From assembly GCA_038878695.1 (NCBI GenBank), contig JAVZVD010000001.1, forward strand, positions 248,001 through 312,000: DNA of 64,000 bases. Reading direction: 5' to 3'. The stretch's first letter is position 1. The number at the start of each line of letters is the position of its first letter. Positions 1 to 64,000 of the stretch are shown piece by piece. This stretch comes from Fervidicoccaceae archaeon. Its GTDB lineage: Archaea > Thermoproteota > Thermoprotei_A > Sulfolobales > Fervidicoccaceae. Position numbers and translations under genes: made by a program. The notes beneath the pieces are model-generated. The model saw only the letters and a list, made by a program, of their open reading frames with translations. It had not been told where the DNA came from and did not search any database.

Positions 1-416
1 ATGAAGTTCGTATCTCCTCTCCATCTAGGAACTATGTGGACGTGAACGTGGTCTTCTAGGCCCGCCCCCGAGTCCCTTCCTATATTGATCCCCACGTTGA
101 AGGCATCGGGCGAGAACGCCTCCCCGAGAGCTAACAGACCCAATCTGATTGTCGTGAAGAGATCCAGAGCCTCCTCGTTCTCGAGGTCTACGAGGCTTGC
201 GACGTGCCTATAGGGGGCCACCATGATATGACCTGCGTTATAGGGGTAAAGGTTCAACATTAGGAGGCTCCTCTTTCCTCGATAGACGACTAAGTTCTCG
301 TGGTCCTTCGATAGCGGGGCTTGGGCTGCCTCGCAGATGAAGCACCTAGCTCTCAGGCTCTCACTATTGATCCTCTTCAGGTACTCGCTTCGCCAAGGGG
401 CCCATAATCTATCCAT
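1..416 (-). CDS. HIT (histidine triad) family nucleotide hydrolase, C-terminus cut by window edge
   Basis: The reading frame opens at an ATG (414-416) and runs off the left edge with 138 residues visible. It carries the histidine triad HVHVHIV at residues 123-129, with His123, His125 and His127 as the HxHxH core, and the upstream segment FNVGINIGRDSG that is normal for the family. Cys25 and Cys28 (CFIC) resemble the N-terminal metal-binding pair of GalT/Ap4A-type HIT proteins. HIT enzymes hydrolyse nucleoside phosphoramidates or dinucleoside polyphosphates in the cytoplasm; the exact substrate cannot be read here. Only the last few tens of residues are missing. Confidence 0.88.
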   Translation of the reverse strand, partial: MDRLWAPWRSEYLKRINSESLRARCFICEAAQAPLSKDHENLVVYRGKRSLLMLNLYPYNAGHIMVAPYRHVASLVDLENEEALDLFTTIRLGLLALGEAFSPDAFNVGINIGRDSGAGLEDHVHVHIVPRWRGDTNF

Positions 417-539
417 GTAATGCTCCTCCCCTTCGTCCGATGCCCGCTCTCGTGAGCGACGAGCTCTTGTGCGCAGGCTTAATGTGGATTCGAGCCCTGC
501 ATTAATAGCTCTAATCGCTGCGCGATTTTCGTTGCTCTC

Positions 540-2237
540 TCACCTCGCCGCGCGTGGGTCCAGGCGAAGAGGGGGCTCGGGATCGACCTCTACGAGGCTC
601 AGTGTAGAGGAGTCGGGCAGTTTAATCACGATTTGACCTACCCCTAATGCCTGGAGAATCGACGCGAGCTCCCCCTTCCGGCCCCCCAAAAGCCTCTCCA
701 ACGTCTCGGCATAGACGGAGTCACTTGAGCCAAAAGCCACGATTGTTCCGAAGTTAGCGAGAATCTCGTTGGGCAGATCAATTAGGCTCTGCGTTGAGAG
801 GATAAGCCCCGTACCAAAGCCGCGGCTCTCCTTGACCAGCCTCTTGGTGAAGTACAACGTTGACTCGCTCAGCCTCCAGGCCTCATCGATTATTAAGAGC
901 CTCCTCAGAGTTGAGGAGGGTCCAATGGAATACATGAGGTCTAGATATGTGCTCAGGATAGCGGCTATAATGGCGAATCTCCCTTCGTCGGTCAAGTTTT
1001 CTAAGAGCAGAGCAGACCAGCGCTCGCCCAACGAATCTTTTATCGATACCGAGCCGCTCTCTGGCGGATCGACGTAAACGAGGCGTATTCCGAGATCCCT
1101 TTCCAAGCTCTCAACGGTCTGGAGGCTCCGGTCGAGCTTCTTAGTCGAGTCAAGCGACAGTCGCCTCCACCTCTGTCCCTCGAGGACTCGCTCCAATGCT
1201 GCCAAAGCCACCTCGGCGGCTTTCGGTTCGAGCCTCGTAGAATAAGAGAATCTGTACCTCTTGTAGCCTTTCGCTAGAAGCTTATCGGTATCTCCCTTTG
1301 GATCTATCAATGTTACATCTACGAGATTCCTGGCGTATAGTCTATTAGCCACAGTCGCTAGGAAAGTCGTCTTGCCCTTGCCAGTCGGTCCCACGACCAG
1401 TACGTGTCTCGAACCGTATTTGCTCAAGTCAAGGAGAAAGGGGATTCTCGTGCCCACTCTATAGCCGACCAGCACTCCTCTCGGGCTCAGACTTTCTCTC
1501 TCGAACGGAGGTAACGCGAGCGACGACGCAGACTCAACGACTCCTCCTACGGAAGTCTTCACCCTTGGGGCGCTCAAGAGAAGCGACTCCAACATGGGGG
1601 ACAGGGCTCTCCGCTCCAAGATCTTGGCCCTGGCGCCGAGCGCTATCGTGAGGGCTCTCGAAAGCTGCTGCGCTTCTCCACGCAACGCGTCAATTACGCT
1701 CTTCTTGTCCTGACCTCGCGTCCGGACGACGACGTAGAATCTTAGCCACCCGAGCCTCTCGCCGTTCCTAAGCCTCTCGTACATTCTTTTCAAAGCTCGT
1801 TCCCTCTCTCTTAACTTCTCGTCGTCCTGCTGCGAGCTCAGCACGGCTCTCAGCGAGCTGAGCTCCCTCTCGACTCGGCTGGCTAATTCGAGCGGATCCA
1901 CTCCTTTTCGAGCGACCCTTAGTTCGACCTCCGTTGATGCGTTAGAGAGAATCTTCCCTAGCACCAAAGCTCTATTGAAGAAGGCATCAGGAGTCCTGGC
2001 CTCCTCTACGAAGCTCTCGTCGAGGCCTATGACAGCGAAGCCAATGTAGCCTCTGCCCCCTCTCAGCTCAGCAACGACGAACTTACCATCGACAAGCTCA
2101 ATGCGTCGCGCGCGCCCGCTCACGAAGTTCTCAGCGCTTAGCAGGCCTACGCGGAGCGTGCGCGCGTACATGTAGGCTATCAGGGGGGACGCAAAGAGCG
2201 TCAAAATCAGCGGCATCCACGGAGACACAAACGTCAC
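540..2237 (-). CDS. VirB4/HerA-type P-loop ATPase of a Ced-like DNA transfer operon
   Basis: A 565-residue ATPase with one N-terminal hydrophobic segment (about residues 8-24), a poorly conserved middle region with a charged coiled stretch (about 115-160), and a C-terminal motor domain. Walker A is GPTGKGKT at 283-290, Walker B is LLIIDEA at 447-453, and STQS at 481-484 fits the sensor region of VirB4/TrbE/HerA motors. The GTG start overlaps the upstream membrane gene by 4 nt (GTGA), which suggests translational coupling. Partners in the operon are a pilin-like protein and a multi-pass membrane protein, as expected for a conjugation-like DNA pump. Known: crenarchaeal CedB is a VirB4/HerA homologue that powers DNA import. 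Inferred: this protein has a similar role. It may instead be a paralogue of CedB, because two other such ATPases are in the window. Confidence 0.72.
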   Translation of the reverse strand: MTFVSPWMPLILTLFASPLIAYMYARTLRVGLLSAENFVSGRARRIELVDGKFVVAELRGGRGYIGFAVIGLDESFVEEARTPDAFFNRALVLGKILSNASTEVELRVARKGVDPLELASRVERELSSLRAVLSSQQDDEKLRERERALKRMYERLRNGERLGWLRFYVVVRTRGQDKKSVIDALRGEAQQLSRALTIALGARAKILERRALSPMLESLLLSAPRVKTSVGGVVESASSLALPPFERESLSPRGVLVGYRVGTRIPFLLDLSKYGSRHVLVVGPTGKGKTTFLATVANRLYARNLVDVTLIDPKGDTDKLLAKGYKRYRFSYSTRLEPKAAEVALAALERVLEGQRWRRLSLDSTKKLDRSLQTVESLERDLGIRLVYVDPPESGSVSIKDSLGERWSALLLENLTDEGRFAIIAAILSTYLDLMYSIGPSSTLRRLLIIDEAWRLSESTLYFTKRLVKESRGFGTGLILSTQSLIDLPNEILANFGTIVAFGSSDSVYAETLERLLGGRKGELASILQALGVGQIVIKLPDSSTLSLVEVDPEPPLRLDPRAAR

Positions 2238-3640
2238 CAGACCACCATGGGAAGCCTCTCTCTAGCGCCCCCAATGAGGTAAGCGATCGCTCCAGCCGCG
2301 GAGCTTAACAGTGCGACGTAGACCGCTGGCATGACTACGAGAGATAAGATCAACGAGGCCGCTAGTCTGGTCAGGTCGGTCGATGGAGAGAAGCCTATGG
2401 AGTCCACGAAACGCCTTTCGGAGGTCATGGGCGTTTTGAGCGGCCCGCACTCGATAACCTCGGCTCGCACGAAGACCGTAGAGTTCCCCGGGATCCCGAC
2501 CTTCTTAACTAGCCCCTCTAATTGGGCCCACTCAAAGCTTGCCTCCTCGACCTCGACGCCTGCTCCAAGCGCCTGCACTTCAACGTTGCAAGAACTGGGG
2601 TAGCGCACTTCCAAGTAGCCCGAGCCGCCGTGTGCCTCCACCTCCACCTCGAGAGATCGCTCGTTGGTGCTCAACACACGAACTCCCACGTTGGAGCTCC
2701 TATAAATCGCAGTGAGCGGCTCAAGCTCCCTGAGGAGGTAGAGCGATCTGGTCTCGAGCACGATGCTAGCTTGGGGCATATACTTAGTCGTTGGACGGTA
2801 ATGCAACGATGGAACTACGGGATCGGGCTCGAGAGGAGTGATCTTCCCCATGTAATCTAACAGTAACGTATAGGGGCCGATCGAGGGTAGTCCGCGATCC
2901 GGGAAGCCCGCCAAGATTACCCCATTCGCGTCGCCCAGATACGAGAGAACTTCGCTGCCGTTGAGTATTCCTCTCACCATAGGGTAAGAGACAGCGTATC
3001 CCAGAGCGTCCTTCACTTCTATGGCTCCATACTCGATCGCTTCGTTCGGAGCCCTGGGTAGAGTAGCCGGATTCGCGAAATGATCAACGAAGCTTGGCAT
3101 CAAGGGGAGCCCAACGAAGAAAGCTATTGAGAAGCCCAGCATGTAGGAGCCTGCTGTCTTCGTCAGCCTAAAGGGCACGCTCATTAGCAAGAGGCCGAGC
3201 AAGAATAACTTAACGAAGGACCCCTTGATCACAACGCCGAGCGCTATTATCGTGTAGATTGTGAGAAGAGCGTAATTGACAGCTCTGCTCAGAGGATCCA
3301 AGAGGACTTGGGCGAACTGACCTCCCAAAACTTTCGATGCGGCAGCTGTGAGGAAGAGGACCTGTAGCTTCCAGCCGAGCAACAGGGCGGATCTCTCGAG
3401 AACCCACACCGAGAAGTTCGCCCAATCCGCCCCGAGCAGACGTTGCAGGCGCGCAACTCCATAGAGAATGGTGCTTGAGCCTACCACTAGAATGAAAGCG
3501 AACAACGCATCTTTAATTAGTGCTGGGCCCCACCTCTTGAGGCCTGGCAGAGGTATTGGTAGCGTTAGTACGAGTACCCCGAGAGCGTAGGTCAACAGCG
3601 CTAGCGCCGATGCCAGCAGCAACAGCTCTCCGTCACTCAA
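2234..3640 (-). CDS. CedA-like multi-pass membrane protein with large extracytoplasmic domain
   Basis: A 468-residue membrane protein. About six hydrophobic segments lie in residues 5-190. A soluble, beta-rich domain of roughly 220 residues follows (about 190-415), then one or two hydrophobic C-terminal segments (425-455). Residues 25-60 carry a motif (PxP, LKR, LI, DAL, then ST) that recurs in the two-helix protein encoded just upstream. Position, topology and partners fit the membrane channel component (CedA, VirB6-like) of the crenarchaeal DNA import system. The Sulfolobus CedA I know of is shorter, so the extracellular domain looks like an extension. Function is inferred from context and topology only. 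Confidence 0.6.
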   Translation of the reverse strand: MSDGELLLLASALALLTYALGVLVLTLPIPLPGLKRWGPALIKDALFAFILVVGSSTILYGVARLQRLLGADWANFSVWVLERSALLLGWKLQVLFLTAAASKVLGGQFAQVLLDPLSRAVNYALLTIYTIIALGVVIKGSFVKLFLLGLLLMSVPFRLTKTAGSYMLGFSIAFFVGLPLMPSFVDHFANPATLPRAPNEAIEYGAIEVKDALGYAVSYPMVRGILNGSEVLSYLGDANGVILAGFPDRGLPSIGPYTLLLDYMGKITPLEPDPVVPSLHYRPTTKYMPQASIVLETRSLYLLRELEPLTAIYRSSNVGVRVLSTNERSLEVEVEAHGGSGYLEVRYPSSCNVEVQALGAGVEVEEASFEWAQLEGLVKKVGIPGNSTVFVRAEVIECGPLKTPMTSERRFVDSIGFSPSTDLTRLAASLILSLVVMPAVYVALLSSAAGAIAYLIGGARERLPMVVW

Positions 3641-3650
3641 TCAAAGCCCC

Positions 3651-3905
3651 TCAACTAGGCGAGATCTCGATCGCCACCACTTGGACTAGATATGAGATCA
3701 CGGAGAAAACAGTCGAACCCATTGCTAGCCAGAATGCCGCCCACAGAGCATCCTCGATGAGGCTCTGACCCGCTCTCTTGAGTCTGGCTACTGGCAGAGG
3801 AGAGCCCCTCAGGACCCATCCAATGCTCCAGGTCAATGCGAAGAGAGCCCACGCGAGCAACGCCACTTGGGTAGCTACGTTATTGACAAATTCTACCAGC
3901 GTCAC
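3651..3905 (-). CDS. CedA1-like two-helix pilin-type membrane protein
   Basis: An 84-residue protein consisting almost entirely of two hydrophobic helices (about residues 10-32 and 52-76) joined by a short basic loop (PLPVARLKR). This is the architecture of VirB2-type pilins and of archaeal CedA1, which was shown in Aeropyrum to form a conjugative-type pilus. The gene sits 10 nt upstream of the large membrane protein and in the same operon as two VirB4/HerA ATPases. The loop and second helix match the N-terminal part of that larger protein. Assignment to CedA1 rests on size, topology and neighbours, not on a search. Confidence 0.6.
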   Translation of the reverse strand: MTLVEFVNNVATQVALLAWALFALTWSIGWVLRGSPLPVARLKRAGQSLIEDALWAAFWLAMGSTVFSVISYLVQVVAIEISPS

Positions 3906-3951
3906 GCGCGCTCAGCCTATGAATAGCGGACCCTTTAAAGGAGAGCTCACG

Positions 3952-4263
3952 TTATTTTCTGGCTTTCCTCCTCTCTCGCCTTCTTCTAGTAGCCTCTCGC
4001 GTCGCGTCTTCTACCTCGAGAGTCGAGTAGATCTCGGTCAATATCGAGGGATCTAATGCTCCCCGGAGGGCTGCTTTTATAAGTTCGAGTACTCTTAGAA
4101 ACTTTGAGAGCTCCTCGGGCGAGAGCTCTCCCTCGCCTATTTCCTCTTCCTCGACCTCCCCAGGCACCGTCTCTTCTTCCATCGTCAGCTCGTCGCTTGC
4201 CTCCTCAGTCTCACTCGCGTACAAAGGTTGACACACCCTTAGTGTGACGAACTGGGTGTGCAC
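3952..4263 (-). CDS. Small acidic hypothetical protein in the Ced-like operon
   Basis: Up to 103 residues from a GTG at 4263, which overlaps the end of the upstream ATPase gene by 25 nt. A GTG at 4236, a TTG at 4224 or an ATG at 4182 would avoid or reduce this overlap and remove an unconvincing N-terminus. The body has a strongly acidic segment (Glu-rich, about residues 28-50), an amphipathic helical segment with SPEELSKFLRVLELI, and a very basic tail ending in RRRRERRKARK. I do not recognise a family. The acid-helix-basic layout suggests an adaptor or regulatory subunit between the ATPase and the membrane components, but this is only context. Confidence 0.55.
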   Translation of the reverse strand: MHTQFVTLRVCQPLYASETEEASDELTMEEETVPGEVEEEEIGEGELSPEELSKFLRVLELIKAALRGALDPSILTEIYSTLEVEDATREATRRRRERRKARK

Positions 4264-6113
4264 TCACTCACTTCGAAGAGTAAAAGGTTATCTCTTAGTT
4301 CTCCGCTTATGAGAGCATAGCCTCGAGGAAGAACTCTAAGCGTGCTTTTGAGAAGCTCTACGAGCTCTCTGCTGCGCAGAGGAGCGAGATAGTCTACGGC
4401 GCGCTCGAGTTCCCGCCCAGAGACTCGAAAGGATATCCTGGTGGCCACATTGGCGAGGACTCGTTCATCGAAGTCCACGAGGCTTTGACTGATCAGAACT
4501 AGTGCTAGTTTATACTTGCGGGATTCGGCGACGAGTCTAACGACAAAGTCGTTGGTAGAAGGGTCGACCAACGCGCGGTGAGCTTCGTCTATTATCAACA
4601 TAAGGGGTTTATCGGGAAGACGCGTTTTATATGCATAAATCTTTCTCAATAGAAGGCCTAGGTAGAGGCTTTGTAAACCCTCATGAGGTATACCGCTCAA
4701 ATTGAGCACTACATTTCTCGAGAGTAACTCCTCAGCGTCTACGCTGGCGGCGTCTCTCGATGTGATCTCTGCGAGTAGTCTCATGTAGCTGCGGAGAGAC
4801 TCCGCTCTGGGCGCCAGAGCTGGTCTTTCTTTCGCAATTTTGTCTAACACGCGTAGAAGGTCCTCGAGAGTCGGCGACTTATTAGACCACGTGACGGGGT
4901 TCTGGGAGGAAATGCCGACCTCCTCGTAAGATCTTTCGATCGCTTCCATCAGGAGTGCGCGCTGGGCTCCCCCTAGCGAGAACACATTTGCAATGGAGAA
5001 GCTCAGCTCGAGTGCCTTTAGATGAGGAGGGAACCCGTCGAGGTCTAAGGGATTGATGGGAGTCTTCGATGCGTCTACTAGCGCGAAGCCCGCCGTCGCC
5101 ATGGACTCTCCGTACTCTCCATGGAGATCCACTATCAACGTAGTCAACTGTCGACGCGCCGCTTCCTTAGCTAACAGCTTCGCCAAAGTGCTCTTCCCCG
5201 AGCCGCTTTCGCCGAATATTATAAGGTGGGGATTTCTGCTACCGAACAAATCAAGTAATAGTGGAACACGAGAGATATCTACCCAACGTTTGGAACTATT
5301 TACAGTCTTATTGATTTCTCTAACAAAGTTTATTTGTGATTCTTTGCCTTTCTCGCCAATCACGGATGCCACATAGCCTATGCAGAGACCTCGCCATTCT
5401 GAGGGAAGCCCAGCGAAGCTCACGCGCTGCCCCCCCTCGCCACCCCGTCTAGCCCATTCCAGCACTAAGGGAAACCAGGAGGGCCCGAGGGGAGAGCCTA
5501 GGGCTAGGAGCCCCGTCGCCAGCTTGTCCTCAACAAGCAGGCCGACGGCTAAGCCGAGCACGAGCGAGTGAGCGAGCCAGGAGAGCGAGCCTCCGTAAAT
5601 CTCGGCGACGCCCCCATCACTTGCCAATCCCGTGACACCGAAAGCCATGAGGGTTACCCCGACCGCGAGAAGAAGTCTCCCGATATCGACTTCGAGCCTC
5701 GGCGTGGGGAATAGCAACCTGACTGGAGAGCGTCGACCCAGGAGTCGCGCAGCGGCCCTCAAGGTCGTGTACGATAGAGCAATGGATCCCAAAAGTAACG
5801 CCGACAGCGACAATGAGAGCCTTAAGCTCAATATCATCGTAGGATAGCAGAGCATGAGCGTTAGCAGAAGAGATCTCGTTACTAAGAGTGAGGCTAAGGC
5901 CAACGTGAAGAACAACGCAGAAGACGCCGCGATCTCGAGGGGAACGTGATATATGCTTGTATTTGTTTGTAAGAGTGAAGAAAGCTTTTGAGCTGAGATG
6001 TGCCACGCGAAGATCAGAATCGCTAGCGACGCGGAACGGAGTACCCTGGTCGCTATTGACCCGCGAGAGCTTCGTGATATGTCCACGGGCTCCGCGAACC
6101 CTCTGATCGCCAT
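4239..6113 (-). CDS. Multi-pass membrane HerA/VirB4-type ATPase
   Basis: A membrane-anchored motor. The family-like start is the ATG at 6111-6113 (624 residues); a TTG at 6164 in the same frame would add 17 residues and collide with the divergent helicase gene. The first 230 residues hold about six to seven hydrophobic segments. The cytoplasmic motor follows, with Walker A GESGSGKST, a VDLHGEYG segment typical of HerA-like pumps about 20 residues later, and Walker B LMLIIDEAH near residue 505-512. It is the first gene of the Ced-like operon. Coupling-protein-like or VirB4-like roles in DNA translocation are possible; the N-terminal membrane domain favours a membrane-bound DNA pump. The exact CedB assignment among the three such ATPases here is open. 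Confidence 0.7.
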   Translation of the reverse strand: MAIRGFAEPVDISRSSRGSIATRVLRSASLAILIFAWHISAQKLSSLLQTNTSIYHVPLEIAASSALFFTLALASLLVTRSLLLTLMLCYPTMILSLRLSLSLSALLLGSIALSYTTLRAAARLLGRRSPVRLLFPTPRLEVDIGRLLLAVGVTLMAFGVTGLASDGGVAEIYGGSLSWLAHSLVLGLAVGLLVEDKLATGLLALGSPLGPSWFPLVLEWARRGGEGGQRVSFAGLPSEWRGLCIGYVASVIGEKGKESQINFVREINKTVNSSKRWVDISRVPLLLDLFGSRNPHLIIFGESGSGKSTLAKLLAKEAARRQLTTLIVDLHGEYGESMATAGFALVDASKTPINPLDLDGFPPHLKALELSFSIANVFSLGGAQRALLMEAIERSYEEVGISSQNPVTWSNKSPTLEDLLRVLDKIAKERPALAPRAESLRSYMRLLAEITSRDAASVDAEELLSRNVVLNLSGIPHEGLQSLYLGLLLRKIYAYKTRLPDKPLMLIIDEAHRALVDPSTNDFVVRLVAESRKYKLALVLISQSLVDFDERVLANVATRISFRVSGRELERAVDYLAPLRSRELVELLKSTLRVLPRGYALISGELRDNLLLFEVSECTPSSSH

Positions 6114-6158
6114 GGGGTCGGTGGAGAAATAAATCGTTACGAGTGGAGGCTGGCCGCT
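6114..6158. promoter_or_regulatory. Short divergent promoter region between the Ced-like operon and the Lhr helicase
   Basis: Only about 45 nt separate the preferred ATG of the ATPase operon (6113, leftward) from the TTG of the helicase gene (6159, rightward). The spacer contains an A-rich stretch (AAATAAATCG at 6127-6136) as the only TATA-like sequence. No clear Shine-Dalgarno sequence precedes either start, which suits leaderless or nearly leaderless transcripts. Promoter positions are by eye. Confidence 0.35.
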
Positions 6159-8987
6159 TTGCAACGTATTAACGAGGGGCGGGGAGTGGAGGGAGCTTTC
6201 AGGCTCTTAGACCCGAGACTAGCGAGCGCCCTAGTGAGGCGAGGGATCACAAAGCCCACTCCTATCCAAGAGAGAGCAATCCCCCTAATTCTCTCCGGGA
6301 GAGATGTCATAATGTGCTCCCCTACTGGGACTGGTAAGACCGAAGCGGCAGTTTTACCCGTGCTCTCTCTCATGTTGCAGGAGGGCCGTCCAAAGGCTCC
6401 TCGGATGATCTACGTGACTCCTCTTCGTGCCCTCAACCGGGACGTCTACAGTAGGTTAAAGGAAATATCTGACGAAGTGGGATTACGCTCCATGGTTAGA
6501 CACGGCGATTCCACCGCTAGAGAGCGACGGGATTTTCTCGCATCTCCGCCAGCGTGGTTCATCACTACGCCAGAGAGTCTTTCAATGATGATCTCTCACG
6601 AGCGGCTGAGGCCTCTGCTATCGGGCATCAAGTGGGTCATCGTAGACGAGCTCCACGAGCTCATCGATGACGAGAGAGGAGCTCAGTTGGAGGTAACGTT
6701 GCTCAGATTGAGAAACTTCACAAGAGGCTACCAGTTCATAGGAGCGACGGCCACACTTTCTGATCCGATGCTTTATAGAAAATTCTACCCGTGTAGGCGC
6801 GAATGCGTGATACTCGAAGAGCGCCAGCACAAAGAGGCCGAGTATAGTGTGACTACCTGCGGCACGCCGTGCTTGGAGGGCTCAAAGCGTTACGTAGAAT
6901 GGGCGTTCGAGCAGATGGTCGAGACGCTCAAGCGGCATCGCTCAGTCTTGGTCTTTACTAATACTAGAGAGGAGTCGGAGCTCTTGGGCTACGAATTTAG
7001 GAGCAGAGGCGAGAGCTGGCTGGGAGTGCATCACGGCAGTTTGTCATTAGACTACAGGAAAAACGTAGAGGAGGGGCTGAGGTCGGGAGAACTCAGAGCG
7101 GTGGTCGCTACATCGAGTCTCGAACTCGGGATAGATGTGGGCACAATAGATGTAGTGTTTCATGTGAGGAGCCCTAGGCAAGTATCGAAGTTGATCCAAC
7201 GAGTTGGCCGCAGCGGTCACGCGCCAGGACGAACGGCCCACGGCGTGATCCTGGCCGAGTCAAATATCGATGATATCATAGAGTCTCTCGTCATAGCGAG
7301 AAGAGCCCGAGCTGGTTTGTTAGAGCGTCCCAGAGTTCATAAGAGCCCTCGCGATGTGCTGCTACATCAACTGGTCGGAATGACTCTCTCCGGGGAGGTC
7401 AAGCGAGTCACCGACGCTCTGGAGATTCTGGAGCGTAGCTTCACCTTCAGCGAGACAGCTCGAGAGGAACTCTCCAAGGTCTTGGAGTACGCTCAACACG
7501 TGGGGCTTCTGAAAATGAGTGGCTCGGGTGAGCTTTTCCCAACTAAGAGAACTCGCGCTTTCTACTTCGCCACCACTATGATCCCGGACACGAGGAGACT
7601 GCCCGTGAAGTCTTTAAGTGGAGAGAACCTGGGCCTCCTCGACGAGGACTTCGTGGCTGCAAAATTGGAAGAGGGATCCACATTCCTCTTGGCTGGACGG
7701 GAATGGCGCGTCGTGGCTGTGAACAACGAGGAGGTGATCGTCGAGGAGTGCGCCGAGAAGCGCGGCATCCCCCCCTCTTGGGAGGGGGACATGATTCCGG
7801 TGGGGAGAGAAGTCGCGCGAGAAGCCTGCTCTATTCTGAGGAGGCTCTGGCTAGGCGAGCCTATTGACAAAGTCGTTGCACACTATCGCGGCGCGTCCGG
7901 CGAGGTCTGGGATTTCCTATTGACCGTAACGAGGAGAGCTAAGGATCAAGGCTTCTTGCCACCGGGGCCCAATTACGTGTTGATAGAGGTTGACGAGCGC
8001 GATGAAGTGGCTATACTCTACGCCTGCCTTGGTAGTCGAGGTAACGATGCGTTGGCGATCTTGCTCTGTAGCCACATAAATGCAAGGCTAGGTCGCGCGG
8101 CTAAGTGTGCCAGCGATCCTTACAGAGTCTACGTGGAGGTAACTCGACGGAGCGTTTCGAAAGTATTGGAGGAAACATTAAGAGCTCTCTCTTCAGCTTC
8201 GCCGGAAGAACTGAAGAATGAGTTCATTGAGGGAGTAAAGAAGACCGGGCTCTTCCGCTGGAGAACGCTGCAGGTCGCGAGGAAAATGGGGGCTATTTCT
8301 CCAGATGCGACTATCGAGAACATCAGGCAAGTAGCTCGTTACCTAACGGAAACCGTTGTGGGAGAAGAGGCTCTCCGCGAGCTGCTCACCGAGAAATTAG
8401 ACCTGGACCTGATCATAGAGATCCTCCAAGGCGTCGGCTCGGGTAGGATCAAAGTGTTAATGCAACCTAAGCGCGGACTCAGTCCCTACACGCTCTACGG
8501 TGGTTACGGGGCCCGCCGACTCCATCTTCAACTCGAGAAGCCACACGACGAGCTTTCCCTGGTTCTCTTCGAGAAGCGCCTGCTAGAAAAAAAGATGCTA
8601 CTGAAGTGCATCCGTTGCGGTTGGGAGCGTGAGGTAGTGGTTCGCGAATTGGAGGATCGGCCAACGTGTCGAAGATGCGGATCTCGAGCTTTAGCGCCTA
8701 TACATCCCAGTAGCACCGATCTCCTCGACTTGCTGAGAAGATGCATGAGCTCGAGCGAGGAGTGCAACCGAGAGGATGCGAAAATCTTCGAGGAGGCTGT
8801 TCAGAGAGCCAACCTGGTCTTGGCGCACGGAAGGGCAGCCGTCATAGCCATGGCAGCTTACGGTGTGGGGCCTCGCGCGGCCTCGCGGGCCCTCTCGAAG
8901 CTTAAGCTAGGGTGGAGGGACTTCCTGGAGGCTTTGTTCAATGAGGAGAGGAACTACTTGAGGACGAGGAAGTACTGGAACGACTGA
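6159..8987 (+). CDS. Lhr-type superfamily 2 ATP-dependent helicase
   Basis: A 942-residue helicase from a TTG start; a GTG at 6186 is an alternative that begins nearer the conserved N-terminus. RecA domain 1 has the Q-motif region (PTPIQ, about 33-37), Walker A SPTGTGKTE (54-62), VDELHEL (162-168) and GATATL. RecA domain 2 ends in GRSGH. The C-terminal part is typical of large helicase-related (Lhr) proteins and contains a four-cysteine zinc module (CIRC and CRRC, about 816-842). Archaeal Lhr proteins unwind DNA or RNA:DNA duplexes and have been linked to repair and recombination. It is monocistronic in appearance and divergent from the DNA-import-like operon. I did not try to separate aLhr1 from aLhr2. 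Confidence 0.9.
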   Translation: MQRINEGRGVEGAFRLLDPRLASALVRRGITKPTPIQERAIPLILSGRDVIMCSPTGTGKTEAAVLPVLSLMLQEGRPKAPRMIYVTPLRALNRDVYSRLKEISDEVGLRSMVRHGDSTARERRDFLASPPAWFITTPESLSMMISHERLRPLLSGIKWVIVDELHELIDDERGAQLEVTLLRLRNFTRGYQFIGATATLSDPMLYRKFYPCRRECVILEERQHKEAEYSVTTCGTPCLEGSKRYVEWAFEQMVETLKRHRSVLVFTNTREESELLGYEFRSRGESWLGVHHGSLSLDYRKNVEEGLRSGELRAVVATSSLELGIDVGTIDVVFHVRSPRQVSKLIQRVGRSGHAPGRTAHGVILAESNIDDIIESLVIARRARAGLLERPRVHKSPRDVLLHQLVGMTLSGEVKRVTDALEILERSFTFSETAREELSKVLEYAQHVGLLKMSGSGELFPTKRTRAFYFATTMIPDTRRLPVKSLSGENLGLLDEDFVAAKLEEGSTFLLAGREWRVVAVNNEEVIVEECAEKRGIPPSWEGDMIPVGREVAREACSILRRLWLGEPIDKVVAHYRGASGEVWDFLLTVTRRAKDQGFLPPGPNYVLIEVDERDEVAILYACLGSRGNDALAILLCSHINARLGRAAKCASDPYRVYVEVTRRSVSKVLEETLRALSSASPEELKNEFIEGVKKTGLFRWRTLQVARKMGAISPDATIENIRQVARYLTETVVGEEALRELLTEKLDLDLIIEILQGVGSGRIKVLMQPKRGLSPYTLYGGYGARRLHLQLEKPHDELSLVLFEKRLLEKKMLLKCIRCGWEREVVVRELEDRPTCRRCGSRALAPIHPSSTDLLDLLRRCMSSSEECNREDAKIFEEAVQRANLVLAHGRAAVIAMAAYGVGPRAASRALSKLKLGWRDFLEALFNEERNYLRTRKYWND

Positions 8988-9014
8988 CAAGATCGACGTG
9001 GTAGCAGATCGCTG

Positions 9015-9773
9015 TCATACCCTTGGCGCTATCCAATAGCGCGCTTCTCCTCCTCCGACCAACTCGAACGAGATCCTCGCCGGTTGCGCTGTTCCGAAGC
9101 CGAAGGTCATCACTGTCTGCGGGGAGGCCGCTCTCAGCGTGGAAGCGATGAGTTTTACAGCATAACTAGCGCGGGCCTCATCGACTGTCGAAGAGAGATC
9201 GGTGAGGGGCTCGCCAAGGCGTAGTTCGGCTTCGTAGAGTACGTCGGCCTCCTCCGCTCTCAACACGACCGAGTTATTCGAGTACTCAAGCGTGATCTCT
9301 TCGGCCACGAGCTTAGCCTCCTGGAGCAGGACCTTCAAATCCTTGGCCTTAATCCCGAACTTCACCTGGACGTCGACTCTAGGCTCTCCTAGCATTTCGC
9401 CAGCCTCCAACGACACTGGAAGCTCGAACGACCTCGAGACGCTCGACTTCTTGTTGACGAACGTGAGCTTTAACCTCTTCTCGGATATATCGAGCGAGAG
9501 CTCGAGCGAGTCTCCTCTGAGAGCGCGCCTGACCACTCGCAGCAGCTCTCTGGTGCTCACCTTGAATCCTAGGGGCCTCTCTACCTCGAGCGACTCGAAC
9601 GAGTCAGGGGGCACGGAGAGTACAAGCATCACGGTCTTGTCCTCGCTGAGACTCCGGACGCTGATGCCCTTCTCGCTAACAAATATCGGCGCCTCGTCTA
9701 TAATTTGAGCTAGCGAGTGGGCTAGGGATTTGACCGCAAGCGCTTTAGGGAACATCATCTTGACAGAGAGCAT
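9015..9773 (-). CDS. pcn: DNA polymerase sliding clamp (PCNA)
   Basis: A 252-residue protein with the PCNA pattern: N-terminal FPKALAVKSLAHSL, the alternating beta-hairpin layout, an interdomain connector near the middle, and the C-terminal stretch ending in YWIAPRV, which matches the usual YxxAP(R/K) end. PCNA encircles DNA and tethers polymerase, ligase and FEN1. Crenarchaea often have three PCNA paralogues that form a heterotrimer; this window shows one, and which paralogue it is cannot be told from sequence alone. The gene is convergent with the helicase gene. Confidence 0.93.
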   Translation of the reverse strand: MLSVKMMFPKALAVKSLAHSLAQIIDEAPIFVSEKGISVRSLSEDKTVMLVLSVPPDSFESLEVERPLGFKVSTRELLRVVRRALRGDSLELSLDISEKRLKLTFVNKKSSVSRSFELPVSLEAGEMLGEPRVDVQVKFGIKAKDLKVLLQEAKLVAEEITLEYSNNSVVLRAEEADVLYEAELRLGEPLTDLSSTVDEARASYAVKLIASTLRAASPQTVMTFGFGTAQPARISFELVGGGEARYWIAPRV

Positions 9774-9895
9774 AAGCTTGTACCTAGTAAGCAGTCGTCA
9801 GGCCCCAGTTAAATAGATTGTAAGAGTCGAGCGGGGAGAAAGTAGAGCGGCGCGGAGAGCAAGGAAAGCTAAGATCTGATCTCGGTGTTGGCGGA
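9774..9895. promoter_or_regulatory. Divergent promoter region, PCNA and riboflavin reductase
   Basis: 122 nt between two divergent starts. On the minus strand a TATA-like TATTTAA lies at 9815-9809, about 36-42 nt upstream of the PCNA ATG. On the plus strand I see no equally clear TATA box near the TTG start at 9896; the purine-rich stretch AAGGAAAG (9861-9868) may be part of the leader. No other feature was found here. Confidence 0.4.
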
Positions 9896-10561
9896 TTGGG
9901 TAGGCCTTACGTTATAGTCACGGCAGCGATGACAGTCGACGGGCGCTTGGCCGACTCCGAGGGAGTCTGGAGGCCTCTCTGTGAGAGAGAGGCTCGGAGA
10001 TTTTCCGAGCTGCTCGAGTGGGCCGACGTTGTTGTCATCGGCTCGAGAGCTGTCAAAGACTCCAATATATCTTTCGCCCCGACTCACGCAGCTAAGCGGG
10101 CTCCTATTAAGGCGATTTTAGATGGTAGGCTATCTTTGAGTCCCGACTTGAGGGTATTCCTCAGCGGACCGCCGACTATAGTCTTCGCCTATAAGAAGTG
10201 GGCTGAGGAGCAGAAGCTTGAGGCACTGAGGGAACGTGGAGTCTTAGTGGAGCTTCTCGACGAGTATCCCTTCGCGGCGAGTACCCTGCTTGAAATATTG
10301 AGCAGAAAATATAAGGTCGAGCGGGTTCTCGTCGCTGGCGGCGGAGAGACCAATTGGACTTTCCTCTCGCAGCGGGCTTTCGATGATTACGTGGTCACCA
10401 TTTCGCCCCAATTGTTAGGCGCAGGCTACGCTCCGACGGGTCGGCTAGGGCTTAGATTCCCCGGTCTCTTGTTGCAATTGAAGGAGGTGCGATTATGCGC
10501 GTGTGGGCAGGAAGTTATTCTACGCTATAAGCCTCTGACCGCCGATGCCAAGAGTCTGTGA
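9896..10561 (+). CDS. 2,5-diamino-6-ribosylamino-pyrimidinone 5'-phosphate reductase (riboflavin pathway)
   Basis: A 221-residue RibD C-terminal-type reductase starting at TTG. Diagnostic segments are VTAAMTVDGRLAD near residues 8-20, WADVVVIGSRAV near 42-53, and LVAGGGETN near 145-153, which bind NADPH and the substrate. In archaea this stand-alone reductase acts before deamination in riboflavin and F420-type flavin synthesis. It ends 33 nt from the convergent L37e gene. The lack of an attached deaminase domain is normal for archaea. Confidence 0.88.
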   Translation: MGRPYVIVTAAMTVDGRLADSEGVWRPLCEREARRFSELLEWADVVVIGSRAVKDSNISFAPTHAAKRAPIKAILDGRLSLSPDLRVFLSGPPTIVFAYKKWAEEQKLEALRERGVLVELLDEYPFAASTLLEILSRKYKVERVLVAGGGETNWTFLSQRAFDDYVVTISPQLLGAGYAPTGRLGLRFPGLLLQLKEVRLCACGQEVILRYKPLTADAKSL

Positions 10562-10593
10562 CCTCATTCCTAAAGATTCGTCGCCTAATCATT

Positions 10594-10782
10594 TTAAACT
10601 ACCCTTACTCGATTGACCTTTTTATTCTGCCACGAGTATCTTCTCAGGCGGCGAGAGGCGCCGAAACCGCAGGCGGCGCAGCGCTTTTTAGAGACGTTAT
10701 AACTGGTTCTCCCACACCTTCTACATCTAATGTGCGTCTTACTCCTGCCGTGCTTGCCAAACGAGGTAGTGCCCTTCACCAC
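10594..10782 (-). CDS. rpl37e: Large subunit ribosomal protein L37e
   Basis: A 62-residue, very basic protein with the four-cysteine zinc ribbon CRRC and CAAC (about residues 20-38) and the N-terminal [17 protein letters not shown] segment characteristic of L37e. It follows the Lsm gene on the same strand by 64 nt; the Lsm-L37e pair is conserved across archaea. Confidence 0.96.
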
Positions 10783-10846
10783 GGCTTAGTACCTCGCGCT
10801 ATTCGAGCTCAATCTCACCCGGGCGACAACATCCTAGGCTTTCTCC

Positions 10847-11080
10847 TCATTCTATGGGAGCCGGAGAGACGAGTATCACGTTATCTCCGCGTATAACCAC
10901 GAGGCCGAGCTTCCTATTGTTACCGGAGTCGGGTAAGATCTCCTCGGCGTCGTCTAGGACGATATTCAGGTGATAGTCGAAGCTTTTGAGCCTTCCGCGG
11001 ACCTCTTTATTGCCTTTAAGCTTCACGAGCACGACTTTGCCTATCGACGCGGCTAGTAGTTTGTGAGCCGTCTCGCTCAA
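10847..11080 (-). CDS. Sm-like archaeal RNA-binding protein (Lsm/SmAP)
   Basis: A 77-residue Sm-fold protein. The Sm1 motif is seen as [19 protein letters not shown] and [11 protein letters not shown]; the Sm2 motif as [14 protein letters not shown], in which IRGDNV is the classic loop. Archaeal Lsm proteins form heptameric rings that bind U-rich RNA. A TATA-like TTTAAAT on the minus strand near 11131-11137 lies about 55 nt upstream of the ATG. Operon with L37e. Confidence 0.95.
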
Positions 11081-11269
11081 CGCTCTTCACCGCTTGGAAG
11101 GACTACTCGAGAAGAGGCGAGCGCGCGGTGGTAATTTAAACGTACGGGGCTCGTTCTTGGTCGCTTCATACCGATGATCCGAGCCTACTACAAGAGGGCC
11201 CGGACAATAAATTTTACTACCATCGAGAAGAGGTCTCGCCGACGCTCCCAGTGAGAACGGCGGTGAGAG

Positions 11270-11758
11270 TTGAGAAGGTATCACCTCTCCAAGAAGGAGA
11301 AGAGAGTCCTAGCCAAGCGCGTAGCCGACTCTCTCGGATTGAAAGTGGAACTCGATGACGTCGAGGTAGTAATCATCGAGGGAGAGCTTAGGTTGTACCT
11401 GGCCGAGGGCGTACCCTTCGTGGCGGCTTTACCCGACGGGACGCTCGTGCCGCACTTATTCCTACTCTCACGGAGGGGGCACTGCTTTTTGCCGAAGATC
11501 GTCGTGGACTCGGGCGCGGTGGAACCTATAGGGAGAGGGGCCGACGTGCTTGCCCCTGGGGTTAGACGCGTGGTCGGAGAGTTCAAGTCAGGCGCCATTG
11601 TAGCGGTAATTAATGAGAGCGAAAGGTTGGCAGCCGTTGCGAGATCCCTCTACAGCTCCGAGGAGATCAGTCAGGCGAGGCGGGGAAAGGTGGCGCTCAC
11701 ACTTCATCATCCGAACGACCCGCTCTGGAAACTAGGGCTCTCGCTGATCAGACTTTGA
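11270..11758 (+). CDS. PUA-domain RNA-binding protein (DUF1947-type)
   Basis: A 162-residue protein from a TTG start. The N-terminal half (to about residue 75) has a DUF1947-like pre-PUA domain and the C-terminal half is a PUA domain, visible as IVVDSGAVEPIGRGADVLAPGV followed by GAIVAV and later GKVALTLHHPNDPLW. Archaeal members resemble the MCT-1/eIF2D PUA proteins, so a role in translation or RNA modification is likely but not shown. A TATA-like ATAAATTTTA lies at about 11206-11215. Confidence 0.82.
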   Translation: MRRYHLSKKEKRVLAKRVADSLGLKVELDDVEVVIIEGELRLYLAEGVPFVAALPDGTLVPHLFLLSRRGHCFLPKIVVDSGAVEPIGRGADVLAPGVRRVVGEFKSGAIVAVINESERLAAVARSLYSSEEISQARRGKVALTLHHPNDPLWKLGLSLIRL

Positions 11759-11818
11759 GAAGCTTTCGCGTCAAATTAGAGATAAAAAGAAAAGAAGAAA
11801 GACTCCCTATCTCTCGCG

Positions 11819-13882
11819 TCAGAGGAGCCTAATAACCTCTCCATTGTTCGGGGCGAGTATTTGAGTCTGGTGCAGACCGAGTTTGTACCTATTTCTTTGC
11901 AGAGAGCTAGCGAGAGCCGAGATGGCCGCCGGCTCTCCGTGGTTCAGTACTATCATCTTCGGTTTAGGTCTCAACCTATATAAGAAGTCGAGAAGCTCTG
12001 CTCTATCGCTGTGCCCGCTGAAGCCCTCTACGCTGAGGACCTCCAGGTTTACCTTCCACGAGACCAATCGTCCCTCCGGCAACATGAAGAAGACTTCGCG
12101 CGCCCCATCCTTTATCTTACGCCCCAGAGTTCCTTGGACTTGGTAGCTAACGAAGATCAGGGCGTTCTTTGGATCTTCGCAGAGCAGCTTGAAGTACTCC
12201 ACGCTCGGTCCACCGTTGAGCATGCCGCTAGTTGCTATTATTATGGAGGGGCCCTTCTCGAGGAGCTCTTCTCTTGTGTTGCCTCTCCCGCTAACTTCGA
12301 TGAAATTCTCCGACTTGAAGGGATCCTCGCCGGCCTCGATTCTCCTCCTCACATCTGGAGCTAGGAGCTCCGGGTAGTGCGTGTGGAGAGCGGTGACCTC
12401 GGAGACCATGCCCTCCACGTAGATTGGTACATCTCGGGGAAGTAGCCCCCTCTCTATCGCATCATGCAAGACGAGAAGGATCTCCTGACCGCGCCCGACG
12501 GCCATGACGGGCACGAGCACTTTTCCTGATCTCTCGATCACGCGCTTGACGGCTTCGACGAATCTCTGCTCGGCATCAGTTCGATCGGGCAGCTCGGTAG
12601 CCCCATATGTGCTCTCCATTATGAGGGTCTCGACTCTGGGAAACACGCAGTTGGCTCTATTGAGGAGCTTCGTGTTCGCGAATCTGAAGTCCGAAGTATA
12701 AACGATGTTGTAAAGCCCGTTTCCTATGTGAAGATGCACCATGGCCGAGCCCAAGATGTGACCGGCGTCGTAGAGGGTCATCCTCACATCGGGGGCTATG
12801 TCTGTCACTTCTCCGTAATCGACGGGTATTGTATGCAACAATGCTCTTCTTATCTCTCTCTGTGAGTATGGGGGAAGACGCCCCTCCTTCGATGTGACTT
12901 CGAGATAATCTAGCTGAACTAGGGCCATTATGTCGCGCGTGGCCTTAGTAGCGTAGATCGGCCCGTTATAGCCGTACTTCGTGAGTAAAGGCACGAGGCC
13001 GCTGTGATCTAAGTGAGCGTGGGTCACGATTACAGCGTCTAGCTCCTCGAGGTTGAACTCCTCCTCGTCCAAGCTGGGTGCGGCGTCGGGGAACTGCGTA
13101 GAACCAGGGTTTATCCCAACGTCGAGTAGTATCTTGCTTTCGGGGGTCTCAACCAATATAGCAGATCTCCCCACCTCTTTGAATCCCCCCAATGCGACGA
13201 GCCTCAGCGAGCCGCCCTTGAAGAGGATCTCTCTATGTATCCTCTCCCCAACGGCTCTGAGCACGGATCTCCTGTAGGAGCTCTCCTCTACTAGCTGCGA
13301 CAAAATCGAGTCCAGTATCTTGGACTCGGCCGGTGGAGCGCGCACCACAACGGGTCTCCAGCCGGTGACAGCTATAATCTCTCTCCTCATGACGCCGCCC
13401 TTGCCTATCACGAGGCCCGGCCTCTCGGCCTTTATGATGACTTCGCCCAACACGTCGTCGAACTCTATCCCTTTGATCTCGGCTTCGCGCGGGACCAGGG
13501 AGTAGATAATCCTCTTGGTCTCGTCCTTCGGCTTCCTTATGCTGGGATCGGTCCTAATGACCACTCTCTTCTTAATTCTATGAGCGAGCTCTCGGATCAC
13601 TTCCATTTTATCGAGTATTGCTCTAGGATTCTTCACGTAAATAGCGATCTCGGGGCCCTCGAACTCCACCGTCGAAATCTCTGTTTCCGATGGTATAAGC
13701 TCGGCTAAACTCTTCCTTAACTCTTGGAGCAGTTTTTTACCTCTGCTCTCTTCTCTCGTCCTCTCCGTGCTCGAGCCCACTTCTGTTTCCACCCACGCGA
13801 GAGATGCTGCTCCCGCTCTAGCGCGGGATGCAGCAATAGCATTGAGCGTTGGAGCATTGAAACGTTCGAGGATCTGTGACAA
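11819..13882 (-). CDS. fttA: FttA (aCPSF1) transcription-termination ribonuclease
   Basis: A 687-residue protein with two N-terminal KH domains (about 50-200; GKGG at 160-163), a metallo-beta-lactamase core with HAHLDH at 288-293, and a beta-CASP domain that interrupts it, with later GHILGSAM, STYGATE, GHSDRAE and NHGE motifs giving the remaining metal ligands. FttA cleaves nascent RNA and terminates transcription in archaea. The frame is some 40-50 residues longer at the N-terminus than the usual family start, so an internal start (for example a GTG near 13792) is possible. It lies 28 nt downstream of the proteasome beta gene, as often seen in crenarchaea. Confidence 0.94.
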   Translation of the reverse strand: MSQILERFNAPTLNAIAASRARAGAASLAWVETEVGSSTERTREESRGKKLLQELRKSLAELIPSETEISTVEFEGPEIAIYVKNPRAILDKMEVIRELAHRIKKRVVIRTDPSIRKPKDETKRIIYSLVPREAEIKGIEFDDVLGEVIIKAERPGLVIGKGGVMRREIIAVTGWRPVVVRAPPAESKILDSILSQLVEESSYRRSVLRAVGERIHREILFKGGSLRLVALGGFKEVGRSAILVETPESKILLDVGINPGSTQFPDAAPSLDEEEFNLEELDAVIVTHAHLDHSGLVPLLTKYGYNGPIYATKATRDIMALVQLDYLEVTSKEGRLPPYSQREIRRALLHTIPVDYGEVTDIAPDVRMTLYDAGHILGSAMVHLHIGNGLYNIVYTSDFRFANTKLLNRANCVFPRVETLIMESTYGATELPDRTDAEQRFVEAVKRVIERSGKVLVPVMAVGRGQEILLVLHDAIERGLLPRDVPIYVEGMVSEVTALHTHYPELLAPDVRRRIEAGEDPFKSENFIEVSGRGNTREELLEKGPSIIIATSGMLNGGPSVEYFKLLCEDPKNALIFVSYQVQGTLGRKIKDGAREVFFMLPEGRLVSWKVNLEVLSVEGFSGHSDRAELLDFLYRLRPKPKMIVLNHGEPAAISALASSLQRNRYKLGLHQTQILAPNNGEVIRLL

Positions 13883-13910
13883 AATGTAGATATTGGGAGA
13901 TTTATAGACT

Positions 13911-14495
13911 TCACGAGAGGAGCTCCGTCTTCTCTTCGACGCGCTCCTTCTCTATTATCAATGTGTCTACGCCATCGCCTGTAGCGGCGTCGCGCCTTAG
14001 AGCGGCTTTGATCGCTTTCACAGCGAGCCTCCTGGCTTCCTCCGTCGATAGATCCTCGCTGTATTCGCTCTCTATAATTCCCATCGCTATCGGGGTGCCG
14101 CTGCCCGTGGCTATGTACTTGTCCTCTATGATACCCCCGTACCAATCTAGTCCGAACAACCTGGGCTCCGTGTCGTAGCCCGCCACTATTAGCTGGACAA
14201 GCAATGGGAAGAGCTTGTAGCTGTACAAGATCTGCGACAAATAATGAGCTGCCAGCCTAACCGTGACCGGATGCTTTGCGGTCAACGTGTAATACTTCAA
14301 GGAGCTCTCGAGATAGTCGGCTAAGGCTTGAGCGTCAGCGACGAGCCCCGCCGTGGTGATCGCTATTTTATCCCACACTCTCACGATCTTCTTGGTTCTT
14401 CGGTGAGCGACATAGTAGCCAGCCGTAGCTCGCTTGTCGGCCGCGAGCACCACGCCCTCTCTTACCAGTATACCAACCGTAGTCGTCCCATGCAA
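13911..14495 (-). CDS. psmB: Proteasome beta subunit
   Basis: A 194-residue Ntn hydrolase. The N-terminus reads MHG followed by TTTVGI, so Thr4 would become the catalytic N-terminal threonine after removal of a very short propeptide. LAADKRATAGYYV supplies the Asp/Lys pair (Lys near residue 36) and GSGTPIAMG the Ser/Gly loop. The start is a TTG at 14495; the frame is open up to a stop about 60 nt further upstream, so an unusual longer propeptide with a non-canonical start is not excluded. It is cotranscribed with fttA by position. Confidence 0.93.
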   Translation of the reverse strand: MHGTTTVGILVREGVVLAADKRATAGYYVAHRRTKKIVRVWDKIAITTAGLVADAQALADYLESSLKYYTLTAKHPVTVRLAAHYLSQILYSYKLFPLLVQLIVAGYDTEPRLFGLDWYGGIIEDKYIATGSGTPIAMGIIESEYSEDLSTEEARRLAVKAIKAALRRDAATGDGVDTLIIEKERVEEKTELLS

Positions 14496-14600
14496 CGGGG
14501 CCCTATGCGGCGGGGGCGAGCCGACGAAGGCCTCATGGTGCAGCTCCTTTCACCCCTCGAGAACCCTCGAGAACCGAGCAATACTCTAAGAGCTACGGCC
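14496..14600 (-). promoter_or_regulatory. psmB upstream region with short tandem repeat
   Basis: The spacer upstream of psmB contains a direct repeat of CCCTCGAGAA at 14554-14563 and 14564-14573. A strong TATA-like TTTATATTAA on the minus strand (about 14609-14600) overlaps the end of the upstream E1-like gene, about 105 nt before the TTG. The repeat lies between that TATA box and the start, where a regulator could act. No binding protein can be named. Confidence 0.35.
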
Positions 14601-15353
14601 TTAATATAAACGGGAGCACACGGGACAGCGCGGATCCCGCGCGACCTCGGCACCGAGGGCCGTCCCGCTTTTCAGGTCCACGAAAATCAGCCTGCCCACG
14701 AGGGGTTCTCCTACTCCGGCGAGGAGCTTCAGCGCCTCCCCCGCTTGAATTGAACCGATTACACCGACCGCAGCGCCCACTACGCTTGTACACCTGCGAC
14801 CTTTCACGGACCCGAAGGTGCACGCGAGACAGGGCCCCTTCCTCGCTATGATCGTCATAACGTGTCCTTGCCAGCCTTCGACGGCTGCGTGCACTAGCGG
14901 TATCCCGCGCCTCACGGCCTCTTCGTTGAGCCTGAGCTTATCTTCCCAGTCATCGAGGCAGTCCACTACAACATCGACTCCATCTAATAATCTCTCGAGG
15001 ACCCCTGACCTCGCGTCGGCCACCACTCCTTCAACCGATATCTCCGGGTTGAGGTCGCTCAGCCTAGCCGCGGCCGCGGCGACTTTGAACGACCCCATGT
15101 CGCTCTCTCCATAGAGGACCTGCCTGTTTAGGTTCGAGCGCTCTACACGATCCACGTCGATCAGCACGAGCCTACCAACGCCGGCCGCCGCCAAGTAGAG
15201 CGCCACAGCGCTGCCAAGTCCTCCCAGCCCTACGATGAGTGCACTCGACGACTCTAAGGCCTCCTGACCAGCCGCCCCAATGGCGGCCAATTGTCTGCAG
15301 TACCTGCTCGAAGACCAAGCCGGGGCCCAGCCGGAGCTACTGACTAGACTCAC
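14601..15353 (-). CDS. E1-like ThiF/MoeB/UbaA adenylyltransferase
   Basis: A 250-residue Rossmann-fold enzyme: RYCRQ at 17-21, GLGGLG at 42-47, DVDRVERSNLNRQ at 66-78, DCLDDWEDK near 131-139. Two CxxC pairs (175/178 and 243/246) bind structural zinc, and Cys188 in GRRCTS is the likely catalytic cysteine. Such enzymes adenylate the C-terminal Gly-Gly of ubiquitin-like sulfur carriers (SAMP, ThiS, MoaD) for tRNA thiolation or cofactor synthesis. It overlaps the start of the upstream Cys-rich gene end by 4 nt, suggesting coupling. No carrier gene is adjacent. Confidence 0.88.
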   Translation of the reverse strand: MSLVSSSGWAPAWSSSRYCRQLAAIGAAGQEALESSSALIVGLGGLGSAVALYLAAAGVGRLVLIDVDRVERSNLNRQVLYGESDMGSFKVAAAAARLSDLNPEISVEGVVADARSGVLERLLDGVDVVVDCLDDWEDKLRLNEEAVRRGIPLVHAAVEGWQGHVMTIIARKGPCLACTFGSVKGRRCTSVVGAAVGVIGSIQAGEALKLLAGVGEPLVGRLIFVDLKSGTALGAEVARDPRCPVCSRLY

Positions 15354-15784
15354 AGTTCCTCCCTGAGTTTGCCTCCATATCTCCTCAAGAGCAATCTTTT
15401 CGCCTTGAGATCTAACGCACCTTCTTTCTCCATTTCGCCGCCGCGAGCTTCCTCCTCGGGAGCTTTCCTCTGTTTAGTCCAGCCACAGGTGCCGTCCGGT
15501 AGCATATAGTTCAGCTTACACGTGGCATATTGACACGAATAGCCGATGCAGTCGTCTCCCACCCATCTACAGAAGACCCTCAAGTTCCCCGACCTATCAC
15601 GCAGCGGCACGTATGTCCTCTTTTCGCACCAGAAGAGGGGGCACGTGGGGGTGCACTGCCCGTTGAGCGGAGCCGGGCTCGGAGGGCTGTGTTCTCGCCC
15701 TCTCCCTCCTTCCTCTCTAGGCCGAAAAACGCGAGAGGGGCCCCCTAACCTCTCACTCTTATCGCGCATGGATTCATCCCACAC
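15350..15784 (-). CDS. Cysteine-rich hypothetical protein coupled to the E1-like enzyme
   Basis: A 144-residue protein with nine cysteines clustered in residues 44-100 (CTPTC, FWC, FCRW, DDCIGYSC, ATC, TCGW), flanked by a charged N-terminus and a basic C-terminal helix. The spacing suggests one or two zinc or iron-sulfur sites. I do not recognise the family. It overlaps the E1-like gene by 4 nt, so the two are probably made together and could act in the same sulfur-transfer or modification pathway; that is inference from context. Confidence 0.62.
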   Translation of the reverse strand: MWDESMRDKSERLGGPSRVFRPREEGGRGREHSPPSPAPLNGQCTPTCPLFWCEKRTYVPLRDRSGNLRVFCRWVGDDCIGYSCQYATCKLNYMLPDGTCGWTKQRKAPEEEARGGEMEKEGALDLKAKRLLLRRYGGKLREEL

Positions 15785-15839
15785 GTCGAATAACCGACTC
15801 CTGAGAATACATCTCGTGGCCCTACTTGGAATGTCCCGG

Positions 15840-16412
15840 CTAGGGCTTGAACCATTCTAGGCTCGCGTACTTAATTTTCTTTTCACCGCAATGAATAGCT
15901 ATGATGAACTTCTTCTTCACGCTGTGGCTTAGTCTGCCGGCTCTGACGAGTTCGGCCGGATCTATCGTAGCGTCTCCCCGGAACACGTGTACTAGAAACG
16001 GAGCATGGTCTATCCCGGGCCCCTCCCGGTAGAGGCTGTAATCGCTCCCGAACTTCAGGCCGCTCCTCACGATGTAACCGCGCTCTCTAAGATCTCTATA
16101 AACGTCGTAGAGCATCTTGAATTCCGGGATCCTCTGCTCCGCTATCTTCTCGAGTTCCTCTGGCTCTAATCTTCTATCATTCTCGTAAACTTCGAGCGCG
16201 CCCTTCTCCGCTAGGTAAAGAGCCTCTACGAGAGAGAGCTCTAAGACTTCGTTGTAGTCTATTGGTCTTGGCTTCCGTATACCGAAGGGTTTTCCGAAGA
16301 AGCCCCTACGGTATAGCGCGGATGCCTTGGCGGGGTCCGACACGAGTACTCTAATTCCCTGGAGGATAGCTCTGGGCTTCTCAGCCTGTGAGTGCGAGAT
16401 ATCTGAAGACAT
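15840..16412 (-). CDS. endA: tRNA-splicing endonuclease
   Basis: A 190-residue protein with the C-terminal catalytic domain of archaeal splicing endonucleases. The expected triad is seen as Tyr128 (LYREG), His136 (DHAPFLVHV) and Lys167 (VKKKFIIA). The N-terminal domain is also present. The enzyme cuts bulge-helix-bulge introns, and a tRNA-Leu intron of this type is present at 48277-48377. In crenarchaea the enzyme is often a heterotetramer with a structural paralogue, not found in this window. The gene overlaps the upstream PhoU-like gene by 32 nt. Confidence 0.93.
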   Translation of the reverse strand: MSSDISHSQAEKPRAILQGIRVLVSDPAKASALYRRGFFGKPFGIRKPRPIDYNEVLELSLVEALYLAEKGALEVYENDRRLEPEELEKIAEQRIPEFKMLYDVYRDLRERGYIVRSGLKFGSDYSLYREGPGIDHAPFLVHVFRGDATIDPAELVRAGRLSHSVKKKFIIAIHCGEKKIKYASLEWFKP

Positions 16413-17070
16413 GGCTTGCTTCCCTTATCTTATCGCTAGCCTCTTCGGCCACGCTTAGCGCCTCCTTTGTCAAGAACAAATGAGGTAGGTTCCGCGTGTT
16501 TTCTAGAATCCTTAACAACATCTTTCTGTACTTGAGGTCCATTTCGTCCTCGGAGGCTAATATCTCGGCGTGGATCTCGTGTAGCTTACTCCTACCCGCA
16601 GCTAGGCTCTTGGCGGCCTCGCGCAGCTTCCTCACCATCTGAAGCAGTCCCCCACTCATCTGAAGCAGTCCCTCTAGAACTTCTTTGCTCGCGCCTTCGT
16701 CATTGAAGTTCGTTAACAGTGTGAGCCTGTGAGCTAATTCGTCTATGTATTGAGCCAGGGAGTCCAAGTGCAGCATGGCAAATACGTACATCTCTTTGTT
16801 TAAGAGATTTGGAGAAACTCTTATCAGATACTCCATTACTTCTTCTTTCTTCTTTTGAGCTTCCTCCTTTAGTGCTCTCACGTTGTCGTAGGCCTTCCTT
16901 ACCAACTCGATCTTGCCCTCAGACAGAGTCGTCGCCATTTCGACTACGCGCGCAGTCTCCTTCTCTATTATGTCTAGTATTTCGACAAATTCCTCTCTCA
17001 AATTTAGCTCGGCAATGCTGATCTCGTCGGATCTCTCAAACCTATAGGTACCACTCATATTTAGGACCAC
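16381..17070 (-). CDS. PhoU-like DUF47 helical protein
   Basis: A 229-residue all-helical protein with the pattern of DUF47 (PhoU-like) proteins, including repeated heptads and acidic positions (EEFVEILDIIEKE, HLDSLAQYIDELAHR, LASEDEMDLKYRKML). DUF47 proteins usually pair with Pit-type phosphate transporters, but no transporter is next to it; the neighbours are endA and a coiled-coil protein. The segment LLQMSGGLLQM comes from a tandem DNA duplication near 16635-16675. The start codon could also be the ATG encoding Met5. Confidence 0.75.
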   Translation of the reverse strand: MVLNMSGTYRFERSDEISIAELNLREEFVEILDIIEKETARVVEMATTLSEGKIELVRKAYDNVRALKEEAQKKKEEVMEYLIRVSPNLLNKEMYVFAMLHLDSLAQYIDELAHRLTLLTNFNDEGASKEVLEGLLQMSGGLLQMVRKLREAAKSLAAGRSKLHEIHAEILASEDEMDLKYRKMLLRILENTRNLPHLFLTKEALSVAEEASDKIREASHVFRYLALTG

Positions 17071-17108
17071 TTCCGAGTATGAGGGCTCGACTGGCTCTCC
17101 ACGGAGTG

Positions 17109-17528
17109 CTAATCGCCGCTGTCTTTAAACCATTTCTGTGCAACGGTTCTAAGCTGCTTGACCTCCTCGAGGCTCCGTAGTATCAACTCAATGTTGTCTC
17201 GCAGCGCCCCCTCCTCTCTCGAAGCCACGTCGAAGAGCTTCCTCAACACGTCTTCTTCAACGTCTGAATCGACCAGAGCTATATAATCAGCGAGAGCCCT
17301 GTGGTACTCATTTACGAGATCCTCGGAGCGGCTTAGTCGAGCCAGAGCCTTGTTAAGACCTCTCCTATAGGCAACCCCCTGCTTGAGGAGCTCTACTATC
17401 TCTCTCTGAGCCTCTCTCTTCACGCTCTCGCTCGGCGCCTCTAGAGCCTCCATGAGCCTCTTGATCTCGTTAATCAACTTGTAGCGACTATCAATGAACT
17501 CCTCGATTTTGGTCAAGTCGTTGGGCAA
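17109..17528 (-). CDS. Hypothetical helical/coiled-coil protein
   Basis: 139 residues, almost all helix-forming and highly charged, with heptad-like patterns (residues 5-60 and 100-130) and no cysteines, transmembrane segment or known motif. It starts 38 nt upstream of the PhoU-like gene on the same strand and may form a complex with that equally helical protein. I do not recognise the family. Confidence 0.65.
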   Translation of the reverse strand: MPNDLTKIEEFIDSRYKLINEIKRLMEALEAPSESVKREAQREIVELLKQGVAYRRGLNKALARLSRSEDLVNEYHRALADYIALVDSDVEEDVLRKLFDVASREEGALRDNIELILRSLEEVKQLRTVAQKWFKDSGD

Positions 17529-17590
17529 AGCATCGCACCGACGCCAGTGCTTATAGTTCTCTCGCGGGAGACCGAAAAAAGGTGTTCTCC

Positions 17591-18007
17591 ATGGCGGCCG
17601 GCGACTCGAAGTTGAGCAAGCTGTTAGAATCTTATCTGAGGTCTACCGGATGGCTCACGGCGGTGAGAGGAAACAACGTGCTAGCAAAGCGCGACGAACT
17701 CTCCGTAGTAATAGAACTCGAAGATATCGAAGGTTACGTGAGGATCGCTTGTCCTACGAACCTCGAGCTTAAGAGTTATGAGGAGATGAAGAGGGTCTTA
17801 GTGAAGAACTTCACGTGGAGGGGCGTCAAGGCCTCGTTGGACCCCGACGGTTTTCTGGTTTTACTCGTAGAAGTGGAGAGGGCACGCTTCGAGGAGCGCG
17901 TGAGGAGCGTGACGGCCGATGCGCTAAATAAATTGGCCAAGTCACTCCGTGATATATGCGCCGAGCTCGAGAAGAGTTCGAGCAGAGGAACCCACGAGTC
18001 CCTATAG
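17591..18007 (+). CDS. Hypothetical protein upstream of glyS
   Basis: 138 residues from the ATG at 17591 (a GTG at 17582 is also in frame). The sequence alternates strands and helices, with RGNNVLAKRDELSVVIELEDIEGYVRIACPTNLELKS split across several beta strands, then a C-terminal helix. There is no catalytic motif I recognise. It ends inside or just before the glycyl-tRNA synthetase gene, so the two are likely cotranscribed. Confidence 0.65.
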   Translation: MAAGDSKLSKLLESYLRSTGWLTAVRGNNVLAKRDELSVVIELEDIEGYVRIACPTNLELKSYEEMKRVLVKNFTWRGVKASLDPDGFLVLLVEVERARFEERVRSVTADALNKLAKSLRDICAELEKSSSRGTHESL

Positions 18008-19770
18008 AGTTGGGGGAGGCTACGTTGGGAGAAGATCTTGGTGATAAGATAGCCGAAATAGGGAAACGTCGCGGCATCTTCTGGCAGTCCTACGAGATCT
18101 ACGGAGGCCTGGCAGGCTTCTATGACTTAGGACCTTATGGTGTTCTCCTGAAGAATAACCTCATCGAGGAGTGGAGGAGACACTTCGTACTACGGCACCA
18201 AGAGATGATGGTCGAGATCGAGACCCCCATCATAGGGCCCGAGAGACTATACGTAGCGAGCGGCCACGTAGAGAGCTTCACGGATCCTATTGTGAAGTGC
18301 GAAGCGTGTGGGCGTATTTACAGGGCTGACCACCTCTTAGAAGAGAAGCTCGGGGTGAAGGCCGAGGGCATTAACTTAGAGGAGTTGGGCAAGCTCGTGG
18401 CCTCGAGCAACTTACGATGTCCAGCCTGTGGAAGTAAATTGAGCGAGCCGCGCGCGTTCAACCTACTCTTCAAGACGCAGATCGGCCCTTACGGCACAAG
18501 CATCGGCTACCTTAGGCCCGAGGCGGCTCAAGGAATGTTCGTGAACTTCAAGCGAGTGTATCAGATAATGAGGAACAGATTACCGCTGGGCATAGCTCAG
18601 GTAGGGCGTGTCGCGCGCAACGAAATAAGCCCCAGGCAGGGCATGGTGAGGCTCCGCGAGTTCACGATAATGGAGTTCGAGTTCTTCTTCGACCCGCTGA
18701 GGCCAGGACACGAGAAATACATCGAGAGGGTCGCCGACAAGAAGCTGAGAATACTCACAGCCCAAGCCAGGGCGAGGGGCGAGACCTCGCCAGAAGAGTT
18801 CACGGTGAGAGAAGCCGTCGATGAGAAGATAATCATGGTGCCGTGGATGGCTTATTGGATGAACGAGTCGCAGGGCTTCTTGGAGTCGCTCGGTGTTCCA
18901 CTCGAAAATCAGTACTTTGAGGAGAAGATGCCCGAGGAGAGAGCGCACTACTCCTCGCAAACGTTCGACCAATTGGTCAAGACGGAGAGGTGGGGCTGGA
19001 TAGAGGTCTCGGGACACGCTTACAGAACCGACTATGATTTGAGAAGGCACTCGGAGGAGAGCAATCAGTATCTGGGCATCACAGTCCCCCTAGAGAATCC
19101 CATCGCAAGACGCCGAAAGATACTCAAGGTAGATAGGAAGCGACTGGGCACGTTATTCCGAGAGAGGGCTGCCGAGGTCGAGCGCTCTCTCACGGCGCTC
19201 GACCTCGAGGTCTTGCTGGACCACAAGCTCAGAGGCGAGCCAATAAAGTTGGGAGACCTCGAGGTGCCGACCGAAGCCTACGACATCGAGGAGACGGAAG
19301 AGGTGGAGCGTGTGAGAAGGTTCTTGCCGCACGTCGTTGAGCCGTCCTTCGGTTGCGAGAGGCTGTTATACGTCACGTTAGAATACGCTCTCAGGTCCAA
19401 GGGCGATCGCATCATCTTATCGCTTCCGCGGAGATTAGCCCCCGTGAAAGTGGCTGTCTTTCCGTTGCTCTCGAGAGGACCTATGGTCAGCAAGGCGTTG
19501 GAGCTCTACGAGGCTATAAAGGGATGGGGCTACACGGTTCTCTTCGATGAGTCAGGGAGCATAGGGAGAAGGTATGCGCGTGCCGATGAGATAGGCGTAC
19601 CCGTGGCTGTGACCGTTGACTATAGGACACTCGAAGACGATACTGTCACGTTGAGGGATAGAGACAGCTGGGAGCAGGTCAGAATAAGCGTCGCTCATCT
19701 GAGAGAGGCCCTTAGCGAGTTTATCTTTGAAGGGAAGAGTCTACACGAGCTCACGCTTAAAATCAAATGA
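17956..19770 (+). CDS. glyS: Glycyl-tRNA synthetase
   Basis: A class II synthetase of 604 residues from the ATG at 17956, which overlaps the upstream gene by 52 nt; TTG codons at 18010 and 18025 just after the upstream stop would give the more usual N-terminus ahead of GIFWQSYEIYGG. Conserved pieces: GFYDLGPYG, motif 2 region GIAQVGRVARNEISPRQG, motif 3 with SFGCERLLY, and the insertion carrying CEACG and CPACG zinc ligands. The C-terminal anticodon domain is complete. It charges tRNA-Gly in the cytoplasm. Confidence 0.93.
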   Translation: MRRAREEFEQRNPRVPIELGEATLGEDLGDKIAEIGKRRGIFWQSYEIYGGLAGFYDLGPYGVLLKNNLIEEWRRHFVLRHQEMMVEIETPIIGPERLYVASGHVESFTDPIVKCEACGRIYRADHLLEEKLGVKAEGINLEELGKLVASSNLRCPACGSKLSEPRAFNLLFKTQIGPYGTSIGYLRPEAAQGMFVNFKRVYQIMRNRLPLGIAQVGRVARNEISPRQGMVRLREFTIMEFEFFFDPLRPGHEKYIERVADKKLRILTAQARARGETSPEEFTVREAVDEKIIMVPWMAYWMNESQGFLESLGVPLENQYFEEKMPEERAHYSSQTFDQLVKTERWGWIEVSGHAYRTDYDLRRHSEESNQYLGITVPLENPIARRRKILKVDRKRLGTLFRERAAEVERSLTALDLEVLLDHKLRGEPIKLGDLEVPTEAYDIEETEEVERVRRFLPHVVEPSFGCERLLYVTLEYALRSKGDRIILSLPRRLAPVKVAVFPLLSRGPMVSKALELYEAIKGWGYTVLFDESGSIGRRYARADEIGVPVAVTVDYRTLEDDTVTLRDRDSWEQVRISVAHLREALSEFIFEGKSLHELTLKIK

Positions 19771-20231
19771 ACCGCATAGTTGCGCTGGCGCGAGCGCTGT
19801 TGGGAGGCCCCTATATTATGGGCGAGGAGGTAAAGGAGGCGGGTCAAGAGGAGGGGGAGAAACGAGAGTTCGACGAGGAGAAGACGTCGAGCGACGTCAT
19901 TGAGCTCAAGAAACACGACCTAAAAACTCTCCTCTCGGTGATACCGCCTGCCGTGCAGCTCAGAGCCGAGAAGAAGGCCAGATCTCTCGAGAAGAGAATC
20001 AGAGTGAAGTACGGCGATGTGGGGCGCGATCAGATCGCGGTTGGCAAAGAGTTATCAAAGGAGTTGGAGCTAGGCGAAGAGGCCTATTTAACTGTGGCCG
20101 GGAGAAAGCGGTTCCTCTTGAAGGTGATCGTGCGAGAGGACCTACCAGCCGGCTTGGTCTTGGTGAACGGGGATCTAATGCGAGAGAACGGCGTAGCGGA
20201 CAACTCTATTGCAACTCTGAGAAGAGCGTGA
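19767..20231 (+). CDS. Hypothetical protein coupled to glyS
   Basis: 154 residues if translation starts at the ATG overlapping the glyS stop (ATGA); a second ATG at 19818 would give 137 residues and a charged N-terminus instead of the short hydrophobic one. The N-terminal third is acidic and low in complexity; the C-terminal half has helix-strand alternation ending in VLVNGDLMRENGVADNSIATL. No known family recognised. Its place after glyS and before a zinc-finger gene suggests a role near translation, but this is weak. Confidence 0.6.
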   Translation: MNRIVALARALLGGPYIMGEEVKEAGQEEGEKREFDEEKTSSDVIELKKHDLKTLLSVIPPAVQLRAEKKARSLEKRIRVKYGDVGRDQIAVGKELSKELELGEEAYLTVAGRKRFLLKVIVREDLPAGLVLVNGDLMRENGVADNSIATLRRA

Positions 20232-20252
20232 GGTGAGGAATTCGGCTTGAGA

Positions 20253-20477
20253 ATGGCCGAGCAAAGCGGGGAATCAGTCGAGAAAGTGCGAATAGACCAC
20301 GCCGGGTCTCTCTTCGATACTCAACGCGATAAGATCCACGGCTACTATTATTGTCCGCTCTGCAGTTCAAGCGAGGAGCCCCCCATATTCTTCACCGTGG
20401 ACGATCTCCTGCTCCACTTCCGCGTTCACCTCAGAGAGAAGCAGGTTACCAAGAAGCAGCGGGGCGGCCTTCCGTGA
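20253..20477 (+). CDS. Small C2H2-type zinc-finger protein
   Basis: 74 residues from the ATG at 20253. The C-terminal half has CPLC and, about 20 residues later, HFRVH, forming a single classical Cys2-His2 finger (YYCPLC, then FTVDDLLLHFRVH). It overlaps the deoC start by 4 nt (GTGA). Small single-finger proteins of this kind are common in crenarchaea and may bind nucleic acid; no specific function is known to me. Confidence 0.7.
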   Translation: MAEQSGESVEKVRIDHAGSLFDTQRDKIHGYYYCPLCSSSEEPPIFFTVDDLLLHFRVHLREKQVTKKQRGGLP

Positions 20478-21193
20478 GCTTCCCTTTCACTCTACCAAAG
20501 AGCGGCGCCGAGTTAGCTCGATTCATCGATCATACTATGATCAGGCCTACCGACACGCTCGACAAAGTTATCGAATCCCTCGATGAAATAGAGAGCGCGG
20601 GATTCAGAGCTCTCGTCGTCAGTCCTTGGCTGTTGCCGGAGATAGCTTCTCTCACGACTTCGAGGCTCGCTTCGGTGATCGGTTTCCCCCACGGCTCTGA
20701 GACTCTCCACGCGAAGCTCTACCAGGTTCGCGAGGTCGCGGAATTGGGCGCGAGAGAAGCGGACGTTGTGATCAACTTATGTGCCGTTAAGTCGGGGAGG
20801 AAAGATCTTGTAGTGAGAGAGATCTCCGAATTAACGCGGGAAGCCCACGAAAGGGGCCTAATCATCAAGTTCATCATTGAGACAGGACTTCTCTCAGAGC
20901 GGGAGTACTTATGGGCAGCCGAGAAGATCGTGGAGCATGGAGCCGACTTCGTGAAGACAAATACGGGCCATGGCCCGAGGGGGGTTCTGCCGGAGGACGT
21001 TGTTAAGTTGAGAAGGGTGGTTGGCAATAAAGCCGGTATAAAAGCCTCCGGCGGAATAAGGAGCGCATTGCAGGCTCTGGTGCTCCTCTGGGTGGGAGCT
21101 GACGTCATAGGGACGAGTAATGGGCTAGAGATAGTGCGAGAATACGATGCCCTCATAAAAGAAGGCCCTCTACGTGAGCTACCGTGGAAGTAG
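20474..21193 (+). CDS. deoC: Deoxyribose-phosphate aldolase
   Basis: 239 residues from a GTG at 20474 whose last bases overlap the stop of the preceding gene. Class I aldolase features: FIDHTMIRP at the start, NLCAVKSG, KFIIETGLL, the Schiff-base lysine in DFVKTNTGHG and the second lysine in GIKASGGIRS. The enzyme joins or splits glyceraldehyde-3-phosphate and acetaldehyde to give 2-deoxyribose-5-phosphate. A longer frame to 20351 exists but overlaps the zinc-finger gene and does not match the family. Confidence 0.93.
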   Translation: MSFPFTLPKSGAELARFIDHTMIRPTDTLDKVIESLDEIESAGFRALVVSPWLLPEIASLTTSRLASVIGFPHGSETLHAKLYQVREVAELGAREADVVINLCAVKSGRKDLVVREISELTREAHERGLIIKFIIETGLLSEREYLWAAEKIVEHGADFVKTNTGHGPRGVLPEDVVKLRRVVGNKAGIKASGGIRSALQALVLLWVGADVIGTSNGLEIVREYDALIKEGPLRELPWK

Positions 21194-21564
21194 GCTCTAG
21201 TCTGTGCGAGGTGTGCGCGAGGAATAGAGCCTCGAGAGTTTGTAGCTTATGCGATAGGAGAGTTTGCGAGGAGTGCTCAGCTGATCTCTTAACTTCGAGC
21301 TCTGTTCTCTGCTCGATCTGCGCTTCAGCCCTCTGCGAGATCTGTAAAGCTAGCCTATCGAATGACTCGTGCGTGCTATGCGGCCGAAAGGTCTGCAGAG
21401 CTTGCGCAATCGAGCTGGATCAGGTCAAGAGGATATGCTCTGCGTGCGCGATGCGTTACAGCGACGCTTTCGGTGAGTACATGCTCAGGGTCGAGCGAGC
21501 TAGGCGCGGACTCCTTTCTCTCTTCGAGCGAAGACTCTCTTCTGGACGTGCCTCGAGCTGCTGA
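21184..21564 (+). CDS. Cysteine-rich zinc-binding hypothetical protein
   Basis: 126 residues from a GTG that overlaps the end of deoC by 10 nt. Sixteen or more cysteines fall in residues 8-88 in regular CxxC pairs (CEVC, CSLC, CEEC, CSIC, CEIC, CVLC, CRAC, CSAC), which looks like a duplicated B-box or RING-like cross-brace zinc fold. A charged helix forms the C-terminus. It probably mediates protein-protein contacts; no enzyme function can be read. Its 3' end overlaps the convergent CedB-like ATPase gene by 65 nt. Confidence 0.7.
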   Translation: MEVGSSLCEVCARNRASRVCSLCDRRVCEECSADLLTSSSVLCSICASALCEICKASLSNDSCVLCGRKVCRACAIELDQVKRICSACAMRYSDAFGEYMLRVERARRGLLSLFERRLSSGRASSC

Positions 21565-23179
21565 CGTGAGTTGAGCCGCCTCGCGCGCACCAACTCTTTT
21601 CGATTACTATAAGCGTTGGCTTCGGGCAAGAGGGAGAGGAAAAGAACGCCTCACCTATCTCGAGCCTAGGTAAGAGAACCCTCTCGTTATGCTCCAACGC
21701 CATGCTCTCCTCGAGGATTCTCATATCGATGTTAGAGCGGATTGCGTGAACTATTTTCGTGTTGAGATTTTTAATGAATTCGGGATTCACGCTGCTAGGA
21801 GACTGCGTCACGATCACCACTCCTATCCCGAACTTCCTTGACTCGGCGATCATCTTCGACACGAAGTTATCGACCGACTTAGGCATAATATTATGAGCCT
21901 CATCCACTACTAGCAGGATCCTCCCTCCGGCCCCCCCTCTCGCGTAGCGAGTTTGATAAATAAATTTAATCAGAGCCAATGAATATAGCTTCTTCAAATT
22001 AAAGTTCTTTATATTGCTCAAATTTATAACCTGAATCTCTCCATTACTCGGGGGTCTATAGACTGTTTTAGAGAAGAGAATTTTTCCCTCAGGTGAGTCT
22101 AAAAGTTCAAGTTTACGCAGTAGGGCGCCTCGGAGCTCGCGGTCCCAGTAGCCTTCGGGGGACTTGCTATCGAGCAGCGCTATCAATGAGCTTATTCCAA
22201 AGAGCGAGCCCCCGCTCTCTTTGAGGACTCTATAGAGCACCGCCGATTGGGGGGCGGAAAGCGATAAAACGTCCTCCAACATGCTCACGGCATCCTCGAT
22301 TGCTCCCTCTAGGGGATTCACTGACGCTGAGTCGTCCTCTAAGGGATCTAAGACCTCGACCCGCTCGGCACACGCCTCCTCTAGCAGGACACCGTACTCG
22401 CCGTGCCAATCCAGAATCACTACTGACATGCCAATTGAGGCCGCGCCGGTAGCCAAAACTGCCGAGGTGGTGGTTTTCCCGCTACCAGTCGAGCCAAAGA
22501 TTCCCACGTGCCTCAGCAACTCCTCGGCGGTTAGCCCGAGTGGGCTGCCAGTGCGCTTACAGCGTCCCACATAAACTAAAGCTTCCTCTTTGGGGAGCTC
22601 CCTGCTGTTGCCCCACGCGTCGTGCCTAAGCTGTTTCCCGAATAACTCGAAAAGGGCATCTGGGCTCGACGTGTACTTCGTTGAGTGCTCAGGGCACTTG
22701 AAGGACTCGTCGCGCTTCCACCGGATCTCTGGCTCTAGACTCCTCAAGAAGCCCTCAATGAACTCGACCTTGGAAGGATCCATGTCGGACAAGCAGAGAT
22801 GAAGCGCCGCCCCTCTCGGCGATAAGCTCAATATCAGACTGCTCTCGGAGCCCCAATGCCTAGATTTGTTTTTGATTAGAGAGTAGAGCGCGGCCAGAGC
22901 TTTCTCGCTCTCGGTTGAGTCAATGATCTCGAGCCTCCACGCACGAGCCTCTTTCTCGCGGACTCGTCCCCTTTTTCTGTACAAAACGAAGAGCGAAACG
23001 CATAACGCTGTGAATACTAGTGCTAGAACAGCTGCTCTGTATCGAATCACGGAGGAATCGCCAACACCCTCCGAGAGCGAGTTAAGGAACTCGAGGAACT
23101 TTCCGATCTTGCCAGTTAACGCAAAACCTATTACAATCAGAACAACTCCCTGGAGAACTACGTCGCTCTTTCCGCGCAA
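21500..23179 (-). CDS. CedB-like HerA/VirB4 ATPase with N-terminal membrane anchor
   Basis: A 559-residue protein (TTG start) with two hydrophobic segments near the N-terminus (about 9-22 and 46-67), a middle domain, and a motor domain with Walker A GSTGSGKT (229-236), DWHGEYG (257-263), Walker B LLVVDEAH (422-429) and TQS (458-460). The pattern is that of HerA/VirB4 pumps, and its two-helix anchor plus stand-alone location resemble crenarchaeal CedB, which powers inward DNA transport. It is the third such motor in the window. The last 20 or so codons overlap the convergent Cys-rich gene, and its Cys/Ser-rich tail after LIVIEKSW looks unconserved. Confidence 0.75.
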   Translation of the reverse strand: MRGKSDVVLQGVVLIVIGFALTGKIGKFLEFLNSLSEGVGDSSVIRYRAAVLALVFTALCVSLFVLYRKRGRVREKEARAWRLEIIDSTESEKALAALYSLIKNKSRHWGSESSLILSLSPRGAALHLCLSDMDPSKVEFIEGFLRSLEPEIRWKRDESFKCPEHSTKYTSSPDALFELFGKQLRHDAWGNSRELPKEEALVYVGRCKRTGSPLGLTAEELLRHVGIFGSTGSGKTTTSAVLATGAASIGMSVVILDWHGEYGVLLEEACAERVEVLDPLEDDSASVNPLEGAIEDAVSMLEDVLSLSAPQSAVLYRVLKESGGSLFGISSLIALLDSKSPEGYWDRELRGALLRKLELLDSPEGKILFSKTVYRPPSNGEIQVINLSNIKNFNLKKLYSLALIKFIYQTRYARGGAGGRILLVVDEAHNIMPKSVDNFVSKMIAESRKFGIGVVIVTQSPSSVNPEFIKNLNTKIVHAIRSNIDMRILEESMALEHNERVLLPRLEIGEAFFSSPSCPKPTLIVIEKSWCARGGSTHVSSSRHVQKRVFARREKGVRA

Positions 23180-23240
23180 GGCTCTCTTCAGAACAGAGGC
23201 TGCTTCTTATTAAGGGAACCCGGGGAGAGAATTCGGGCCG

Positions 23241-23441
23241 TTGCTAGATAGGAGGAGCTCTGAGAGTAAGGCGAGGTCGTCTATGACAAGCTGGAGGCTG
23301 AAGTGTAAGAGCTGTAATGGTATTTGGACGTTAGATCTAAGCTTCGACCTGACCTCGATAGGAAGACTATACCATTTCTGCCCTATCTGCAGGAGGAATT
23401 CTTTCCACGACGTTTTAGAGCGAATAGAACGTCTGAGCTAG
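23241..23441 (+). CDS. Small zinc-ribbon protein
   Basis: 66 residues from a TTG; the ATG at 23283 would give 52 residues and begins right before the conserved part. It holds two CxxC knuckles (CKSC and CPIC) about 25 residues apart, typical of a zinc ribbon, followed by a short helix. Probably a nucleic-acid or protein binding module of unknown role. It sits alone between two minus-strand genes. Confidence 0.55.
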   Translation: MLDRRSSESKARSSMTSWRLKCKSCNGIWTLDLSFDLTSIGRLYHFCPICRRNSFHDVLERIERLS

Positions 23442-23465
23442 GAAGGTTGGAAGCTAGCTTTTCCG

Positions 23466-24617
23466 CTATCGAGCTCGCTCGGCGTCGAAGAAGCTCTCGG
23501 GCTCAACCACACACTTCGGCTGAAGCACGCTCCCACCGTTGATCAGAGCTTTCTCGCCTATTACGCTGCCTCTCTTAACGAAAACCGCCCCCCGTGCCGC
23601 CTCTCTTGGATCATAATTCAACGTCACGCACATTGGGCGTAGGAGGGCTGCATCTCCTATCACGCTATCCGTGATGTGACACTGAGAGCCAACAACGGCT
23701 CGCGGCCCAATATAGCTCCTCTTGACTTCAGCCCCACTGCCGACAACGGCTCCCGGCTCTACCGACACATAGCTCCTCACGAAGCTGTGAGCGCCGACCA
23801 GAGCGCCGCGCCCTATGAAGGCTGGTCCTTTGATCACGCAGTAGTGGTCTACGATCGCGTCTCTCTCTATCACTACGACGCCCTCTATGACAGCCGTTGG
23901 CGAGATCCTCGCCTCTGTGCTTATGATTGCCTCTCTCGTTGCGCTCAAGAGCTCCTTAACCGTGGACAGGAGATTGAAGGGGGAGTTGACGGCCGAGATG
24001 CTCCCGGACCATACATGAAAGTCGCAATCGTCCTTGGAGGAGAAGGAGACTATAGCCTCCAAGATGCTCCGTCTCTCCGAGAGCTCCGAAGCCAACCTTT
24101 TATCAGATATCATGATACCGGAGAAGTAGAGTCCCCGCTGGCCTCCAATACACACTCCGCGGATGACCTTCCGCGCGAGGTCAACCTCATATCTAACCGA
24201 GTGAACACCGACTACGTCTTCGCCTGGCGAGTAGGGGACGAGCAGCAAGGTGCTTCGTGACGTCTCGTTCCACCTAGAGATGACTGATGCGTAGACCTCA
24301 GGCCCCGCTATGGCTGAGCCTAACTGTAATACGAAGAACTCGTCGTCAATAGTTGAGATGAGCGAGGCCAGAGCACGCGCTGCTTCCTGCGACCACTCTA
24401 TGGGGGCTATCCTAGCCGGAGGCTTAACGTACTCGAGCAGCTCGTGTGAGCCAGGGAAGGCCACCAGCACCTCCTCGAAGCCCAAATTTTGGACTTGTTG
24501 AAGCACCCTAGCCCCCACGGGCTTACCCATGAGTGACTGCAGCGGAACCAAAGAGTCTCGCTTGCGTAGAGGATAAAGCGTCTCGATCTCGGGGTGAGAG
24601 AAGTAGATGAACTTCAT
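23466..24617 (-). CDS. Nucleotidyltransferase-like protein with hexapeptide-repeat domain (degenerate active site)
   Basis: 383 residues. The N-terminal 230 residues have the layout of sugar-1-phosphate nucleotidyltransferases, but the signature loop GxGxRLxPLT is replaced by FSHPEIETLYPLRKR and the metal-binding GD of the active site is replaced by QLGSA. The C-terminal 140 residues form a left-handed beta-helix of hexapeptide repeats (IGRGALVGAHSFV, VEPGAVVGSGAEV, IGPRAVVGSQCHI). It lies 7 nt downstream of glmS, so it probably belongs to the UDP-GlcNAc pathway. It may keep only the acetyltransferase function, or act as a non-catalytic partner of an intact paralogue. Confidence 0.75.
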   Translation of the reverse strand: MKFIYFSHPEIETLYPLRKRDSLVPLQSLMGKPVGARVLQQVQNLGFEEVLVAFPGSHELLEYVKPPARIAPIEWSQEAARALASLISTIDDEFFVLQLGSAIAGPEVYASVISRWNETSRSTLLLVPYSPGEDVVGVHSVRYEVDLARKVIRGVCIGGQRGLYFSGIMISDKRLASELSERRSILEAIVSFSSKDDCDFHVWSGSISAVNSPFNLLSTVKELLSATREAIISTEARISPTAVIEGVVVIERDAIVDHYCVIKGPAFIGRGALVGAHSFVRSYVSVEPGAVVGSGAEVKRSYIGPRAVVGSQCHITDSVIGDAALLRPMCVTLNYDPREAARGAVFVKRGSVIGEKALINGGSVLQPKCVVEPESFFDAERAR

Positions 24618-24624
24618 CGTCCGA

Positions 24625-26463
24625 TCACTCCACGGTCACGGTCTTCGCTAGGTTCCGTGGCTTATCTGGGTCTCTACCAAGTCTCACGGCTACATGGTAA
24701 GAGAGCAGTTGTAGAGGCGGAATTAAAACGAACGGTTCGAGCAATGGACTCGCATCGGGGAGCTCGAGTTCTATGGACGCTGTTCTGCTCGGAGGCGTGC
24801 TTCTCGACCTATAGAGCAATACGAGAGCTCCCCGAGCTCTCATCTCGGCTAGATTGCCTTCGAGCTCTTCCATGGACTCAGATGTCCCAACGAAGATTGT
24901 CGGGAAGCCGGGCTCCACCAGCGCAATCGGCCCATGCTTAGATTCGCCAGCCGGATAAGCCTCGGCATGCACGTAAGCTATCTCTTTCATCTTGAGGGCG
25001 GCTTCCATGGCCAGCGGAAGACCGAGTCCTCGGCCTAAATAGTACGCGCTTCTCCAGCTCATTAATATCTCGCTGTGTCTCTTCACCTCCTCTTCACACG
25101 AGACGATAGCATCTCCCACGAGGCCTGCCGCCTTTTCCAACTCCCTGAGCAACGAAGAGTACTCGCCGCTATCGATCGTACCAACATCTCTGGCCAAGTG
25201 TATGGCCAAGTACTCGCCAACCAAGACCTGTGCGGTGAAAGTCTTGGTCGCGGCGACGCCTATTTCGGGGCCCGCTCGGGTCAGGAGCCTAATCTCGCCT
25301 TCTCTATATATGGCACTGCCGAGCACGTTGGTTAAAGTCACGATAGATGCACCACGTCTTTTAAACTCGCGTATCGCTTTCAGAGTGTCGACCGTCTCAC
25401 CACTCTGGCTGATTGCCACTAGGACGTCACCGGACCCAACGATTCTCGCGGCTTGCTTGTATTCCGAGGAGACGAACGCGTAGACCGGTCTATGCGCTAA
25501 CATTTCAATGAAATATTTGAGGATAAGACCAGCGTGGAAGCTCGTGCCGGCAGCCGTGACGAAGATTCTGTTGGCAGAGTAAATCAGGTCGACGGCTCTT
25601 CGCACTTCAACCTTATCGCTGTAGAGGCCGTCGAGCGTATCTCTGATAGCGGCTGGTTGCTCGTATATTTCCTTAATCATGAAATGAGGATATCCTCCCT
25701 TCTTCACGGTTTCCGGCTTCCACGTCACGGTCACGACGCGCCTCTCGATATCGATCGCTCTCCCTGTCCTCAGGTCCTCTACTATGATGGAGCCCGGTTT
25801 AATCCAACCAACTTCGCCATCGTTTAACACGATGATTTTATTAGTGTGTTCCAAGAGAGCTGGTATATCGCTGGCCAAGAAGCTGCCACGCTCGCTCACA
25901 CCGATCACCAGAGGACTCTCGCTCTTAGCGAAGAAGATTCTATCCGGTTCGTGCGTTGTCACGAGAGCTATCGCGTAGCTACCCTTGAGGAGAGAAATTG
26001 CTCTCTTAAACGCGCTGTATATGTCGCCTAGCTCTCGATAAAACTCCTCGACCAAGTGAGCGACGACTTCGGTGTCGGTCTCGCTCTTAAACGCGTGACG
26101 CCCTTTTAGCTCGTCGCGCAACTCCACGAAGTTCCTGATAATGCCGTTGTGTACCACGGCTATCTTGCCGGTGCAGTCCACGTGTGGATGAGCGTTCTCG
26201 TCAGTGGGTGGACCGTGCGTGGCCCACCTCGTATGACCTATCCCAATTTCACCATCAACTAATGCAAAACCCAATTTCGCGGAAACAACATCTACTTTAC
26301 CGGCCCCCTTCAGCACGAGGAGCCCTCCCGGATCCCTCACGACGGCGATTCCGACGCTGTCGTATCCACGATACTCGAGCGCTTTCAGTCCTCTGAGGAG
26401 GAGCTCTCCCAGAGTCGAGTCGCCTCTGGGCCCTCGGAGGCACAATCCTATGATTCCGCACAA
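24625..26463 (-). CDS. glmS: Glutamine--fructose-6-phosphate aminotransferase
   Basis: 612 residues, full length. The N-terminal glutaminase begins MCGIIGL with Cys2 as nucleophile and shows HTRWATHGPP and HNGIIRNF. Two SIS isomerase domains follow, with SQSGETVDT and the C-terminal KTVTVE end (Lys near 608). It makes glucosamine-6-phosphate, the first step to UDP-GlcNAc for glycoproteins. It heads an operon with the hexapeptide-repeat nucleotidyltransferase-like gene. Confidence 0.96.
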   Translation of the reverse strand: MCGIIGLCLRGPRGDSTLGELLLRGLKALEYRGYDSVGIAVVRDPGGLLVLKGAGKVDVVSAKLGFALVDGEIGIGHTRWATHGPPTDENAHPHVDCTGKIAVVHNGIIRNFVELRDELKGRHAFKSETDTEVVAHLVEEFYRELGDIYSAFKRAISLLKGSYAIALVTTHEPDRIFFAKSESPLVIGVSERGSFLASDIPALLEHTNKIIVLNDGEVGWIKPGSIIVEDLRTGRAIDIERRVVTVTWKPETVKKGGYPHFMIKEIYEQPAAIRDTLDGLYSDKVEVRRAVDLIYSANRIFVTAAGTSFHAGLILKYFIEMLAHRPVYAFVSSEYKQAARIVGSGDVLVAISQSGETVDTLKAIREFKRRGASIVTLTNVLGSAIYREGEIRLLTRAGPEIGVAATKTFTAQVLVGEYLAIHLARDVGTIDSGEYSSLLRELEKAAGLVGDAIVSCEEEVKRHSEILMSWRSAYYLGRGLGLPLAMEAALKMKEIAYVHAEAYPAGESKHGPIALVEPGFPTIFVGTSESMEELEGNLAEMRARGALVLLYRSRSTPPSRTASIELELPDASPLLEPFVLIPPLQLLSYHVAVRLGRDPDKPRNLAKTVTVE

Positions 26464-26609
26464 GGAGCTGCACCGGCGAATCAGTGGAGGTTCGTCTCGT
26501 CACCCAGACTCGGAGCCGTGAGTCTCCTCATCTCCGCCGATATAAGGATAAACTTGAGGGGAGATTATTCATATTTTGCGTTCTTAGAAGCTTCAGTGGC
26601 TAACCGCGG
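26464..26609 (-). promoter_or_regulatory. glmS leader with promoter and hairpin
   Basis: On the minus strand two overlapping AT-rich elements, TTTATCC (26553-26547) and TTATATC (26545-26539), could serve as TATA boxes, giving a leader of some 50-60 nt before the ATG. The leader holds a 6-bp hairpin (arms at 26506-26511 and 26520-26525, loop of 8 nt). A tandem repeat of GGCTAACCGC at 26598-26607 and 26608-26617 spans the stop codon of the next gene. The bacterial glmS ribozyme fold is not apparent. Confidence 0.4.
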
Positions 26610-27854
26610 CTAACCGCAGTATCCAGCTACGCCGCTGACCTCTTTCAGGTAGTCCGCCAGCCTCCCGATCTCGATGACCTCCTGGAGACCTTTGTCGCGG
26701 CGTCTGACTACTAGCGTCCCTGTCCTCTCCTCTCTCTCGCCAACTATCAGAGTCACGGGAGCCCACATCATTCCAGCCGAGCGTATCTTGGACCCTAGCG
26801 GTGTGGGCTCTACGTCTATCTTGTACCTGAGACGGCTCGAGGCAATGATTCTCTCGATCTCGGATATAAAATTCGACGAGACCCCGCCAACTGCGGCCAC
26901 GTAGACTTGAACGGGAGAGGCCGCGGAAGGTAGGAGAGGAGTCCCGCCCTCACTCACACGAGAGATCTCCGCCAGTAATGTGCTCATGTACAGCGCTAGG
27001 AGATTAATAGAGACTCCTCTAGCGGCTCGCATACCAATTTGAGCTGACCACTTATGGCCTAGAGCAATAATTGCTCCCTCGTTCTCGAGCACTGAGGCGC
27101 GACACGCGAGGTACCTTTCAATGACTCGCTCACTTGCCGGGAGTGAACGCTCAATGTAGAATGCGCGCTTGTTAGAGAGAATAAGCTCAGCCGGGAAAAG
27201 CGAGTCCTCGCTAGTCCAGCGCGGCTCTCGAACGAAGATTAACCCGCGACGCTCCGCGCCGCTCGAGACCTCCAATGCGACGCTTTCTATAGCCCACGCG
27301 AGTTCCGGGCTTAGCGAAAGCCCCCCCTCCTCGTTGATGCGAAGACCAAAGCGCTCAAAGTATCTCTCTGCTAGCTTCCCGAGCTCGCCTCCCTCGACTT
27401 TCACCGTGATACGAGGAATCAAAGCGCGCGGCGCGCGAGGAGCCGATCCCCCTATGTTCCTCGATAGCTCGCTGAGGGGATGGCCTGCCGCCTCCAACGA
27501 GAACCTCTTGTACCACCCGAAGGGTGCTCGATGAACCGTGAAGCCAGCTTCTCGCAGGACTCGCTCCAGCTCTCTCAGAAGATTCAGTGCCAGCGAGGGC
27601 TGAGCTGGCGAGCTCGAGAGATGTACGTAGGGATATAGCACGACCGACGACCTCTTCAGAGACCTTAGATGCGACGCGATGGACTCCACGGCTAGTGTTA
27701 CGGCCTCCGCGTCGTCTCCTTCCTCTATCGTGGTGAATGCTACTAGGCAGTCGTCGAAGCATCCGCTCTTAGGCTCGTCGTGCGGCTCAATTGCTACTGC
27801 CACTGGCTCATAGCAGAATTTGAGAGCGTGGATCTGCAGTAACCTCAAGAGCAT
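26610..27854 (-). CDS. Threonyl-tRNA synthetase editing protein without catalytic core (ThrRS-ed type)
   Basis: 414 residues. Residues 1-140 match the archaeal ThrRS editing domain (D-aminoacyl-tRNA deacylase fold): QIHALKF, LVAFTTIEEGD, VLYPYVHLSS and the strongly conserved APFGWYKRF and GHPLSELSR. The C-terminal 110 residues are an anticodon-binding domain (SPVQVYVAAV, LGSKIRSAG, GTLVVRRRD). The middle lacks class II motifs 1-3, so it cannot charge tRNA. In Aeropyrum and Sulfolobus the work is split between a catalytic ThrRS and a trans-editing protein that removes Ser from tRNA-Thr; this is the editing partner. No catalytic thrS lies in the window. Confidence 0.87.
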   Translation of the reverse strand: MLLRLLQIHALKFCYEPVAVAIEPHDEPKSGCFDDCLVAFTTIEEGDDAEAVTLAVESIASHLRSLKRSSVVLYPYVHLSSSPAQPSLALNLLRELERVLREAGFTVHRAPFGWYKRFSLEAAGHPLSELSRNIGGSAPRAPRALIPRITVKVEGGELGKLAERYFERFGLRINEEGGLSLSPELAWAIESVALEVSSGAERRGLIFVREPRWTSEDSLFPAELILSNKRAFYIERSLPASERVIERYLACRASVLENEGAIIALGHKWSAQIGMRAARGVSINLLALYMSTLLAEISRVSEGGTPLLPSAASPVQVYVAAVGGVSSNFISEIERIIASSRLRYKIDVEPTPLGSKIRSAGMMWAPVTLIVGEREERTGTLVVRRRDKGLQEVIEIGRLADYLKEVSGVAGYCG

Positions 27855-27895
27855 TACTCCCCTTCGGCGAAGAGCGCCTGATATTTTCGCTGTAC

Positions 27896-27941
27896 TATAT
27901 ATTTATACACGGAGACAGAAAAAGACAGCAGGAGCCATAGC
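27896..27941 (+). promoter_or_regulatory. radA promoter and ribosome binding site
   Basis: A clear TATA box (TATATATTTATA, 27896-27907) lies about 40 nt upstream of the radA ATG at 27942. An AGGAG Shine-Dalgarno motif is at 27930-27934, 7 nt before the start, so the short transcript leader is probably 10-20 nt. The divergent editing-protein gene starts at 27854. Confidence 0.65.
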
Positions 27942-28955
27942 ATGCAGTCGAAGACCAAATCTGGCAAGGAACGCGGGGCTCTAGAAGAGGGCGAAATCTC
28001 GGCCACCTCGACAATTAAGACTCTGACAGACTTACCCGGCATCGGGCCAGCCACGGCGGCGAAGCTGATCGAGGCAGGCTATGCGACGTTAGAAGCCATA
28101 GCGGTGGCAACTCCTCAGGAGTTGAGCGCAGTAGCCGGAATCCCTCTAGCCACGGCTCAGAAGGCCATAAAGGCCGCGCGCGAGGCCCTCGACATACGCT
28201 TTAAGACCGCGCTCGAAGTGAAGCGCGAGAGGATAAACGTTAGAAAGATAACGACGGGCAGTAAGAGCCTCGATGAGCTCCTCGGCGGAGGCATTGAGAC
28301 TAGGACCATAACAGAGTTCTTCGGCGAGTACGGGACTGGCAAGACCCAGCTGTGTCACCAGCTAGCCGTCAACGTGCAGCTGGAACCGGAGCGGGGCGGA
28401 TTATCGGGTAAAGCCGTTTACATAGACAGCGAGGGGACATTTCGGTGGGAACGAATAGAGGCCATGGCGAGAGGCGCCGGCTTAAACCCTGAACAGACCA
28501 TGGAGAACATATTGTACGTCCGAGCCGTCAACAGCGATCATCAGATGGCCATAATCGAGGAGCTGATAGACGTGGTCCCTAAGGAGGGGATAAAGCTCGT
28601 GGTCGTAGACTCCGTGACCGGACATTTCAGAGCAGAGTATCCGGGGCGCGAGAATTTGGCTGCTAGGCAGCAGAAGCTGAACCGTCACCTCCATCAACTC
28701 ATGAAACTGGCCGAAATATACAACGTTGCAGTCGTGGTGACGAATCAGGTCATGGCGAGACCGGACGTATTCTACGGAGACCCCACGCAAGCCGTCGGAG
28801 GCCACGTCCTATACCACGCGCCTGGCGTTCGAGTGCAGTTGAGAAGAAGTCGCGGCAATAAGAGAATAGCGCGCGTGGTCGACGCGCCGCACTTGCCAGA
28901 AGGAGAAGCAGTCTTCGCGATCACGGACGTAGGCATAAGAGACGCGGAGGACTAG
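27942..28955 (+). CDS. radA: DNA repair and recombination protein RadA
   Basis: 337 residues. An N-terminal helix-hairpin-helix domain ([15 protein letters not shown], about 26-40) precedes the RecA-type core with Walker A GEYGTGKT near 130-137, [12 protein letters not shown] as Walker B, and VTNQV and GGHVLYH as loops of the DNA-binding surface. RadA coats single-stranded DNA and catalyses strand exchange; besides repair it would recombine DNA taken up by a Ced-like importer such as the one encoded in this window. It is preceded by a good promoter and is apparently monocistronic. Confidence 0.97.
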
Positions 28956-29352
28956 AGCTAGGGCCAACCATTAGAGGCTTATTCACTACCGCTCTAGGAG
29001 CTCTACATCTAATCGTTCAGCGACGCTACCCATTCCCGGACAGCGAGCGCCCCTTCCACCTGCCTCCCTCATTACTTCCGTCTACTACGGTCGAAATAAC
29101 GTGTTATTGCGTTTCGAGGGCGATCGCAAATGGCACGCGAGGGGAAAACAGAGCTCTACGCGAGGATCTCGTTCATCGCGTGTTAAAGTCTATAACGTCG
29201 AAGTTGCAAAGCGAGTATACTGGGGCGAGAAGCATGGGGGGAAGACAGAGGACGACACTCTTCATGGAGACTAGCGAGAGAAGAGGGGTCGAGGGGCAGA
29301 AGAGCGAAAAGCAGAAGGGCGAGAAGAAGGGTCAGCGATAGCGCTCTAATAA
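28956..29352. other. 397-nt spacer between radA and the SPOUT gene
   Basis: No convincing gene. It holds an inverted repeat AATAAC-GT-GTTATT (29095-29108), a TATA-like TCTATAAC (about 29189-29196), and a possible 35-residue reading frame (see next entry). The remainder shows no homology that I can see. It is the longest gene-poor stretch in the window apart from the pseudogene. Confidence 0.5.
29234..29341 (+). CDS. Possible 35-residue basic/charged small protein
   Basis: An ATG at 29234 opens 35 codons to TAG, giving a Lys/Arg/Glu/Gln-rich peptide (for example ETSERRGVEGQKSEKQKGEKK). GTATACTGG about 20 nt upstream could act as a TATA element. Low complexity and small size mean this may be chance; I list it because the spacer is otherwise empty. 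Confidence 0.22.
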   Translation: MGGRQRTTLFMETSERRGVEGQKSEKQKGEKKGQR

Positions 29353-30273
29353 GTGAGGGTACTAGAGAGCGCCGGCCTCGGGCCCGAGGAGGAGCCTCTA
29401 TTGTCGCTTATTGATGTCGCGATTCTACTACCAAGGTGTACCCTTGAAAACGAGCCCGACCTTCTCAGATCAACCATCAAGGCGTGGCTCATAGCTAGAT
29501 TCTCCGCGATTTATAGGGTAAGTACTGTGGGGATCTATCGTAGTCGCTCTAGCGACAAGGAGTGCCGCAACGAAGGGGAGTTGCTGTCTCTATTGCTCTC
29601 CTACATGAGGGCGCCGCCCTACCTCAAGAAGAAACTCTTCTCCGTGAAGAAAGAGCTCAAATACGTTGGGTTGGCCCCGCCGCTTCAAATACCAACTCAC
29701 ACAGTCTCCGAGAAACCTGTCGTCGGTGAGGTGAGGGAAGCTCTCGTGGTGAAGGTCTCGAGGGGGAGAGCTCTACTCCACATAGGACTTGATGCCCCCG
29801 TGTGGGTTGAGGCCTCCGTGCGTGAGGTGAGACCAGGTTCGACGCTTTTTATCCGCGTGAAAGGAACCGAGCCATTAGAGGTAGAAATCTTGAGATCTGC
29901 GCCAAACGACGTCTACGTCGGCTATTCGGTGATCAACATAAATGATGTAGTAGCGCATCTCAGGGAGAGCGGCCGTCGCGGAGTCTACCGCCTGGGCACT
30001 TCTAGGTTAGGTGATCCTCTGGACAAGTCGCTTGAGAGGATGAAACGGAAAATCGCTAACTCGAGGGGAGTTTTACTGCTCTTCGGTGAGCCAAGGCGCG
30101 GCATATTCGACGTGCTTCGCGAACTCGGGGCAGAGCCGAGCGATGTCCTAGACGACGTGGTCAACTTGATCCCTGCCCAGGGCACCAAGACGGTTAGGAC
30201 GGAGGAGGCGCTAGCGGCTGCTCTCCAAACGGTGAGACTTCTCGAAGCTCTCTCTACAAGCTCTGCAAGCTAA
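29353..30273 (+). CDS. SPOUT-superfamily RNA methyltransferase (COG2106-type)
   Basis: 306 residues from a GTG. The first half starts with a strand ending in VAILLPRCTLEN and contains an inserted OB-like domain (about 125-200), and the C-terminal part shows the SPOUT knot region (LLLFGEPRRGIFDVL, then VVNLIPAQGTKTVRTEEAL). The family corresponds to archaeal proteins of known SPOUT fold encoded next to rpl3, thought to methylate rRNA. It lies 90 nt upstream of the L3 gene, which supports this assignment. Confidence 0.82.
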   Translation: MRVLESAGLGPEEEPLLSLIDVAILLPRCTLENEPDLLRSTIKAWLIARFSAIYRVSTVGIYRSRSSDKECRNEGELLSLLLSYMRAPPYLKKKLFSVKKELKYVGLAPPLQIPTHTVSEKPVVGEVREALVVKVSRGRALLHIGLDAPVWVEASVREVRPGSTLFIRVKGTEPLEVEILRSAPNDVYVGYSVININDVVAHLRESGRRGVYRLGTSRLGDPLDKSLERMKRKIANSRGVLLLFGEPRRGIFDVLRELGAEPSDVLDDVVNLIPAQGTKTVRTEEALAAALQTVRLLEALSTSSAS

Positions 30274-30363
30274 ATAAGGCCGCGCCGCACATTCAGCGGA
30301 GCGACGCTGGGAGAAAACTGTCGAGTCCTCAGGAGTCGAGCTGAGTCAAGAGGGTAAGGTGAG

Positions 30364-31410
30364 ATGGGTCATAGAAAGAAGCACGCCCCGAGACGCGGCA
30401 GCCTCGGAGTTAGACCACGTAAGAGAGCTTCGAGCATAATACCTAGGATCAGGAGCTGGCCAAGAGTCGAGGAAGGGCCGGTCAAGCCTCTCGGCTTCTT
30501 GGGGTATAAGGTTGGCATGACGCACGCAATTATAATAGACGATAGGCCGGGAAGCCCAACGTACGGCAGAGAAATTTTCGCGCCGCTCACGGTCGTGGAG
30601 ACCCCACCTATGATCGTCGCTGGCGTGAGACTCTACGAATCGGGCTCGAGCGGTGGGAAGAGCCTAAGAGCACTCACGGAAGTTTGGGCTTCTCTCGATA
30701 TATTGGAGAGAGCTCACGTGAGGAGGCTCATCAAGAACTTCCATGGAACTAGTGAGGAGATCAAATCTAAGGTAGAGGGGCTTATCGATAGAATTTCCGA
30801 CGTGAGATTGCTCATGTTATCGCAGCCCTCGCTCATCACCGGTGTTCCAAAGAAGAAACCGGACCTCGTGGAAGTGGCTCTAGCTGGCATCGATGTGAGC
30901 GAGAAGTTGAATTACGCTCTCTCTAAGATCGGTAGCGCCGTGAGGGTGAGTGAGATCTTCAGGGCTGGGCAATTCGTCGATGTGCTTGGGGTGACGAAGG
31001 GCAAAGGCTTCCAAGGCGTAATAAAGAGGTTCGGCGTGAAGGAGCTTCCAAGGTGGCACAAGCATAGGAAGCACAGTAGAACGGTCGGTTCACGAGGATC
31101 CAGGGTGGGGGCGCTCTCAAGCACCCCCCAAGCCGGACAGATGGGCTTCCATCAGAGAACCGAGTATAACAAGAGAATAATCTACGTTGGTCTCGCCGAA
31201 GCGAGCGACTCCCTGAAGGAGTTCACGCCACCTGGTGGGTGGCATAGATATGGGCTGTTGAGGTCAGATTTTGTAGTGATATTGGGGTCGGTGCAGGGGC
31301 CACCCAAGAGGCCGTTGATACTCAGGCACCCAGTGAGGCCTATACCGTGGGAACCAGCCGGCGCGCCGAGGATTCTCTACATAGACGCGTCACACCGAAT
31401 GTTGACCTAA
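30364..31410 (+). CDS. rpl3: Large subunit ribosomal protein L3
   Basis: 348 residues starting at ATG after a GGTAAGGTGAG leader. L3 hallmarks: GHRKKHAPRRGSLG at the N-terminus, KPLGFLGYKVGMTH, VLGVTKGKGFQG, and the HRKHSRTVGSRG segment that enters the peptidyl-transferase region. First gene of a ribosomal protein block L3-L4-L23-L2. Confidence 0.97.
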   Translation: MGHRKKHAPRRGSLGVRPRKRASSIIPRIRSWPRVEEGPVKPLGFLGYKVGMTHAIIIDDRPGSPTYGREIFAPLTVVETPPMIVAGVRLYESGSSGGKSLRALTEVWASLDILERAHVRRLIKNFHGTSEEIKSKVEGLIDRISDVRLLMLSQPSLITGVPKKKPDLVEVALAGIDVSEKLNYALSKIGSAVRVSEIFRAGQFVDVLGVTKGKGFQGVIKRFGVKELPRWHKHRKHSRTVGSRGSRVGALSSTPQAGQMGFHQRTEYNKRIIYVGLAEASDSLKEFTPPGGWHRYGLLRSDFVVILGSVQGPPKRPLILRHPVRPIPWEPAGAPRILYIDASHRMLT

Positions 31411-31452
31411 TCGATGAGATGAGGTCTCCGAATATACTAACGGTGAGGCAAC

Positions 31453-32268
31453 ATGCCTATCTTCATTGATAACAGCTCGGCGAAAAGAGTCCCTGTGTAT
31501 GGAATCAATGGGGTTCAAGTGGGAGAGGTAGTGCTGCCCCCTATATTCCGGGCTCCTATTAGGAGAGACCTGATCCTGCGCGCTTTCCTCGCGGAGTTTA
31601 CGGCCTCGCTCCAGCCCAAGGGCCGAGACCCCATGGCTGGCAAGAGAACTTCAGCCAGGAGCCTCGGCGTGGGCTACGGCCTCGCTAGAGTCCCAAGAGT
31701 GCGAGGAACAACGCGCGCCGCTTTCGTTAACTTCGCGGTGGGCGGCATGGTGGCGCACCCTCCACGTGTCGAGGAAAGGATAAGAGAAAACATAAATCGA
31801 AGAGAGAGGCTCCTAGCGACAATAAGCGCAATCTCGTCGACTACGGACCCCAATCTCGTTAAGAGAAGAGGGCACAGATTCTCCGCGGAGATACTCCCCA
31901 TCGTGCTCCACGACGAAGTCGAGCAAAACGTGAGGAGCGCTAAGGAAGCGAGGGCGCTCATGGAGGCTTTAGGGGTCTACGAGGACATCGAGAGGTCTAA
32001 GGATAGGACTCGAATAAAGGCTGGACGGGGCAAAATGCGCGGTCGGAAATACGTCGAGCCTAAGAGCTTGCTGTTCGTCTTGAGCTCGCGCCTCTCACCA
32101 CTGGCCCGGAGCGTGAGGAACTTTCCGGGCGTCGACGTAGAGACCGCGGCGACGCTGAGCGTCCTTAGCCTAGCTCCCGGCGGGATCCCTGGGCGACTAG
32201 CGATTTACACGATCTCCTCGCTCGACGCGCTGCAGAAGAGGTTCGAGGAGTTGCTAGTGGTGAAATAG
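31453..32268 (+). CDS. rpl4: Large subunit ribosomal protein L4
   Basis: 271 residues. L4 features include the [18 protein letters not shown] loop that lines the exit tunnel, the basic extended loop with [17 protein letters not shown], and [12 protein letters not shown]. It starts 43 nt after rpl3 and ends 2 nt before rpl23, in the usual order. Confidence 0.97.
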
Positions 32269-32270
32269 TA

Positions 32271-32534
32271 ATGGAGAAGTCTTTCGAGGTCCTGATAAAA
32301 CCTTTGCACACCGAGAAGGCCCTCAATTACATAGAACGCTACAACACTCTAGTGTTCATTGTGGATAGAAGAGCTACGAAGCATCAGATAAAGCGCGCAG
32401 TAGAGGAGACCTTCGGCGTCAAGGTGAAGGAAGTGCGAACGCTCATAACGCCCAAGGGCGAGAAGAAAGCTATGGTGAAGCTGGCCGAGGGATACAATGC
32501 CGAGGAAGTGGCTACTAGGTTAGGTGTGCTCTGA
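32271..32534 (+). CDS. rpl23: Large subunit ribosomal protein L23
   Basis: 87 residues, full length for archaeal L23: [36 protein letters not shown], and the C-terminal [17 protein letters not shown]. It binds 23S rRNA at the exit of the polypeptide tunnel and serves as a docking site for SRP. Tight spacing on both sides indicates one transcript. Confidence 0.97.
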
Positions 32535-32554
32535 TGCGCGAAGGTGAGGGCTAG

Positions 32555-33277
32555 TTGGGGAAGAGGACATTAGTGCAGAGAAAGGGCCGCGGGGGGCCTA
32601 CCTTTAGGAGTAGAAGGCATCTGAAGATAGCCCCAGCCAAATACCCACCCGTCACGGAGAAAACTATCAGGGGAATAGTCGAGGACATACTTCACGAGCC
32701 CGGTCGGTGGACCCCTCTAGCTAAGATAAGAGTGATAGAAGATGGTTCAATCTTCTACGTGCCCGCGGCCGAGGGCCTCTTTATTGGGCAAACGATCTTC
32801 ATAGGTCCTGAGGCCGAGCCGCGCAACGGCAATGTGCTCCCCCTCGAGAAAATACCCGAGGGCACGCAGGTATTCAACGTAGAGCTGAGGGAAGGAGATG
32901 GGGGAAAGTTGGCCAGACAGGCCGGCTCCTATGCCGTCCTGATAGGGAAGACGGGGCAAGGCAAGGTGGTATTGTTATTGCCCAGCGGCAAGACGAAGGA
33001 AGTCGACGGGAAGGCGAGGGCTACCATAGGGATTCCGGCCAGCGGTGGCAAGATCGAGAAGCCTCTCCTCAAGGCCGGAGCGGCTTATCATAAGTGGAAG
33101 CCGAAGGCCAGGAAGTGGCCCATCGTGCGCGGCGTAGCCATGAATGCGGCTTCGCACCCGTGGGGCGGTGGCAGTCATCAGTCCGAGGGTAAGCCCACGA
33201 CGGTCTCGAGGAACGCTCCACCCGGTAGAAAGGTAGGCCATATAGCGGCTAGAAGAACCGGGAGGAGGAAGAGATAG
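32555..33277 (+). CDS. rpl2: Large subunit ribosomal protein L2
   Basis: 240 residues from a TTG start. The catalytic-centre loop region AMNAASHPWGGGSHQSEG is intact, with the conserved His in GGGSH, and the basic tail ends in RRTGRRKR. Normally S19, L22 and S3 follow in archaeal operons; here an unknown small protein follows. Confidence 0.97.
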   Translation: MGKRTLVQRKGRGGPTFRSRRHLKIAPAKYPPVTEKTIRGIVEDILHEPGRWTPLAKIRVIEDGSIFYVPAAEGLFIGQTIFIGPEAEPRNGNVLPLEKIPEGTQVFNVELREGDGGKLARQAGSYAVLIGKTGQGKVVLLLPSGKTKEVDGKARATIGIPASGGKIEKPLLKAGAAYHKWKPKARKWPIVRGVAMNAASHPWGGGSHQSEGKPTTVSRNAPPGRKVGHIAARRTGRRKR

Positions 33278-33314
33278 GAAGCCTCGAACGTGTCACCTAT
33301 GCGGAGGGTGTCAC

Positions 33315-33563
33315 GTGGTCAAAGCCTACAGATTCTACTACACGACTTTCTACGATGAAGAGCACGAGAGGGTCAAAGCCTATATCAAGGGGCTTTTCGG
33401 CATCGAGCCGATAGAGCACACATCGAGGATCCCAGGCTTTCGATGGATCGAGGTCAGATTCACCCGCGAGCTGCCGAAGGTGAACATAGAATCTTTGATA
33501 GAGTCTCTGAAGAAGATGTTGGGCGGAGACGCGTATGTGAGAGTCGACGTGATAGATCTCTGA
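33315..33563 (+). CDS. Hypothetical 82-residue protein downstream of rpl2
   Basis: 82 residues from a GTG preceded by a GGAGGGTG purine stretch. The order strand-helix-strand-strand-helix-strand can be read (AYRFYYTT, HERVKAYIKGLFG, FRWIEVRFT, SLIESLKKML, AYVRVDVIDL), which would suit a ferredoxin-like fold. I do not recognise it; it does not match S19, L22 or LX. Its position, 37 nt after rpl2, suggests a translation-related role. Confidence 0.65.
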   Translation: MVKAYRFYYTTFYDEEHERVKAYIKGLFGIEPIEHTSRIPGFRWIEVRFTRELPKVNIESLIESLKKMLGGDAYVRVDVIDL

Positions 33564-33662
33564 GTGTTGTGAGCGCTGACCGATCTACCCTTCAATTATT
33601 AAGCGCAGGGACTGAGAAGCCGGGCCAAAGAAGAGAACTGGGGCTTCTCGTCGACAACGCGC

Positions 33663-34673
33663 TTGGCCCGAGTCTTGATGCTCGGAGCTGGTATTTCCGA
33701 CTTTGCGGCAGCATTGGAGTTAGCGAATAAAACATCGATCAAGGTAGAACTTTTCGACCGTGGCGCTAGCTACTCGAGGTCGTGCGGTGAAGCGGCGATG
33801 AGAGAGCTCGAGAATATAAGTCCCGTAGAATTACCAATAGTAGCCGAAGTCTCGAGCTTTCATTTCGATCTGAGAGGTGGCGAGTCCTTCGAAGCAGACT
33901 TCACTAGTCCCGCGTGGTATATCATTGACAGGGGGCGTGAATGGCCTCGTTAAGAAAAATGAGGCGCGCAGAGCCGGCGCTAGGCTCCACTTTTTGCGCG
34001 TCAGAGACCCCCGGCCGTCAACAACGGCTCACCCCTGATAGATGCCAGGAGGGCCCTGGGTCGCTGGAAGCCTCGGGGAAAAGCCTCTGCTCTTAGAGCG
34101 ATCGCGAAGGCTGAGTGGAGCGGGGACCCGGCGGTCCTCGAGTACGACTCGAGACGCCTCACACCATCCTGGATCTTTCCCAGAAGACGTGGTCTCGTCA
34201 ATGTCGAGATCGCTCGTGCGCGTAGCGGAAACAGCAGAAATCTAATCGATGACTTGAGAGCCAATATCGAGGCTCACCCGAGGGGCGCCAAGGCTCTGAA
34301 TACGAGAGGATCCCTAATAGTAATAGTCGTCGGTGGTCCGGCGCCATGGAAGATCCATGGAAGATAGGTCCTCTCCTACGCGTTGGCGAGGCTGGAGGCT
34401 ATGTTCGCCCGCTGACCCACGAGGGCATAAGAACATCATCTACTCATGCGCTTCGCATAGCCGAAGCGATAACCAAGGTAGTAGATCTTCGGGAGGCTCT
34501 GAAAAATAGCTCGCTCGAAGCTTTCTGAGCTAGAATTAGAATCGCAGTTAAGGCTCAAAGCGCATCTTTTAAGAGTTCTAGAGAACATCGACCCAACGAT
34601 TAGAGCACTGCTGCTATCGAGTCTCAGGAGAAGCTTCGTTGAGAGGTTTCTGAAGACCGCGACATCGGTTTGA
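33663..34673 (+). pseudogene. Decayed geranylgeranyl reductase family (FAD-dependent) pseudogene
   Basis: The pieces of a geranylgeranyl reductase occur in the right order but in different frames. 33663-33953 encodes a Rossmann start whose GxGxxG is damaged (LGAGISDFAAA), then SCGEA and SPAWYIIDRG; the frame stops at 33951. The next frame continues with VNGLVKKNEARRAGARLHF. About 34135-34350 encodes PSWIFPRRRGLVNVEI. 34346-34528 encodes VGEAGGYVRPLTHEGIRTS, the conserved FAD-binding motif of the family, then stops. 34600-34673 encodes the C-terminal helix. Intact enzymes saturate archaeal lipid chains. At least three frameshifts or stops make a working product unlikely; sequencing error would have to hit several times. 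Confidence 0.75.
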
Positions 34674-34733
34674 GCGACGTCTTCACCGCGACAGTTCTTT
34701 CAACTTATAAGACAATAATAAAATTAAAATTGT
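34674..34733. other. AT-rich spacer between pseudogene and acylphosphatase
   Basis: About 60 nt, of which 34694-34745 is almost pure A/T (CTTATAAGACAATAATAAAA and onward). It separates the pseudogene from the convergent acylphosphatase gene and even runs into the last codons of the latter. No gene or repeat seen. Confidence 0.45.
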
Positions 34734-35030
34734 TTAATAAATTATAACAAAATCGTCGAACTCTCCGCGATAATCTTGCCACTCCAGCGTAACGCGCCTC
34801 ACCTTTGCTCGCGGAGGACCTCGCAGAGCCCACGTGATTACTCTCAGCACGTTCTCAAGCTCCCCCTCTATGACCGCCTCGACGCTGCCGTCCGGGTTGT
34901 TCCTGACCCATCCTTTTACTCCGTTGTTTAAGGCCACTCTGCGCATGTTCGCCCTGAAGAAGACCCCCTGCACTTCGCCTTCGATGCGCAGTCTGGCTCT
35001 CGCGCCTTCCAGAGAAAAGACACCCCCCAC
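34734..35030 (-). CDS. acyP: Acylphosphatase
   Basis: 98 residues from a GTG. The signature [14 protein letters not shown] (about 18-31) gives the catalytic Arg of GxVQGVxFR, and [17 protein letters not shown] supplies the catalytic Asn. The enzyme hydrolyses acyl phosphates. Slightly longer than the 90-residue norm because of an N-terminal extension; a later start is possible. Convergent with the upstream pseudogene. Confidence 0.93.
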
Positions 35031-35078
35031 TTATTTTCCCTCCTTAGGCGGGAAATAAGCGGAAGACGTGAGGGTGTA

Positions 35079-35609
35079 ATGACAGTCGAGCGAGAGATTA
35101 AGGTGAAACTAGATCAGCTGGACCTCGCCAAGCTCCGTGAGTGGTTGAACGATAGGTGCGTTCCTCTAGGCGAGGAGGTGCAGGTCGACACATACTTTCG
35201 ACATCCGTGCAGAGACTTCGAGGTAACCGATGAGGCGCTGAGGCTGAGGAAGCGGGGGGGAGCAGACCAAGCCGAATTGTGCTACAAAGGCCCCAGGAGC
35301 GTCGGAGGAGAGCTCGTCAAGGCAAGGGAAGAAATTGAGGTGAGCGTGAAGAGCGCGAGCGAGCTCTCACGCATCCTAGTAAGGCTAGGCTTCGAGCCTG
35401 TGGCCGAAGTTGTGAAAGAAAGGGAGATCTTCGATTGCGGGAATTTCATCACTTATCTAGATCACATCGAAGAGCTCGGCGACTTCGCCGAGTTCGAGGC
35501 CAGAGGGGTAGAGCAAGCCGAACTGGTGAAACTTCTCAAGAACTTTGGGCTCCTCGAGAAAGCGGAGAGCAGAACGTACTTAGAGCTATTGCTCGAGAAA
35601 CGCCGCTGA
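35079..35609 (+). CDS. CYTH-domain protein (CyaB/thiamine-triphosphatase type)
   Basis: 176 residues with the CYTH triphosphate-tunnel signature ExExK as EREIKVK at residues 4-10 and later charged strands (LRLRKRGG, LCYKGPR, REEIEVSV, YLDHIEELGDFAEFEA). These metal-dependent enzymes act on triphosphates; archaeal members are annotated either as class IV adenylate cyclase or as tri(poly)phosphatase. The substrate cannot be decided from sequence. Confidence 0.88.
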   Translation: MTVEREIKVKLDQLDLAKLREWLNDRCVPLGEEVQVDTYFRHPCRDFEVTDEALRLRKRGGADQAELCYKGPRSVGGELVKAREEIEVSVKSASELSRILVRLGFEPVAEVVKEREIFDCGNFITYLDHIEELGDFAEFEARGVEQAELVKLLKNFGLLEKAESRTYLELLLEKRR

Positions 35610-35623
35610 GGCTCGATATCCGG

Positions 35624-35697
35624 TCTATTTATAAGGCTAAATTCCGGGTCTGCGCACTCATGGCGAGTCCCTAAGAGCGCAGAGGTGCAGCGCCTCT
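35624..35697 (+). promoter_or_regulatory. valS promoter and leader hairpin covering the ribosome binding site
   Basis: A TATA box (CTATTTATAA, about 35624-35633) is followed by a leader of some 45 nt. Within it is a four-codon open frame (ATG at 35660, TAA at 35672-35674). Next, AGAGG (35681-35685) pairs with CCTCT (35693-35697), and this 5-bp hairpin includes the Shine-Dalgarno-like GAGGTG and abuts the TTG start at 35698. It could modulate valS translation; this is inference. Confidence 0.4.
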
Positions 35698-38160
35698 TTG
35701 ACGACGAAATTCGAACCAAGGATCGGCGAGAAGCGCTGGGACCACTCAACTGAGGAGACAAAGCTTTTGGAACTTTGGGAGCGAGAAGCTCCCGGAGCTT
35801 TTAGGCGAGACCAGATCCGAAAGAAGCCAACGATAGCTATCGACGTGCCTCCTCCCTACGCGAGTGGTAAATGGCATGTGGGAGGGGCAGCACATTACGT
35901 TCACCACGACATACTGATCAGGTACCTCAGAATGAGAGGCTATAACGTATTGGCTCCCTTCTACGCCGATCGCAACGGCCTGCCTGTAGAAGTTTACATA
36001 GAGAGGACGCGCGGGATAAACCCGCACGAGCTCGCGTCGACGCGAGAGGGAAGAGAGAAATTCCTCGAACTCTGTAAAGAGCAGCTTGACAAGACAGAGA
36101 GAGAGCTCGTTAAAATTTGGAAGAAGTTGGGTTGTAGCTTCGAGTATTGGCAGGAAGGCACCGATAGCTCTCTCTACCGGAGACTGACTCAACAAACATT
36201 CATTGAGCTTTGGAAGAGAGGACTAATCTACCTAGCCGAGAAGCCCGTGAGCTGGTGCCCCCGCTGCAGGACCTCCCTGAGCGAGGCCGAGATAGAGTAC
36301 AGGGAAGAGCAAGGTCGCTTATACTTCTTGAACTTTGAGCTGCTCAGAGGCGGGAAGGTCACGGTAGCTACCACGAGACCGGAGCTGCTCGCTGCGTGTC
36401 GAGCTTTGATCTACAACCCAAATGACTTAAGGTACTCCGGGCTCCGAGGAGAGAAAGCTCGGGTCCCGCTCTACGACCATCTGGTCTCAATTTTCGAGCA
36501 TCCATACGCTTCGCCTACCATTGGTACGGGCCTAATGATGGTATGCAGCTACGGAGATCAAGCCGACGTCAGGCTATTCCGCGAGCTTGGGCTAGAGCCC
36601 GTGGCCCTTATCAGAGAGGATGGAACGCTCAGCGAGCGAGCAGGCCGACTGGCCGGCTTGTCGGTGGTTGAGGCTAGGAGGAAAATAGTCGAAATACTCG
36701 AAGAGATCGGGGCGTTACAGAGAGCTGAAGATTATAAGCACACGATCCCTACCTGTTGGAGATGTGGCACGCGCGTAGAATACATACAGAGAAGAGAGTA
36801 CTTCCTCCGACAGCTCGACTTTAAAGAAGATCTCTTGAAAATAGTAGAAAATATTAAATTCTTTCCTGAATTTCATAAGAGAAAATTGATAGATTGGATA
36901 AATTCGCTGAGCATGGATTGGCCTATATCGAGAGACAGATACTACGCTACCGAGATCCCAGCGTGGAAGTGCTCTAGATGTAACGAGATCTTGGTCCCCG
37001 AGAAGCTGGATGAATATTGTAGACCGTGGAGAGACCCGCCCCCATGGGAGTTCTGCCCCAAGTGCGGAGCTCCTAGGGAGGAGCTCGTGGGAGAGAAAAA
37101 AGTCTTCGACACGTGGTTCGATTCTAGCATCTCCTGCCTCTACGTGACGGGCTACCAACGCGACTTAGAACTCTACGAGGCCGTGAAGGACTCCACGGTC
37201 AGAGTACAGGGCTACGACATCATTAGGACGTGGCTTTACTTCAGCTTGCTCCGAGTGTACCTCCTCACAGGTCGTCCTGCGTTCTCTTACGTGAGAATAA
37301 CAGGCATGGGCCTCGATGAGCGAGGCGAGGCGATGCACAAGTCCAAGGGCAACGTCATTAACCCAGAGCCTGTCCTAGAGGAATATGGCGCCGATGCCTT
37401 TAGATTCTGGGCGGCGATCTCGACCAAGATCGGCTACGACTACAGATTCTCGCCTCAACAGTTGAGAGCGGGGAAGCTATTCGTGACGAAGCTCTGGAAC
37501 ATAGCGCGCTTCATATCATCGTTCCCGGAGCCGGCGGCCGAGGCTCGCTCGACGTTGGTGGACCTGGACCGAGCTCTGTTGAGCAAGCTCAACTCCGTCG
37601 CCAGAGCCTACGTCAAGTACTTCGATGAGGAGCTTGACCACTTCGAGGCGACGCTCGTAACGTACAACTTCGTCTGGAACGTGTTTGCAAGCCATTACTT
37701 GGAGGCCGTCAAAGACAGAGCATACAACAGAACGGGCGATTGGTCTACGAGCGAGCAGCTGTCGGCTTGGGCAACCTTGCACGAGACCCTGCGAGGGATC
37801 CTAAAGCTCCTAGCTCCGATAATGCCGTTCATCACTGATGCCATATGGAGGAGGCTCTACGGGCCGAAGAGCATACACGAGGAGACGCTGGATCTCCCGA
37901 GGCCCGAGTGGGACTCTTGGGACTCGCGCTTGTTAGATCTACTCGTTACGATAAATGGAGAGGTCTGGAGATACAAGAGGAAGAGAGGTCTGACGCCGAG
38001 ACAGCCCGTCGCCGATGTGCTGTTCTACGTGCCCTCGGAGGCAGAGCCCCTCGTGAAGCACCTCGAGAAGTTACACGCGGCAAAGTTCGAGGTCGGAGAA
38101 CCTCCGCTCTACGCAGAGAAACTCGGAACGGTCTCTGTTGTTGAGCTCCGCCAGAGGTGA
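35698..38160 (+). CDS. valS: Valyl-tRNA synthetase
   Basis: 820 residues from a TTG. Class I signature HVGG (60-63, in PPPYASGKWHVGG) replaces HIGH, and KSKGN (in MHKSKGNVI, near 547-553) replaces KMSKS. The editing domain is present (VATTRPE), and two zinc clusters appear (CPRC/CWRC and CSRC/CPKC). DWPISRDRYYATEIP is typical of archaeal ValRS. A segment near residues 380-405 uses unusually A/T-rich codons. It overlaps the start of sufS by 4 nt. Confidence 0.93.
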   Translation: MTTKFEPRIGEKRWDHSTEETKLLELWEREAPGAFRRDQIRKKPTIAIDVPPPYASGKWHVGGAAHYVHHDILIRYLRMRGYNVLAPFYADRNGLPVEVYIERTRGINPHELASTREGREKFLELCKEQLDKTERELVKIWKKLGCSFEYWQEGTDSSLYRRLTQQTFIELWKRGLIYLAEKPVSWCPRCRTSLSEAEIEYREEQGRLYFLNFELLRGGKVTVATTRPELLAACRALIYNPNDLRYSGLRGEKARVPLYDHLVSIFEHPYASPTIGTGLMMVCSYGDQADVRLFRELGLEPVALIREDGTLSERAGRLAGLSVVEARRKIVEILEEIGALQRAEDYKHTIPTCWRCGTRVEYIQRREYFLRQLDFKEDLLKIVENIKFFPEFHKRKLIDWINSLSMDWPISRDRYYATEIPAWKCSRCNEILVPEKLDEYCRPWRDPPPWEFCPKCGAPREELVGEKKVFDTWFDSSISCLYVTGYQRDLELYEAVKDSTVRVQGYDIIRTWLYFSLLRVYLLTGRPAFSYVRITGMGLDERGEAMHKSKGNVINPEPVLEEYGADAFRFWAAISTKIGYDYRFSPQQLRAGKLFVTKLWNIARFISSFPEPAAEARSTLVDLDRALLSKLNSVARAYVKYFDEELDHFEATLVTYNFVWNVFASHYLEAVKDRAYNRTGDWSTSEQLSAWATLHETLRGILKLLAPIMPFITDAIWRRLYGPKSIHEETLDLPRPEWDSWDSRLLDLLVTINGEVWRYKRKRGLTPRQPVADVLFYVPSEAEPLVKHLEKLHAAKFEVGEPPLYAEKLGTVSVVELRQR

Positions 38161-39404
38161 TCGATTTGGAACTAGATGTAGAAAGCATCAGGCGCGACTT
38201 CCCTATTCTCGATCAGGTCATTGGAGGTAGAAAGCTGGTTTACCTCGATAACGCTGCCACGACTCATAAACCGAGACAAGTTGTCGAGAGAGTCGTCGAA
38301 GTATACTACAAGCATTACTCCAATGTGCATAGAGGTCATCACAGCCTGAGCGAAATATCTACCGAGCTCTACGAAGAGGCCCACAGAGCGGTCGCGAGAT
38401 TTATCGGGGCCCGCTTTTGGGAGGAAATAGTGCTGACCTTCAATACTACAACGGCCATAAACGCGATCGCTGTCCCTCTACTCGAAAAGACCTCTCGAGA
38501 GGGGAGGAAAAAAGTTCTACTCACGCAGATGGAACATCACAGCAACATGTTGCCCTGGAGAAGAGCCGCTAAGCTTCTCGGGTGCGAAATCTCCTATATC
38601 CCAGTCAAGAGGAGCGGGCTCTTGGACTTTGAGAAGGCTCTAGAGCTTCTGAACGACGACGTGGGGGTGCTCGCGATCTCTCATGCTAGTAACGTCACCG
38701 GCGTGATAAACGACGTGAGGCTCCTGGCTCGCCGAGCCCACGAGTATGGAATCGTGGTGGTAGTCGATGGGGCGCAATCAGCGCCACACCTCAAGATCAA
38801 TGTTAACGACCTCGAAGTAGACTTCTTCGCCTTCAGTGGGCACAAAATGCTCGCTCCAGAGGGGACTGGCGTACTCTACGGGCGAAGAGAGCTGCTCGAG
38901 GAGCTCGAGCCGTGGTTCGTCGGAGGAGGAGCGGTCAGGAGGGTCACAGTGGACGACGTGATCTACGAGGACCTGCCGTGGAGATTCGAACCAGGCACCC
39001 CCGACGTGGCAGGCGCGGCCGGACTCATTGAGGCTGTGAAGTACCTAGAGAGAGTGGGCATGGAGCGCCTCCACTCGCACGAGGCGAAGCTCTTGAGGCT
39101 AGCGAGAGAAATTCTAGCCAACGACGAACGAGTGATACTTTACCAGCCTGCTGAACCGGAGAAGCACACGGGCATCTTAGCGTTCAACGTACGTGGTATA
39201 AACTGCCATGTTGTCGGCAAGATCCTTAATGACTTCTACGGCGTGGCCGTGAGAACCGGCTTACATTGTGCCCATCCATATCACGTAGCCATAGGCGCTC
39301 CCGATGGCACCGTGAGAGCCAGCTTCTACCTTTACAATACGGCTGAGGAGATCGAGTATTTCGCGGAAGCCGTGAGAGAAATAGCACGCAAGTACTCCAA
39401 ATAG
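38157..39404 (+). CDS. sufS: Cysteine desulfurase, SufS type
   Basis: 415 residues from a GTG that overlaps the valS stop. PLP-enzyme marks: YLDNAATTHKP, EHHSNMLPW, VDGAQSAPH, the PLP lysine in FSGHKMLAPEG (near 229), and the catalytic Cys in RTGLHCAHP (near 371). It takes sulfur from cysteine for Fe-S clusters or tRNA thiolation. No sufBCD genes are next to it. Confidence 0.94.
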   Translation: MIDLELDVESIRRDFPILDQVIGGRKLVYLDNAATTHKPRQVVERVVEVYYKHYSNVHRGHHSLSEISTELYEEAHRAVARFIGARFWEEIVLTFNTTTAINAIAVPLLEKTSREGRKKVLLTQMEHHSNMLPWRRAAKLLGCEISYIPVKRSGLLDFEKALELLNDDVGVLAISHASNVTGVINDVRLLARRAHEYGIVVVVDGAQSAPHLKINVNDLEVDFFAFSGHKMLAPEGTGVLYGRRELLEELEPWFVGGGAVRRVTVDDVIYEDLPWRFEPGTPDVAGAAGLIEAVKYLERVGMERLHSHEAKLLRLAREILANDERVILYQPAEPEKHTGILAFNVRGINCHVVGKILNDFYGVAVRTGLHCAHPYHVAIGAPDGTVRASFYLYNTAEEIEYFAEAVREIARKYSK

Positions 39405-39467
39405 ATAGCTCCCCACCTAAGATAGTAAAATGCTGCGAAGAGCGAAACGAGGGAGAGGCGAAGAAAC

Positions 39468-40565
39468 TTGGACGTAGAAGAGACGCTGAGATTAATCATG
39501 AGGAACACCGTCGAGATAGTCACATTGGACGAATTGAAGTCAGCTTTGGAGACAGGCAAGAAGCTGCAGGGGTACTTGGGATATGAGCCGAGCGGGCTAT
39601 TCCATATCGGTTGGATGATATGGGCCCTCAAGGTTAAGGACCTAATCGAGGCAGGAGTAGATTTCACACTCTTGGAGGCTACGTGGCACGCGTGGATAAA
39701 CGACAAGCTCGGGGGGAACATGGAGCTCATACGCGAGGCTGCAGTCTACGTGAGGCACGCTCTCAGGGCGCTCGGTATTCCGACGGAGAGGTTAAGATTC
39801 GTTGACGCAGAGGAGCTCGTCTCCGATAAGTCGTACTGGGCCCTCTTGTTGCGAGTTGCTAAGAATACTACTCTTAAGCGAGCCAAGAGAGCCCTCACTA
39901 TAATGGGTAGACGCGAGGACGAGGCCGAGCTTGACTCCTCGAAAATAATCTATCCCTTTATGCAGGTGACCGACATATTCTACATGGACTTAGATTTGGC
40001 TCTCGGTGGGATAGACCAACGAAAAGCCCACATGTTAGCTAGAGATCTCGCCGAGAAGATGGGAAGGAAAAAGGTGATAGCGATCCACACGCCTCTTCTA
40101 ACTTCTCTCAGCGGCGCTGGCAGGGAGGAAGCGCTCAAGCTCCCGCTCGACGAACAAGCGGTCGAACTTAAGATGAGTAAGTCGAAGCCGGAGGGGGCTC
40201 TGCTGATCCACGACGGCCCTGATACAATAGAGAGGAAGTTGAGAGCAGCATACTGTCCCCCTAGACAAATAGAATTGAATCCTATAATAGAGATAAATAA
40301 ATATATTCTGTTCCCTCAGAAAGGATTCCGTCTCCTCGTGGAGAGGCCCGAGAAATATGGAGGGACCGTGGAGTTTCACGAATTCGATGAGTTGGCGAGA
40401 GCCTACGCCGAGGGCCGGCTTCACCCAGCCGATCTGAAACAAGCCACCGCGGCGGCTCTCGCCGAGGTATTGTCGCCGGTTAGAAAATACTTCGAGTCTG
40501 TGGCTGAAGCTCGCGAAGCGGCTCTCAAAATCGCGGCGGCACTGGGGCTGAGAATTGATTTGTGA
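39468..40565 (+). CDS. tyrS: Tyrosyl-tRNA synthetase
   Basis: 365 residues from a TTG. Class I marks: GYEPSGLFHIGW with HIGW as the HIGH motif near 45-48, YPFMQVTDIF, DQRKAHMLARD and LKMSKSKPEG as the KMSKS loop. The C-terminal helical domain that recognises the anticodon is of archaeal/eukaryotic type. It charges tRNA-Tyr. Confidence 0.94.
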   Translation: MDVEETLRLIMRNTVEIVTLDELKSALETGKKLQGYLGYEPSGLFHIGWMIWALKVKDLIEAGVDFTLLEATWHAWINDKLGGNMELIREAAVYVRHALRALGIPTERLRFVDAEELVSDKSYWALLLRVAKNTTLKRAKRALTIMGRREDEAELDSSKIIYPFMQVTDIFYMDLDLALGGIDQRKAHMLARDLAEKMGRKKVIAIHTPLLTSLSGAGREEALKLPLDEQAVELKMSKSKPEGALLIHDGPDTIERKLRAAYCPPRQIELNPIIEINKYILFPQKGFRLLVERPEKYGGTVEFHEFDELARAYAEGRLHPADLKQATAAALAEVLSPVRKYFESVAEAREAALKIAAALGLRIDL

Positions 40566-40652
40566 GGAGAGCTCATCTGGTAGAAGCTAAAGAAGAACGA
40601 TCTCGCGGGTGGTAAGGGAAAAAAGCCGGCAGCAACAGAGAAGACCCCAAGC

Positions 40653-40677
40653 CGTTGGTGGACCCCTGCCATCAACG
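40653..40677 (+). other. Nine-base-pair hairpin in the dnaG leader
   Basis: CGTTGGTGG (40653-40661) pairs fully (one G-T) with CCATCAACG (40669-40677) around a 7-nt loop ACCCCTG. It lies in the 152-nt spacer between tyrS and dnaG, 40 nt before the GTG start of dnaG. A competing hairpin CAAC-GTGC-GTTG follows directly (40673-40684). It may be a leader regulatory element, part of a small RNA, or a terminator of tyrS without a T-run. Confidence 0.45.
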
Positions 40678-40717
40678 TGCGTTGAGGCGATATGGACACG
40701 TGACCGGGAGATAAGCC

Positions 40718-41896
40718 GTGAAGTACCTGATCCGGGCTCGTATAGAGATCGACGGAGTAGTGGATAAGCACGACGTGATAGGGGCGCTCTTCGGTCAAAC
40801 CGAGGGTCTATTACCTGAGCTCGACCTACGAGAGCTCCAAGAGAAGGGTCGAGTGGGTAGGATACAAGTCGACATGAACGCTGAGGGAGGCAAAGTTAGG
40901 GGAGAAATAAAGGTTCCTTGTAATTTAGACAGAGTAGAGGTAGCATTAATAGCTGCTCTCTTAGAAACAATAGATAAAGTTGGACCATATTCTGCAAGAG
41001 TACAATTAATAAAAATATTAGATTTAAGATTGGAAAAATTGAAGAAAGCGCTAGAGAGAGCCAAAGAGATTCTCAGAACCTGGCACTTCGAGGAGATCCC
41101 CGAGATGAAAGAGTTGCTGAGAGAGCTCCAGAGCTCGGTGAAGTCGGCCGAGCTTGTAGAGTTTGGCCCTGAGAAGCTTCCAGCCGGCCCAGCTCTCGAG
41201 AAGAGTGATCTGATAATTATAGTCGAGGGACGCGCCGACGTCCTTAATCTGCTCAGGTGCGGCTACAACAACGTGGTAGCGGTCGAGGGAGCCAGAGGCT
41301 CCGTGCCAGATAGCTTGAGAGAGTTGGTGAAGAATAAGACCGTGGTGGCTTTCGTCGATGGAGACCACGCTGGAGACCTGATCGCGCGAGAGCTTATATC
41401 GACACTTAAGGTGGATTTTGTTACTAAGGCTCCTCAAGGCAAAGAAGTCGAGGAGCTAACATGTAAGGAGATAGCAAGATCTCTCGAGAAGAAAATCCAG
41501 GCGCAGCAGTTCTTAGAGGGCTTAGAGGAAAAGAAAGCAGTCAAGGAGGTCGCGACGACTCCGACAGGACCGCAGCAAGCGGCCATTTCTATAGAGATCC
41601 CACAGAAGGTGGTAGAAGAGGCAAAGGGGCTCGCCGGGACTCTGGAGAGCCTCATCTATGGGGCGGATTGGACTCTCGTGAAACGAGTCCCGGTCAGGGA
41701 CCTACATCAGGAGCTCAAAGCGAGTGGAGAGGGCACAATTTCCGCGGTCATCTTTGACGGCATCGTGACTCAGAGAATAATCGACGTAGCCTCTGAGAAG
41801 AAGATCCCCCTAATAGTAGGCGCCAGAATCGGTAGCATAGAGAAGCGTGGGGAGGGCATAACTATACTAACACTACAAGACTTGATTGCTCAATAA
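40718..41896 (+). CDS. dnaG: Archaeal DnaG-like protein (primase/exosome subunit)
   Basis: 392 residues from a GTG. Central TOPRIM domain: IIVEGRADVLNLL (about 167-179) with the catalytic Glu, and VVAFVDGDHAGD (about 208-219) with the DxD. The N-terminal archaeal DnaG domain (YLIRARIEIDGVVDKHDVIGALFGQTEGLL) is intact. In archaea the protein is a stable part of the RNA exosome and has primase activity in vitro. Codons for residues 67-110 are strikingly A/T-rich compared with the rest. Confidence 0.94.
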   Translation: MKYLIRARIEIDGVVDKHDVIGALFGQTEGLLPELDLRELQEKGRVGRIQVDMNAEGGKVRGEIKVPCNLDRVEVALIAALLETIDKVGPYSARVQLIKILDLRLEKLKKALERAKEILRTWHFEEIPEMKELLRELQSSVKSAELVEFGPEKLPAGPALEKSDLIIIVEGRADVLNLLRCGYNNVVAVEGARGSVPDSLRELVKNKTVVAFVDGDHAGDLIARELISTLKVDFVTKAPQGKEVEELTCKEIARSLEKKIQAQQFLEGLEEKKAVKEVATTPTGPQQAAISIEIPQKVVEEAKGLAGTLESLIYGADWTLVKRVPVRDLHQELKASGEGTISAVIFDGIVTQRIIDVASEKKIPLIVGARIGSIEKRGEGITILTLQDLIAQ

Positions 41897-41913
41897 AAAT
41901 AGCGGCGACCTCG

Positions 41914-42570
41914 ATGAGAGAGACTCGGGCTACTCCGAGGGCCCTCTACGTGGCGATAGAGGGCATAGACGGGGCTGGAAAGACTACGGTAGCCGTAGAG
42001 GTCTATAATAGGCTGGTCCTCTCGGGCGTGCGCTGCGCGCTCGTTAGCGAGCCCTACACGGATATCGTGACCCGCGTCTTCGAGCTGCTAGGTCGGTTGG
42101 ATCCGTTGACCGAGGCTTATCTATTCGCCGCGGACCGCGTGGCTCTACATAGAGGTCCATTGAAGCGCTTGTTGGAGTCCCGGGAGGTCGTCTTAAGTGA
42201 TAGGAGCTATGTCGCATCTCTCGCTTATCAAGTGGTACGCGGCGTACCTGAGGAGCTCGTGGAGAGCCTCAATACTCCCTGCTCGATTCCTGATCGCGTG
42301 TATCTACTTGATGTTCCAGTCGACGTGGCTCTCTCTAGGCTCGCATCTAGGCCGGTTGACGAGAGCCGAAAGAGGTTGCCCTATCTTGAGTCGCCTAAGA
42401 CGCTCGAGGAGGTTCGGAAGAGGTATTTGGAGCTCGCTCTGCGCGGGATATTCGAGGCTATCGTGATAGACGCGACGAGGCCCGTGGAGATGGTCGCCAA
42501 CGAGATAGCGACAGACATCGTTAAAACCCTGCGCTCGAAGAACTCACGTGCCGGGGATCGTCGAGGTTAA
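41914..42570 (+). CDS. tmk: Thymidylate kinase
   Basis: 218 residues. Walker A EGIDGAGKTT (about 16-25), DRSYVASLAYQ with the DR(Y/H) motif, and the C-terminal lid region with DESRKRLPYLE. It phosphorylates dTMP to dTDP. It lies 17 nt after dnaG and 18 nt before the peptidase gene, so probably in the same transcript. Confidence 0.9.
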   Translation: MRETRATPRALYVAIEGIDGAGKTTVAVEVYNRLVLSGVRCALVSEPYTDIVTRVFELLGRLDPLTEAYLFAADRVALHRGPLKRLLESREVVLSDRSYVASLAYQVVRGVPEELVESLNTPCSIPDRVYLLDVPVDVALSRLASRPVDESRKRLPYLESPKTLEEVRKRYLELALRGIFEAIVIDATRPVEMVANEIATDIVKTLRSKNSRAGDRRG

Positions 42571-42588
42571 GAGCGCGGTGGACTGGCC

Positions 42589-43830
42589 GTGATAAGCGAA
42601 AGCCTCAGGAAAGAAGCGCTGAGCCTCCTTCTCGACCTCATCAGGGTGCCGACCGTTTCGCCGTTCGGCGAGGGCTATGAGGAAGCGATCAAAATACTAC
42701 GGGAATTCCTCGATAGGTACTCAGTTGGTACCGAGATAATAAGAGTCCCCACCGACTATCAATCGCATCGCTGTGCCCACGTGAGCTCCAAGCCCAGGTA
42801 TATTCTCCGCGGGTTCGTTGATGAGGGTGGAAGACTTTGGCTGCAGCTCAATGGTCACTACGATGTTGTACCAGGTGGCTCAGGTTGGACCAAGACCAGT
42901 CCTTTTGAGCCTCTCGTCGAGGGCGACAGGGTCTACGGCCGTGGTTCAACCGACATGAAGGGGGGGATAGTCTCCATGGCGCTCGCGCTGGTTTTGTACG
43001 CCGAAAGCGCGAGAAAAGCCGACTGCAGATTAGATGCCGTCTTCGTTCCCGACGAAGAAGTGGGAGGAGAATGTGGCACTGGCTACTACGTTGAGACGCT
43101 AAAGGCTAGGAAGCCGGACTACGTGATAATCGCGGAGCCTAGCAGCCCAAAATATATTTACATAGGTCACCGGGGCGTGCTCTGGGCTCGCGTCAAGGTG
43201 AGGGGCAAAAGCGCTCACGCATCGGTGCCTTGGCTTGGCGTCAACGCGTTCCTTGATGCAGCTAAGCTCGCCCTCTGGTTAGAAGAGAATTATGTTGCCA
43301 CGATAGCATCGGTAAGGAGCTCGTACGAGTACGATGTACCAAACGCGGGGACTCCTACGGCTATGATAGGAGGAGAGGCTGGAGTTCCCGGTGGAAAGGT
43401 TAACCAGGTGCCCGGAGAGGCGTACTTCACCATCGATAGGAGACTTATAGTCGAAGAGAAGACCGAGGACGTCGCCGCCGAGCTCAGAGCGGCGGTAGCG
43501 ACCGGCTCAAAGAGGCTCGGATTGAATGGCGATAGAGTAGAGCTGGAGATAGTCTCAGTGGCGGCTCCAGCGCTCGTACCGCGGGGCAACCCTCTATCGT
43601 TAGCGCTGATAGATGAGGCTGAGAAGAAAGGATTACCTAGGCCGAGAGAGGCGATCAGCGCCGGGGGGCTGGACTCGAGATATTATGTTGAGAAGGGGAT
43701 ACTCACCGTCGCCTATGGGCCGGGCGTGCATAAGCTCTCGCACTCGCCCGACGAATACGTGAACTTCGAGGAAGTGCTGAAGTTCTCCGAGATTTACGCT
43801 AGCCTGCCGGCCAAGCTCTCAGGATCGTGA
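42589..43830 (+). CDS. M20 family metallopeptidase/deacylase (ArgE/DapE/LysK-like)
   Basis: 413 residues from a GTG. Metal ligands are visible in LNGHYDVVP (His and Asp near 91-93), GRGSTDMKGG (Asp bridging), EEVGGECGT (Glu pair) and the C-terminal HKLSHSPDEY. The dimerisation lid domain is present (about 190-310). Family members remove acyl groups from amino acids, e.g. LysW-bound lysine or ornithine, N-acetylornithine or succinyl-DAP. The window has a lysX/argX gene, but far away (60649), so a LysK-like role is only possible. Confidence 0.8.
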   Translation: MISESLRKEALSLLLDLIRVPTVSPFGEGYEEAIKILREFLDRYSVGTEIIRVPTDYQSHRCAHVSSKPRYILRGFVDEGGRLWLQLNGHYDVVPGGSGWTKTSPFEPLVEGDRVYGRGSTDMKGGIVSMALALVLYAESARKADCRLDAVFVPDEEVGGECGTGYYVETLKARKPDYVIIAEPSSPKYIYIGHRGVLWARVKVRGKSAHASVPWLGVNAFLDAAKLALWLEENYVATIASVRSSYEYDVPNAGTPTAMIGGEAGVPGGKVNQVPGEAYFTIDRRLIVEEKTEDVAAELRAAVATGSKRLGLNGDRVELEIVSVAAPALVPRGNPLSLALIDEAEKKGLPRPREAISAGGLDSRYYVEKGILTVAYGPGVHKLSHSPDEYVNFEEVLKFSEIYASLPAKLSGS

Positions 43831-44753
43831 CACGAAGAAGGAGCTTAAGCTCCGAAACTCGAAGAGAATTACTACGCGAGAAACTCGAGGGTCGATGTAG
43901 AGTGGAAAAGAGGCTCAATTCGTCGGCGGTCCTTCGGGAGTTAATTGGTTCGATCAACTACAGACTAGCGATTGAGGAGATAACGTCGTGTCTCAAAGGC
44001 TACGTCGATTCCTCGGGCTCGTCCGGGCTCGTGATCGGCTTGAGCGGCGGACTCGATAGTAGTGTGGCAGCCGCGCTCGCAGTCCGAGCCGTCGGGCCGG
44101 AGCACGTGACCGCTCTCATAATGCCCGAGAAGGAGAGCCCAATCGGTGACGTCGAAGATGCTCTCGAAGTAGCGAGGAGTCTGCGTCTCAATTATCTCGT
44201 GCTAAATATAACAGGCCTCGTGGAGGAAACCCTCAAACTCTTCGGTAAAACCTACGAGACTTCGGAAGATAAAGCGAGGGGAAACGTGAAGGCCAGGCTG
44301 AGGATGGTCTGTCTCTACTATTACGCGAACGCCAACAACTATCTCGTGGTGGCTACGAGCAATAGAAGCGAGTTCCTTCTAGGCTATTTCACGAAGTGGG
44401 GCGATGGAAGCGGCGACATTTATCCTCTGCTCTCGCTCTACAAGTCTCAAGTAAGGCAGCTGGGCAGAGTTCTAGGCCTCCCTCATCGAGTGCTCGACAA
44501 GCCGAGTTCCCCGGCTCTGTGGCCGGGGCAGACAGCTCAACAGGAGCTGGGCCTATCTTATGACGTTATAGATGCAGCCCTGTACTTGCTCGTCGATAAG
44601 CAGATGTCGATTGGAGAGGTCTCGGCACTTCTCGGTCTAGAGGAGGGCGAAGTCTCTAGACTCTGGAGGAGAGTGCTAGAGAGCGAACATAAGAGGAGCC
44701 CGCTCAAGAGCTGCCCCCTTTCGTTCTCTAGAGTCCTCACCGAGGTCGACTGA
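43827..44753 (+). CDS. nadE: NH3-dependent NAD+ synthetase
   Basis: 308 residues from a GTG overlapping the previous stop; about 30 N-terminal residues are extra, so a GTG near 43902 may be the true start. The ATP pyrophosphatase loop is GLSGGLDSS, followed by IMPEKESP, KARLRMVCLYYYAN, ATSNRSEFLLGYFTKWGDG and LYKSQVRQL, all typical of NadE. It has no glutaminase domain, so it uses free ammonia. Confidence 0.93.
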   Translation: MTRRRSLSSETRRELLREKLEGRCRVEKRLNSSAVLRELIGSINYRLAIEEITSCLKGYVDSSGSSGLVIGLSGGLDSSVAAALAVRAVGPEHVTALIMPEKESPIGDVEDALEVARSLRLNYLVLNITGLVEETLKLFGKTYETSEDKARGNVKARLRMVCLYYYANANNYLVVATSNRSEFLLGYFTKWGDGSGDIYPLLSLYKSQVRQLGRVLGLPHRVLDKPSSPALWPGQTAQQELGLSYDVIDAALYLLVDKQMSIGEVSALLGLEEGEVSRLWRRVLESEHKRSPLKSCPLSFSRVLTEVD

Positions 44754-44755
44754 TC

Positions 44756-45616
44756 ATGACCTCTCTCTTTGCTGATGCACATTGTCACTCTAACCCGGCC
44801 TCGGGTCTAGGAGCCGCGAGTATAGCTAGAAAATTTAAGTCGGTCGGCGGATGGTTTATCGCTCTAGTTTCTCTACCCTCGTGGTACTATGGGCTTAACT
44901 CCATCGAAGCTCTCCGGAGCTACGCCAGGGTAGCGGAAACGCACTTGAACGAGTGTAATAGAGCTCGAGAGAGCGGAGTCGAGGTGGCATGTTTCGTCGG
45001 CCTCCATCCGGCTGAGATAGACCGAGCCTTAGAATCTGCTAACTCATATGGGCAAGTCATTGAGCTCTGTGAGAACGCGGTGAAGCTGATCTTCAAGTTG
45101 TGTGAAAGGGGGGTTATAGATGGTGTTGGCGAAATTGGGCGACAACACTACAAGGCTCGCCCCGAAAATATAATCATAGCTCAGAAGCTCCTGGAGCGAG
45201 CTCTAGAGCTTGCCAGAGATAGTGGCTGTAAAGTTCAGCTCCACCTCGAGAACATCAAGGGGTTCACAGCTCAAGATCTAAGCGGTCTAATAAGTAGATT
45301 AAATGTGTCCATGGATCTCATTTTAGTGCACCACGCTAGCCCGACTCTCTCGTTGGAGTTGAGTAGTCGAGGCATATGGTCTACCGTCCCGGCTACACGT
45401 GAGGCTATAGCGCGGCTCGCCGAGAGCGGAGGAGCGCTAGTCATGCCGGAGAGCGATTTCCTCGATGACCCGAGAAGACCGGGTGCAGTTTTAGAGCCGT
45501 GGGCTATGGCCGAGAATTTCCGCTCGCTGCGTGAGCAGAGCTCCATCACGGATGAGATGCTGTACAAACTAAACGTGGACAATATCGTGAGATTTTTCGG
45601 CGTAAAACCTCCATGA
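44756..45616 (+). CDS. TatD-related metal-dependent hydrolase
   Basis: 286 residues with the TIM-barrel amidohydrolase marks: FADAHCHSNP (HxH near 9-11), GLHPAEIDRA, GVGEIGR (metal Glu), VQLHLENIKG and VHHASP, and MPESDFLDDP (metal Asp). Related TatD proteins are 3'-5' DNases; this crenarchaeal variant has no proven substrate. It starts 3 nt after nadE. Confidence 0.82.
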   Translation: MTSLFADAHCHSNPASGLGAASIARKFKSVGGWFIALVSLPSWYYGLNSIEALRSYARVAETHLNECNRARESGVEVACFVGLHPAEIDRALESANSYGQVIELCENAVKLIFKLCERGVIDGVGEIGRQHYKARPENIIIAQKLLERALELARDSGCKVQLHLENIKGFTAQDLSGLISRLNVSMDLILVHHASPTLSLELSSRGIWSTVPATREAIARLAESGGALVMPESDFLDDPRRPGAVLEPWAMAENFRSLREQSSITDEMLYKLNVDNIVRFFGVKPP

Positions 45617-45652
45617 GGCCGTAGCAGCTTATTGCGAGGGTCGCACGTCGCG

Positions 45653-46771
45653 ATGAGCGAACAATGGAGAATCCCAGGCTCGACGAAGCTCAGCGAGCTG
45701 TTCGTAGAAGGGGAAATGGACCTGATTCTGATATTCGGAGAGGCGAATGTGTTTTACTTTACCGGCTACCGAGGCCCAGGCTTCCTCGCGTACGAGCCGG
45801 AGACCGAGACGCGCAGACTCTACGTCCCTCCTCTCGAGTACTGGAGAGCAGAGAATTCGGCGAAACGGAGCGGAACGGAGGTGGTCGCTTACGGTAAGAT
45901 GCTATCTGCTGTCAAGCTACGAGACCTGGAGCTTTTCGAGCCCAAAGACCACAGAGAGCTCATCTCGAGCTTGATTGAAAAGCGCCGACGGATTGGCGCA
46001 ACGTTATCGCACGTTAGCGGCGAGCTCCGAGAACTGTTAGGTGAGAGAGCCGAGAACATCGACCATCTAGTGAAAAGAGCCAGAGCCGTCAAGTCACGAG
46101 AGGAAATAGAGCTGATCAGAATCTCAGCGGAGAAGACCGAGAAGATACTCGCCGAGGTCCTCAGCGAGATAGGCTCCTCCACGACAATCGGGGAGTTAAA
46201 AGGCTCGATTTTGTACAAGATGTGGAAAGACGATCTCGAGGGCTCGGCCTTTGACCCCATAATAGCAGTGGAACCCGTTTCCGCCTACCCTCACGCGCCG
46301 ACCACGTCGAGCGAGCGAGTAATGGGTCACAAGATCCTCCTCATCGATCTCGGCGGAATATATAGAGGCTATTGTGCTGATATTACGAGAACCATCTTGC
46401 TGAGTAGAAAACCCACCGAGTTCCGCCGAATGTTAGAAGTACTAGCACAAACAGTAGAAGAAGTCGTTGCCGAGATCCGAGCTGGGATGCCAGCAAGAGA
46501 GGCAGACATCTTAGCCAGACGAATGTTGGCTAGGTTTGGAATGGAGGAACTATTCGTCCACGGCTTAGGCCACGGCATCGGAGTCGAGGTACACGAGCAT
46601 CCTTCGCTTTCGCCTGTCAGCGAAGATGTCCTCGAAGAAAACATGGTAATAACGGTGGAGCCCGGCGTATACCGTCGAGGCGAGTACGGGCTCAGATTAG
46701 AGAATATGGTTCAAATTGGACAAGAAGGCTCTCGCCAGCTCAACAGATTAGAATTACTCCTAGAACTCTAA
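45653..46771 (+). CDS. pepQ: Xaa-Pro dipeptidase (M24)
   Basis: 372 residues from the ATG at 45653 (a TTG at 45632 is in frame). The creatinase-like N-terminal domain ends near 125. The pita-bread domain shows the five metal ligands: LIDLGGIYRGYCADITRT (two Asp), VHGLGHGIGVEVHEHP (His), TVEPGVYRRGEYGLRLEN (Glu, Glu). It cleaves dipeptides with C-terminal proline, serving peptide turnover. Confidence 0.9.
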   Translation: MSEQWRIPGSTKLSELFVEGEMDLILIFGEANVFYFTGYRGPGFLAYEPETETRRLYVPPLEYWRAENSAKRSGTEVVAYGKMLSAVKLRDLELFEPKDHRELISSLIEKRRRIGATLSHVSGELRELLGERAENIDHLVKRARAVKSREEIELIRISAEKTEKILAEVLSEIGSSTTIGELKGSILYKMWKDDLEGSAFDPIIAVEPVSAYPHAPTTSSERVMGHKILLIDLGGIYRGYCADITRTILLSRKPTEFRRMLEVLAQTVEEVVAEIRAGMPAREADILARRMLARFGMEELFVHGLGHGIGVEVHEHPSLSPVSEDVLEENMVITVEPGVYRRGEYGLRLENMVQIGQEGSRQLNRLELLLEL

Positions 46772-46807
46772 AGTTCAGAATATAAGAAGACTCACAAACA
46801 GTCTAAT

Positions 46808-47176
46808 TCAACTTTCATATATTTGAGCACGTCGGCGGTATTCTCCATAGTAACCCCAGCGCCCGCGCAACATGCGCTTGTACTCTAAGTCCTCTAACAG
46901 TTCGGGGGGCAAGACTTCAGGAGCAGCGAACGTATTCCTGTTCAGCTGGATTATCTTGCCTTCATTAACCAGCTGTCTCAAGGCACGTCTGAGCCTGTCC
47001 TCGCCTATAGACGCGCTGAAGTACTCGCGGAGCTTCTGCCAAGCAATGGGCTTACCCTCGCTCCTAAAGCGCTCGAGCAGGAGCTCCGGTATCTCGTCGT
47101 CGTGGGGACCCATTTCTACGAGTATCTCGTCGTCCTCGTAGATCACCCTCGACTGCCTCTTCACGGCGTCTCGCAC
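46808..47176 (-). CDS. Winged-helix-like hypothetical protein
   Basis: 122 residues. The middle (about 30-90) reads as a winged helix: PELLLERFRSEGKPIAWQKL, then DRLRRALRQLVNEGKIIQLN, with the wing NRNTFAAP. It may bind DNA or be a ribosome-associated factor; it lies downstream of rps25e on the same strand. An A/T-rich element TTTTAAAC on the minus strand (about 47232-47225) could be its promoter. Confidence 0.65.
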   Translation of the reverse strand: MRDAVKRQSRVIYEDDEILVEMGPHDDEIPELLLERFRSEGKPIAWQKLREYFSASIGEDRLRRALRQLVNEGKIIQLNRNTFAAPEVLPPELLEDLEYKRMLRGRWGYYGEYRRRAQIYES

Positions 47177-47292
47177 CCTGTTTTTGTCTTGCCCTGCTCT
47201 CTGGAGCGAATTTTGTCGCCTAGTTTAAAATGTTTTCCCTCGGGTATATAGTAGATACTTAGATACATCTGAGACACGATGAAGGCATCTAT

Positions 47293-47583
47293 TTATTTTT
47301 GTTGCTTAATAGGAACATATATCGGATCTCGTTTACCTGAAGCATATAGTTTTACTATTCCTCGAGACGCTAGTTCTCGAAGAAGCTTCCTACTGACGCT
47401 TATAGGCACCTCGAGTTTCTGCGAGAGAGAGTAGGGCGTAACGTAGCGCATGTTCTGCGCGACACTTGCGGCCTTATCTAAGAGAGCGTGTGTCACGTCA
47501 GTTTTAGGCTGAAGAGCAGAGATAGGGGTCTTTGTCTGTCCTTTCTTCGTCCTGTCTTTCTCCTCCCTTTTGGAGGAGCTCAT
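47293..47583 (-). CDS. rps25e: Small subunit ribosomal protein S25e
   Basis: 96 residues: a basic N-terminal tail and a winged-helix core with MRYVTPYSLSQKLEVPISVSR split over the recognition helices, then LLRELASRGIVKLYASGKRDPIYVP, which matches the S25e end (TPIYVP). S25e is found in Thermoproteota and related archaea and not in Euryarchaeota, so it supports the taxonomic placing. Confidence 0.94.
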   Translation of the reverse strand: MSSSKREEKDRTKKGQTKTPISALQPKTDVTHALLDKAASVAQNMRYVTPYSLSQKLEVPISVSRKLLRELASRGIVKLYASGKRDPIYVPIKQQK

Positions 47584-47632
47584 CTCAAACGTTACCTCCG
47601 CTGTTGAGTTGCTGCAGAGCTTTTATTTTTCG
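47584..47632 (-). promoter_or_regulatory. rps25e promoter and strong ribosome binding site
   Basis: On the minus strand AAAAATAAAA (47630-47621) is a TATA-like element, followed by GGAGGT (47599-47594), a full Shine-Dalgarno motif 10 nt before the ATG at 47583. The element lies immediately downstream of the phosphoesterase stop codon, so the S25e gene has its own promoter. Confidence 0.6.
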
Positions 47633-48256
47633 CTAGATCCTCTCCCATAACCTCAGTATCTCGGCACTTCTCTTCTCCACATCGATAAGCGCGTAATAAC
47701 CGTATCTCAGAGGCCCCGCATTTACTGCGAGCGTTTTTCCTATGAATTCACTACCTGGAGCCTCGTGAATATGTCCGTGCATGCTGACAACGGGCTCGAA
47801 CTCCTCTATGAAGTGGCGCAACTCCTTCGAGCCTGCGTGGATGCGACCCAGAGCCAAATCTATCTTCTCGGCTCTAGGTGGGAAGTGAGAAAGGACAATT
47901 AGCCTCCCTTCGAGAGAACCAGCGTACTCTCTGAGTTTACGGGACAAGGCCTCGAGAGAAGCCCTGAAGCCTAGCGCTCCAATTCCGCAAACGACGTACC
48001 CCTTCAGCTCTACCAGTTTAGTATTGACGCTGAGGCCTCTCTCATCGAATTTTTTGACAAGGCCTACGTCGTCCATATTACCCGACACATAAACGAGCGA
48101 GGGGCCTAGCTTCGTCAGAATATCTATGAGTTCTTCGTTGCACTCGACGTCTCCTGTCACTGTTATTAAGTCGAGCGGGAGCCCGCTGACGCGCTCGAGT
48201 AGAGCCTCGAGGGCCTCGTAGCTGCAGTGTATGTCCGACACGTGCAGAATCTTCAA
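47633..48256 (-). CDS. Calcineurin-like metallophosphoesterase
   Basis: 207 residues. Metal motifs in order: VSDIHCS (DxH near 7-9), TGDVE (GDx), SGNMDD (GNxD), LSHFPP, and MHGHIHE (GHxH). Archaeal relatives are phosphodiesterases of the YfcE/MJ0936 type. Substrate unknown. Confidence 0.88.
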   Translation of the reverse strand: MKILHVSDIHCSYEALEALLERVSGLPLDLITVTGDVECNEELIDILTKLGPSLVYVSGNMDDVGLVKKFDERGLSVNTKLVELKGYVVCGIGALGFRASLEALSRKLREYAGSLEGRLIVLSHFPPRAEKIDLALGRIHAGSKELRHFIEEFEPVVSMHGHIHEAPGSEFIGKTLAVNAGPLRYGYYALIDVEKRSAEILRLWERI

Positions 48257-48276
48257 TCAATGCCTCCTCGCGGAAG

Positions 48277-48377
48277 TGGTGCGGGGGCGGGGATTTGAAC
48301 CCCGGACGGCCTGCGCCAGCGGATGTCCCCCAAGCAACTTGAGTCCGCCCCCTTAGCCCAGGCTCGGGCACCCCCGC
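48277..48377 (-). tRNA. tRNA-Leu (CAA) with 13-nt intron
   Basis: The acceptor stem GCGGGGG (48377-48371) pairs with CCCCCGC (48287-48281), followed by discriminator A and an encoded CCA (48279-48277). The T-arm is CGGGG TTCAAAT CCCCG. A 14-nt variable arm with a GGC/GCC stem makes it class II. The anticodon stem is GCGGA/TCCGC with loop CTCAAG-A, so the anticodon is CAA. After position 37 a 13-nt intron (TTGCTTGGGGGAC) interrupts the loop at the canonical 37/38 site; CTTG of the intron pairs with CAAG of the exon, giving the bulge-helix-bulge that EndA cuts. The intron boundary could be shifted by one base. Confidence 0.93.
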
Positions 48378-48400
48378 CTAGCCTTCTCTATCGGATGAAA

Positions 48401-48412
48401 GTTTTTTAAGCT
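48401..48412 (-). promoter_or_regulatory. TATA box of tRNA-Leu
   Basis: CTTAAAAAAC on the minus strand, centred about 28 nt upstream of the mature 5' end of the tRNA, is a good archaeal TATA box. Confidence 0.6.
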
Positions 48413-48502
48413 TCTTTAGGCGGAGGAGCTGGTTCGAATCCGACGAACGAGCTCGGGTTAACTCATAAGCCCTGAGTGTGCTAATAAACTCGAGCTCGAC
48501 GG

Positions 48503-49633
48503 GTGACGTTCGGAGCTGAACTAGGTGTGCCCTCCACGTCTACGGTCACAGACTGGGTCACTGCCGTGTCACAGTTGGTCTTCACGTTAGTATTTCTTAT
48601 GCTGCTCTTCGGCTTTAATCAAAGGATCCAGGTCTACATGTGGTCAAGAAGCATTCGCTCAAAGCTGGCCGTACTCGAGGACCTGGCTCGAGATGGCAAG
48701 AGCAAAGTGATAGATTTCTTGAAAAGCTTGGGAGCCGATAGAGCGGAAGAGCTCACGAACAAGTTCATCGATTATTTCGTGATAGAGCCCGTCGATATCG
48801 AACCGATAGATATCATCAAGCGTCTCGATCACATACTGCGAGTCAGAGAGCTGAGACTCGAGGAAGTGATTAGAGAGCACCTGCGAGGTATCAACGAGAG
48901 CCTCAGGAGCTTGGCGTACTCGTCTCTCGAGATAGTCCTCGCACTGCATTTCATTTTCAAATACGTGAGGCATCTCCTCCTGACAGGACAAAAGACCAAT
49001 AATTGGGTTCTCATCATGCAGCTCGAGATGTTGATGCCAACGATATTACGCCAAGCTCAGACCTACAGAAGGGCTCTCGACGTCTTCATGGAGGGTAAGC
49101 CTATAGGCGACGGCATAGGCCCATTAGTAGCGTTCAATCTAGTGAGATTCGCCGAGAGAAAAGAGCTTGTCAAGGACACGGTATTCTCCGAGGTGGAGCT
49201 CGAGGGCAGAAAGCTCTACGTTGTGAAAGCTAAGGGACCTGATAGCAACGTGGGTCATCCGGGTGAGGCCGTCGAGAAGCTAGTCAATATGCTTATTCAA
49301 CAGAATCAGAGCATCGGAATGATAATCACAATCGACGCGGCGCTCAAGCTCGAGGGAGAAGAGACGGGGAGCATAGCCGAGGGCGTCGGAGCGGCGATAG
49401 GAGACCCGGGCCCCGAGAAGATCAGAATAGAGCGCGTCGCCGCTGCTCACAACATTCCGCTACACGCTATCGTGATCAAGATGAGCATGGAAGAGGCTGT
49501 GCTCGAGATTAGTAAGGAGATAGCTCAGGCGGCGCAATCGGTCACGGAGCGCGTTCGAGAGCTCGTCCGAAGATGTCAGCCGGGCTCCTCGGTAATAATC
49601 GTGGGAATAGGCAACACCATGGGAATAGTTTAA
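48503..49633 (+). CDS. DUF1512 family membrane-anchored protein
   Basis: 376 residues from a GTG. One transmembrane helix near 20-40 (VSQLVFTLVFLMLLFGFNQ) is followed by a large cytoplasmic part with long helices (about 55-160) and a C-terminal domain with GKPIGDGIGPLVAF and ESG-rich EGEETGSIAEGVGAAIGDPGPEK. Length and layout match the archaeal DUF1512 family, whose function is unknown. It opens the operon with the membrane zinc protein and five CBS proteins. A TATA-like GCTAATAAAC (about 48479-48488) is close to the start, suggesting a leaderless transcript. Confidence 0.75.
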   Translation: MTFGAELGVPSTSTVTDWVTAVSQLVFTLVFLMLLFGFNQRIQVYMWSRSIRSKLAVLEDLARDGKSKVIDFLKSLGADRAEELTNKFIDYFVIEPVDIEPIDIIKRLDHILRVRELRLEEVIREHLRGINESLRSLAYSSLEIVLALHFIFKYVRHLLLTGQKTNNWVLIMQLEMLMPTILRQAQTYRRALDVFMEGKPIGDGIGPLVAFNLVRFAERKELVKDTVFSEVELEGRKLYVVKAKGPDSNVGHPGEAVEKLVNMLIQQNQSIGMIITIDAALKLEGEETGSIAEGVGAAIGDPGPEKIRIERVAAAHNIPLHAIVIKMSMEEAVLEISKEIAQAAQSVTERVRELVRRCQPGSSVIIVGIGNTMGIV

Positions 49634-49682
49634 CTTTAATGTGCTTCCCTGAGTTAATGATGACATTAGAGGATGGCACAAA

Positions 49683-50138
49683 GTGGAGTTAGCCTCGCTC
49701 CTCCAACTTGGGAACGAGCAGAGAGGTCTGTTGCCGCCGGCTTTCCAAAGCATCTTTATGTTGCTGATGCTTGCGTCGGTGCTTACGTTGATGTATTATT
49801 CCATGATGAAGAGAGCAGAAGTTCCTAAGGGGCTCGCGGCACGCAAGACTATAGTCGTGATCGGTTGCTCTAACTGTGACTATAACGAGTCGCGTGACTT
49901 CTCTCGCGGGGATTATATTGGAAAGGACCTAGGCCCCTGCCCCAAGTGTTCCAATGGTAGAGCATACGTGAAGCTCATGTACTCCGAACCAGTGGAGGAG
50001 AAGGATCGTCGCAAAGGCATAAAGGGGCCTCAGCGTGCCCAGACCTCGGGGGCTAGACCGGGGCCCGCCACCGCGGCTGTCACTTATTCGTTGGCGATCC
50101 CCGCTCCTAAGCTAGGCGAAGCGCTTCCCGAGAGGTAG
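49683..50138 (+). CDS. Membrane-anchored zinc-ribbon hypothetical protein
   Basis: 151 residues from a GTG. A transmembrane segment lies at about 19-41 (AFQSIFMLLMLASVLTLMYY), then a cytoplasmic zinc ribbon with CSNC (near 62-65) and CPKC (near 86-89), and an unstructured Pro/Ala/Gly tail. Family not recognised. It stands 49 nt after the DUF1512 gene and 7 nt before the first CBS gene, so all are likely cotranscribed. Confidence 0.65.
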   Translation: MELASLLQLGNEQRGLLPPAFQSIFMLLMLASVLTLMYYSMMKRAEVPKGLAARKTIVVIGCSNCDYNESRDFSRGDYIGKDLGPCPKCSNGRAYVKLMYSEPVEEKDRRKGIKGPQRAQTSGARPGPATAAVTYSLAIPAPKLGEALPER

Positions 50139-50145
50139 ACTTCTC

Positions 50146-50595
50146 ATGAACAGAGCGTTCGAGAGCGCTCTCACCGTGAGAGACATCATGACCGTCGATG
50201 TTAAAACTGCTTCTCCCGACGCCAGAGTCTCTGACGTAGTTCGGATAATGATCGAGAACGAGATAGGTAGTGTTGTGATAGTAGGTGATAAGAGGGAGGT
50301 CTTAGGCATAATCACGGAGAGAGACCTCATCAGGCGTGTATTGGCGAGAGGCCTAGACCCCAAAGCAGTGAAGGCCGAGGAGATAATGAGCAGACCCGTT
50401 ATTACGATAGAGCCCGACGCCTCTGTAGAGGAAGCGGCTAATTTGATGAAGGAGAAAGGAGTGGGACATCTGCCTGTAGTCGAGAGCGGCAGGCTCGTCG
50501 GCATAATAGCAGAGGGCGATATTTTGATGTTGGCACCTCAGTTCCTCGAGATCGTGCGCATCAGAGCGAAGAGGAGGAGGCGCGGCACTCTTTGA
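50146..50595 (+). CDS. CBS protein A: two-CBS protein
   Basis: 149 residues that are a single Bateman module: CBS1 about 9-62 (VRDIMTVDVKTASPDARVSD, VLGIITERDL) and CBS2 about 76-130 (AEEIMSRPVITIEPDASVEE, LVGIIAEGDIL), then a basic tail. Bateman modules bind adenine nucleotides, SAM or Mg2+ and relay this to partner proteins. No effector domain is present. It overlaps the next CBS gene by 4 nt. Confidence 0.9.
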   Translation: MNRAFESALTVRDIMTVDVKTASPDARVSDVVRIMIENEIGSVVIVGDKREVLGIITERDLIRRVLARGLDPKAVKAEEIMSRPVITIEPDASVEEAANLMKEKGVGHLPVVESGRLVGIIAEGDILMLAPQFLEIVRIRAKRRRRGTL

Positions 50596-51422
50596 GAGGT
50601 TTAGGCCCGGTCTCCTCCTATATGTTTACGCGCTTCCCTACAGTCACCCCCGACGATACGCTTACGCGCATTAGAGCGCTCATGCGAGAGACAGGTTGGC
50701 GTATCGTGCCTGTCGTGAGCGACGCGAACTCGCTAAGACTTTTAGGAATCATCTATAGAGCCGACTTGCTCGTGGTGAGCTCGACGAGGAGCAACGCTAA
50801 GGCCAACAACGTGATGAACCCCCCCAAAATAACACTGAGACCACAGGATGAGGTTCTCGATGCACTAGATTTAATGCTGCGTTCAGACGAGTGGTATTCG
50901 CCCGTAGTATCGGAGAGGGAGAAGATCTCTGGAGTACTAGGACTGGAGTGCGTCAATTGCGCTGTAGTCGCTAGCAAGTCGCAAATACTCGAGAAGCCCG
51001 TGGAGCGCTATATGTCGAGGGACCTCATAGTTGTCGAGCCACGTGACGAGGTAGCTAAGGCGTGGAGATTGATGAGAGAGCACAGGTACTCCGGGCTCCC
51101 CGTGGTAAAGCCCAACGGTGAAATAGTGGGGGTGCTCACTCAATATGATCTGCTTAGAAGGGGTTCGGCCAGGCCTGTTATAGAATCTGAGTCCTCGCCC
51201 AGGAGGACGCTAGTGGGCTACTATATGAGCACACCACCCGTATGTGTACCGAGGGATTCGAGCATGCTAGAGGCCGCTAAGCTGATGTGCGAAAGAGACA
51301 TTGGTAGGGTCTTCGTAGTGGACTTCAACAAGAAGTTAATCGGCGTGGTAGACAGAGAAGACGTCGCTAGATGCATTTTGGAACACTTCGTTAGCGAACA
51401 TAAAGGCGCTCGCTCTCGGTGA
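50592..51422 (+). CDS. CBS protein B: four-CBS protein
   Basis: 276 residues with four CBS repeats and nothing else: about 8-60 (MFTRFPTVTPDDTL, LLGIIYRADLL), 75-130 (VMNPPKITLRPQDEV), 140-200 (YMSRDLIVVEPRDEV, IVGVLTQYDLL) and 215-270 (YMSTPPVCVPRDSSM, LIGVVDREDVA). The start codon TTG overlaps the previous gene, and its own stop overlaps the next gene by 4 nt, so translation is coupled. The second repeat looks least conserved. Confidence 0.88.
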   Translation: MRGLGPVSSYMFTRFPTVTPDDTLTRIRALMRETGWRIVPVVSDANSLRLLGIIYRADLLVVSSTRSNAKANNVMNPPKITLRPQDEVLDALDLMLRSDEWYSPVVSEREKISGVLGLECVNCAVVASKSQILEKPVERYMSRDLIVVEPRDEVAKAWRLMREHRYSGLPVVKPNGEIVGVLTQYDLLRRGSARPVIESESSPRRTLVGYYMSTPPVCVPRDSSMLEAAKLMCERDIGRVFVVDFNKKLIGVVDREDVARCILEHFVSEHKGARSR

Positions 51423-52357
51423 GTAAGGCTATGGGGCTCCCGAGAAGGCCTCGTTTCGAGGCCCATAGATGGCTCCGTAGCAACGGCAAGCCCAGCTTCT
51501 CGAGTCGACTCCATGAAAAGATGCCCGAGCTGAAGCTTGTGACCTCAACTCCCCCGATCACGGGGACTCTCACCATGAAAATGATCGATGCGGCGAAGCG
51601 TATGTGCGAACATCGAGTTAGGAGCTTGGTATTAGTTGAGCGCGGCGGCAGATATGCGGGCATGCTCTTGGTAGACCACATCCTGAGTTTGTTAGGAGGA
51701 GGCGAGCTTTACGATGTCGTGGTCGGCGTACTGGGCAGCGACCTATATTCCACGGTCAATATCGCTGTGAGCGAAATAGCAGACTTAGATTACCCCTATC
51801 TCAGACTCGACGCGTCAATAGACGAAGTTCTACGCACATTGATAGAAAAAGACCTAAGCATAATCCCCATACTACGTAAAAAGAGCGAGGCCGTGTATGG
51901 TGTAGTTAGTGAGCACGATCTTGTGAGACCGCTTGCCGGGAGCGTCATTGGCATTAAGGTATCTGAAGTGATATCCCCGCTAATGACGCTGGAGGAGTCG
52001 GCGCCTCTTATCGAGGCAGTGAGAAAGATGACAAGGACGAGGCTCCGTAGGATATTCCTAGCGGACGCCTCCGGAAACATTACATCTATTCTCGAGGCAG
52101 ATGCGGTTTGTTGCTACATTTCGTCTCGCGCGGCTTTCCGAGAGACAAAGAAAGGCTATATAGAGGAGCTCCTCATGATTGAGTCAGCGCGTCTCGCCAG
52201 CTCGTCTCGCATACGGACGGTGGATCCACGCGAAGACGTAGGAGCAGCTATCTCGAAAATTATCGAGGACAACGTAGGCGCGCTTCTCGTGATCGAGAAC
52301 AGCAAGGCGGTGGGAGCTATCACAGCACGCGACGCTCTCTACGCCCTATTAAGTTGA
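51419..52357 (+). CDS. CBS protein C: divergent four-CBS protein
   Basis: 312 residues from a GTG. A basic N-terminal stretch of 35 residues is followed by four CBS-like repeats, some degraded: about 38-115 (LVTSTPPITGTLTM, YAGMLLVDHIL), 125-180 (YLRLDASIDEVL, VYGVVSEHDLV), 185-235 (VISPLMTLEESAPL, ITSILEADAV) and 255-310 (IRTVDPREDVG, AVGAITARDAL). It is the most divergent member of the five. Coupled to gene B by a 4-nt overlap. Confidence 0.8.
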   Translation: MSKAMGLPRRPRFEAHRWLRSNGKPSFSSRLHEKMPELKLVTSTPPITGTLTMKMIDAAKRMCEHRVRSLVLVERGGRYAGMLLVDHILSLLGGGELYDVVVGVLGSDLYSTVNIAVSEIADLDYPYLRLDASIDEVLRTLIEKDLSIIPILRKKSEAVYGVVSEHDLVRPLAGSVIGIKVSEVISPLMTLEESAPLIEAVRKMTRTRLRRIFLADASGNITSILEADAVCCYISSRAAFRETKKGYIEELLMIESARLASSSRIRTVDPREDVGAAISKIIEDNVGALLVIENSKAVGAITARDALYALLS

Positions 52358-52366
52358 GGTGAAAGT

Positions 52367-53206
52367 TTGGTCTCCAAAGTAAGCGAATATATGAGCTCTC
52401 CGGTGGTGGCCATAGCGCCCGGTGAGAGCCTGGCTCGCGCTAGAAATCTCATGTTGCGTTACAAGATAAATCGCGTCGTAGTAGAGGATCGAGGAAGGCC
52501 TTTAGGCGTCCTGACCTCCACGGACCTCGTCCGCGCTATGCTCAACCCGTCGCTGTCGCGCAAAGCATTCGACGAGATCCCGGCGAAGGCTGTCATGTCA
52601 TCACCAGTTATCACGGTGAGCGAGAAGACGGATGTGAGATATGCGGCTAGGCTCATGTTGAAGAACAACGTAGGGACTCTCCCCGTAGTGGACCAAGAAG
52701 GGAAACTAGTCGGCATATTCACAAGGACCGACGCCGTTAAGGCTTACGCCGACGGCGAGGGCGAGGTGAAACAGGTTATCGAGGTGGCGGACCGCTCCCC
52801 CCCAACGGTCTCACCTTTCCATTCTATTTATAGGGTCCTTGAAGCGATGGAAGAGAAGCCCTACCACAAAGTTGTAGTCATTGAAGGGCGCAAGCCGCTT
52901 GGCGTGATAGCCAAGCGCGACGTCCTCTTTCTAGACCTCCGCTCGTTCACAAGCGGTCCGAGCTACCTCAAGCGCGAAACGCCACTAGAGAAGGGGCGCA
53001 CCGGTGGACTCAGAATTTACCTAATCCCATTAGCGATCGATCTCATGAGCGAGAGCGTGATAACGGCCCTGCTCGACGAGGACACGAGAAATGCTTCTAG
53101 GAGAATGATCGAGAAAGGCGTGGGATGTCTGCCTATCGTTAAGGGAGAAGAACTAGTTGGACTATTTACGAAGCACGACGTGCTTAGACTCCTAGTCGCG
53201 AGTTAA
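52367..53206 (+). CDS. CBS protein D: four-CBS protein
   Basis: 279 residues from a TTG, 10 nt after protein C. Repeats: about 5-58 (YMSSPVVAIAPGESL, PLGVLTSTDLV), 75-125 (VMSSPVITVSEKTDV, LVGIFTRTDAV), 135-190 (VADRSPPTVSPFHSI, PLGVIAKRDVL) and 222-275 (LMSESVITALLDEDT, LVGLFTKHDVL). The first and second repeats are close to consensus, so a nucleotide site is likely there. Confidence 0.88.
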   Translation: MVSKVSEYMSSPVVAIAPGESLARARNLMLRYKINRVVVEDRGRPLGVLTSTDLVRAMLNPSLSRKAFDEIPAKAVMSSPVITVSEKTDVRYAARLMLKNNVGTLPVVDQEGKLVGIFTRTDAVKAYADGEGEVKQVIEVADRSPPTVSPFHSIYRVLEAMEEKPYHKVVVIEGRKPLGVIAKRDVLFLDLRSFTSGPSYLKRETPLEKGRTGGLRIYLIPLAIDLMSESVITALLDEDTRNASRRMIEKGVGCLPIVKGEELVGLFTKHDVLRLLVAS

Positions 53207-53230
53207 CTACGAGAAGCCGGGGCTCCTAAG

Positions 53231-54052
53231 ATGCTGAGCCAACAACTGGCCAATAAAGCCTCCGTGAGGGTAGGAGAATTGGCTCGACATAGATTCCCCG
53301 TAGTAGATAAGGATCACAGCGTGAGCGAGGCTCTTCGGGCTATGCGGAGAAATCAGTCCGATGTGGTCCTCGTGGTTGAAGAGGGCAAACCCCTCGGCAT
53401 CTTCGCAAGCGAGGTCCTGCTCGAGAAGCTCCTAACCGAAAGGACTAGGTTAGCGACAGTCTCAGGTCTACACGTGTCGAGTTTCGTAAGTAGCAACATC
53501 CACACTATAAGCGAGAGCGAAACCGTCACGATTGCGGCTAAAATTATGTTAGAGAAGAAGGCGATCTCGCTCTTAGTGAGCGGCGATCCTCTCAGACTCC
53601 TCAGCAGGAGGGATCTGGCTCGACTCTTCGTAGGAGTCACGGATATAACCGTTCGAGATCTTATGTCGCCGGCGATCTACATCGCGAGGTACGGCGAGAG
53701 GCTTGTGCACCTCAGACGGATCATGATAGAGAAGAGACTCGATACAGTCCCCGTCTATGGTCCAAGAGGGGAGCTAGTCGGCTTGATCAGCGTAGACGAC
53801 ATAGCTTGGGCTTTCGTGTTTTATCATGAGGAATTGCCCGAGAGGAGCAGGAAGAGGGCCAGGCGAGAGCTGCGAGTGGAAGATTGCCCGCTCGAGGGGC
53901 CCTTAACGGTCTCCCCGGAAGACCCTGCGAGCGAAGCCGCTAAGCTCTTAGTAGAACGCGGAGCACGAGGAGTGCTCGTAGTCGAGAGCTCGAAGCCCGT
54001 TGGGATCCTCGGTGTCGATGAGTTCGTCAAAGCGTTAGCTCTCTATGCGTGA
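53231..54052 (+). CDS. CBS protein E: four-CBS protein
   Basis: 273 residues. Repeats: about 12-65 (HRFPVVDKDHSVSE, PLGIFASEVLL), 80-133 (SSNIHTISESETVT, LRLLSRRDLA), 138-190 (DLMSPAIYIARYGER, LVGLISVDDIA) and 215-270 (CPLEGPLTVSPEDPA, PVGILGVDEFV). Together with the other four genes this makes about 18 CBS domains in 3.9 kb. Its end overlaps the Mut7-C gene by 8 nt. Confidence 0.86.
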   Translation: MLSQQLANKASVRVGELARHRFPVVDKDHSVSEALRAMRRNQSDVVLVVEEGKPLGIFASEVLLEKLLTERTRLATVSGLHVSSFVSSNIHTISESETVTIAAKIMLEKKAISLLVSGDPLRLLSRRDLARLFVGVTDITVRDLMSPAIYIARYGERLVHLRRIMIEKRLDTVPVYGPRGELVGLISVDDIAWAFVFYHEELPERSRKRARRELRVEDCPLEGPLTVSPEDPASEAAKLLVERGARGVLVVESSKPVGILGVDEFVKALALYA

Positions 54053-54587
54053 TGCTCCCCGAGATGTCGATATGTCAGCGGATCCCAAGAAGAGCTACCA
54101 TCTCAAATTCGCGGTTGATGCTATGTTGGGTAATCTGGCAAGGTACTTGAGGATGCTAGGCTACGACACCGTCTACTCAACGAATTTAGAGGACGCCCAA
54201 CTCTTGGAGCTCTGCCAAGCCGAGGGCAGAATACTAGTGACCGGCGACAGAGTCCTGGCGGCTACGGCTCGACGCATGGACTGCAAGGTCCTCCTTTTAG
54301 AGCCCGAGGACTCCGCGCGCCTCCCGAGAGCTTTGGGCAAAGTGGCTGAGGCTTTCTCGCTCAGGTTGAAGATTGACCCGGAGCACAGTAGATGCCCTCT
54401 TTGCAATTCTGTTCTTAGAAGAGCCGATATCGATGAAGTGAAAGCGGCCGGCTTGACTCCTGGGAAAGGAGCGTTGAAGTGCGATAATTGCGGCAATATC
54501 TATTGGGCCGGGGGACACTGGAGGACCATAAAAGCCGTGTTAGAAGAAGCCGAGAGACTTCAGAGAACGCCTGAGAGGGATCACTGA
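54045..54587 (+). CDS. Mut7-C RNase-like (DUF82) PIN-fold protein with zinc ribbon
   Basis: 180 residues; an in-frame ATG at 54072 is an alternative start. FAVDAMLGNLARYLRMLGYDT near the N-terminus is the Mut7-C signature, with the PIN-like acidic Asp and ILVTGDRVLA. The C-terminal zinc ribbon has CPLC and CDNC pairs. Mut7-C proteins are predicted RNases. It is translationally linked to the last CBS gene, which may mean that the CBS proteins control RNA decay, but this pairing could also be accidental. Confidence 0.85.
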   Translation: MRDAPRDVDMSADPKKSYHLKFAVDAMLGNLARYLRMLGYDTVYSTNLEDAQLLELCQAEGRILVTGDRVLAATARRMDCKVLLLEPEDSARLPRALGKVAEAFSLRLKIDPEHSRCPLCNSVLRRADIDEVKAAGLTPGKGALKCDNCGNIYWAGGHWRTIKAVLEEAERLQRTPERDH

Positions 54588-56119
54588 GCTTCTATCGTCG
54601 AGGGGGGTTTAGATGTCACAGCATATGCTACCATGGTTATCTCCGGTATCTCGCTTGTGAGCCTCACCGAGATCTTCTCTAAGACCTCATAGGGTAGTCT
54701 CGCCCAATCGGCCGTCATGCCGTCTTCGCTCTCGACAGCCCTTACGATGAGCACATAACCCTCTCTCCTGGAATCACCGGTTACGCCGACCCACCTGCTC
54801 TCCGTTAAAACGGGGAAAGCTTGCCACAGCTTATCGTAAAGGCCAGCTTTTTTGATTTCCTCATCTATTATCAACGACGCCTTCCTGACTATGCTTAGCT
54901 TCTCTCTAGTGACTTCGCCAATTATCCTGACCGCGAGGCCGGGCCCTGGGAAGGGATGTCTCCTCAAAATTTCCTCTGGAATGCCGATAGATCTGCCGAT
55001 CTCCCTTACCTCGTCTTTGTAAAATTCTCTTAAGGGCTCGATCAGCTTCAAGCCTAGATCGCTAGGCAGACCCCCCACGTTGTGGTGCGTCTTTATCTTA
55101 GCCGAGTGAGGCCTTGAACCGCTCTCTACAATATCGGGGTAAGTCGTACCTTGAGCTAACCACTTTATGCTGGGGTCTCTCTCTATGATCTTCCTGAATA
55201 CGTCAGCGAATAGCTTTCCGATGATTTTCCTCTTCTCCTCCGCGTCCGATACTCCCTCTAGAGACCTCACAAAGAGCTCGGACGCGTCGACGTAGAGGGG
55301 CTCTATCCCGACGCTTTTGAGGTTGTTAATGACCTCCTCGACTTCGCCCTCTCTCATCAGGCCGTGATTTACGAAGACAGCGACGAGCCTATCTCCCAAG
55401 GCTCTCTTGATGAGTACGGCCGTAACTGTCGAGTCCACGCCACCGCTCACGGCGCACAAGACTTTCCCATCGTCGCCTACGGTCTCGCGTATCTCTCTAA
55501 TTATCCTCTCCACCATGTCGCCGGCTCTCCAGCTCCTCTCCGCGCCCGTGATCTGAAGGAAGTTGTCCAATATGGTCTTGCCTCTTCTGGTATGGGAAAC
55601 CTCGGGGTGAAACTGGAGACCGTATACAGGCCTATCTTTTAACCTGAACGCTGCCACGTATCCCGTATCCACGGATACGGCCAGGATCCCCGCATTGGTG
55701 GGAACCTTCTCGACGTAATCGCGGTGACTCATCCAGACCTCTTCCACCTCCTCGAGACCTTTCAGCAGAGGATCCATCGCGACTAACCTCACTCTGGTTC
55801 TTCCGTACTCACCTCTACCTCTAGCCACCGAGCCTCCAAGCATCTGTGCCAGGAGCTGGTGCCCGTAGCATATGCCGAGAATTGGGACTCCTAGTTCCAG
55901 GATCCACCCAGGAGCCTTTGGAGAGTCTTCCTCGAGAACGCTCGAGGGCCCACCAGAGAGAATGATACCTTTGGGCTTCAATTCCTCAACGAGCTCTCTC
56001 GATAGGTCCCTCAGAGGCACTATTTCGCTGTAAACTCCGAGCTCTCTGATCCTCCTGGCTATGAGGTGAGAGTATTGTCCTCCGAAATCTACGACGAGAA
56101 CCTTATCTCGTCGATCCAT
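54581..56119 (-). CDS. guaA: GMP synthase (glutamine-hydrolysing), fused
   Basis: 512 residues from the ATG at 56119, which fits the family start (VLVVDFGGQYSHLIARR); the frame is open to 56182. The glutaminase domain has GICYGHQ (Cys) and HPEV. The ATP pyrophosphatase has SGGVDST and the dimerisation domain has HHNVGG. It makes GMP from XMP. Many archaea have two separate subunits; here they are fused. It is convergent with the Mut7-C gene, overlapping by 7 nt. Confidence 0.95.
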   Translation of the reverse strand: MDRRDKVLVVDFGGQYSHLIARRIRELGVYSEIVPLRDLSRELVEELKPKGIILSGGPSSVLEEDSPKAPGWILELGVPILGICYGHQLLAQMLGGSVARGRGEYGRTRVRLVAMDPLLKGLEEVEEVWMSHRDYVEKVPTNAGILAVSVDTGYVAAFRLKDRPVYGLQFHPEVSHTRRGKTILDNFLQITGAERSWRAGDMVERIIREIRETVGDDGKVLCAVSGGVDSTVTAVLIKRALGDRLVAVFVNHGLMREGEVEEVINNLKSVGIEPLYVDASELFVRSLEGVSDAEEKRKIIGKLFADVFRKIIERDPSIKWLAQGTTYPDIVESGSRPHSAKIKTHHNVGGLPSDLGLKLIEPLREFYKDEVREIGRSIGIPEEILRRHPFPGPGLAVRIIGEVTREKLSIVRKASLIIDEEIKKAGLYDKLWQAFPVLTESRWVGVTGDSRREGYVLIVRAVESEDGMTADWARLPYEVLEKISVRLTSEIPEITMVAYAVTSKPPSTIEAQ

Positions 56120-56266
56120 TGGAGACCCCCCTTCTACGCGCGCTTCCGATGTGCACGGAATAAAATCTTCGTATCGAGCCACCCCTCTAGGCGCTCATTT
56201 CATCTGAGACGCGAGAGGAGGCGATACGAGGCTCCCCGGGTCGATCTAAGAATTTAATGCCGAAAG
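56120..56266. promoter_or_regulatory. Divergent promoter region guaA / AMMECR1
   Basis: On the minus strand GATTTTATTCC (56167-56157) forms a TATA-like element about 40 nt upstream of the guaA ATG, with a purine stretch GGGGGG (56131-56126 region) as possible Shine-Dalgarno. On the plus strand AAGAATTTAATGCC (56250-56262) may be the TATA region of the AMMECR1 gene. Confidence 0.4.
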
Positions 56267-56935
56267 GTGGGGAAGAGTGAGAGAGAAGCCGAATTGGTCG
56301 AGAGACCTCTCGACCCAGAGGAACTCACACTCGAGGAGGGCGCGTACCTCGTTAAAGTAGCTAGACAGGTCGTGGAGCGATTTTTCCTAGGGGAGAGGCC
56401 TAAACTCGAGCGCGGGCCAGAGAAATTGCGAAGGCCCGGGGCGGCTTTCGTCACCATAGAGAAGTTGAGTAAGCGGGGGAAAGAGTTGAGGGGCTGCGTG
56501 GGGTTTGTGGAGCCCGCGAGGCCTCTCGAAGATGCGGTAACAGAGGCGGCCCTTGCCGCGGCCTTCGAGGATCCTAGGTTCCCTCCTCTCAAGTTCAGCG
56601 AGCTGCCTCTCTCGGTGTTCGAGGTGACAGTTTTATCTAGACTCTCCATTCTGCCCGGTGAGCCGGAAGAGAGACCCAAAAAAGTTGAGGTCGGTCGAAT
56701 GGGGCTAGTCGTGAAGCACGGAATATTTTCGGGCCTTCTCTTGCCCCAGGTCCCAGTAGAGCACGGCTGGGATGCCGAGACATTCCTCTCGTATACGTGC
56801 CTTAAGGCCGGTATGAGAGCAGATTGTTGGAAGAGACGCGAGGTCGAGGTGTACTACTTCACTGGTCGCATCTTCGCGGAAAAAGAGCCCGGAGGCGACG
56901 TGGAGGAGAGGATCTTGCGAACAACTTCAGAATAA
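56267..56935 (+). CDS. AMMECR1 domain protein
   Basis: 222 residues from a GTG. The invariant LRGCVG motif is near 83-88, followed by DPRFPPL and, later, GLLLPQVPVEHGWDAETFLSYTCLKAG split over two conserved segments. The AMMECR1 family is conserved from archaea to humans; a role in redox or radical chemistry next to MEMO-like proteins is suspected but unproven. Confidence 0.9.
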   Translation: MGKSEREAELVERPLDPEELTLEEGAYLVKVARQVVERFFLGERPKLERGPEKLRRPGAAFVTIEKLSKRGKELRGCVGFVEPARPLEDAVTEAALAAAFEDPRFPPLKFSELPLSVFEVTVLSRLSILPGEPEERPKKVEVGRMGLVVKHGIFSGLLLPQVPVEHGWDAETFLSYTCLKAGMRADCWKRREVEVYYFTGRIFAEKEPGGDVEERILRTTSE

Positions 56936-57140
56936 CTCTGATCATTCATCCGCATCAGCGTCATCCTTGCCGGCTCTCATCACGAGCCTCTGCGGCCCTC
57001 TATTCGCCCTCGCGGTCTCAATCGCGCTATCAGCAGTAGACTGTCTCGTAGAGGGCAATAATATAAACCATTCACCACAGGCCATCGTGACTTCGTGGTG
57101 CTGTCAGAGCGACACGTCGCGTCGAAGACGGACACGTCTC

Positions 57141-57170
57141 AGCTCTACGGCCAAAGGGGGAGCTTTTTTT
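57141..57170 (+). terminator. Terminator-like hairpin with T-run upstream of ligase
   Basis: AGCTC (57141-57145) can pair with GAGCT (57160-57164) around a 14-nt loop, and seven T follow (57164-57170). It lies in the 230-nt spacer after the AMMECR1 gene. The spacer otherwise shows a TATA-like AATATAAACC near 57060 and no clear gene. Archaeal termination mostly uses T-runs with FttA, so the T-run may count more than the stem. Confidence 0.35.
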
Positions 57171-57207
57171 GATTCTACCTCCACCATATAGTTGCTCTGG
57201 TGGGACA

Positions 57208-59043
57208 TTGGACTTCAAGCTCATAGCAGAGACCCTCGATATGTTAGAGAAGACCTCGTCGAGGATAGCCTCTACAAACATCCTCGTCGAGCTCTTCAGG
57301 AAAACGCCCGCTCCTCTCATCGATAAAGTCGTGTACTTCCTACAAGGTAAGCTGTGGCCCGAGTGGAGAGGGCTCCCGGAGCTCGGCCTCGGCGAGAAGC
57401 TTATAATTAAGGCGATATCGCTCGCGCTGAACATCAAGGAGCAACAGGTTGTGGAGTTCTATAAGCGAGAGGGCGATCTCGGTAAAGTGACGGAGCAGCT
57501 CATGCGAATGAAGCCCTCGACCACGGCTAGGGGCTTAGCGGCATTTATCGAGTCGGCGGCTAGAGCGAAGCTCGACGTCGCCAGGGTCTACGATATTCTG
57601 GCGAGGATCGCCCTAGCTCAGGGGGAGGGAAGCAGGGATCTTAAGCTGAGGTTGTTAGCTGGGCTCCTAAAGGATTCGGAACCCATCGAGGCTAGATTCA
57701 TCGTTAGATTCGTTGAAGGGCGACATAGGGTGGGAGTTGGCGATATGACGATAATCGACGCTCTGGCTCTCGCTTACGCCGGGGGCTCTGATCCGGCGAT
57801 CATTGAGAGAGCTTATAATCTGAGGGCCGACTTGGGGGCCGTGGCCAAGTTGCTTGTAGAGCGGGGGATCGAGGCTCTACTAGCTGTAACGCCACAGGTG
57901 GGCGTGCCTGTAAAGCCGATGCTCGCCGAGAGGCACAAAGATCCTAAAGAAATGTTGAGTAAGGTAGGCGGTAGAGCCTTCGTCGAGCTCAAATACGATG
58001 GCGAGAGAGCGCAGATACACAAAAGCAGCGACGGGTCTGTAATCTTATTCTCGCGAAGGATGGAGAACATAACGGGCATGTTCCCCGATGTAGTAGAGGC
58101 AGTACGTGAGGCCTTAGTGTGTAAAGAAGCCATAGTGGAGGGGGAAATAGTAGCCGTGGACCCCGAGACCGGTGACATGAGGCCCTTCCAACAGCTCATG
58201 ACGAGGAAGAGAAAACACGATGTTCAGAGAGCAATGAAGGAGGTCCCCGTGAAACTGTTCCTATTCGACGCGATATACTGCGATGGCCAGGACCTCACGA
58301 CGAGGCCTCTCCCAGAGCGCAGGGAGATCTTGGAGAGCATAGTGCGCGAGAGCGAGAGCGTCAAGCTCTCGGAGTACATCGTTGTGGAGAACGCAGAAGA
58401 GCTCGAGAGATTCTTCATGAAAGCAGTAGAAAGCGGCGCTGAGGGTGTGATGGTGAAGGCCGTTCATGCGAAAAGCGTCTACCAGGCGGGGAGCAGAGGC
58501 TGGCTCTGGATTAAATACAAGAGAGATTATAGGAGCGAGATGATAGACACAGTCGATCTCGTAGTCGTCGGGGCGTTCTACGGGCGTGGCAAGAGGGCGG
58601 GTAAGCTTAGCACGCTCCTAATGGCCGCTTACGATGCCGAGGAAGACGTTTATAAGACCGTCTGCAAGGTCGGTACAGGCTTCACCGATGAAGACTTAGC
58701 TAGGATGGAGAGCGTGCTAGGCCCCTATATAGTCCGCGAGAAGCCTCCACGCGTCGTAAGCGACTTGGTCCCCGACGTTTGGGTCGAGCCTGTCCTCGTG
58801 GCCGAGATAATCGGGGCTGAGCTCACGCTAAGCCCTACGCACACTTGCGGGCGGGACCGCGTGGGAGAGGGAACTGGTATAAGCATCAGGTTTCCGAGAT
58901 TTCTACGTTGGCGCGATGATAAAAGGGCCGAGGACGCTACCACGTGTAGGGAACTCGTTGAGATGTATAGGTCTCAGTTGAGAAAGGTCGAGGAGGAGCC
59001 TATAACGGCGGCAGAGGCCTCGACGCTCGAGAGACCCGAATAA
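57208..59043 (+). CDS. lig: ATP-dependent DNA ligase
   Basis: 611 residues from the TTG at 57208, which matches the family start (DFKLIAETLDMLEKTSSR); the frame is open to a TTG at 57169, inside the T-run, which I consider less likely. The N-terminal DNA-binding domain is complete, the adenylated lysine is in KYDGERAQIH (about residue 262), and the later motifs ENITGMFPD, EGEIVAVD, EGVMVKA and WIKYKRDY follow. Motif CxxC-free C-terminal OB domain present. It seals Okazaki fragments, working with PCNA. Confidence 0.95.
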   Translation: MDFKLIAETLDMLEKTSSRIASTNILVELFRKTPAPLIDKVVYFLQGKLWPEWRGLPELGLGEKLIIKAISLALNIKEQQVVEFYKREGDLGKVTEQLMRMKPSTTARGLAAFIESAARAKLDVARVYDILARIALAQGEGSRDLKLRLLAGLLKDSEPIEARFIVRFVEGRHRVGVGDMTIIDALALAYAGGSDPAIIERAYNLRADLGAVAKLLVERGIEALLAVTPQVGVPVKPMLAERHKDPKEMLSKVGGRAFVELKYDGERAQIHKSSDGSVILFSRRMENITGMFPDVVEAVREALVCKEAIVEGEIVAVDPETGDMRPFQQLMTRKRKHDVQRAMKEVPVKLFLFDAIYCDGQDLTTRPLPERREILESIVRESESVKLSEYIVVENAEELERFFMKAVESGAEGVMVKAVHAKSVYQAGSRGWLWIKYKRDYRSEMIDTVDLVVVGAFYGRGKRAGKLSTLLMAAYDAEEDVYKTVCKVGTGFTDEDLARMESVLGPYIVREKPPRVVSDLVPDVWVEPVLVAEIIGAELTLSPTHTCGRDRVGEGTGISIRFPRFLRWRDDKRAEDATTCRELVEMYRSQLRKVEEEPITAAEASTLERPE

Positions 59044-59151
59044 AATTTTGCGCTCACGCGCTTCGACGAGGAGATCCCAAACAAGGTGTTCGATAACACG
59101 TGTAAAAGCAAGCAATAAAGAACGCCCGGGCCTTTTAAGGGGTGAAGGATC

Positions 59152-59877
59152 GTGAGCGCACCTTTGAGTAGGGAGCACGCGATGATCGGGAAAGTGAGGG
59201 TGGCTATCAAGATAAGCGGTAGATATGTGCAGCCCGATCAGCCAGGCAGCGTGGCCAAATATGCGGAGACGCTTAGGAGGCTCTGGGACGAAGGGTATAG
59301 ACCTATTGTCGTTGTGGGCGGAGGCAAGATAGCCAGGACGTACATAGAGGCTGGGAGAGCCTTAGGGCTGAGCGAGGCAGCACTCGATGTGCTCGGTATA
59401 GAGGTCACGCGCCTAAACGCCAGACTCCTAGCATCGACCATAGGGAGGGTAGCTCTACAGAGACCCCCAAGCTCGATCGAGCAATTGATAGAACAGCTTG
59501 AGGACCCGCTCGAGAGGATAATAGTTATGGGAGGCCTCCAACCAGGTCAGTCGACCGGCGCGGTTGCTGCGATAGCCGCCGAGACGGCTGGAGCTAAAGT
59601 CTTGGTAAACGCGAGTAGAGCAGGCGGCGTCTACGATAAGGACCCCGAAAAGCACCGAGACGCGAGGCTCCTGAGAACGATTAAAGCGTCCGAGTTGAGC
59701 AGGTTACTCAATGATAGAAGGACGCTCGCCGGGACCTACGAGCTCATAGACGCCTTGGCTCTCGACATATTGCGGAGAGCGCGTATAACGATGTACGTGG
59801 TCGATGGGAGCGACCCAGAGAACATCGCCAAAGTGCTCCGAGGAGAAGTCACCGGTAGCGTCGTGCTCCCAGAGTGA
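59152..59877 (+). CDS. pyrH: UMP kinase (archaeal type)
   Basis: 241 residues from a GTG; an ATG at 59182 may be the true start since it precedes the first conserved strand (VAIKISG). Amino-acid-kinase fold: VVVGGGKIARTYIEAGR, GLQPGQSTGAVAAI and GVYDKDPEKHRDA. It phosphorylates UMP in pyrimidine nucleotide synthesis. Confidence 0.92.
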   Translation: MSAPLSREHAMIGKVRVAIKISGRYVQPDQPGSVAKYAETLRRLWDEGYRPIVVVGGGKIARTYIEAGRALGLSEAALDVLGIEVTRLNARLLASTIGRVALQRPPSSIEQLIEQLEDPLERIIVMGGLQPGQSTGAVAAIAAETAGAKVLVNASRAGGVYDKDPEKHRDARLLRTIKASELSRLLNDRRTLAGTYELIDALALDILRRARITMYVVDGSDPENIAKVLRGEVTGSVVLPE

Positions 59878-59908
59878 TGAAGAAGAAGGCTCGGGCAAGC
59901 TCTCGTGT

Positions 59909-59982
59909 GCCCCGCCGCCCACACTCCTTCTCACGGTCCCGCTTCTATCGGGTCTCAAAGAAGCTCTCTCTGGCGGCGGGGC
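59909..59982. repeat. GC-rich inverted repeat between pyrH and ubiX
   Basis: GCCCCGCCGCC (59909-59919) is perfectly complementary to GGCGGCGGGGC (59972-59982), an 11-bp stem around a 52-nt loop that itself can form CCCG/CGGG pairs. It lies in the 123-nt spacer between the convergent genes pyrH and ubiX. It could be a bidirectional terminator structure or part of a small RNA. Confidence 0.55.
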
Positions 59983-60000
59983 GTGTAGCGTCTCGCTCTC

Positions 60001-60630
60001 TCAAGGCATAAAGTTTGAGCTCGAGCTCTCGCGTGAACGAGAAGCCCATTTGGGGTATAGGTCGTGCTCCAGGCCGAGGACGTCTAACACCTTGCCCACA
60101 ACGAAGTAGACGATGTCGTCAATAGACTTGGGCCCATAATAGAAGGCGGGAGAGGCCGGCAACACCACAGCTCCCATGAGCGATACTCTCAACATATTCT
60201 CTATGTCCGCGGCGGTTAGTGGAGTCTCTCGTACCACCAGCACTAGAGGCCTCCTGAGCCTGATGGCGGAATGCGCAGCTCTAACTATTACGTTCCTCGG
60301 CGAGCCGCGGGCAATGTCGGAGAGAGTCCTGAGACTACAAGGAGCTACTACAACGGCCTCCGGGACGGTGCTACTGCTCGCCAAAGGACTCAACCAGTCG
60401 TTCTCATCGTAGATCGCGACTCTATCTTCACGCCCCTTGACGAGCTCTCTGAGCAGAATTGCTAGGTCCTTTCCGAGCTCGAGCTCGGCCACGCGCCTTG
60501 CCCCACGGCTATAGACCACGGCCAGTTCGCGGTCGGTCCTAGCCAAAAGTTGATCAACGAGCCTGATACCGTATATCAGACCGCTGGCCCCGGTCATACA
60601 GACTGCTATATATCTCCTCAAAGAGGGCAT
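60001..60630 (-). CDS. ubiX: Flavin prenyltransferase UbiX
   Basis: 209 residues. The FMN-binding N-terminus has MTGASGLIYGIRL, the middle has APCSLRTLSDIARG and the C-terminal part has RETPLTAADIENMLR and MPASPAFY-like LPASPAFYYGP, all typical. UbiX makes prenylated FMN for UbiD decarboxylases. No ubiD gene is next to it. Confidence 0.93.
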   Translation of the reverse strand: MPSLRRYIAVCMTGASGLIYGIRLVDQLLARTDRELAVVYSRGARRVAELELGKDLAILLRELVKGREDRVAIYDENDWLSPLASSSTVPEAVVVAPCSLRTLSDIARGSPRNVIVRAAHSAIRLRRPLVLVVRETPLTAADIENMLRVSLMGAVVLPASPAFYYGPKSIDDIVYFVVGKVLDVLGLEHDLYPKWASRSRESSSSNFMP

Positions 60631-60648
60631 CCTCGAGAAGAGACGAAA

Positions 60649-61530
60649 TTATTTCCTTATAAACTCTAATATCTTTTTTACTAGTATATTTCCTACGTTG
60701 ATCCCCGTAGCTCTCATGAACCCCTTGAACTCGGGGACCCCATTTACCTCATTGACGAGCAGAGGCCCCTCGCTCTTTGAACGCAAAATATCGACGGCTG
60801 CGTAGAAGGCCCCCACGGCCTCCGTTGCTTTGATCGAGAGCTCCGAGAGAAGCTCGAGCCCCTCCGTGCCGCTTAGGGGCTCAACCGTGCCGCCTAGAGC
60901 CACGTTAGCTCTCCACTCCTCTCGACCAGCTATGCGCTTTATGCAGCCTACGCATTCCCCGCCCACCACGATGCATCTGACATCCTCGCCACCCGTATCT
61001 ATGAAGTTCTGTATAACATGGACCTTCTCCTGCGTGCAGTGGAGCATCTCGCGGTGTTCCACCACGGTCTTGGCATCGTTGTTATCTCGAATGAGCGAGA
61101 CCATCCTGCCCCAGCTACCTATAGGGGGCTTATCGACGAGAGGCTTCTTCATTGAGAGGAGAGCTCGGAGAGCGGCGTTGCTGTGCATTGCAATGATAGA
61201 TTCTACCACTGGGATTCCGCTGCGCTTGAGACGCGAGTAAGTGAGAATCTTATCGCCACATGTGAGTATCGAGGAGCTTGAGTTTATCGAGATGCAACCT
61301 CCCGACTCGAGGACAGCGGCGGAGTACGTGGCCTTGTACATGCTGACGGGTCTTATTAGAGCCGCCCGTGCTCTGCATTCCTCCGAGCTCAGAGGCGTCT
61401 GATTGACATTGACCACGGCGACCTTGAGCCCCTCCTGTAGAAGAGCTCTCCAGATCAGCTTCTCCTCCGCTCTCACGACGTCAACAACTAACATGATGTC
61501 GAGTGCCTTCCCGGGAGAGTCAACGCTCAT
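60649..61530 (-). CDS. lysX: LysW-dependent ATP-grasp ligase (LysX/ArgX)
   Basis: 293 residues from the ATG at 61530, which overlaps the argH stop as TGATG; the ATG at 61494 is another possible start. The long frame to 62001 is a shadow of argH. ATP-grasp features: KILTYSRLKRSGIPV, DKPPIGSWGRMVSL (ATP-binding), NFIDTGGEDVRCIVVGGE and LLVNEVNGVPEFKGF (metal ligands). The enzyme attaches the gamma-carboxylate of LysW to aminoadipate (LysX) or glutamate (ArgX). Position in an arg operon supports an ArgX-like role for arginine synthesis, but the family may serve both. Confidence 0.87.
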   Translation of the reverse strand: MSVDSPGKALDIMLVVDVVRAEEKLIWRALLQEGLKVAVVNVNQTPLSSEECRARAALIRPVSMYKATYSAAVLESGGCISINSSSSILTCGDKILTYSRLKRSGIPVVESIIAMHSNAALRALLSMKKPLVDKPPIGSWGRMVSLIRDNNDAKTVVEHREMLHCTQEKVHVIQNFIDTGGEDVRCIVVGGECVGCIKRIAGREEWRANVALGGTVEPLSGTEGLELLSELSIKATEAVGAFYAAVDILRSKSEGPLLVNEVNGVPEFKGFMRATGINVGNILVKKILEFIRK

Positions 61531-62978
61531 CAACTCGCACTCCCTCGCGCGAGCTCCCTCGCTCGCCTCTTGAGCCCCTCGACCGATTCCTCGAGCCTCT
61601 TCTCGAACTCCCTCGCTCGCATCTCGTGTAAAGAGAGAGCCTCTCGCGCTCTCGACAGAGAATCTCGCAGCGCCGCTGGCGAAGGCGAGCCGAGCGAGCT
61701 CCTGAGAGAGAGCACCCAGACTGGGTCGGCTAGGCCGGAGAGCTCCATCCCGAGCTCCGAGCCAAGCGCCTCGAGGACTTTCGAACAGTCCCACCCGTGT
61801 TTTCTTAGCAGCGAGGCTATCTTGGCGTGTAGTTCCCTGAAGGGAAGACCGAGGCGCATGGAAGCGAGCTCCGCGGCCTCGACAAGTCCGCAATAAAACG
61901 ACCTCAGATAGACCTCGATCGCGGCTCTGTTCGGCTCGGCCCGACCCACGAGGTCTTCTAACACCGTCGTGGCTTCCTCGAGTAAATCGAATGCCTCCCA
62001 TACATGCTTCGTGATCTCCTGCAGATCCAAGCTATATCCCGTGGGGAGCTTGGCTTCTATCATTGAGGCGAGGAGAGGCTTGACGAGCACCTCTATGCAC
62101 CTCGCTCTCATTACTTCGACACTCGCCGGGTTTCTCTTGTGAGGCATGATACTGCTAGTCTGGACGTGGTGACTCGGGAGTTCGATGAGAGATAGTGCGG
62201 GATTGCTCCATAGATAGAAGTCCGTGGCTACTCTGCTATAGAGCACGGCTAGAGAAGCTAGGTCATGAAGGATCCTCAACACGAAGCCACGCGAGCTCGT
62301 GGAGTAAAGCGTGTTATCGATCACGCCTTCGAAGCCGAGCGAGCTAGCGAGCGCATCCCTTTCTATCGGTACAGAGGTTCCAGCGCCAGCTGCGGCTCCC
62401 AAGGGGCTCCTCAAGACGTACTTTAAATCGATTAGCGCTAACTCGCTGAGATCTCTCAGCTCCTCCTCGAGTGCGAGGAGATAATGCCCGTACGTCGAGA
62501 TCTGCGCTGGTTGGAAGTGAGTATGAAGAGGGAACGGTGTGTCGAGGAATCTTTCGGAAGTCCTCACCAACGTCTCACGCAACGAGAGTACACGGCGAAG
62601 GAGCTTCAACGTCCTCTTGGCTAGTCTGAGTCTCAGAGCTGCTGCTACGTGGTCGTTCCTGCTCCTCCCGAGAGGGGCGTAGCCCGCCGCTTCTCTCACC
62701 TTCTCTCCGAGGAGAACCTCGAGAGCCTCGTGTACATCCTCAACTATCATGTTCTCAAGTCTCAGCCTGTTCGGGTCTTCGAGCAACTCTAGGAGAGCGG
62801 ACACCAATCTCCTGCCAGGGTCGATCGGGATCAGTCCGAGCTCTATCAAGTGTATGACGTGAGCTAGCATGATCTGCACGACTTCTTCGCGAATTTCCTC
62901 GTCGACGACCACGCTGCTCGTGTACTTAGTGACAAATTCATCGCCCAAGCCGAGCGCAGCTTCTCTATACCTCCTCAT
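61530..62978 (-). CDS. argH: Argininosuccinate lyase
   Basis: 482 residues from the ATG at 62978, which overlaps the argG stop (ATGA). The fumarase/aspartase signature is SSIMPHKRNP, with GRSRNDHVA and THFQPAQ as further active-site regions. It splits argininosuccinate to arginine and fumarate. Confidence 0.95.
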   Translation of the reverse strand: MRRYREAALGLGDEFVTKYTSSVVVDEEIREEVVQIMLAHVIHLIELGLIPIDPGRRLVSALLELLEDPNRLRLENMIVEDVHEALEVLLGEKVREAAGYAPLGRSRNDHVAAALRLRLAKRTLKLLRRVLSLRETLVRTSERFLDTPFPLHTHFQPAQISTYGHYLLALEEELRDLSELALIDLKYVLRSPLGAAAGAGTSVPIERDALASSLGFEGVIDNTLYSTSSRGFVLRILHDLASLAVLYSRVATDFYLWSNPALSLIELPSHHVQTSSIMPHKRNPASVEVMRARCIEVLVKPLLASMIEAKLPTGYSLDLQEITKHVWEAFDLLEEATTVLEDLVGRAEPNRAAIEVYLRSFYCGLVEAAELASMRLGLPFRELHAKIASLLRKHGWDCSKVLEALGSELGMELSGLADPVWVLSLRSSLGSPSPAALRDSLSRAREALSLHEMRAREFEKRLEESVEGLKRRARELARGSAS

Positions 62979-64000
62979 AGGCCGACAGCTCTCCTCTTGA
63001 GGTAGGCGTCGATGCTGTGCATGCCCCAGATTTTTATGAAGCCTACGGCCTCCTCCTCCGACGGGAACCATCCCCTCTCGTAGTCCGCCTTGGTCTTCGA
63101 GTAAAGCGAGTAGGGACTCTCTCTCCCCACCACGGAGAGGGCCCCCTTATAGGCCCTGAGACTGACTCGCCCCGTGACGTAGGAGTTCATTTCCTCCGCC
63201 ATCTTTTGTATAACAGAGCGTGCTGGCTCGTACCACAGACCCTGATATACTAGGTCGCTCCACTCGAAGTCCAGCGTCCTCTTGAGCCTGTACTCACGAG
63301 GCGTCAGGACAAGCTTCTCGAGTTCTTTGTGCGCCGTGAGTAATACTGTTGCGGCGGGAGCCTCGTAGATCTCCCTCGATTTGAGTCCCACGAGCCTATT
63401 CTCTATCATATCGATCCTACCTATGGCGTGGCGCCCGGCTTCGAAGTTTAGACGAGCTATTAGCTCGTGTAGCGCGAGCCTCTCGCCGTTTAGCGCGATG
63501 GGTCTTCCTTGCGCGAATTCGAGCTCAATAGCGAGAGGGTCGTTTGGCGCCTTCTCGGGAGATATCGTCCACTCGAAGGCGTCCTCCGGTGGAGGGAGAG
63601 ACTCGTCGTCTATGGGCCCGCCCTCTACGCTCCTCGACCATAGATTTTCATCGACGCTGTACTTCTTGCTTGGATCGACCTTAATGGGCAAACCTCTCTT
63701 CTTAGCATACTCTATTTCCCAATCACGCGTTAATCTCCACATCCTAACGGGAGTTAGTATCTTAGCTCCAGGGGCTTCCACCATGAGCGTTAAGTCAAAT
63801 CTGACCTGATCGTTTCCCTTGCTGGTGGAACCGTGCGCGACCGCGTCGGCCCCCTCAAGTCTAGCAACCTCGGCTAATACCTTAGCTATGAATGGGCGAG
63901 CGAGCGCCGTGCCGAGGGGATACTTCTCCTCGTAGCAGCAGTTCAGCATTATACAGGGCAAGATGTATTTCTCCGCGAACTCGGCTACCCCATCGATCGT
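62975..64000 (-). CDS. argG: Argininosuccinate synthase, 5' end beyond window
   Basis: 342 codons visible; the frame stays open through 64000, so the N-terminal ATP-pyrophosphatase loop is outside. Present are YPLGTALARPFIA, the HGSTSKGNDQVRFDL segment, SVDENLWSRSVEGG, and the C-terminal GRESPYSLYSK. The internal ATG at 63961 is not the start. It condenses citrulline with aspartate and leads the argG-argH-lysX operon. Confidence 0.95.
   Translation of the reverse strand, partial: TIDGVAEFAEKYILPCIMLNCCYEEKYPLGTALARPFIAKVLAEVARLEGADAVAHGSTSKGNDQVRFDLTLMVEAPGAKILTPVRMWRLTRDWEIEYAKKRGLPIKVDPSKKYSVDENLWSRSVEGGPIDDESLPPPEDAFEWTISPEKAPNDPLAIELEFAQGRPIALNGERLALHELIARLNFEAGRHAIGRIDMIENRLVGLKSREIYEAPAATVLLTAHKELEKLVLTPREYRLKRTLDFEWSDLVYQGLWYEPARSVIQKMAEEMNSYVTGRVSLRAYKGALSVVGRESPYSLYSKTKADYERGWFPSEEEAVGFIKIWGMHSIDAYLKRRAVGL

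Follow-up and report, generated by a model that had tools for sequence, protein, structure and literature searches.

A chromosomal Ced DNA-exchange system of ordinary composition, adjoined by a local inversion, is the reading that we favour for the window, i.e., the whole 64,000-nucleotide stretch analyzed here, which forms part of the 1.11-Mb genome of a hyperthermophilic archaeon. We estimate the probability that the gene identities and the inversion jointly hold at roughly 80%. The Ced genes themselves, whose pilus and channel import DNA from adjacent cells, are already known. Beside them lies a gene for a second motor protein, here termed M3, that sequence comparison assigns to a family of its own: membrane-embedded HerA/VirB4-type DNA motors that are found across the order, are encoded near ced, and tend to vanish together with it.

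A sequence-only reading of the locus had described five adjacent minus-strand genes as a Ced/VirB-like operon with an extra motor and an enlarged CedA. All five open reading frames (641, 103, 84, 468, and 565 amino acids) lie where it placed them, the Walker A motifs are GESGSGKST in the 641-residue protein and GPTGKGKT in the 565-residue protein, and the reported 4-nt GTGA overlap is found between the 468- and 565-residue genes. The end coordinate that it gave, 6113, is the first ATG of the 641-residue reading frame.

The 84-residue protein (positions 3651–3905, minus strand), correctly described as pilin-sized with two hydrophobic helices, is the VirB2-like pilin CedA1. It scores 122.4 bits against NCBIfam NF041797, above the curated cut-off of 100, and a sequence search of solved structures matched it to PDB 8dfu, the subunit of the Aeropyrum pernix CedA1 pilus (E=4.8e-26). 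Since CedA1 passes a curated cut-off and also matches the solved A. pernix pilin, the observation is not a chance one, and the similarity to CedA1 on which the sequence-only reading had staked its case is present. Three further components, all encoded on the minus strand, score below the curated NCBIfam cut-offs: CedA (468 amino acids, 2234–3640), a VirB6-like channel protein, matches NF041796 at E=5.1e-43 (cut-off 330); CedB (565 amino acids, 540–2237), a HerA/VirB4-type ATPase with one N-terminal hydrophobic helix, matches NF041017 at E=3.6e-28 and 98.6 bits (cut-off 700); and CedD (559 amino acids, 21500–23179), encoded apart from the ced cluster and found by an order-wide search, reaches 296 bits against NF053655 (cut-off 600). 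These cut-offs seem tuned to Sulfolobaceae (family f11), because the 23 of 157 genomes that pass the CedB threshold all belong to that family. Family and species names given to the surveyed genomes are tentative throughout. Our own profiles for CedA, CedB, CedD, and M3 include the window sequences and are no independent test of these proteins. In a motor-domain tree of 84 rows, in which M3, CedB, CedD, HerA, and archaeal VirB4 form the five marked clades, the 565-residue protein sits in the CedB clade (support 100/96) and the CedD protein in the CedD clade (100/99). As in many relatives, cedB is located directly downstream of cedA, and the CedA1-CedA-CedB adjacency recurs. The genome thus holds CedA1, CedA, CedB, and CedD, and the proposal of a chromosomal, VirB-like Ced locus is borne out by the NCBIfam matches, the structural match, the tree, and gene adjacency.

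That the window carries, in place of a resident Ced locus, a conjugative element that has integrated or a secretion or adhesion system of another kind is hardly credible. VirB-like parts do occur on conjugative elements in general, but the neighbors here are the core chromosomal genes rpo13, aLhr1, and pcna in an order conserved across families, CedA1 is detected in 131 of the 157 genomes of the order, and the best matches are to Ced families. This includes the 468-residue protein, for which a match to an unrelated secretion or adhesion system had been considered and for which CedA was the best match instead. Like the Ced systems of Sulfolobales and A. pernix, that of the window is chromosomal and comprises a CedA1 pilin, a CedA channel with CedB adjacent, and a CedD encoded elsewhere; it differs in having rpo13 and M3 directly upstream. 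The Ted system (TedA, TedB, TedC) of Thermoproteales likewise combines a T4SS-derived pilus, a channel, and a motor (PMC9905601) but relies on TedB, a motor of VirB4 type, and on a pilin that is cleaved, and in this the window locus differs. From the roles described for Sulfolobales and A. pernix in published work, CedA1 would form a hollow pilus and CedA a membrane channel, while CedB and CedD, the latter encoded 15 kb away, would be a VirB4-like motor that draws in single-stranded DNA for recombinational repair. CedD was reported in 2025 as a partner of CedB, the two together resembling VirB4 (PMC11868833).

An AlphaFold2 model of CedA (pLDDT 87) places helices at residues 3–189, strands at about 205–398, and a last helix at 423–456, in agreement with the earlier description of a multi-pass protein with an extracytoplasmic domain: the helical parts flank a beta-rich region at roughly 203–400. 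The N-terminus resembles CedA1, a likeness also described for CedA in published work (PMC9905601), and positions 215–257 of the CedA profile match the C-terminal end. Identity to the CedA of a sister genome is 33% over the full length. A fold search with the CedA model yielded no firm relative, and the weak matches of the ectodomain were to Ig-like/CNA-B-like pilin and transthyretin-like folds (best E=1.1e-3, TM-score 0.16). The supposed enlargement of CedA did not hold up. Among 80 surveyed loci, 72 of 78 CedA reading frames have 444–532 residues, which rules out protein size as a peculiarity of this locus and makes the long form the norm. Short reading frames belong mostly to Sulfolobaceae or are cut by contig ends, and an alignment shows that in short CedA the ectodomain that otherwise separates the helical block from the last helix is missing. 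The window protein shares its beta ectodomain with the CedA of A. pernix and of most other non-Sulfolobaceae, whereas the Sulfolobaceae protein has none. The Sulfolobaceae CedA is therefore the short form of a protein that in most Crenarchaeota bears an external beta domain, which has implications for models of the channel and the pilus base.

The small acidic protein (3952–4263, minus strand; 103 amino acids from a GTG or about 75 from the ATG at 4182) had been counted as part of the Ced apparatus. On sequence evidence it is the RNA polymerase subunit Rpo13 and not a Ced component. Taken alone, it has no Pfam match and only chance matches among solved structures, and the assignment therefore rests on an orthologue profile and on gene position. 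A small acidic reading frame follows M3 as a rule in the loci read. A profile built from nine such M3-adjacent frames, with that of the window left out, matched the Rpo13 chains in the PDB at E=3.5e-18 and the window protein at E=4.8e-6, and 6 of 10 positional orthologues match PF12136. The acidic, helical, and basic order of the parts of the window protein agrees with the acidic N-terminus, helix-turn-helix core, and basic C-terminus of Rpo13. Together, the profile, PF12136, and position rule out a Ced accessory. Because the Pfam Rpo13 model misses even this genome, it is unfit as a control for gene presence or absence, and aLhr1 neighborhoods were read instead.

Loci for the neighborhood survey were gathered with a CedA1 alignment. 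The common layout in relatives is rpo13< M3< aLhr1> cedA1> cedA> cedB> (arrowheads give the direction of transcription), often with pcna outside rpo13; aLhr1 is thus a conserved neighbor of both ced and M3, and M3 is usually transcribed away from ced. In the window, the order reads cedB< cedA< cedA1< rpo13< M3< aLhr1> pcna<. M3 (4239–6164, minus strand) lies divergent to the aLhr1-type helicase (6159–8987, plus strand; Pfam DEAD, DEAD_assoc, and WH_Lhr), followed by a PCNA homologue (9015–9773, minus strand; PF00705, E=1.9e-7), the conserved outer neighbor of the rpo13-M3-aLhr1 block. Turning round the block rpo13-M3-aLhr1 converts the common layout into this order, and a local inversion of that block therefore probably brought M3 and rpo13 upstream of cedA1 in the same direction. 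The sister genome G007 lacks M3 and has kept aLhr1> cedA1> cedA> cedB>.

A distinct Ced variant, in which a dedicated operon of five genes would have the second motor, a larger CedA, and an acidic helper protein work together, draws on the shared direction, the small gaps, and the single 4-nt overlap of the genes. We consider it improbable: the acidic protein is Rpo13, long CedA is usual, and the one-direction order M3-rpo13-cedA1 was found at no other surveyed locus. The five-gene cluster that might have recurred in related genomes did not do so among these loci, and the extra motor, far from being peculiar to this operon, is an order-wide protein that probably came to point towards ced here through the inversion. 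The description of the five genes as one operon was also overstated. The 46-bp gap before cedA1 holds the sequence TTTAAA, a plausible archaeal TATA box that sits some 33 bp ahead of the GTG start, and cedA1-cedA-cedB may hence be transcribed separately; co-transcription of M3 and rpo13 with these genes is at most an inference.

M3 comprises 641 amino acids from the start at 6164 or about 624 from the first ATG at 6113, with the Walker B motif LMLIIDEAH downstream of an N-terminus of about five to six predicted helices. The sequence-only reading was right that the protein is a polytopic motor different from CedB. Several N-terminal helices are predicted in nearly all complete relatives that were checked. 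Confidence of the predicted model is low for the membrane part and partly low for the roughly 70–90 residues between the last helix and Walker A, the stretch in which a VirB4-like N-terminal domain would have to lie. By both sequence and predicted fold, the closest solved structures of the motor domain are DptH (7es4), HerA (4d2i), and VirB4 (4ag5), with E=8e-38 for DptH and E=1.6e-29 for HerA. In the tree, however, M3 forms a separate clade (support 100/95), apart from CedB, CedD, HerA, and VirB4. A polytopic N-terminus, present in M3, is lacking from the HerA encoded here and from its relatives. CedD is like M3 in being a HerA/VirB4-type ATPase with N-terminal membrane helices (PMC11868833), and NF053655, the best NCBIfam match of M3, gives it 88 bits. 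The two differ in that CedD has two helices rather than about five to six, M3 has merely some 70–90 residues between helices and Walker A, and M3 falls outside the CedD clade. The better CedD at 21500–23179 and the separation in the tree rule out M3 as the CedD of this genome. The family is recognizable by its polytopic N-terminus, its HerA-type motor, and its place adjoining rpo13 and divergent to aLhr1.

Alternatively, M3 may be a housekeeping translocase that moves DNA at the membrane, is unrelated to Ced, and resembles bacterial FtsK and SpoIIIE in layout. FtsK and SpoIIIE consist of a polytopic N-terminal membrane domain, a linker, and a RecA-like motor, and M3 shares this layout of a polytopic N-terminus followed by a motor, here of HerA type. 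We regard a role of M3 in chromosome segregation or stalled-fork repair as a substantial, if minority, possibility, in which case its closeness to ced would be a legacy of the ancestral arrangement of genes at rpo13, pcna, and aLhr1. These three genes are indeed conserved neighbors of M3 across the order while ced can be distant. Of 51 genomes that carry both genes on one contig, 30 come from outside Sulfolobaceae, and in 29 of these the distance from M3 to cedA1 is no more than 20 kb, which favors our main reading; 7 of the 21 Sulfolobaceae genomes show such closeness. In that family, M3 can be 50–270 kb from ced and stays with rpo13, pcna, and aLhr1 wherever the surroundings were read. The motor itself speaks against an FtsK-type relationship: FtsK is not its closest relative, FtsK chains match at only E=2e-5 (compared with the far stronger DptH and HerA matches), and the FtsK_SpoIIIE Pfam match falls below its cut-off. 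Moreover, many genomes, some of them complete, do without M3, unlike what would hold for a gene essential for segregation.

The pattern of presence and absence also bears on a link to Ced. Among 111 genomes of at least 90% completeness, we judged M3 to be present in 59 of the 98 that have CedA1 and in 3 of the 13 that do not (p=0.016, or p=0.005 if G031, which holds a CedA fragment, is counted as Ced-positive; neither value is corrected for relatedness). Presence was scored at about 150 bits or more in profile searches, with G011 and G072 added on the basis of architecture or split hits, and the counts thus carry an element of judgement. M3 is missing from 10 of the 12–13 near-complete genomes that lack Ced, which argues against the housekeeping alternative, as does its loss in two lineages, Desulfurococcus-like genomes and genus g16, where rpo13 and aLhr1 are still neighbors and M3 alone is gone from between them. 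The association is not strict in either direction. The fragmented genomes G106 and G139 contain M3 without detectable CedA or CedA1, although the M3 gene of G106 carries a frameshift; on account of these two, a claim that loss of Ced invariably brings loss of M3 cannot be upheld, and they count in favor of a housekeeping function. In line with that function, too, the genome taken as A. pernix, a species that makes CedA1 pili, has Ced and lacks M3, as do families f3 and f7 together with the greater part of f6, and also the sister genome G007. Since M3 is absent from A. pernix and these other Ced-positive groups, it cannot be essential to Ced and is at most accessory. Judged from its sequence and genomic distribution, M3 is most likely an accessory, Ced-linked membrane DNA translocase; we hold a Ced-related role at slightly less than even odds.

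For such a Ced-linked translocase, the helices would hold the motor ring at the membrane, and the motor would pump DNA in the service of the exchange or repair to which Ced contributes, possibly in the donor cell, where DNA is exported. A more specific version, in which M3 is an unrecognized part of DNA exchange, i.e., a HerA-type membrane pump for donor export or for feeding the Ced channel that is kept mainly together with Ced, appears unlikely, if far from negligible. If true, it would supply the donor-side export motor left open in published models, where this ATPase is described as unknown (PMC11868833). We found no treatment of M3 in the open-licence literature searched, nor of SSO0395, Saci_0815, SiRe_1604, or CedC. 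The exchange idea is testable at once, because import and export assays exist, and M3 is present in the genetically tractable Sulfolobus. There, Rpo13 is SSO0396/Saci_0816 and aLhr1 is SSO0394/Saci_0814, with SiRe_1605 as the aLhr1 of S. islandicus REY15A, and because Rpo13 and aLhr1 hold the flanking locus numbers, M3 should occupy the position of SSO0395/Saci_0815.

In the Ced-less genomes G004, G015, G034 and G044 of the surveyed order, a VirB4-type motor is present, and a second ATPase with a weaker match lies a few kb from it. This pairing suggests that a Ted-like system, resembling the T4SS-derived machinery of Thermoproteales, may replace Ced in these genomes.

In family f5, the Ced ATPase CedB is apparently encoded by two adjoining ORFs of ~200 and ~400 aa (G031:C7:16600-18208; G021:C16; G040:C15), and a motor-only CedB of ~370 aa occurs in family f3. 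CedD reading frames in many genomes of family f9 (loci L064, L066 and others) span just ~350-390 aa and are devoid of the N-terminal part present in CedD elsewhere. The gene for M3, the polytopic HerA/VirB4-type motor, is frameshifted both in L184 (Pyrodictiaceae M1), which is Ced-positive, and in L265 (the fragmented genome G106), where neither CedA nor CedA1 is detectable. Archaeal cedA1 and cedA, encoding the pilin and channel, also share a contig (L178, JALWCE010000049.1) that is assigned to a Nitratiruptor MAG, likely through a binning error.

Elsewhere in the window, a 414-aa threonyl-tRNA synthetase-like protein (26610-27854, minus strand) has matches to both terminal portions of ThrRS, N and C, as well as to the Ser-tRNA(Thr) hydrolase family, resembling the split ThrRS of crenarchaea. 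Across the 64 kb, ARAGORN calls a single tRNA gene, for tRNA-Leu (anticodon AAG; 48277-48377, minus strand). A leucine tRNA with A34 would be unusual for an archaeon, and the anticodon call may reflect an intron-related misreading.

Follow-up and report, generated by a model that had tools for sequence, protein, structure and literature searches.

Archaea carry paralogues of geranylgeranyl reductase (GGR) whose function is described as little known in PMC10821996, which also places the catalytic cysteine of the S. acidocaldarius enzyme at Cys47 and supplies GGR-type locus tags of that species; a further tag, Saci_0986, comes from PMC10138448. Saci_1431 is suggested to be essential, on the basis of S. 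islandicus transposon work cited in PMC10821996, and saci_1431 is 29% identical to AF_0648, the menaquinone-specific prenyl reductase of Archaeoglobus fulgidus (PMC10138448). Desulfurococcus amylolyticus is listed there with only GGR and one paralogue (PMC10821996), so the lack of some GGR-type genes is not unheard of. The short GGR paralogues of the Sulfolobales are intact and share with the short orthologue group considered below the invariant Cys-Gly of the CG motif; in contrast, the locus described here holds a broken remnant. Digeranylgeranylglycerophospholipid reductase (NF041080, GGR proper) belongs to the same flavoprotein superfamily, but it is a separate gene, intact in the genome studied here, and its models are matched only weakly by the intact short orthologues.

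The locus lies in a stretch of 64,000 nucleotides, the window, which spans G000:C1:248001-312000 of a 1.11-Mb genome (G000; 5 contigs, completeness 98.3%) whose host is probably a heat-loving archaeon with a small genome. We read positions 33663 to 34673 as the decayed orthologue of a short GGR-like gene, sited at the joint of a single inversion (rough probability 0.8). A pseudogene beside an inversion joint is ordinary in kind, and the cause in this case is likely to be specific. The features to which the text refers are given in window coordinates except for the last, which lies beyond the window.

32555..33277, plus strand: ribosomal protein L2, the final ribosomal gene in the left half of a split S10 cluster (Pfam, relatives)
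33315..33563, plus strand: 82-aa gene of an unnamed family, following L2 as in four relatives (relatives' gene order)
33564..33662, no strand: joint A of the putative inversion, the 99 bp that separate the pseudogene from the 82-aa gene (gene order)
33663..34673, plus strand: decayed short GGR-like pseudogene (frameshift-aware alignment, tblastn, profile search, lost conserved residues)
33663..33953, plus strand: N-terminal FAD-binding piece of the pseudogene, with GAGISD for GxGxxG, CGEA and WYIIDRG; 96 codons open from TTG
34095..34343, plus strand: middle piece with the catalytic-domain signature PSWIFPRRRGLVN, in the frame of the N-terminal piece (alignment)
34346..34528, plus strand: piece with VGEAGGYVRPLTHEGIR, in a different frame (open reading frames, frameshift-aware alignment)
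34518..34673, plus strand: C-terminal remnant, in the first frame again, ending at TGA (alignment)
34734..35030, minus strand: acylphosphatase, convergently oriented to the reductase gene here, in G002 and in G004 (Pfam)
35079..35609, plus strand: CYTH-domain protein, a neighbour conserved in relatives (Pfam, relatives)
35698..38160, plus strand: gene that we take from its sequence to be valyl-tRNA synthetase, a conserved neighbour (relatives), also beside the intact orthologue in four genomes of another family (f11)
about G000:C1:339126-339307: putative inversion joint B, between S19 and a zinc-ribbon gene (gene order)

No open reading frame spans 33663-34673 on the plus strand, where the longest piece in the right order has 96 codons. 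In the three-frame translation, CGEA, WYIIDRG and PSWIFPRRRGLVN share one frame with stops in between, VGEAGGYVRPLTHEGI stands in a second frame, and the frameshift-aware alignment makes use of the third frame too. Against a profile of the six intact orthologues from the same taxonomic family, this alignment extends over 33669-34625 and takes in columns 5-315 of the 337 in the profile. Its best path scores 179, changing frame six times without meeting a stop, compared with 110 when frame changes are disallowed, 20-28 for six mononucleotide shuffles and 29 for the reverse strand; the number of frame changes depends on the alignment penalties, and joining the pieces by hand used four. The unedited DNA yields tblastn pieces of up to 73 bits (E = 7e-16), and a profile of 12 intact relatives gives the locus 90 bits with three internal stops, versus 365-445 bits for the six intact family orthologues. 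A sequence-only reading of this DNA had described family segments in the correct order on the plus strand, in several frames and with stops, and had proposed alignment to intact reductases as a check; translation and alignment agree with that description. The G+C content of the remnant by codon position (0.58/0.49/0.56) is flatter than that of pooled genes (0.58/0.43/0.64), yet lies within the spread of single genes.

Decay extends to the conserved residues. The FAD dinucleotide motif, rightly called broken in the sequence-only reading, is GAGISD in the remnant, without the third glycine of GxGxxG that is present in all six intact family orthologues; the segment with the catalytic cysteine (SCGEA) and that with the WxFP cavity motif (SWIFP) can both still be found. 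The remnant retains 21 of 29 near-invariant columns (72%), compared with 88-100% of the leave-one-out set for each of 17 intact rows, which were chosen from the matches (six from the family, 11 from the order) with other matching rows unused. Among the eight losses, G has become D in the FAD motif and T, E, A or H elsewhere, and P has become T. By a cruder, hand-joined reading, 23 are kept of the 39 columns that are the same in all six family orthologues, a figure that overstates the loss because one motif was joined in the wrong frame. Of the 61 columns that do not vary among the five family copies other than that of G004, the intact G004 copy keeps 39 and the hand-joined remnant 33. The G004 copy is nearly as divergent as the remnant, and thus part of the remnant's distance reflects fast evolution rather than decay. 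Fast evolution within the family, together with the small excess of loss over G004, suggests that the reductase gene died recently. A death too recent for deletion would suffice to explain why the remnant persists in a compact genome, and we do not find this persistence strange, as the sequence-only reading did. With its orthologue intact elsewhere, its frame broken and conserved residues lost, the locus is a pseudogene, and judging by the broken frames and the lost FAD-site residues it would no longer yield a working enzyme.

It is very improbable that an intact gene only appears broken through assembly or sequencing errors. The genome is a draft and one frame change adjoins a run of five A, but about six frame changes fall within 1 kb, against none among 48 relative-supported open reading frames of the same genome (tblastn; at least 80 aa, supported by open reading frames of relatives, from five stretches, with a few that may be antisense shadows). 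Over those five stretches, tblastn gave three rows as candidates for a frame change, all of them at the pseudogene locus. Near-invariant residues are substituted as well, and frame slips could not have removed invariant glycines. Even harder to credit is that the remnant still functions, either as a short protein made from the 96-codon N-terminal open reading frame or as an RNA: it lies co-directionally 99 bp behind the L2 and 82-aa genes and may be read through, but the N-terminal piece has neither the catalytic domain nor the third glycine of GxGxxG, and no Rfam match occurs in 33200-35200 at E <= 1.

From their sequences, the short GGR-like orthologues are best classed as a divergent branch of the geranylgeranyl-reductase superfamily. 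Three intact ones score 65-76 bits against a TIGR02032 cut-off of 158.8, and one scores 22.1 against a PF22578 cut-off of 27. The remnant likewise stays below the cut-offs of both models; a Pfam scan of its two open pieces gave no GGR model match at E <= 1, and a PF22578 search of the genome matched two other loci and not that of the pseudogene.

To identify the gene that decayed, we compared seven relatives at the level of family (G001-G007). An intact short GGR-like gene of 328-365 aa is present in six of these (G002, G003, G004, G005, G006 and G007). In the seventh, G001 (71% complete), the other short paralogue alone was found at E <= 1e-20, and a copy of the short orthologue is absent from the 8,154-base contig that carries the zinc-ribbon gene and the main GGR. 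In a tree of 37 rows from 32 chosen loci plus the composite remnant, the remnant joins five of the six family copies with support of 96/98, a placement biased toward the family clade because the composite was fitted to the profile of those copies. The G004 copy falls outside this clade, and the end branch of the remnant (1.75) is the longest in the tree, that of the G004 copy measuring 1.66. With unedited DNA, the four best single tblastn pieces (73, 65, 63.5 and 61.6 bits) all go to family copies, and the fifth (60.8 bits) is a tie between G003 and G016, a genome of another family; the intact G004 copy gives no tblastn piece against the unedited pseudogene DNA at E <= 1. It is by its shared neighbours, and not by sequence rank alone, that we take the remnant as the orthologue of the family's short GGR-like gene; the gene in question is old and separate, and the remnant is its orthologue by position.

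We considered and rejected a dead duplicate of a surviving paralogue, as the genome's own short paralogue (G000:C3, 365 aa) shows only 25% identity to the joined reading (E = 8e-5) and only 29 bits to the raw pseudogene DNA. The earlier description of the locus as a recently dead paralogue thus stands as regards a dead gene of the GGR family, but it is a paralogue only in a wide sense, since its orthologue is kept by six of the seven relatives. Both the 365-aa paralogue and the main lipid GGR are intact in the genome. The latter, the former neighbour of the reductase, lies at G000:C1:339917, 58 kb from the pseudogene, and scores 513 bits with NF041080, short of the cut-off of 580, and 209 bits with TIGR02032, above the cut-off of 158.8. 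Elsewhere, the profile of 12 intact copies finds matches of at least 190 bits in 26 of 58 other genomes, the exact type not being assured for all; 23 of these count no stop and three count one, which by its coordinates is the natural terminator, versus three internal stops at the locus studied here.

The genes found around the reductase in the family are a 79-aa zinc-ribbon-like gene, the main GGR (about 460 aa), and those for CYTH-domain, valyl-tRNA synthetase, HD-domain, Pyr_redox_2 and acylphosphatase proteins. Three of them, acylphosphatase, CYTH and valyl-tRNA synthetase, still lie 3' of the remnant in the window, and the acylphosphatase gene is convergent with the reductase in G006 and G007 too, with one gene between. 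In the comparison with the syntenic place in relatives, also proposed in the sequence-only reading, the downstream neighbours are kept and the zinc-ribbon gene and main GGR lie elsewhere in this genome. The reductase, the zinc-ribbon gene and the main GGR occur in four arrangements across six family genomes; on the G005 contig, of which 10,000 of 12,936 bases were examined, the neighbours found are the zinc-ribbon gene and part of GGR. Where the reductase and the zinc-ribbon gene stand intact and head to head, they are separated by 86 bp in G002, 233 bp in G007 and 289 bp in G006. Intact copies of 325-329 aa in the four f11 genomes examined have the same valyl-tRNA synthetase and zinc-ribbon neighbours as here, the reductase being head to head with the synthetase gene and the zinc-ribbon gene near. 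The stretches examined in G016 and G012 showed no zinc-ribbon gene, and the sole match of valyl-tRNA synthetase type is distant (24%, in G012). Given that these neighbours are shared with f11 and not with G016 or G012, the neighbourhood predates the family without being general.

The zinc-ribbon-like protein is cysteine-rich (82 aa at L063:9308-9556) and tied to the GGR and valyl-tRNA synthetase genes. The copy in G000 is 44-57% identical to the family copies and 47-54% identical to the four f11 copies, with weak matches to RNA polymerase subunit P-like models and nothing stronger.

The pseudogene sits, as the sequence-only reading had noted, where S19-L22-S3 would be expected after L2. These genes are absent 3' of L2 in the window; S19 and L22 (and S3 by position) were found on the minus strand near G000:C1:337.5-339.1 kb, and S19 and L22 with the genes matching the post-L22 run of G003 occupy about C1:330.1-339.1 kb on that strand. 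There S19 adjoins two plus-strand genes, the zinc-ribbon gene and the main GGR, which is intact, across a gap of about 180 bp if the S19 start is placed at MSELEI, as we did; the listed open frame is longer and overlaps the zinc-ribbon gene. In G002, G003, G006 and G007 the gene order is L2, 82-aa gene, AAA_5 ATPase, VWA_CoxE protein, S19. Reversing C1:281.6 to 339.2 kb (about 57.6 kb) rejoins L2 and the 82-aa gene to S19, the two lost genes excepted, and the same reversal gives the arrangement of G006 and G007, in which the reductase faces the zinc-ribbon gene head to head and the main GGR comes next. The two new joints are reciprocal and reversal restores both orders except for the missing AAA and VWA genes, as expected of an inversion scar. 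We infer one inversion as the single event behind both joints, which would account for the missing S19-L22-S3 as well as for the position of the reductase; the absence of the AAA and VWA genes is not accounted for by the inversion alone. Separate moves of the two blocks would fit a reductase neighbourhood so often reshuffled (four arrangements across six family genomes), but the new joints are reciprocal partners and both are restored by one inversion, which makes separate moves rather improbable.

The AAA_5 ATPase and VWA_CoxE genes lie within the S10 cluster of four family relatives (L046:8929-11284, L044:6424-8744, L045:8745-11095 and L047:7346-9641), and in G004 the pair is likewise beside S19. 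A move of the two genes to another place in G000 was rejected, as no VWA match was found in that genome at E <= 0.001 and the sole AAA relative is distant (30%). Inversion through inverted repeats was also rejected, there being no exact match of at least 10 bases between the two joint regions compared. Nor is the break in the S10 cluster the one seen in G004, where L2 has been parted from the 82-aa gene; G004 keeps the 82-aa, AAA, VWA and S19 genes together, and its break is therefore taken as a separate event. ABC-transporter genes follow L2 in G004 (L043:7458-9614, L066:10696-13787), apparently a second break of the ribosomal cluster in the family.

The single inversion, of about 57.6 kb, would have separated S19 from the L2 and 82-aa genes at one joint and the 5' end of the reductase from its zinc-ribbon neighbour at the other, so moving the reductase behind the L2 operon. 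At joint A, where an AT-rich stretch is still present, it would have cut the reductase from its promoter, and after this loss the gene would have decayed neutrally, accumulating frame changes and point changes. We prefer this order, inversion first and decay second, at about even odds. The alternative differs in the order of events alone: the reductase would already have died, no longer being needed, when the inversion by chance fell beside it. Such a gene is dispensable, given that 19 of the 58 other genomes have no match at E <= 1e-20 to the profile of 12 intact copies while 26 reach 190 bits, and the AAA and VWA genes at the split are likewise not found in G000. However, nothing dates the events, and with the other joint falling in the ribosomal cluster the joints needed no dead ground; we regard an earlier death as somewhat unlikely.

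The S. acidocaldarius counterpart of the dead gene is probably Saci_1431, as judged from gene order and spacing. Six GGR-type loci of G045 (f11), hand-picked from 15 GGR-type matches, agree with the six locus tags in the literature (Saci_0292, 0316, 0986, 0991, 1431 and 1567) in rank and spacing with r 0.998, a fit that is supportive, not proof, and from which a locus at 685,591 (51.6 bits, half of the model) was omitted though it outranks two of the six. For the locus expected as Saci_1431, the predicted tag is 1445 by interpolation and 1465 by a line through the other five. By the homology cited above, the reaction lost is likely to have been the saturation of a different isoprenoid, which may be a quinone tail; with the main lipid GGR and the 365-aa paralogue intact, the ether-lipid chains should be saturated as before. 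Tentatively, and at odds somewhat short of even, we propose that one inversion both split the ribosomal operon and killed an isoprenoid reductase by depriving it of its promoter; with the Sulfolobus counterpart a suggested essential gene, this lineage would show how a cell can come to do without such an enzyme. If so, the order of loss of the reductase could be dated, and a patch of broken sequence would be turned into a specific event that explains a split ribosomal cluster together with a dead lipid-enzyme gene. Neither a dead archaeal GGR nor such an inversion was found among the titles and abstract openings of the papers retrieved from open-licence PMC literature, and a search by locus tag yielded no paper on the genes around Saci_1431. 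The lineage is in effect a natural knock-out of the short GGR paralogue that retains the main lipid reductase, and comparing quinone, dolichol and lipid saturation with that of relatives could reveal the role of the short enzyme.

Two minor observations concern other genes of the window. The 82-aa gene at 33315-33563 is a neighbour of L2, or of AAA in G004, and is 38-48% identical to its counterparts in five relatives; its best Pfam match is non-significant (E = 0.13) and it has no NCBIfam match at E <= 0.1. The sole tRNA that ARAGORN predicts in the window is a 101-base tRNA-Leu at 48277-48377 with anticodon AAG, which is unusual and could stem from an intron or be a spurious prediction.
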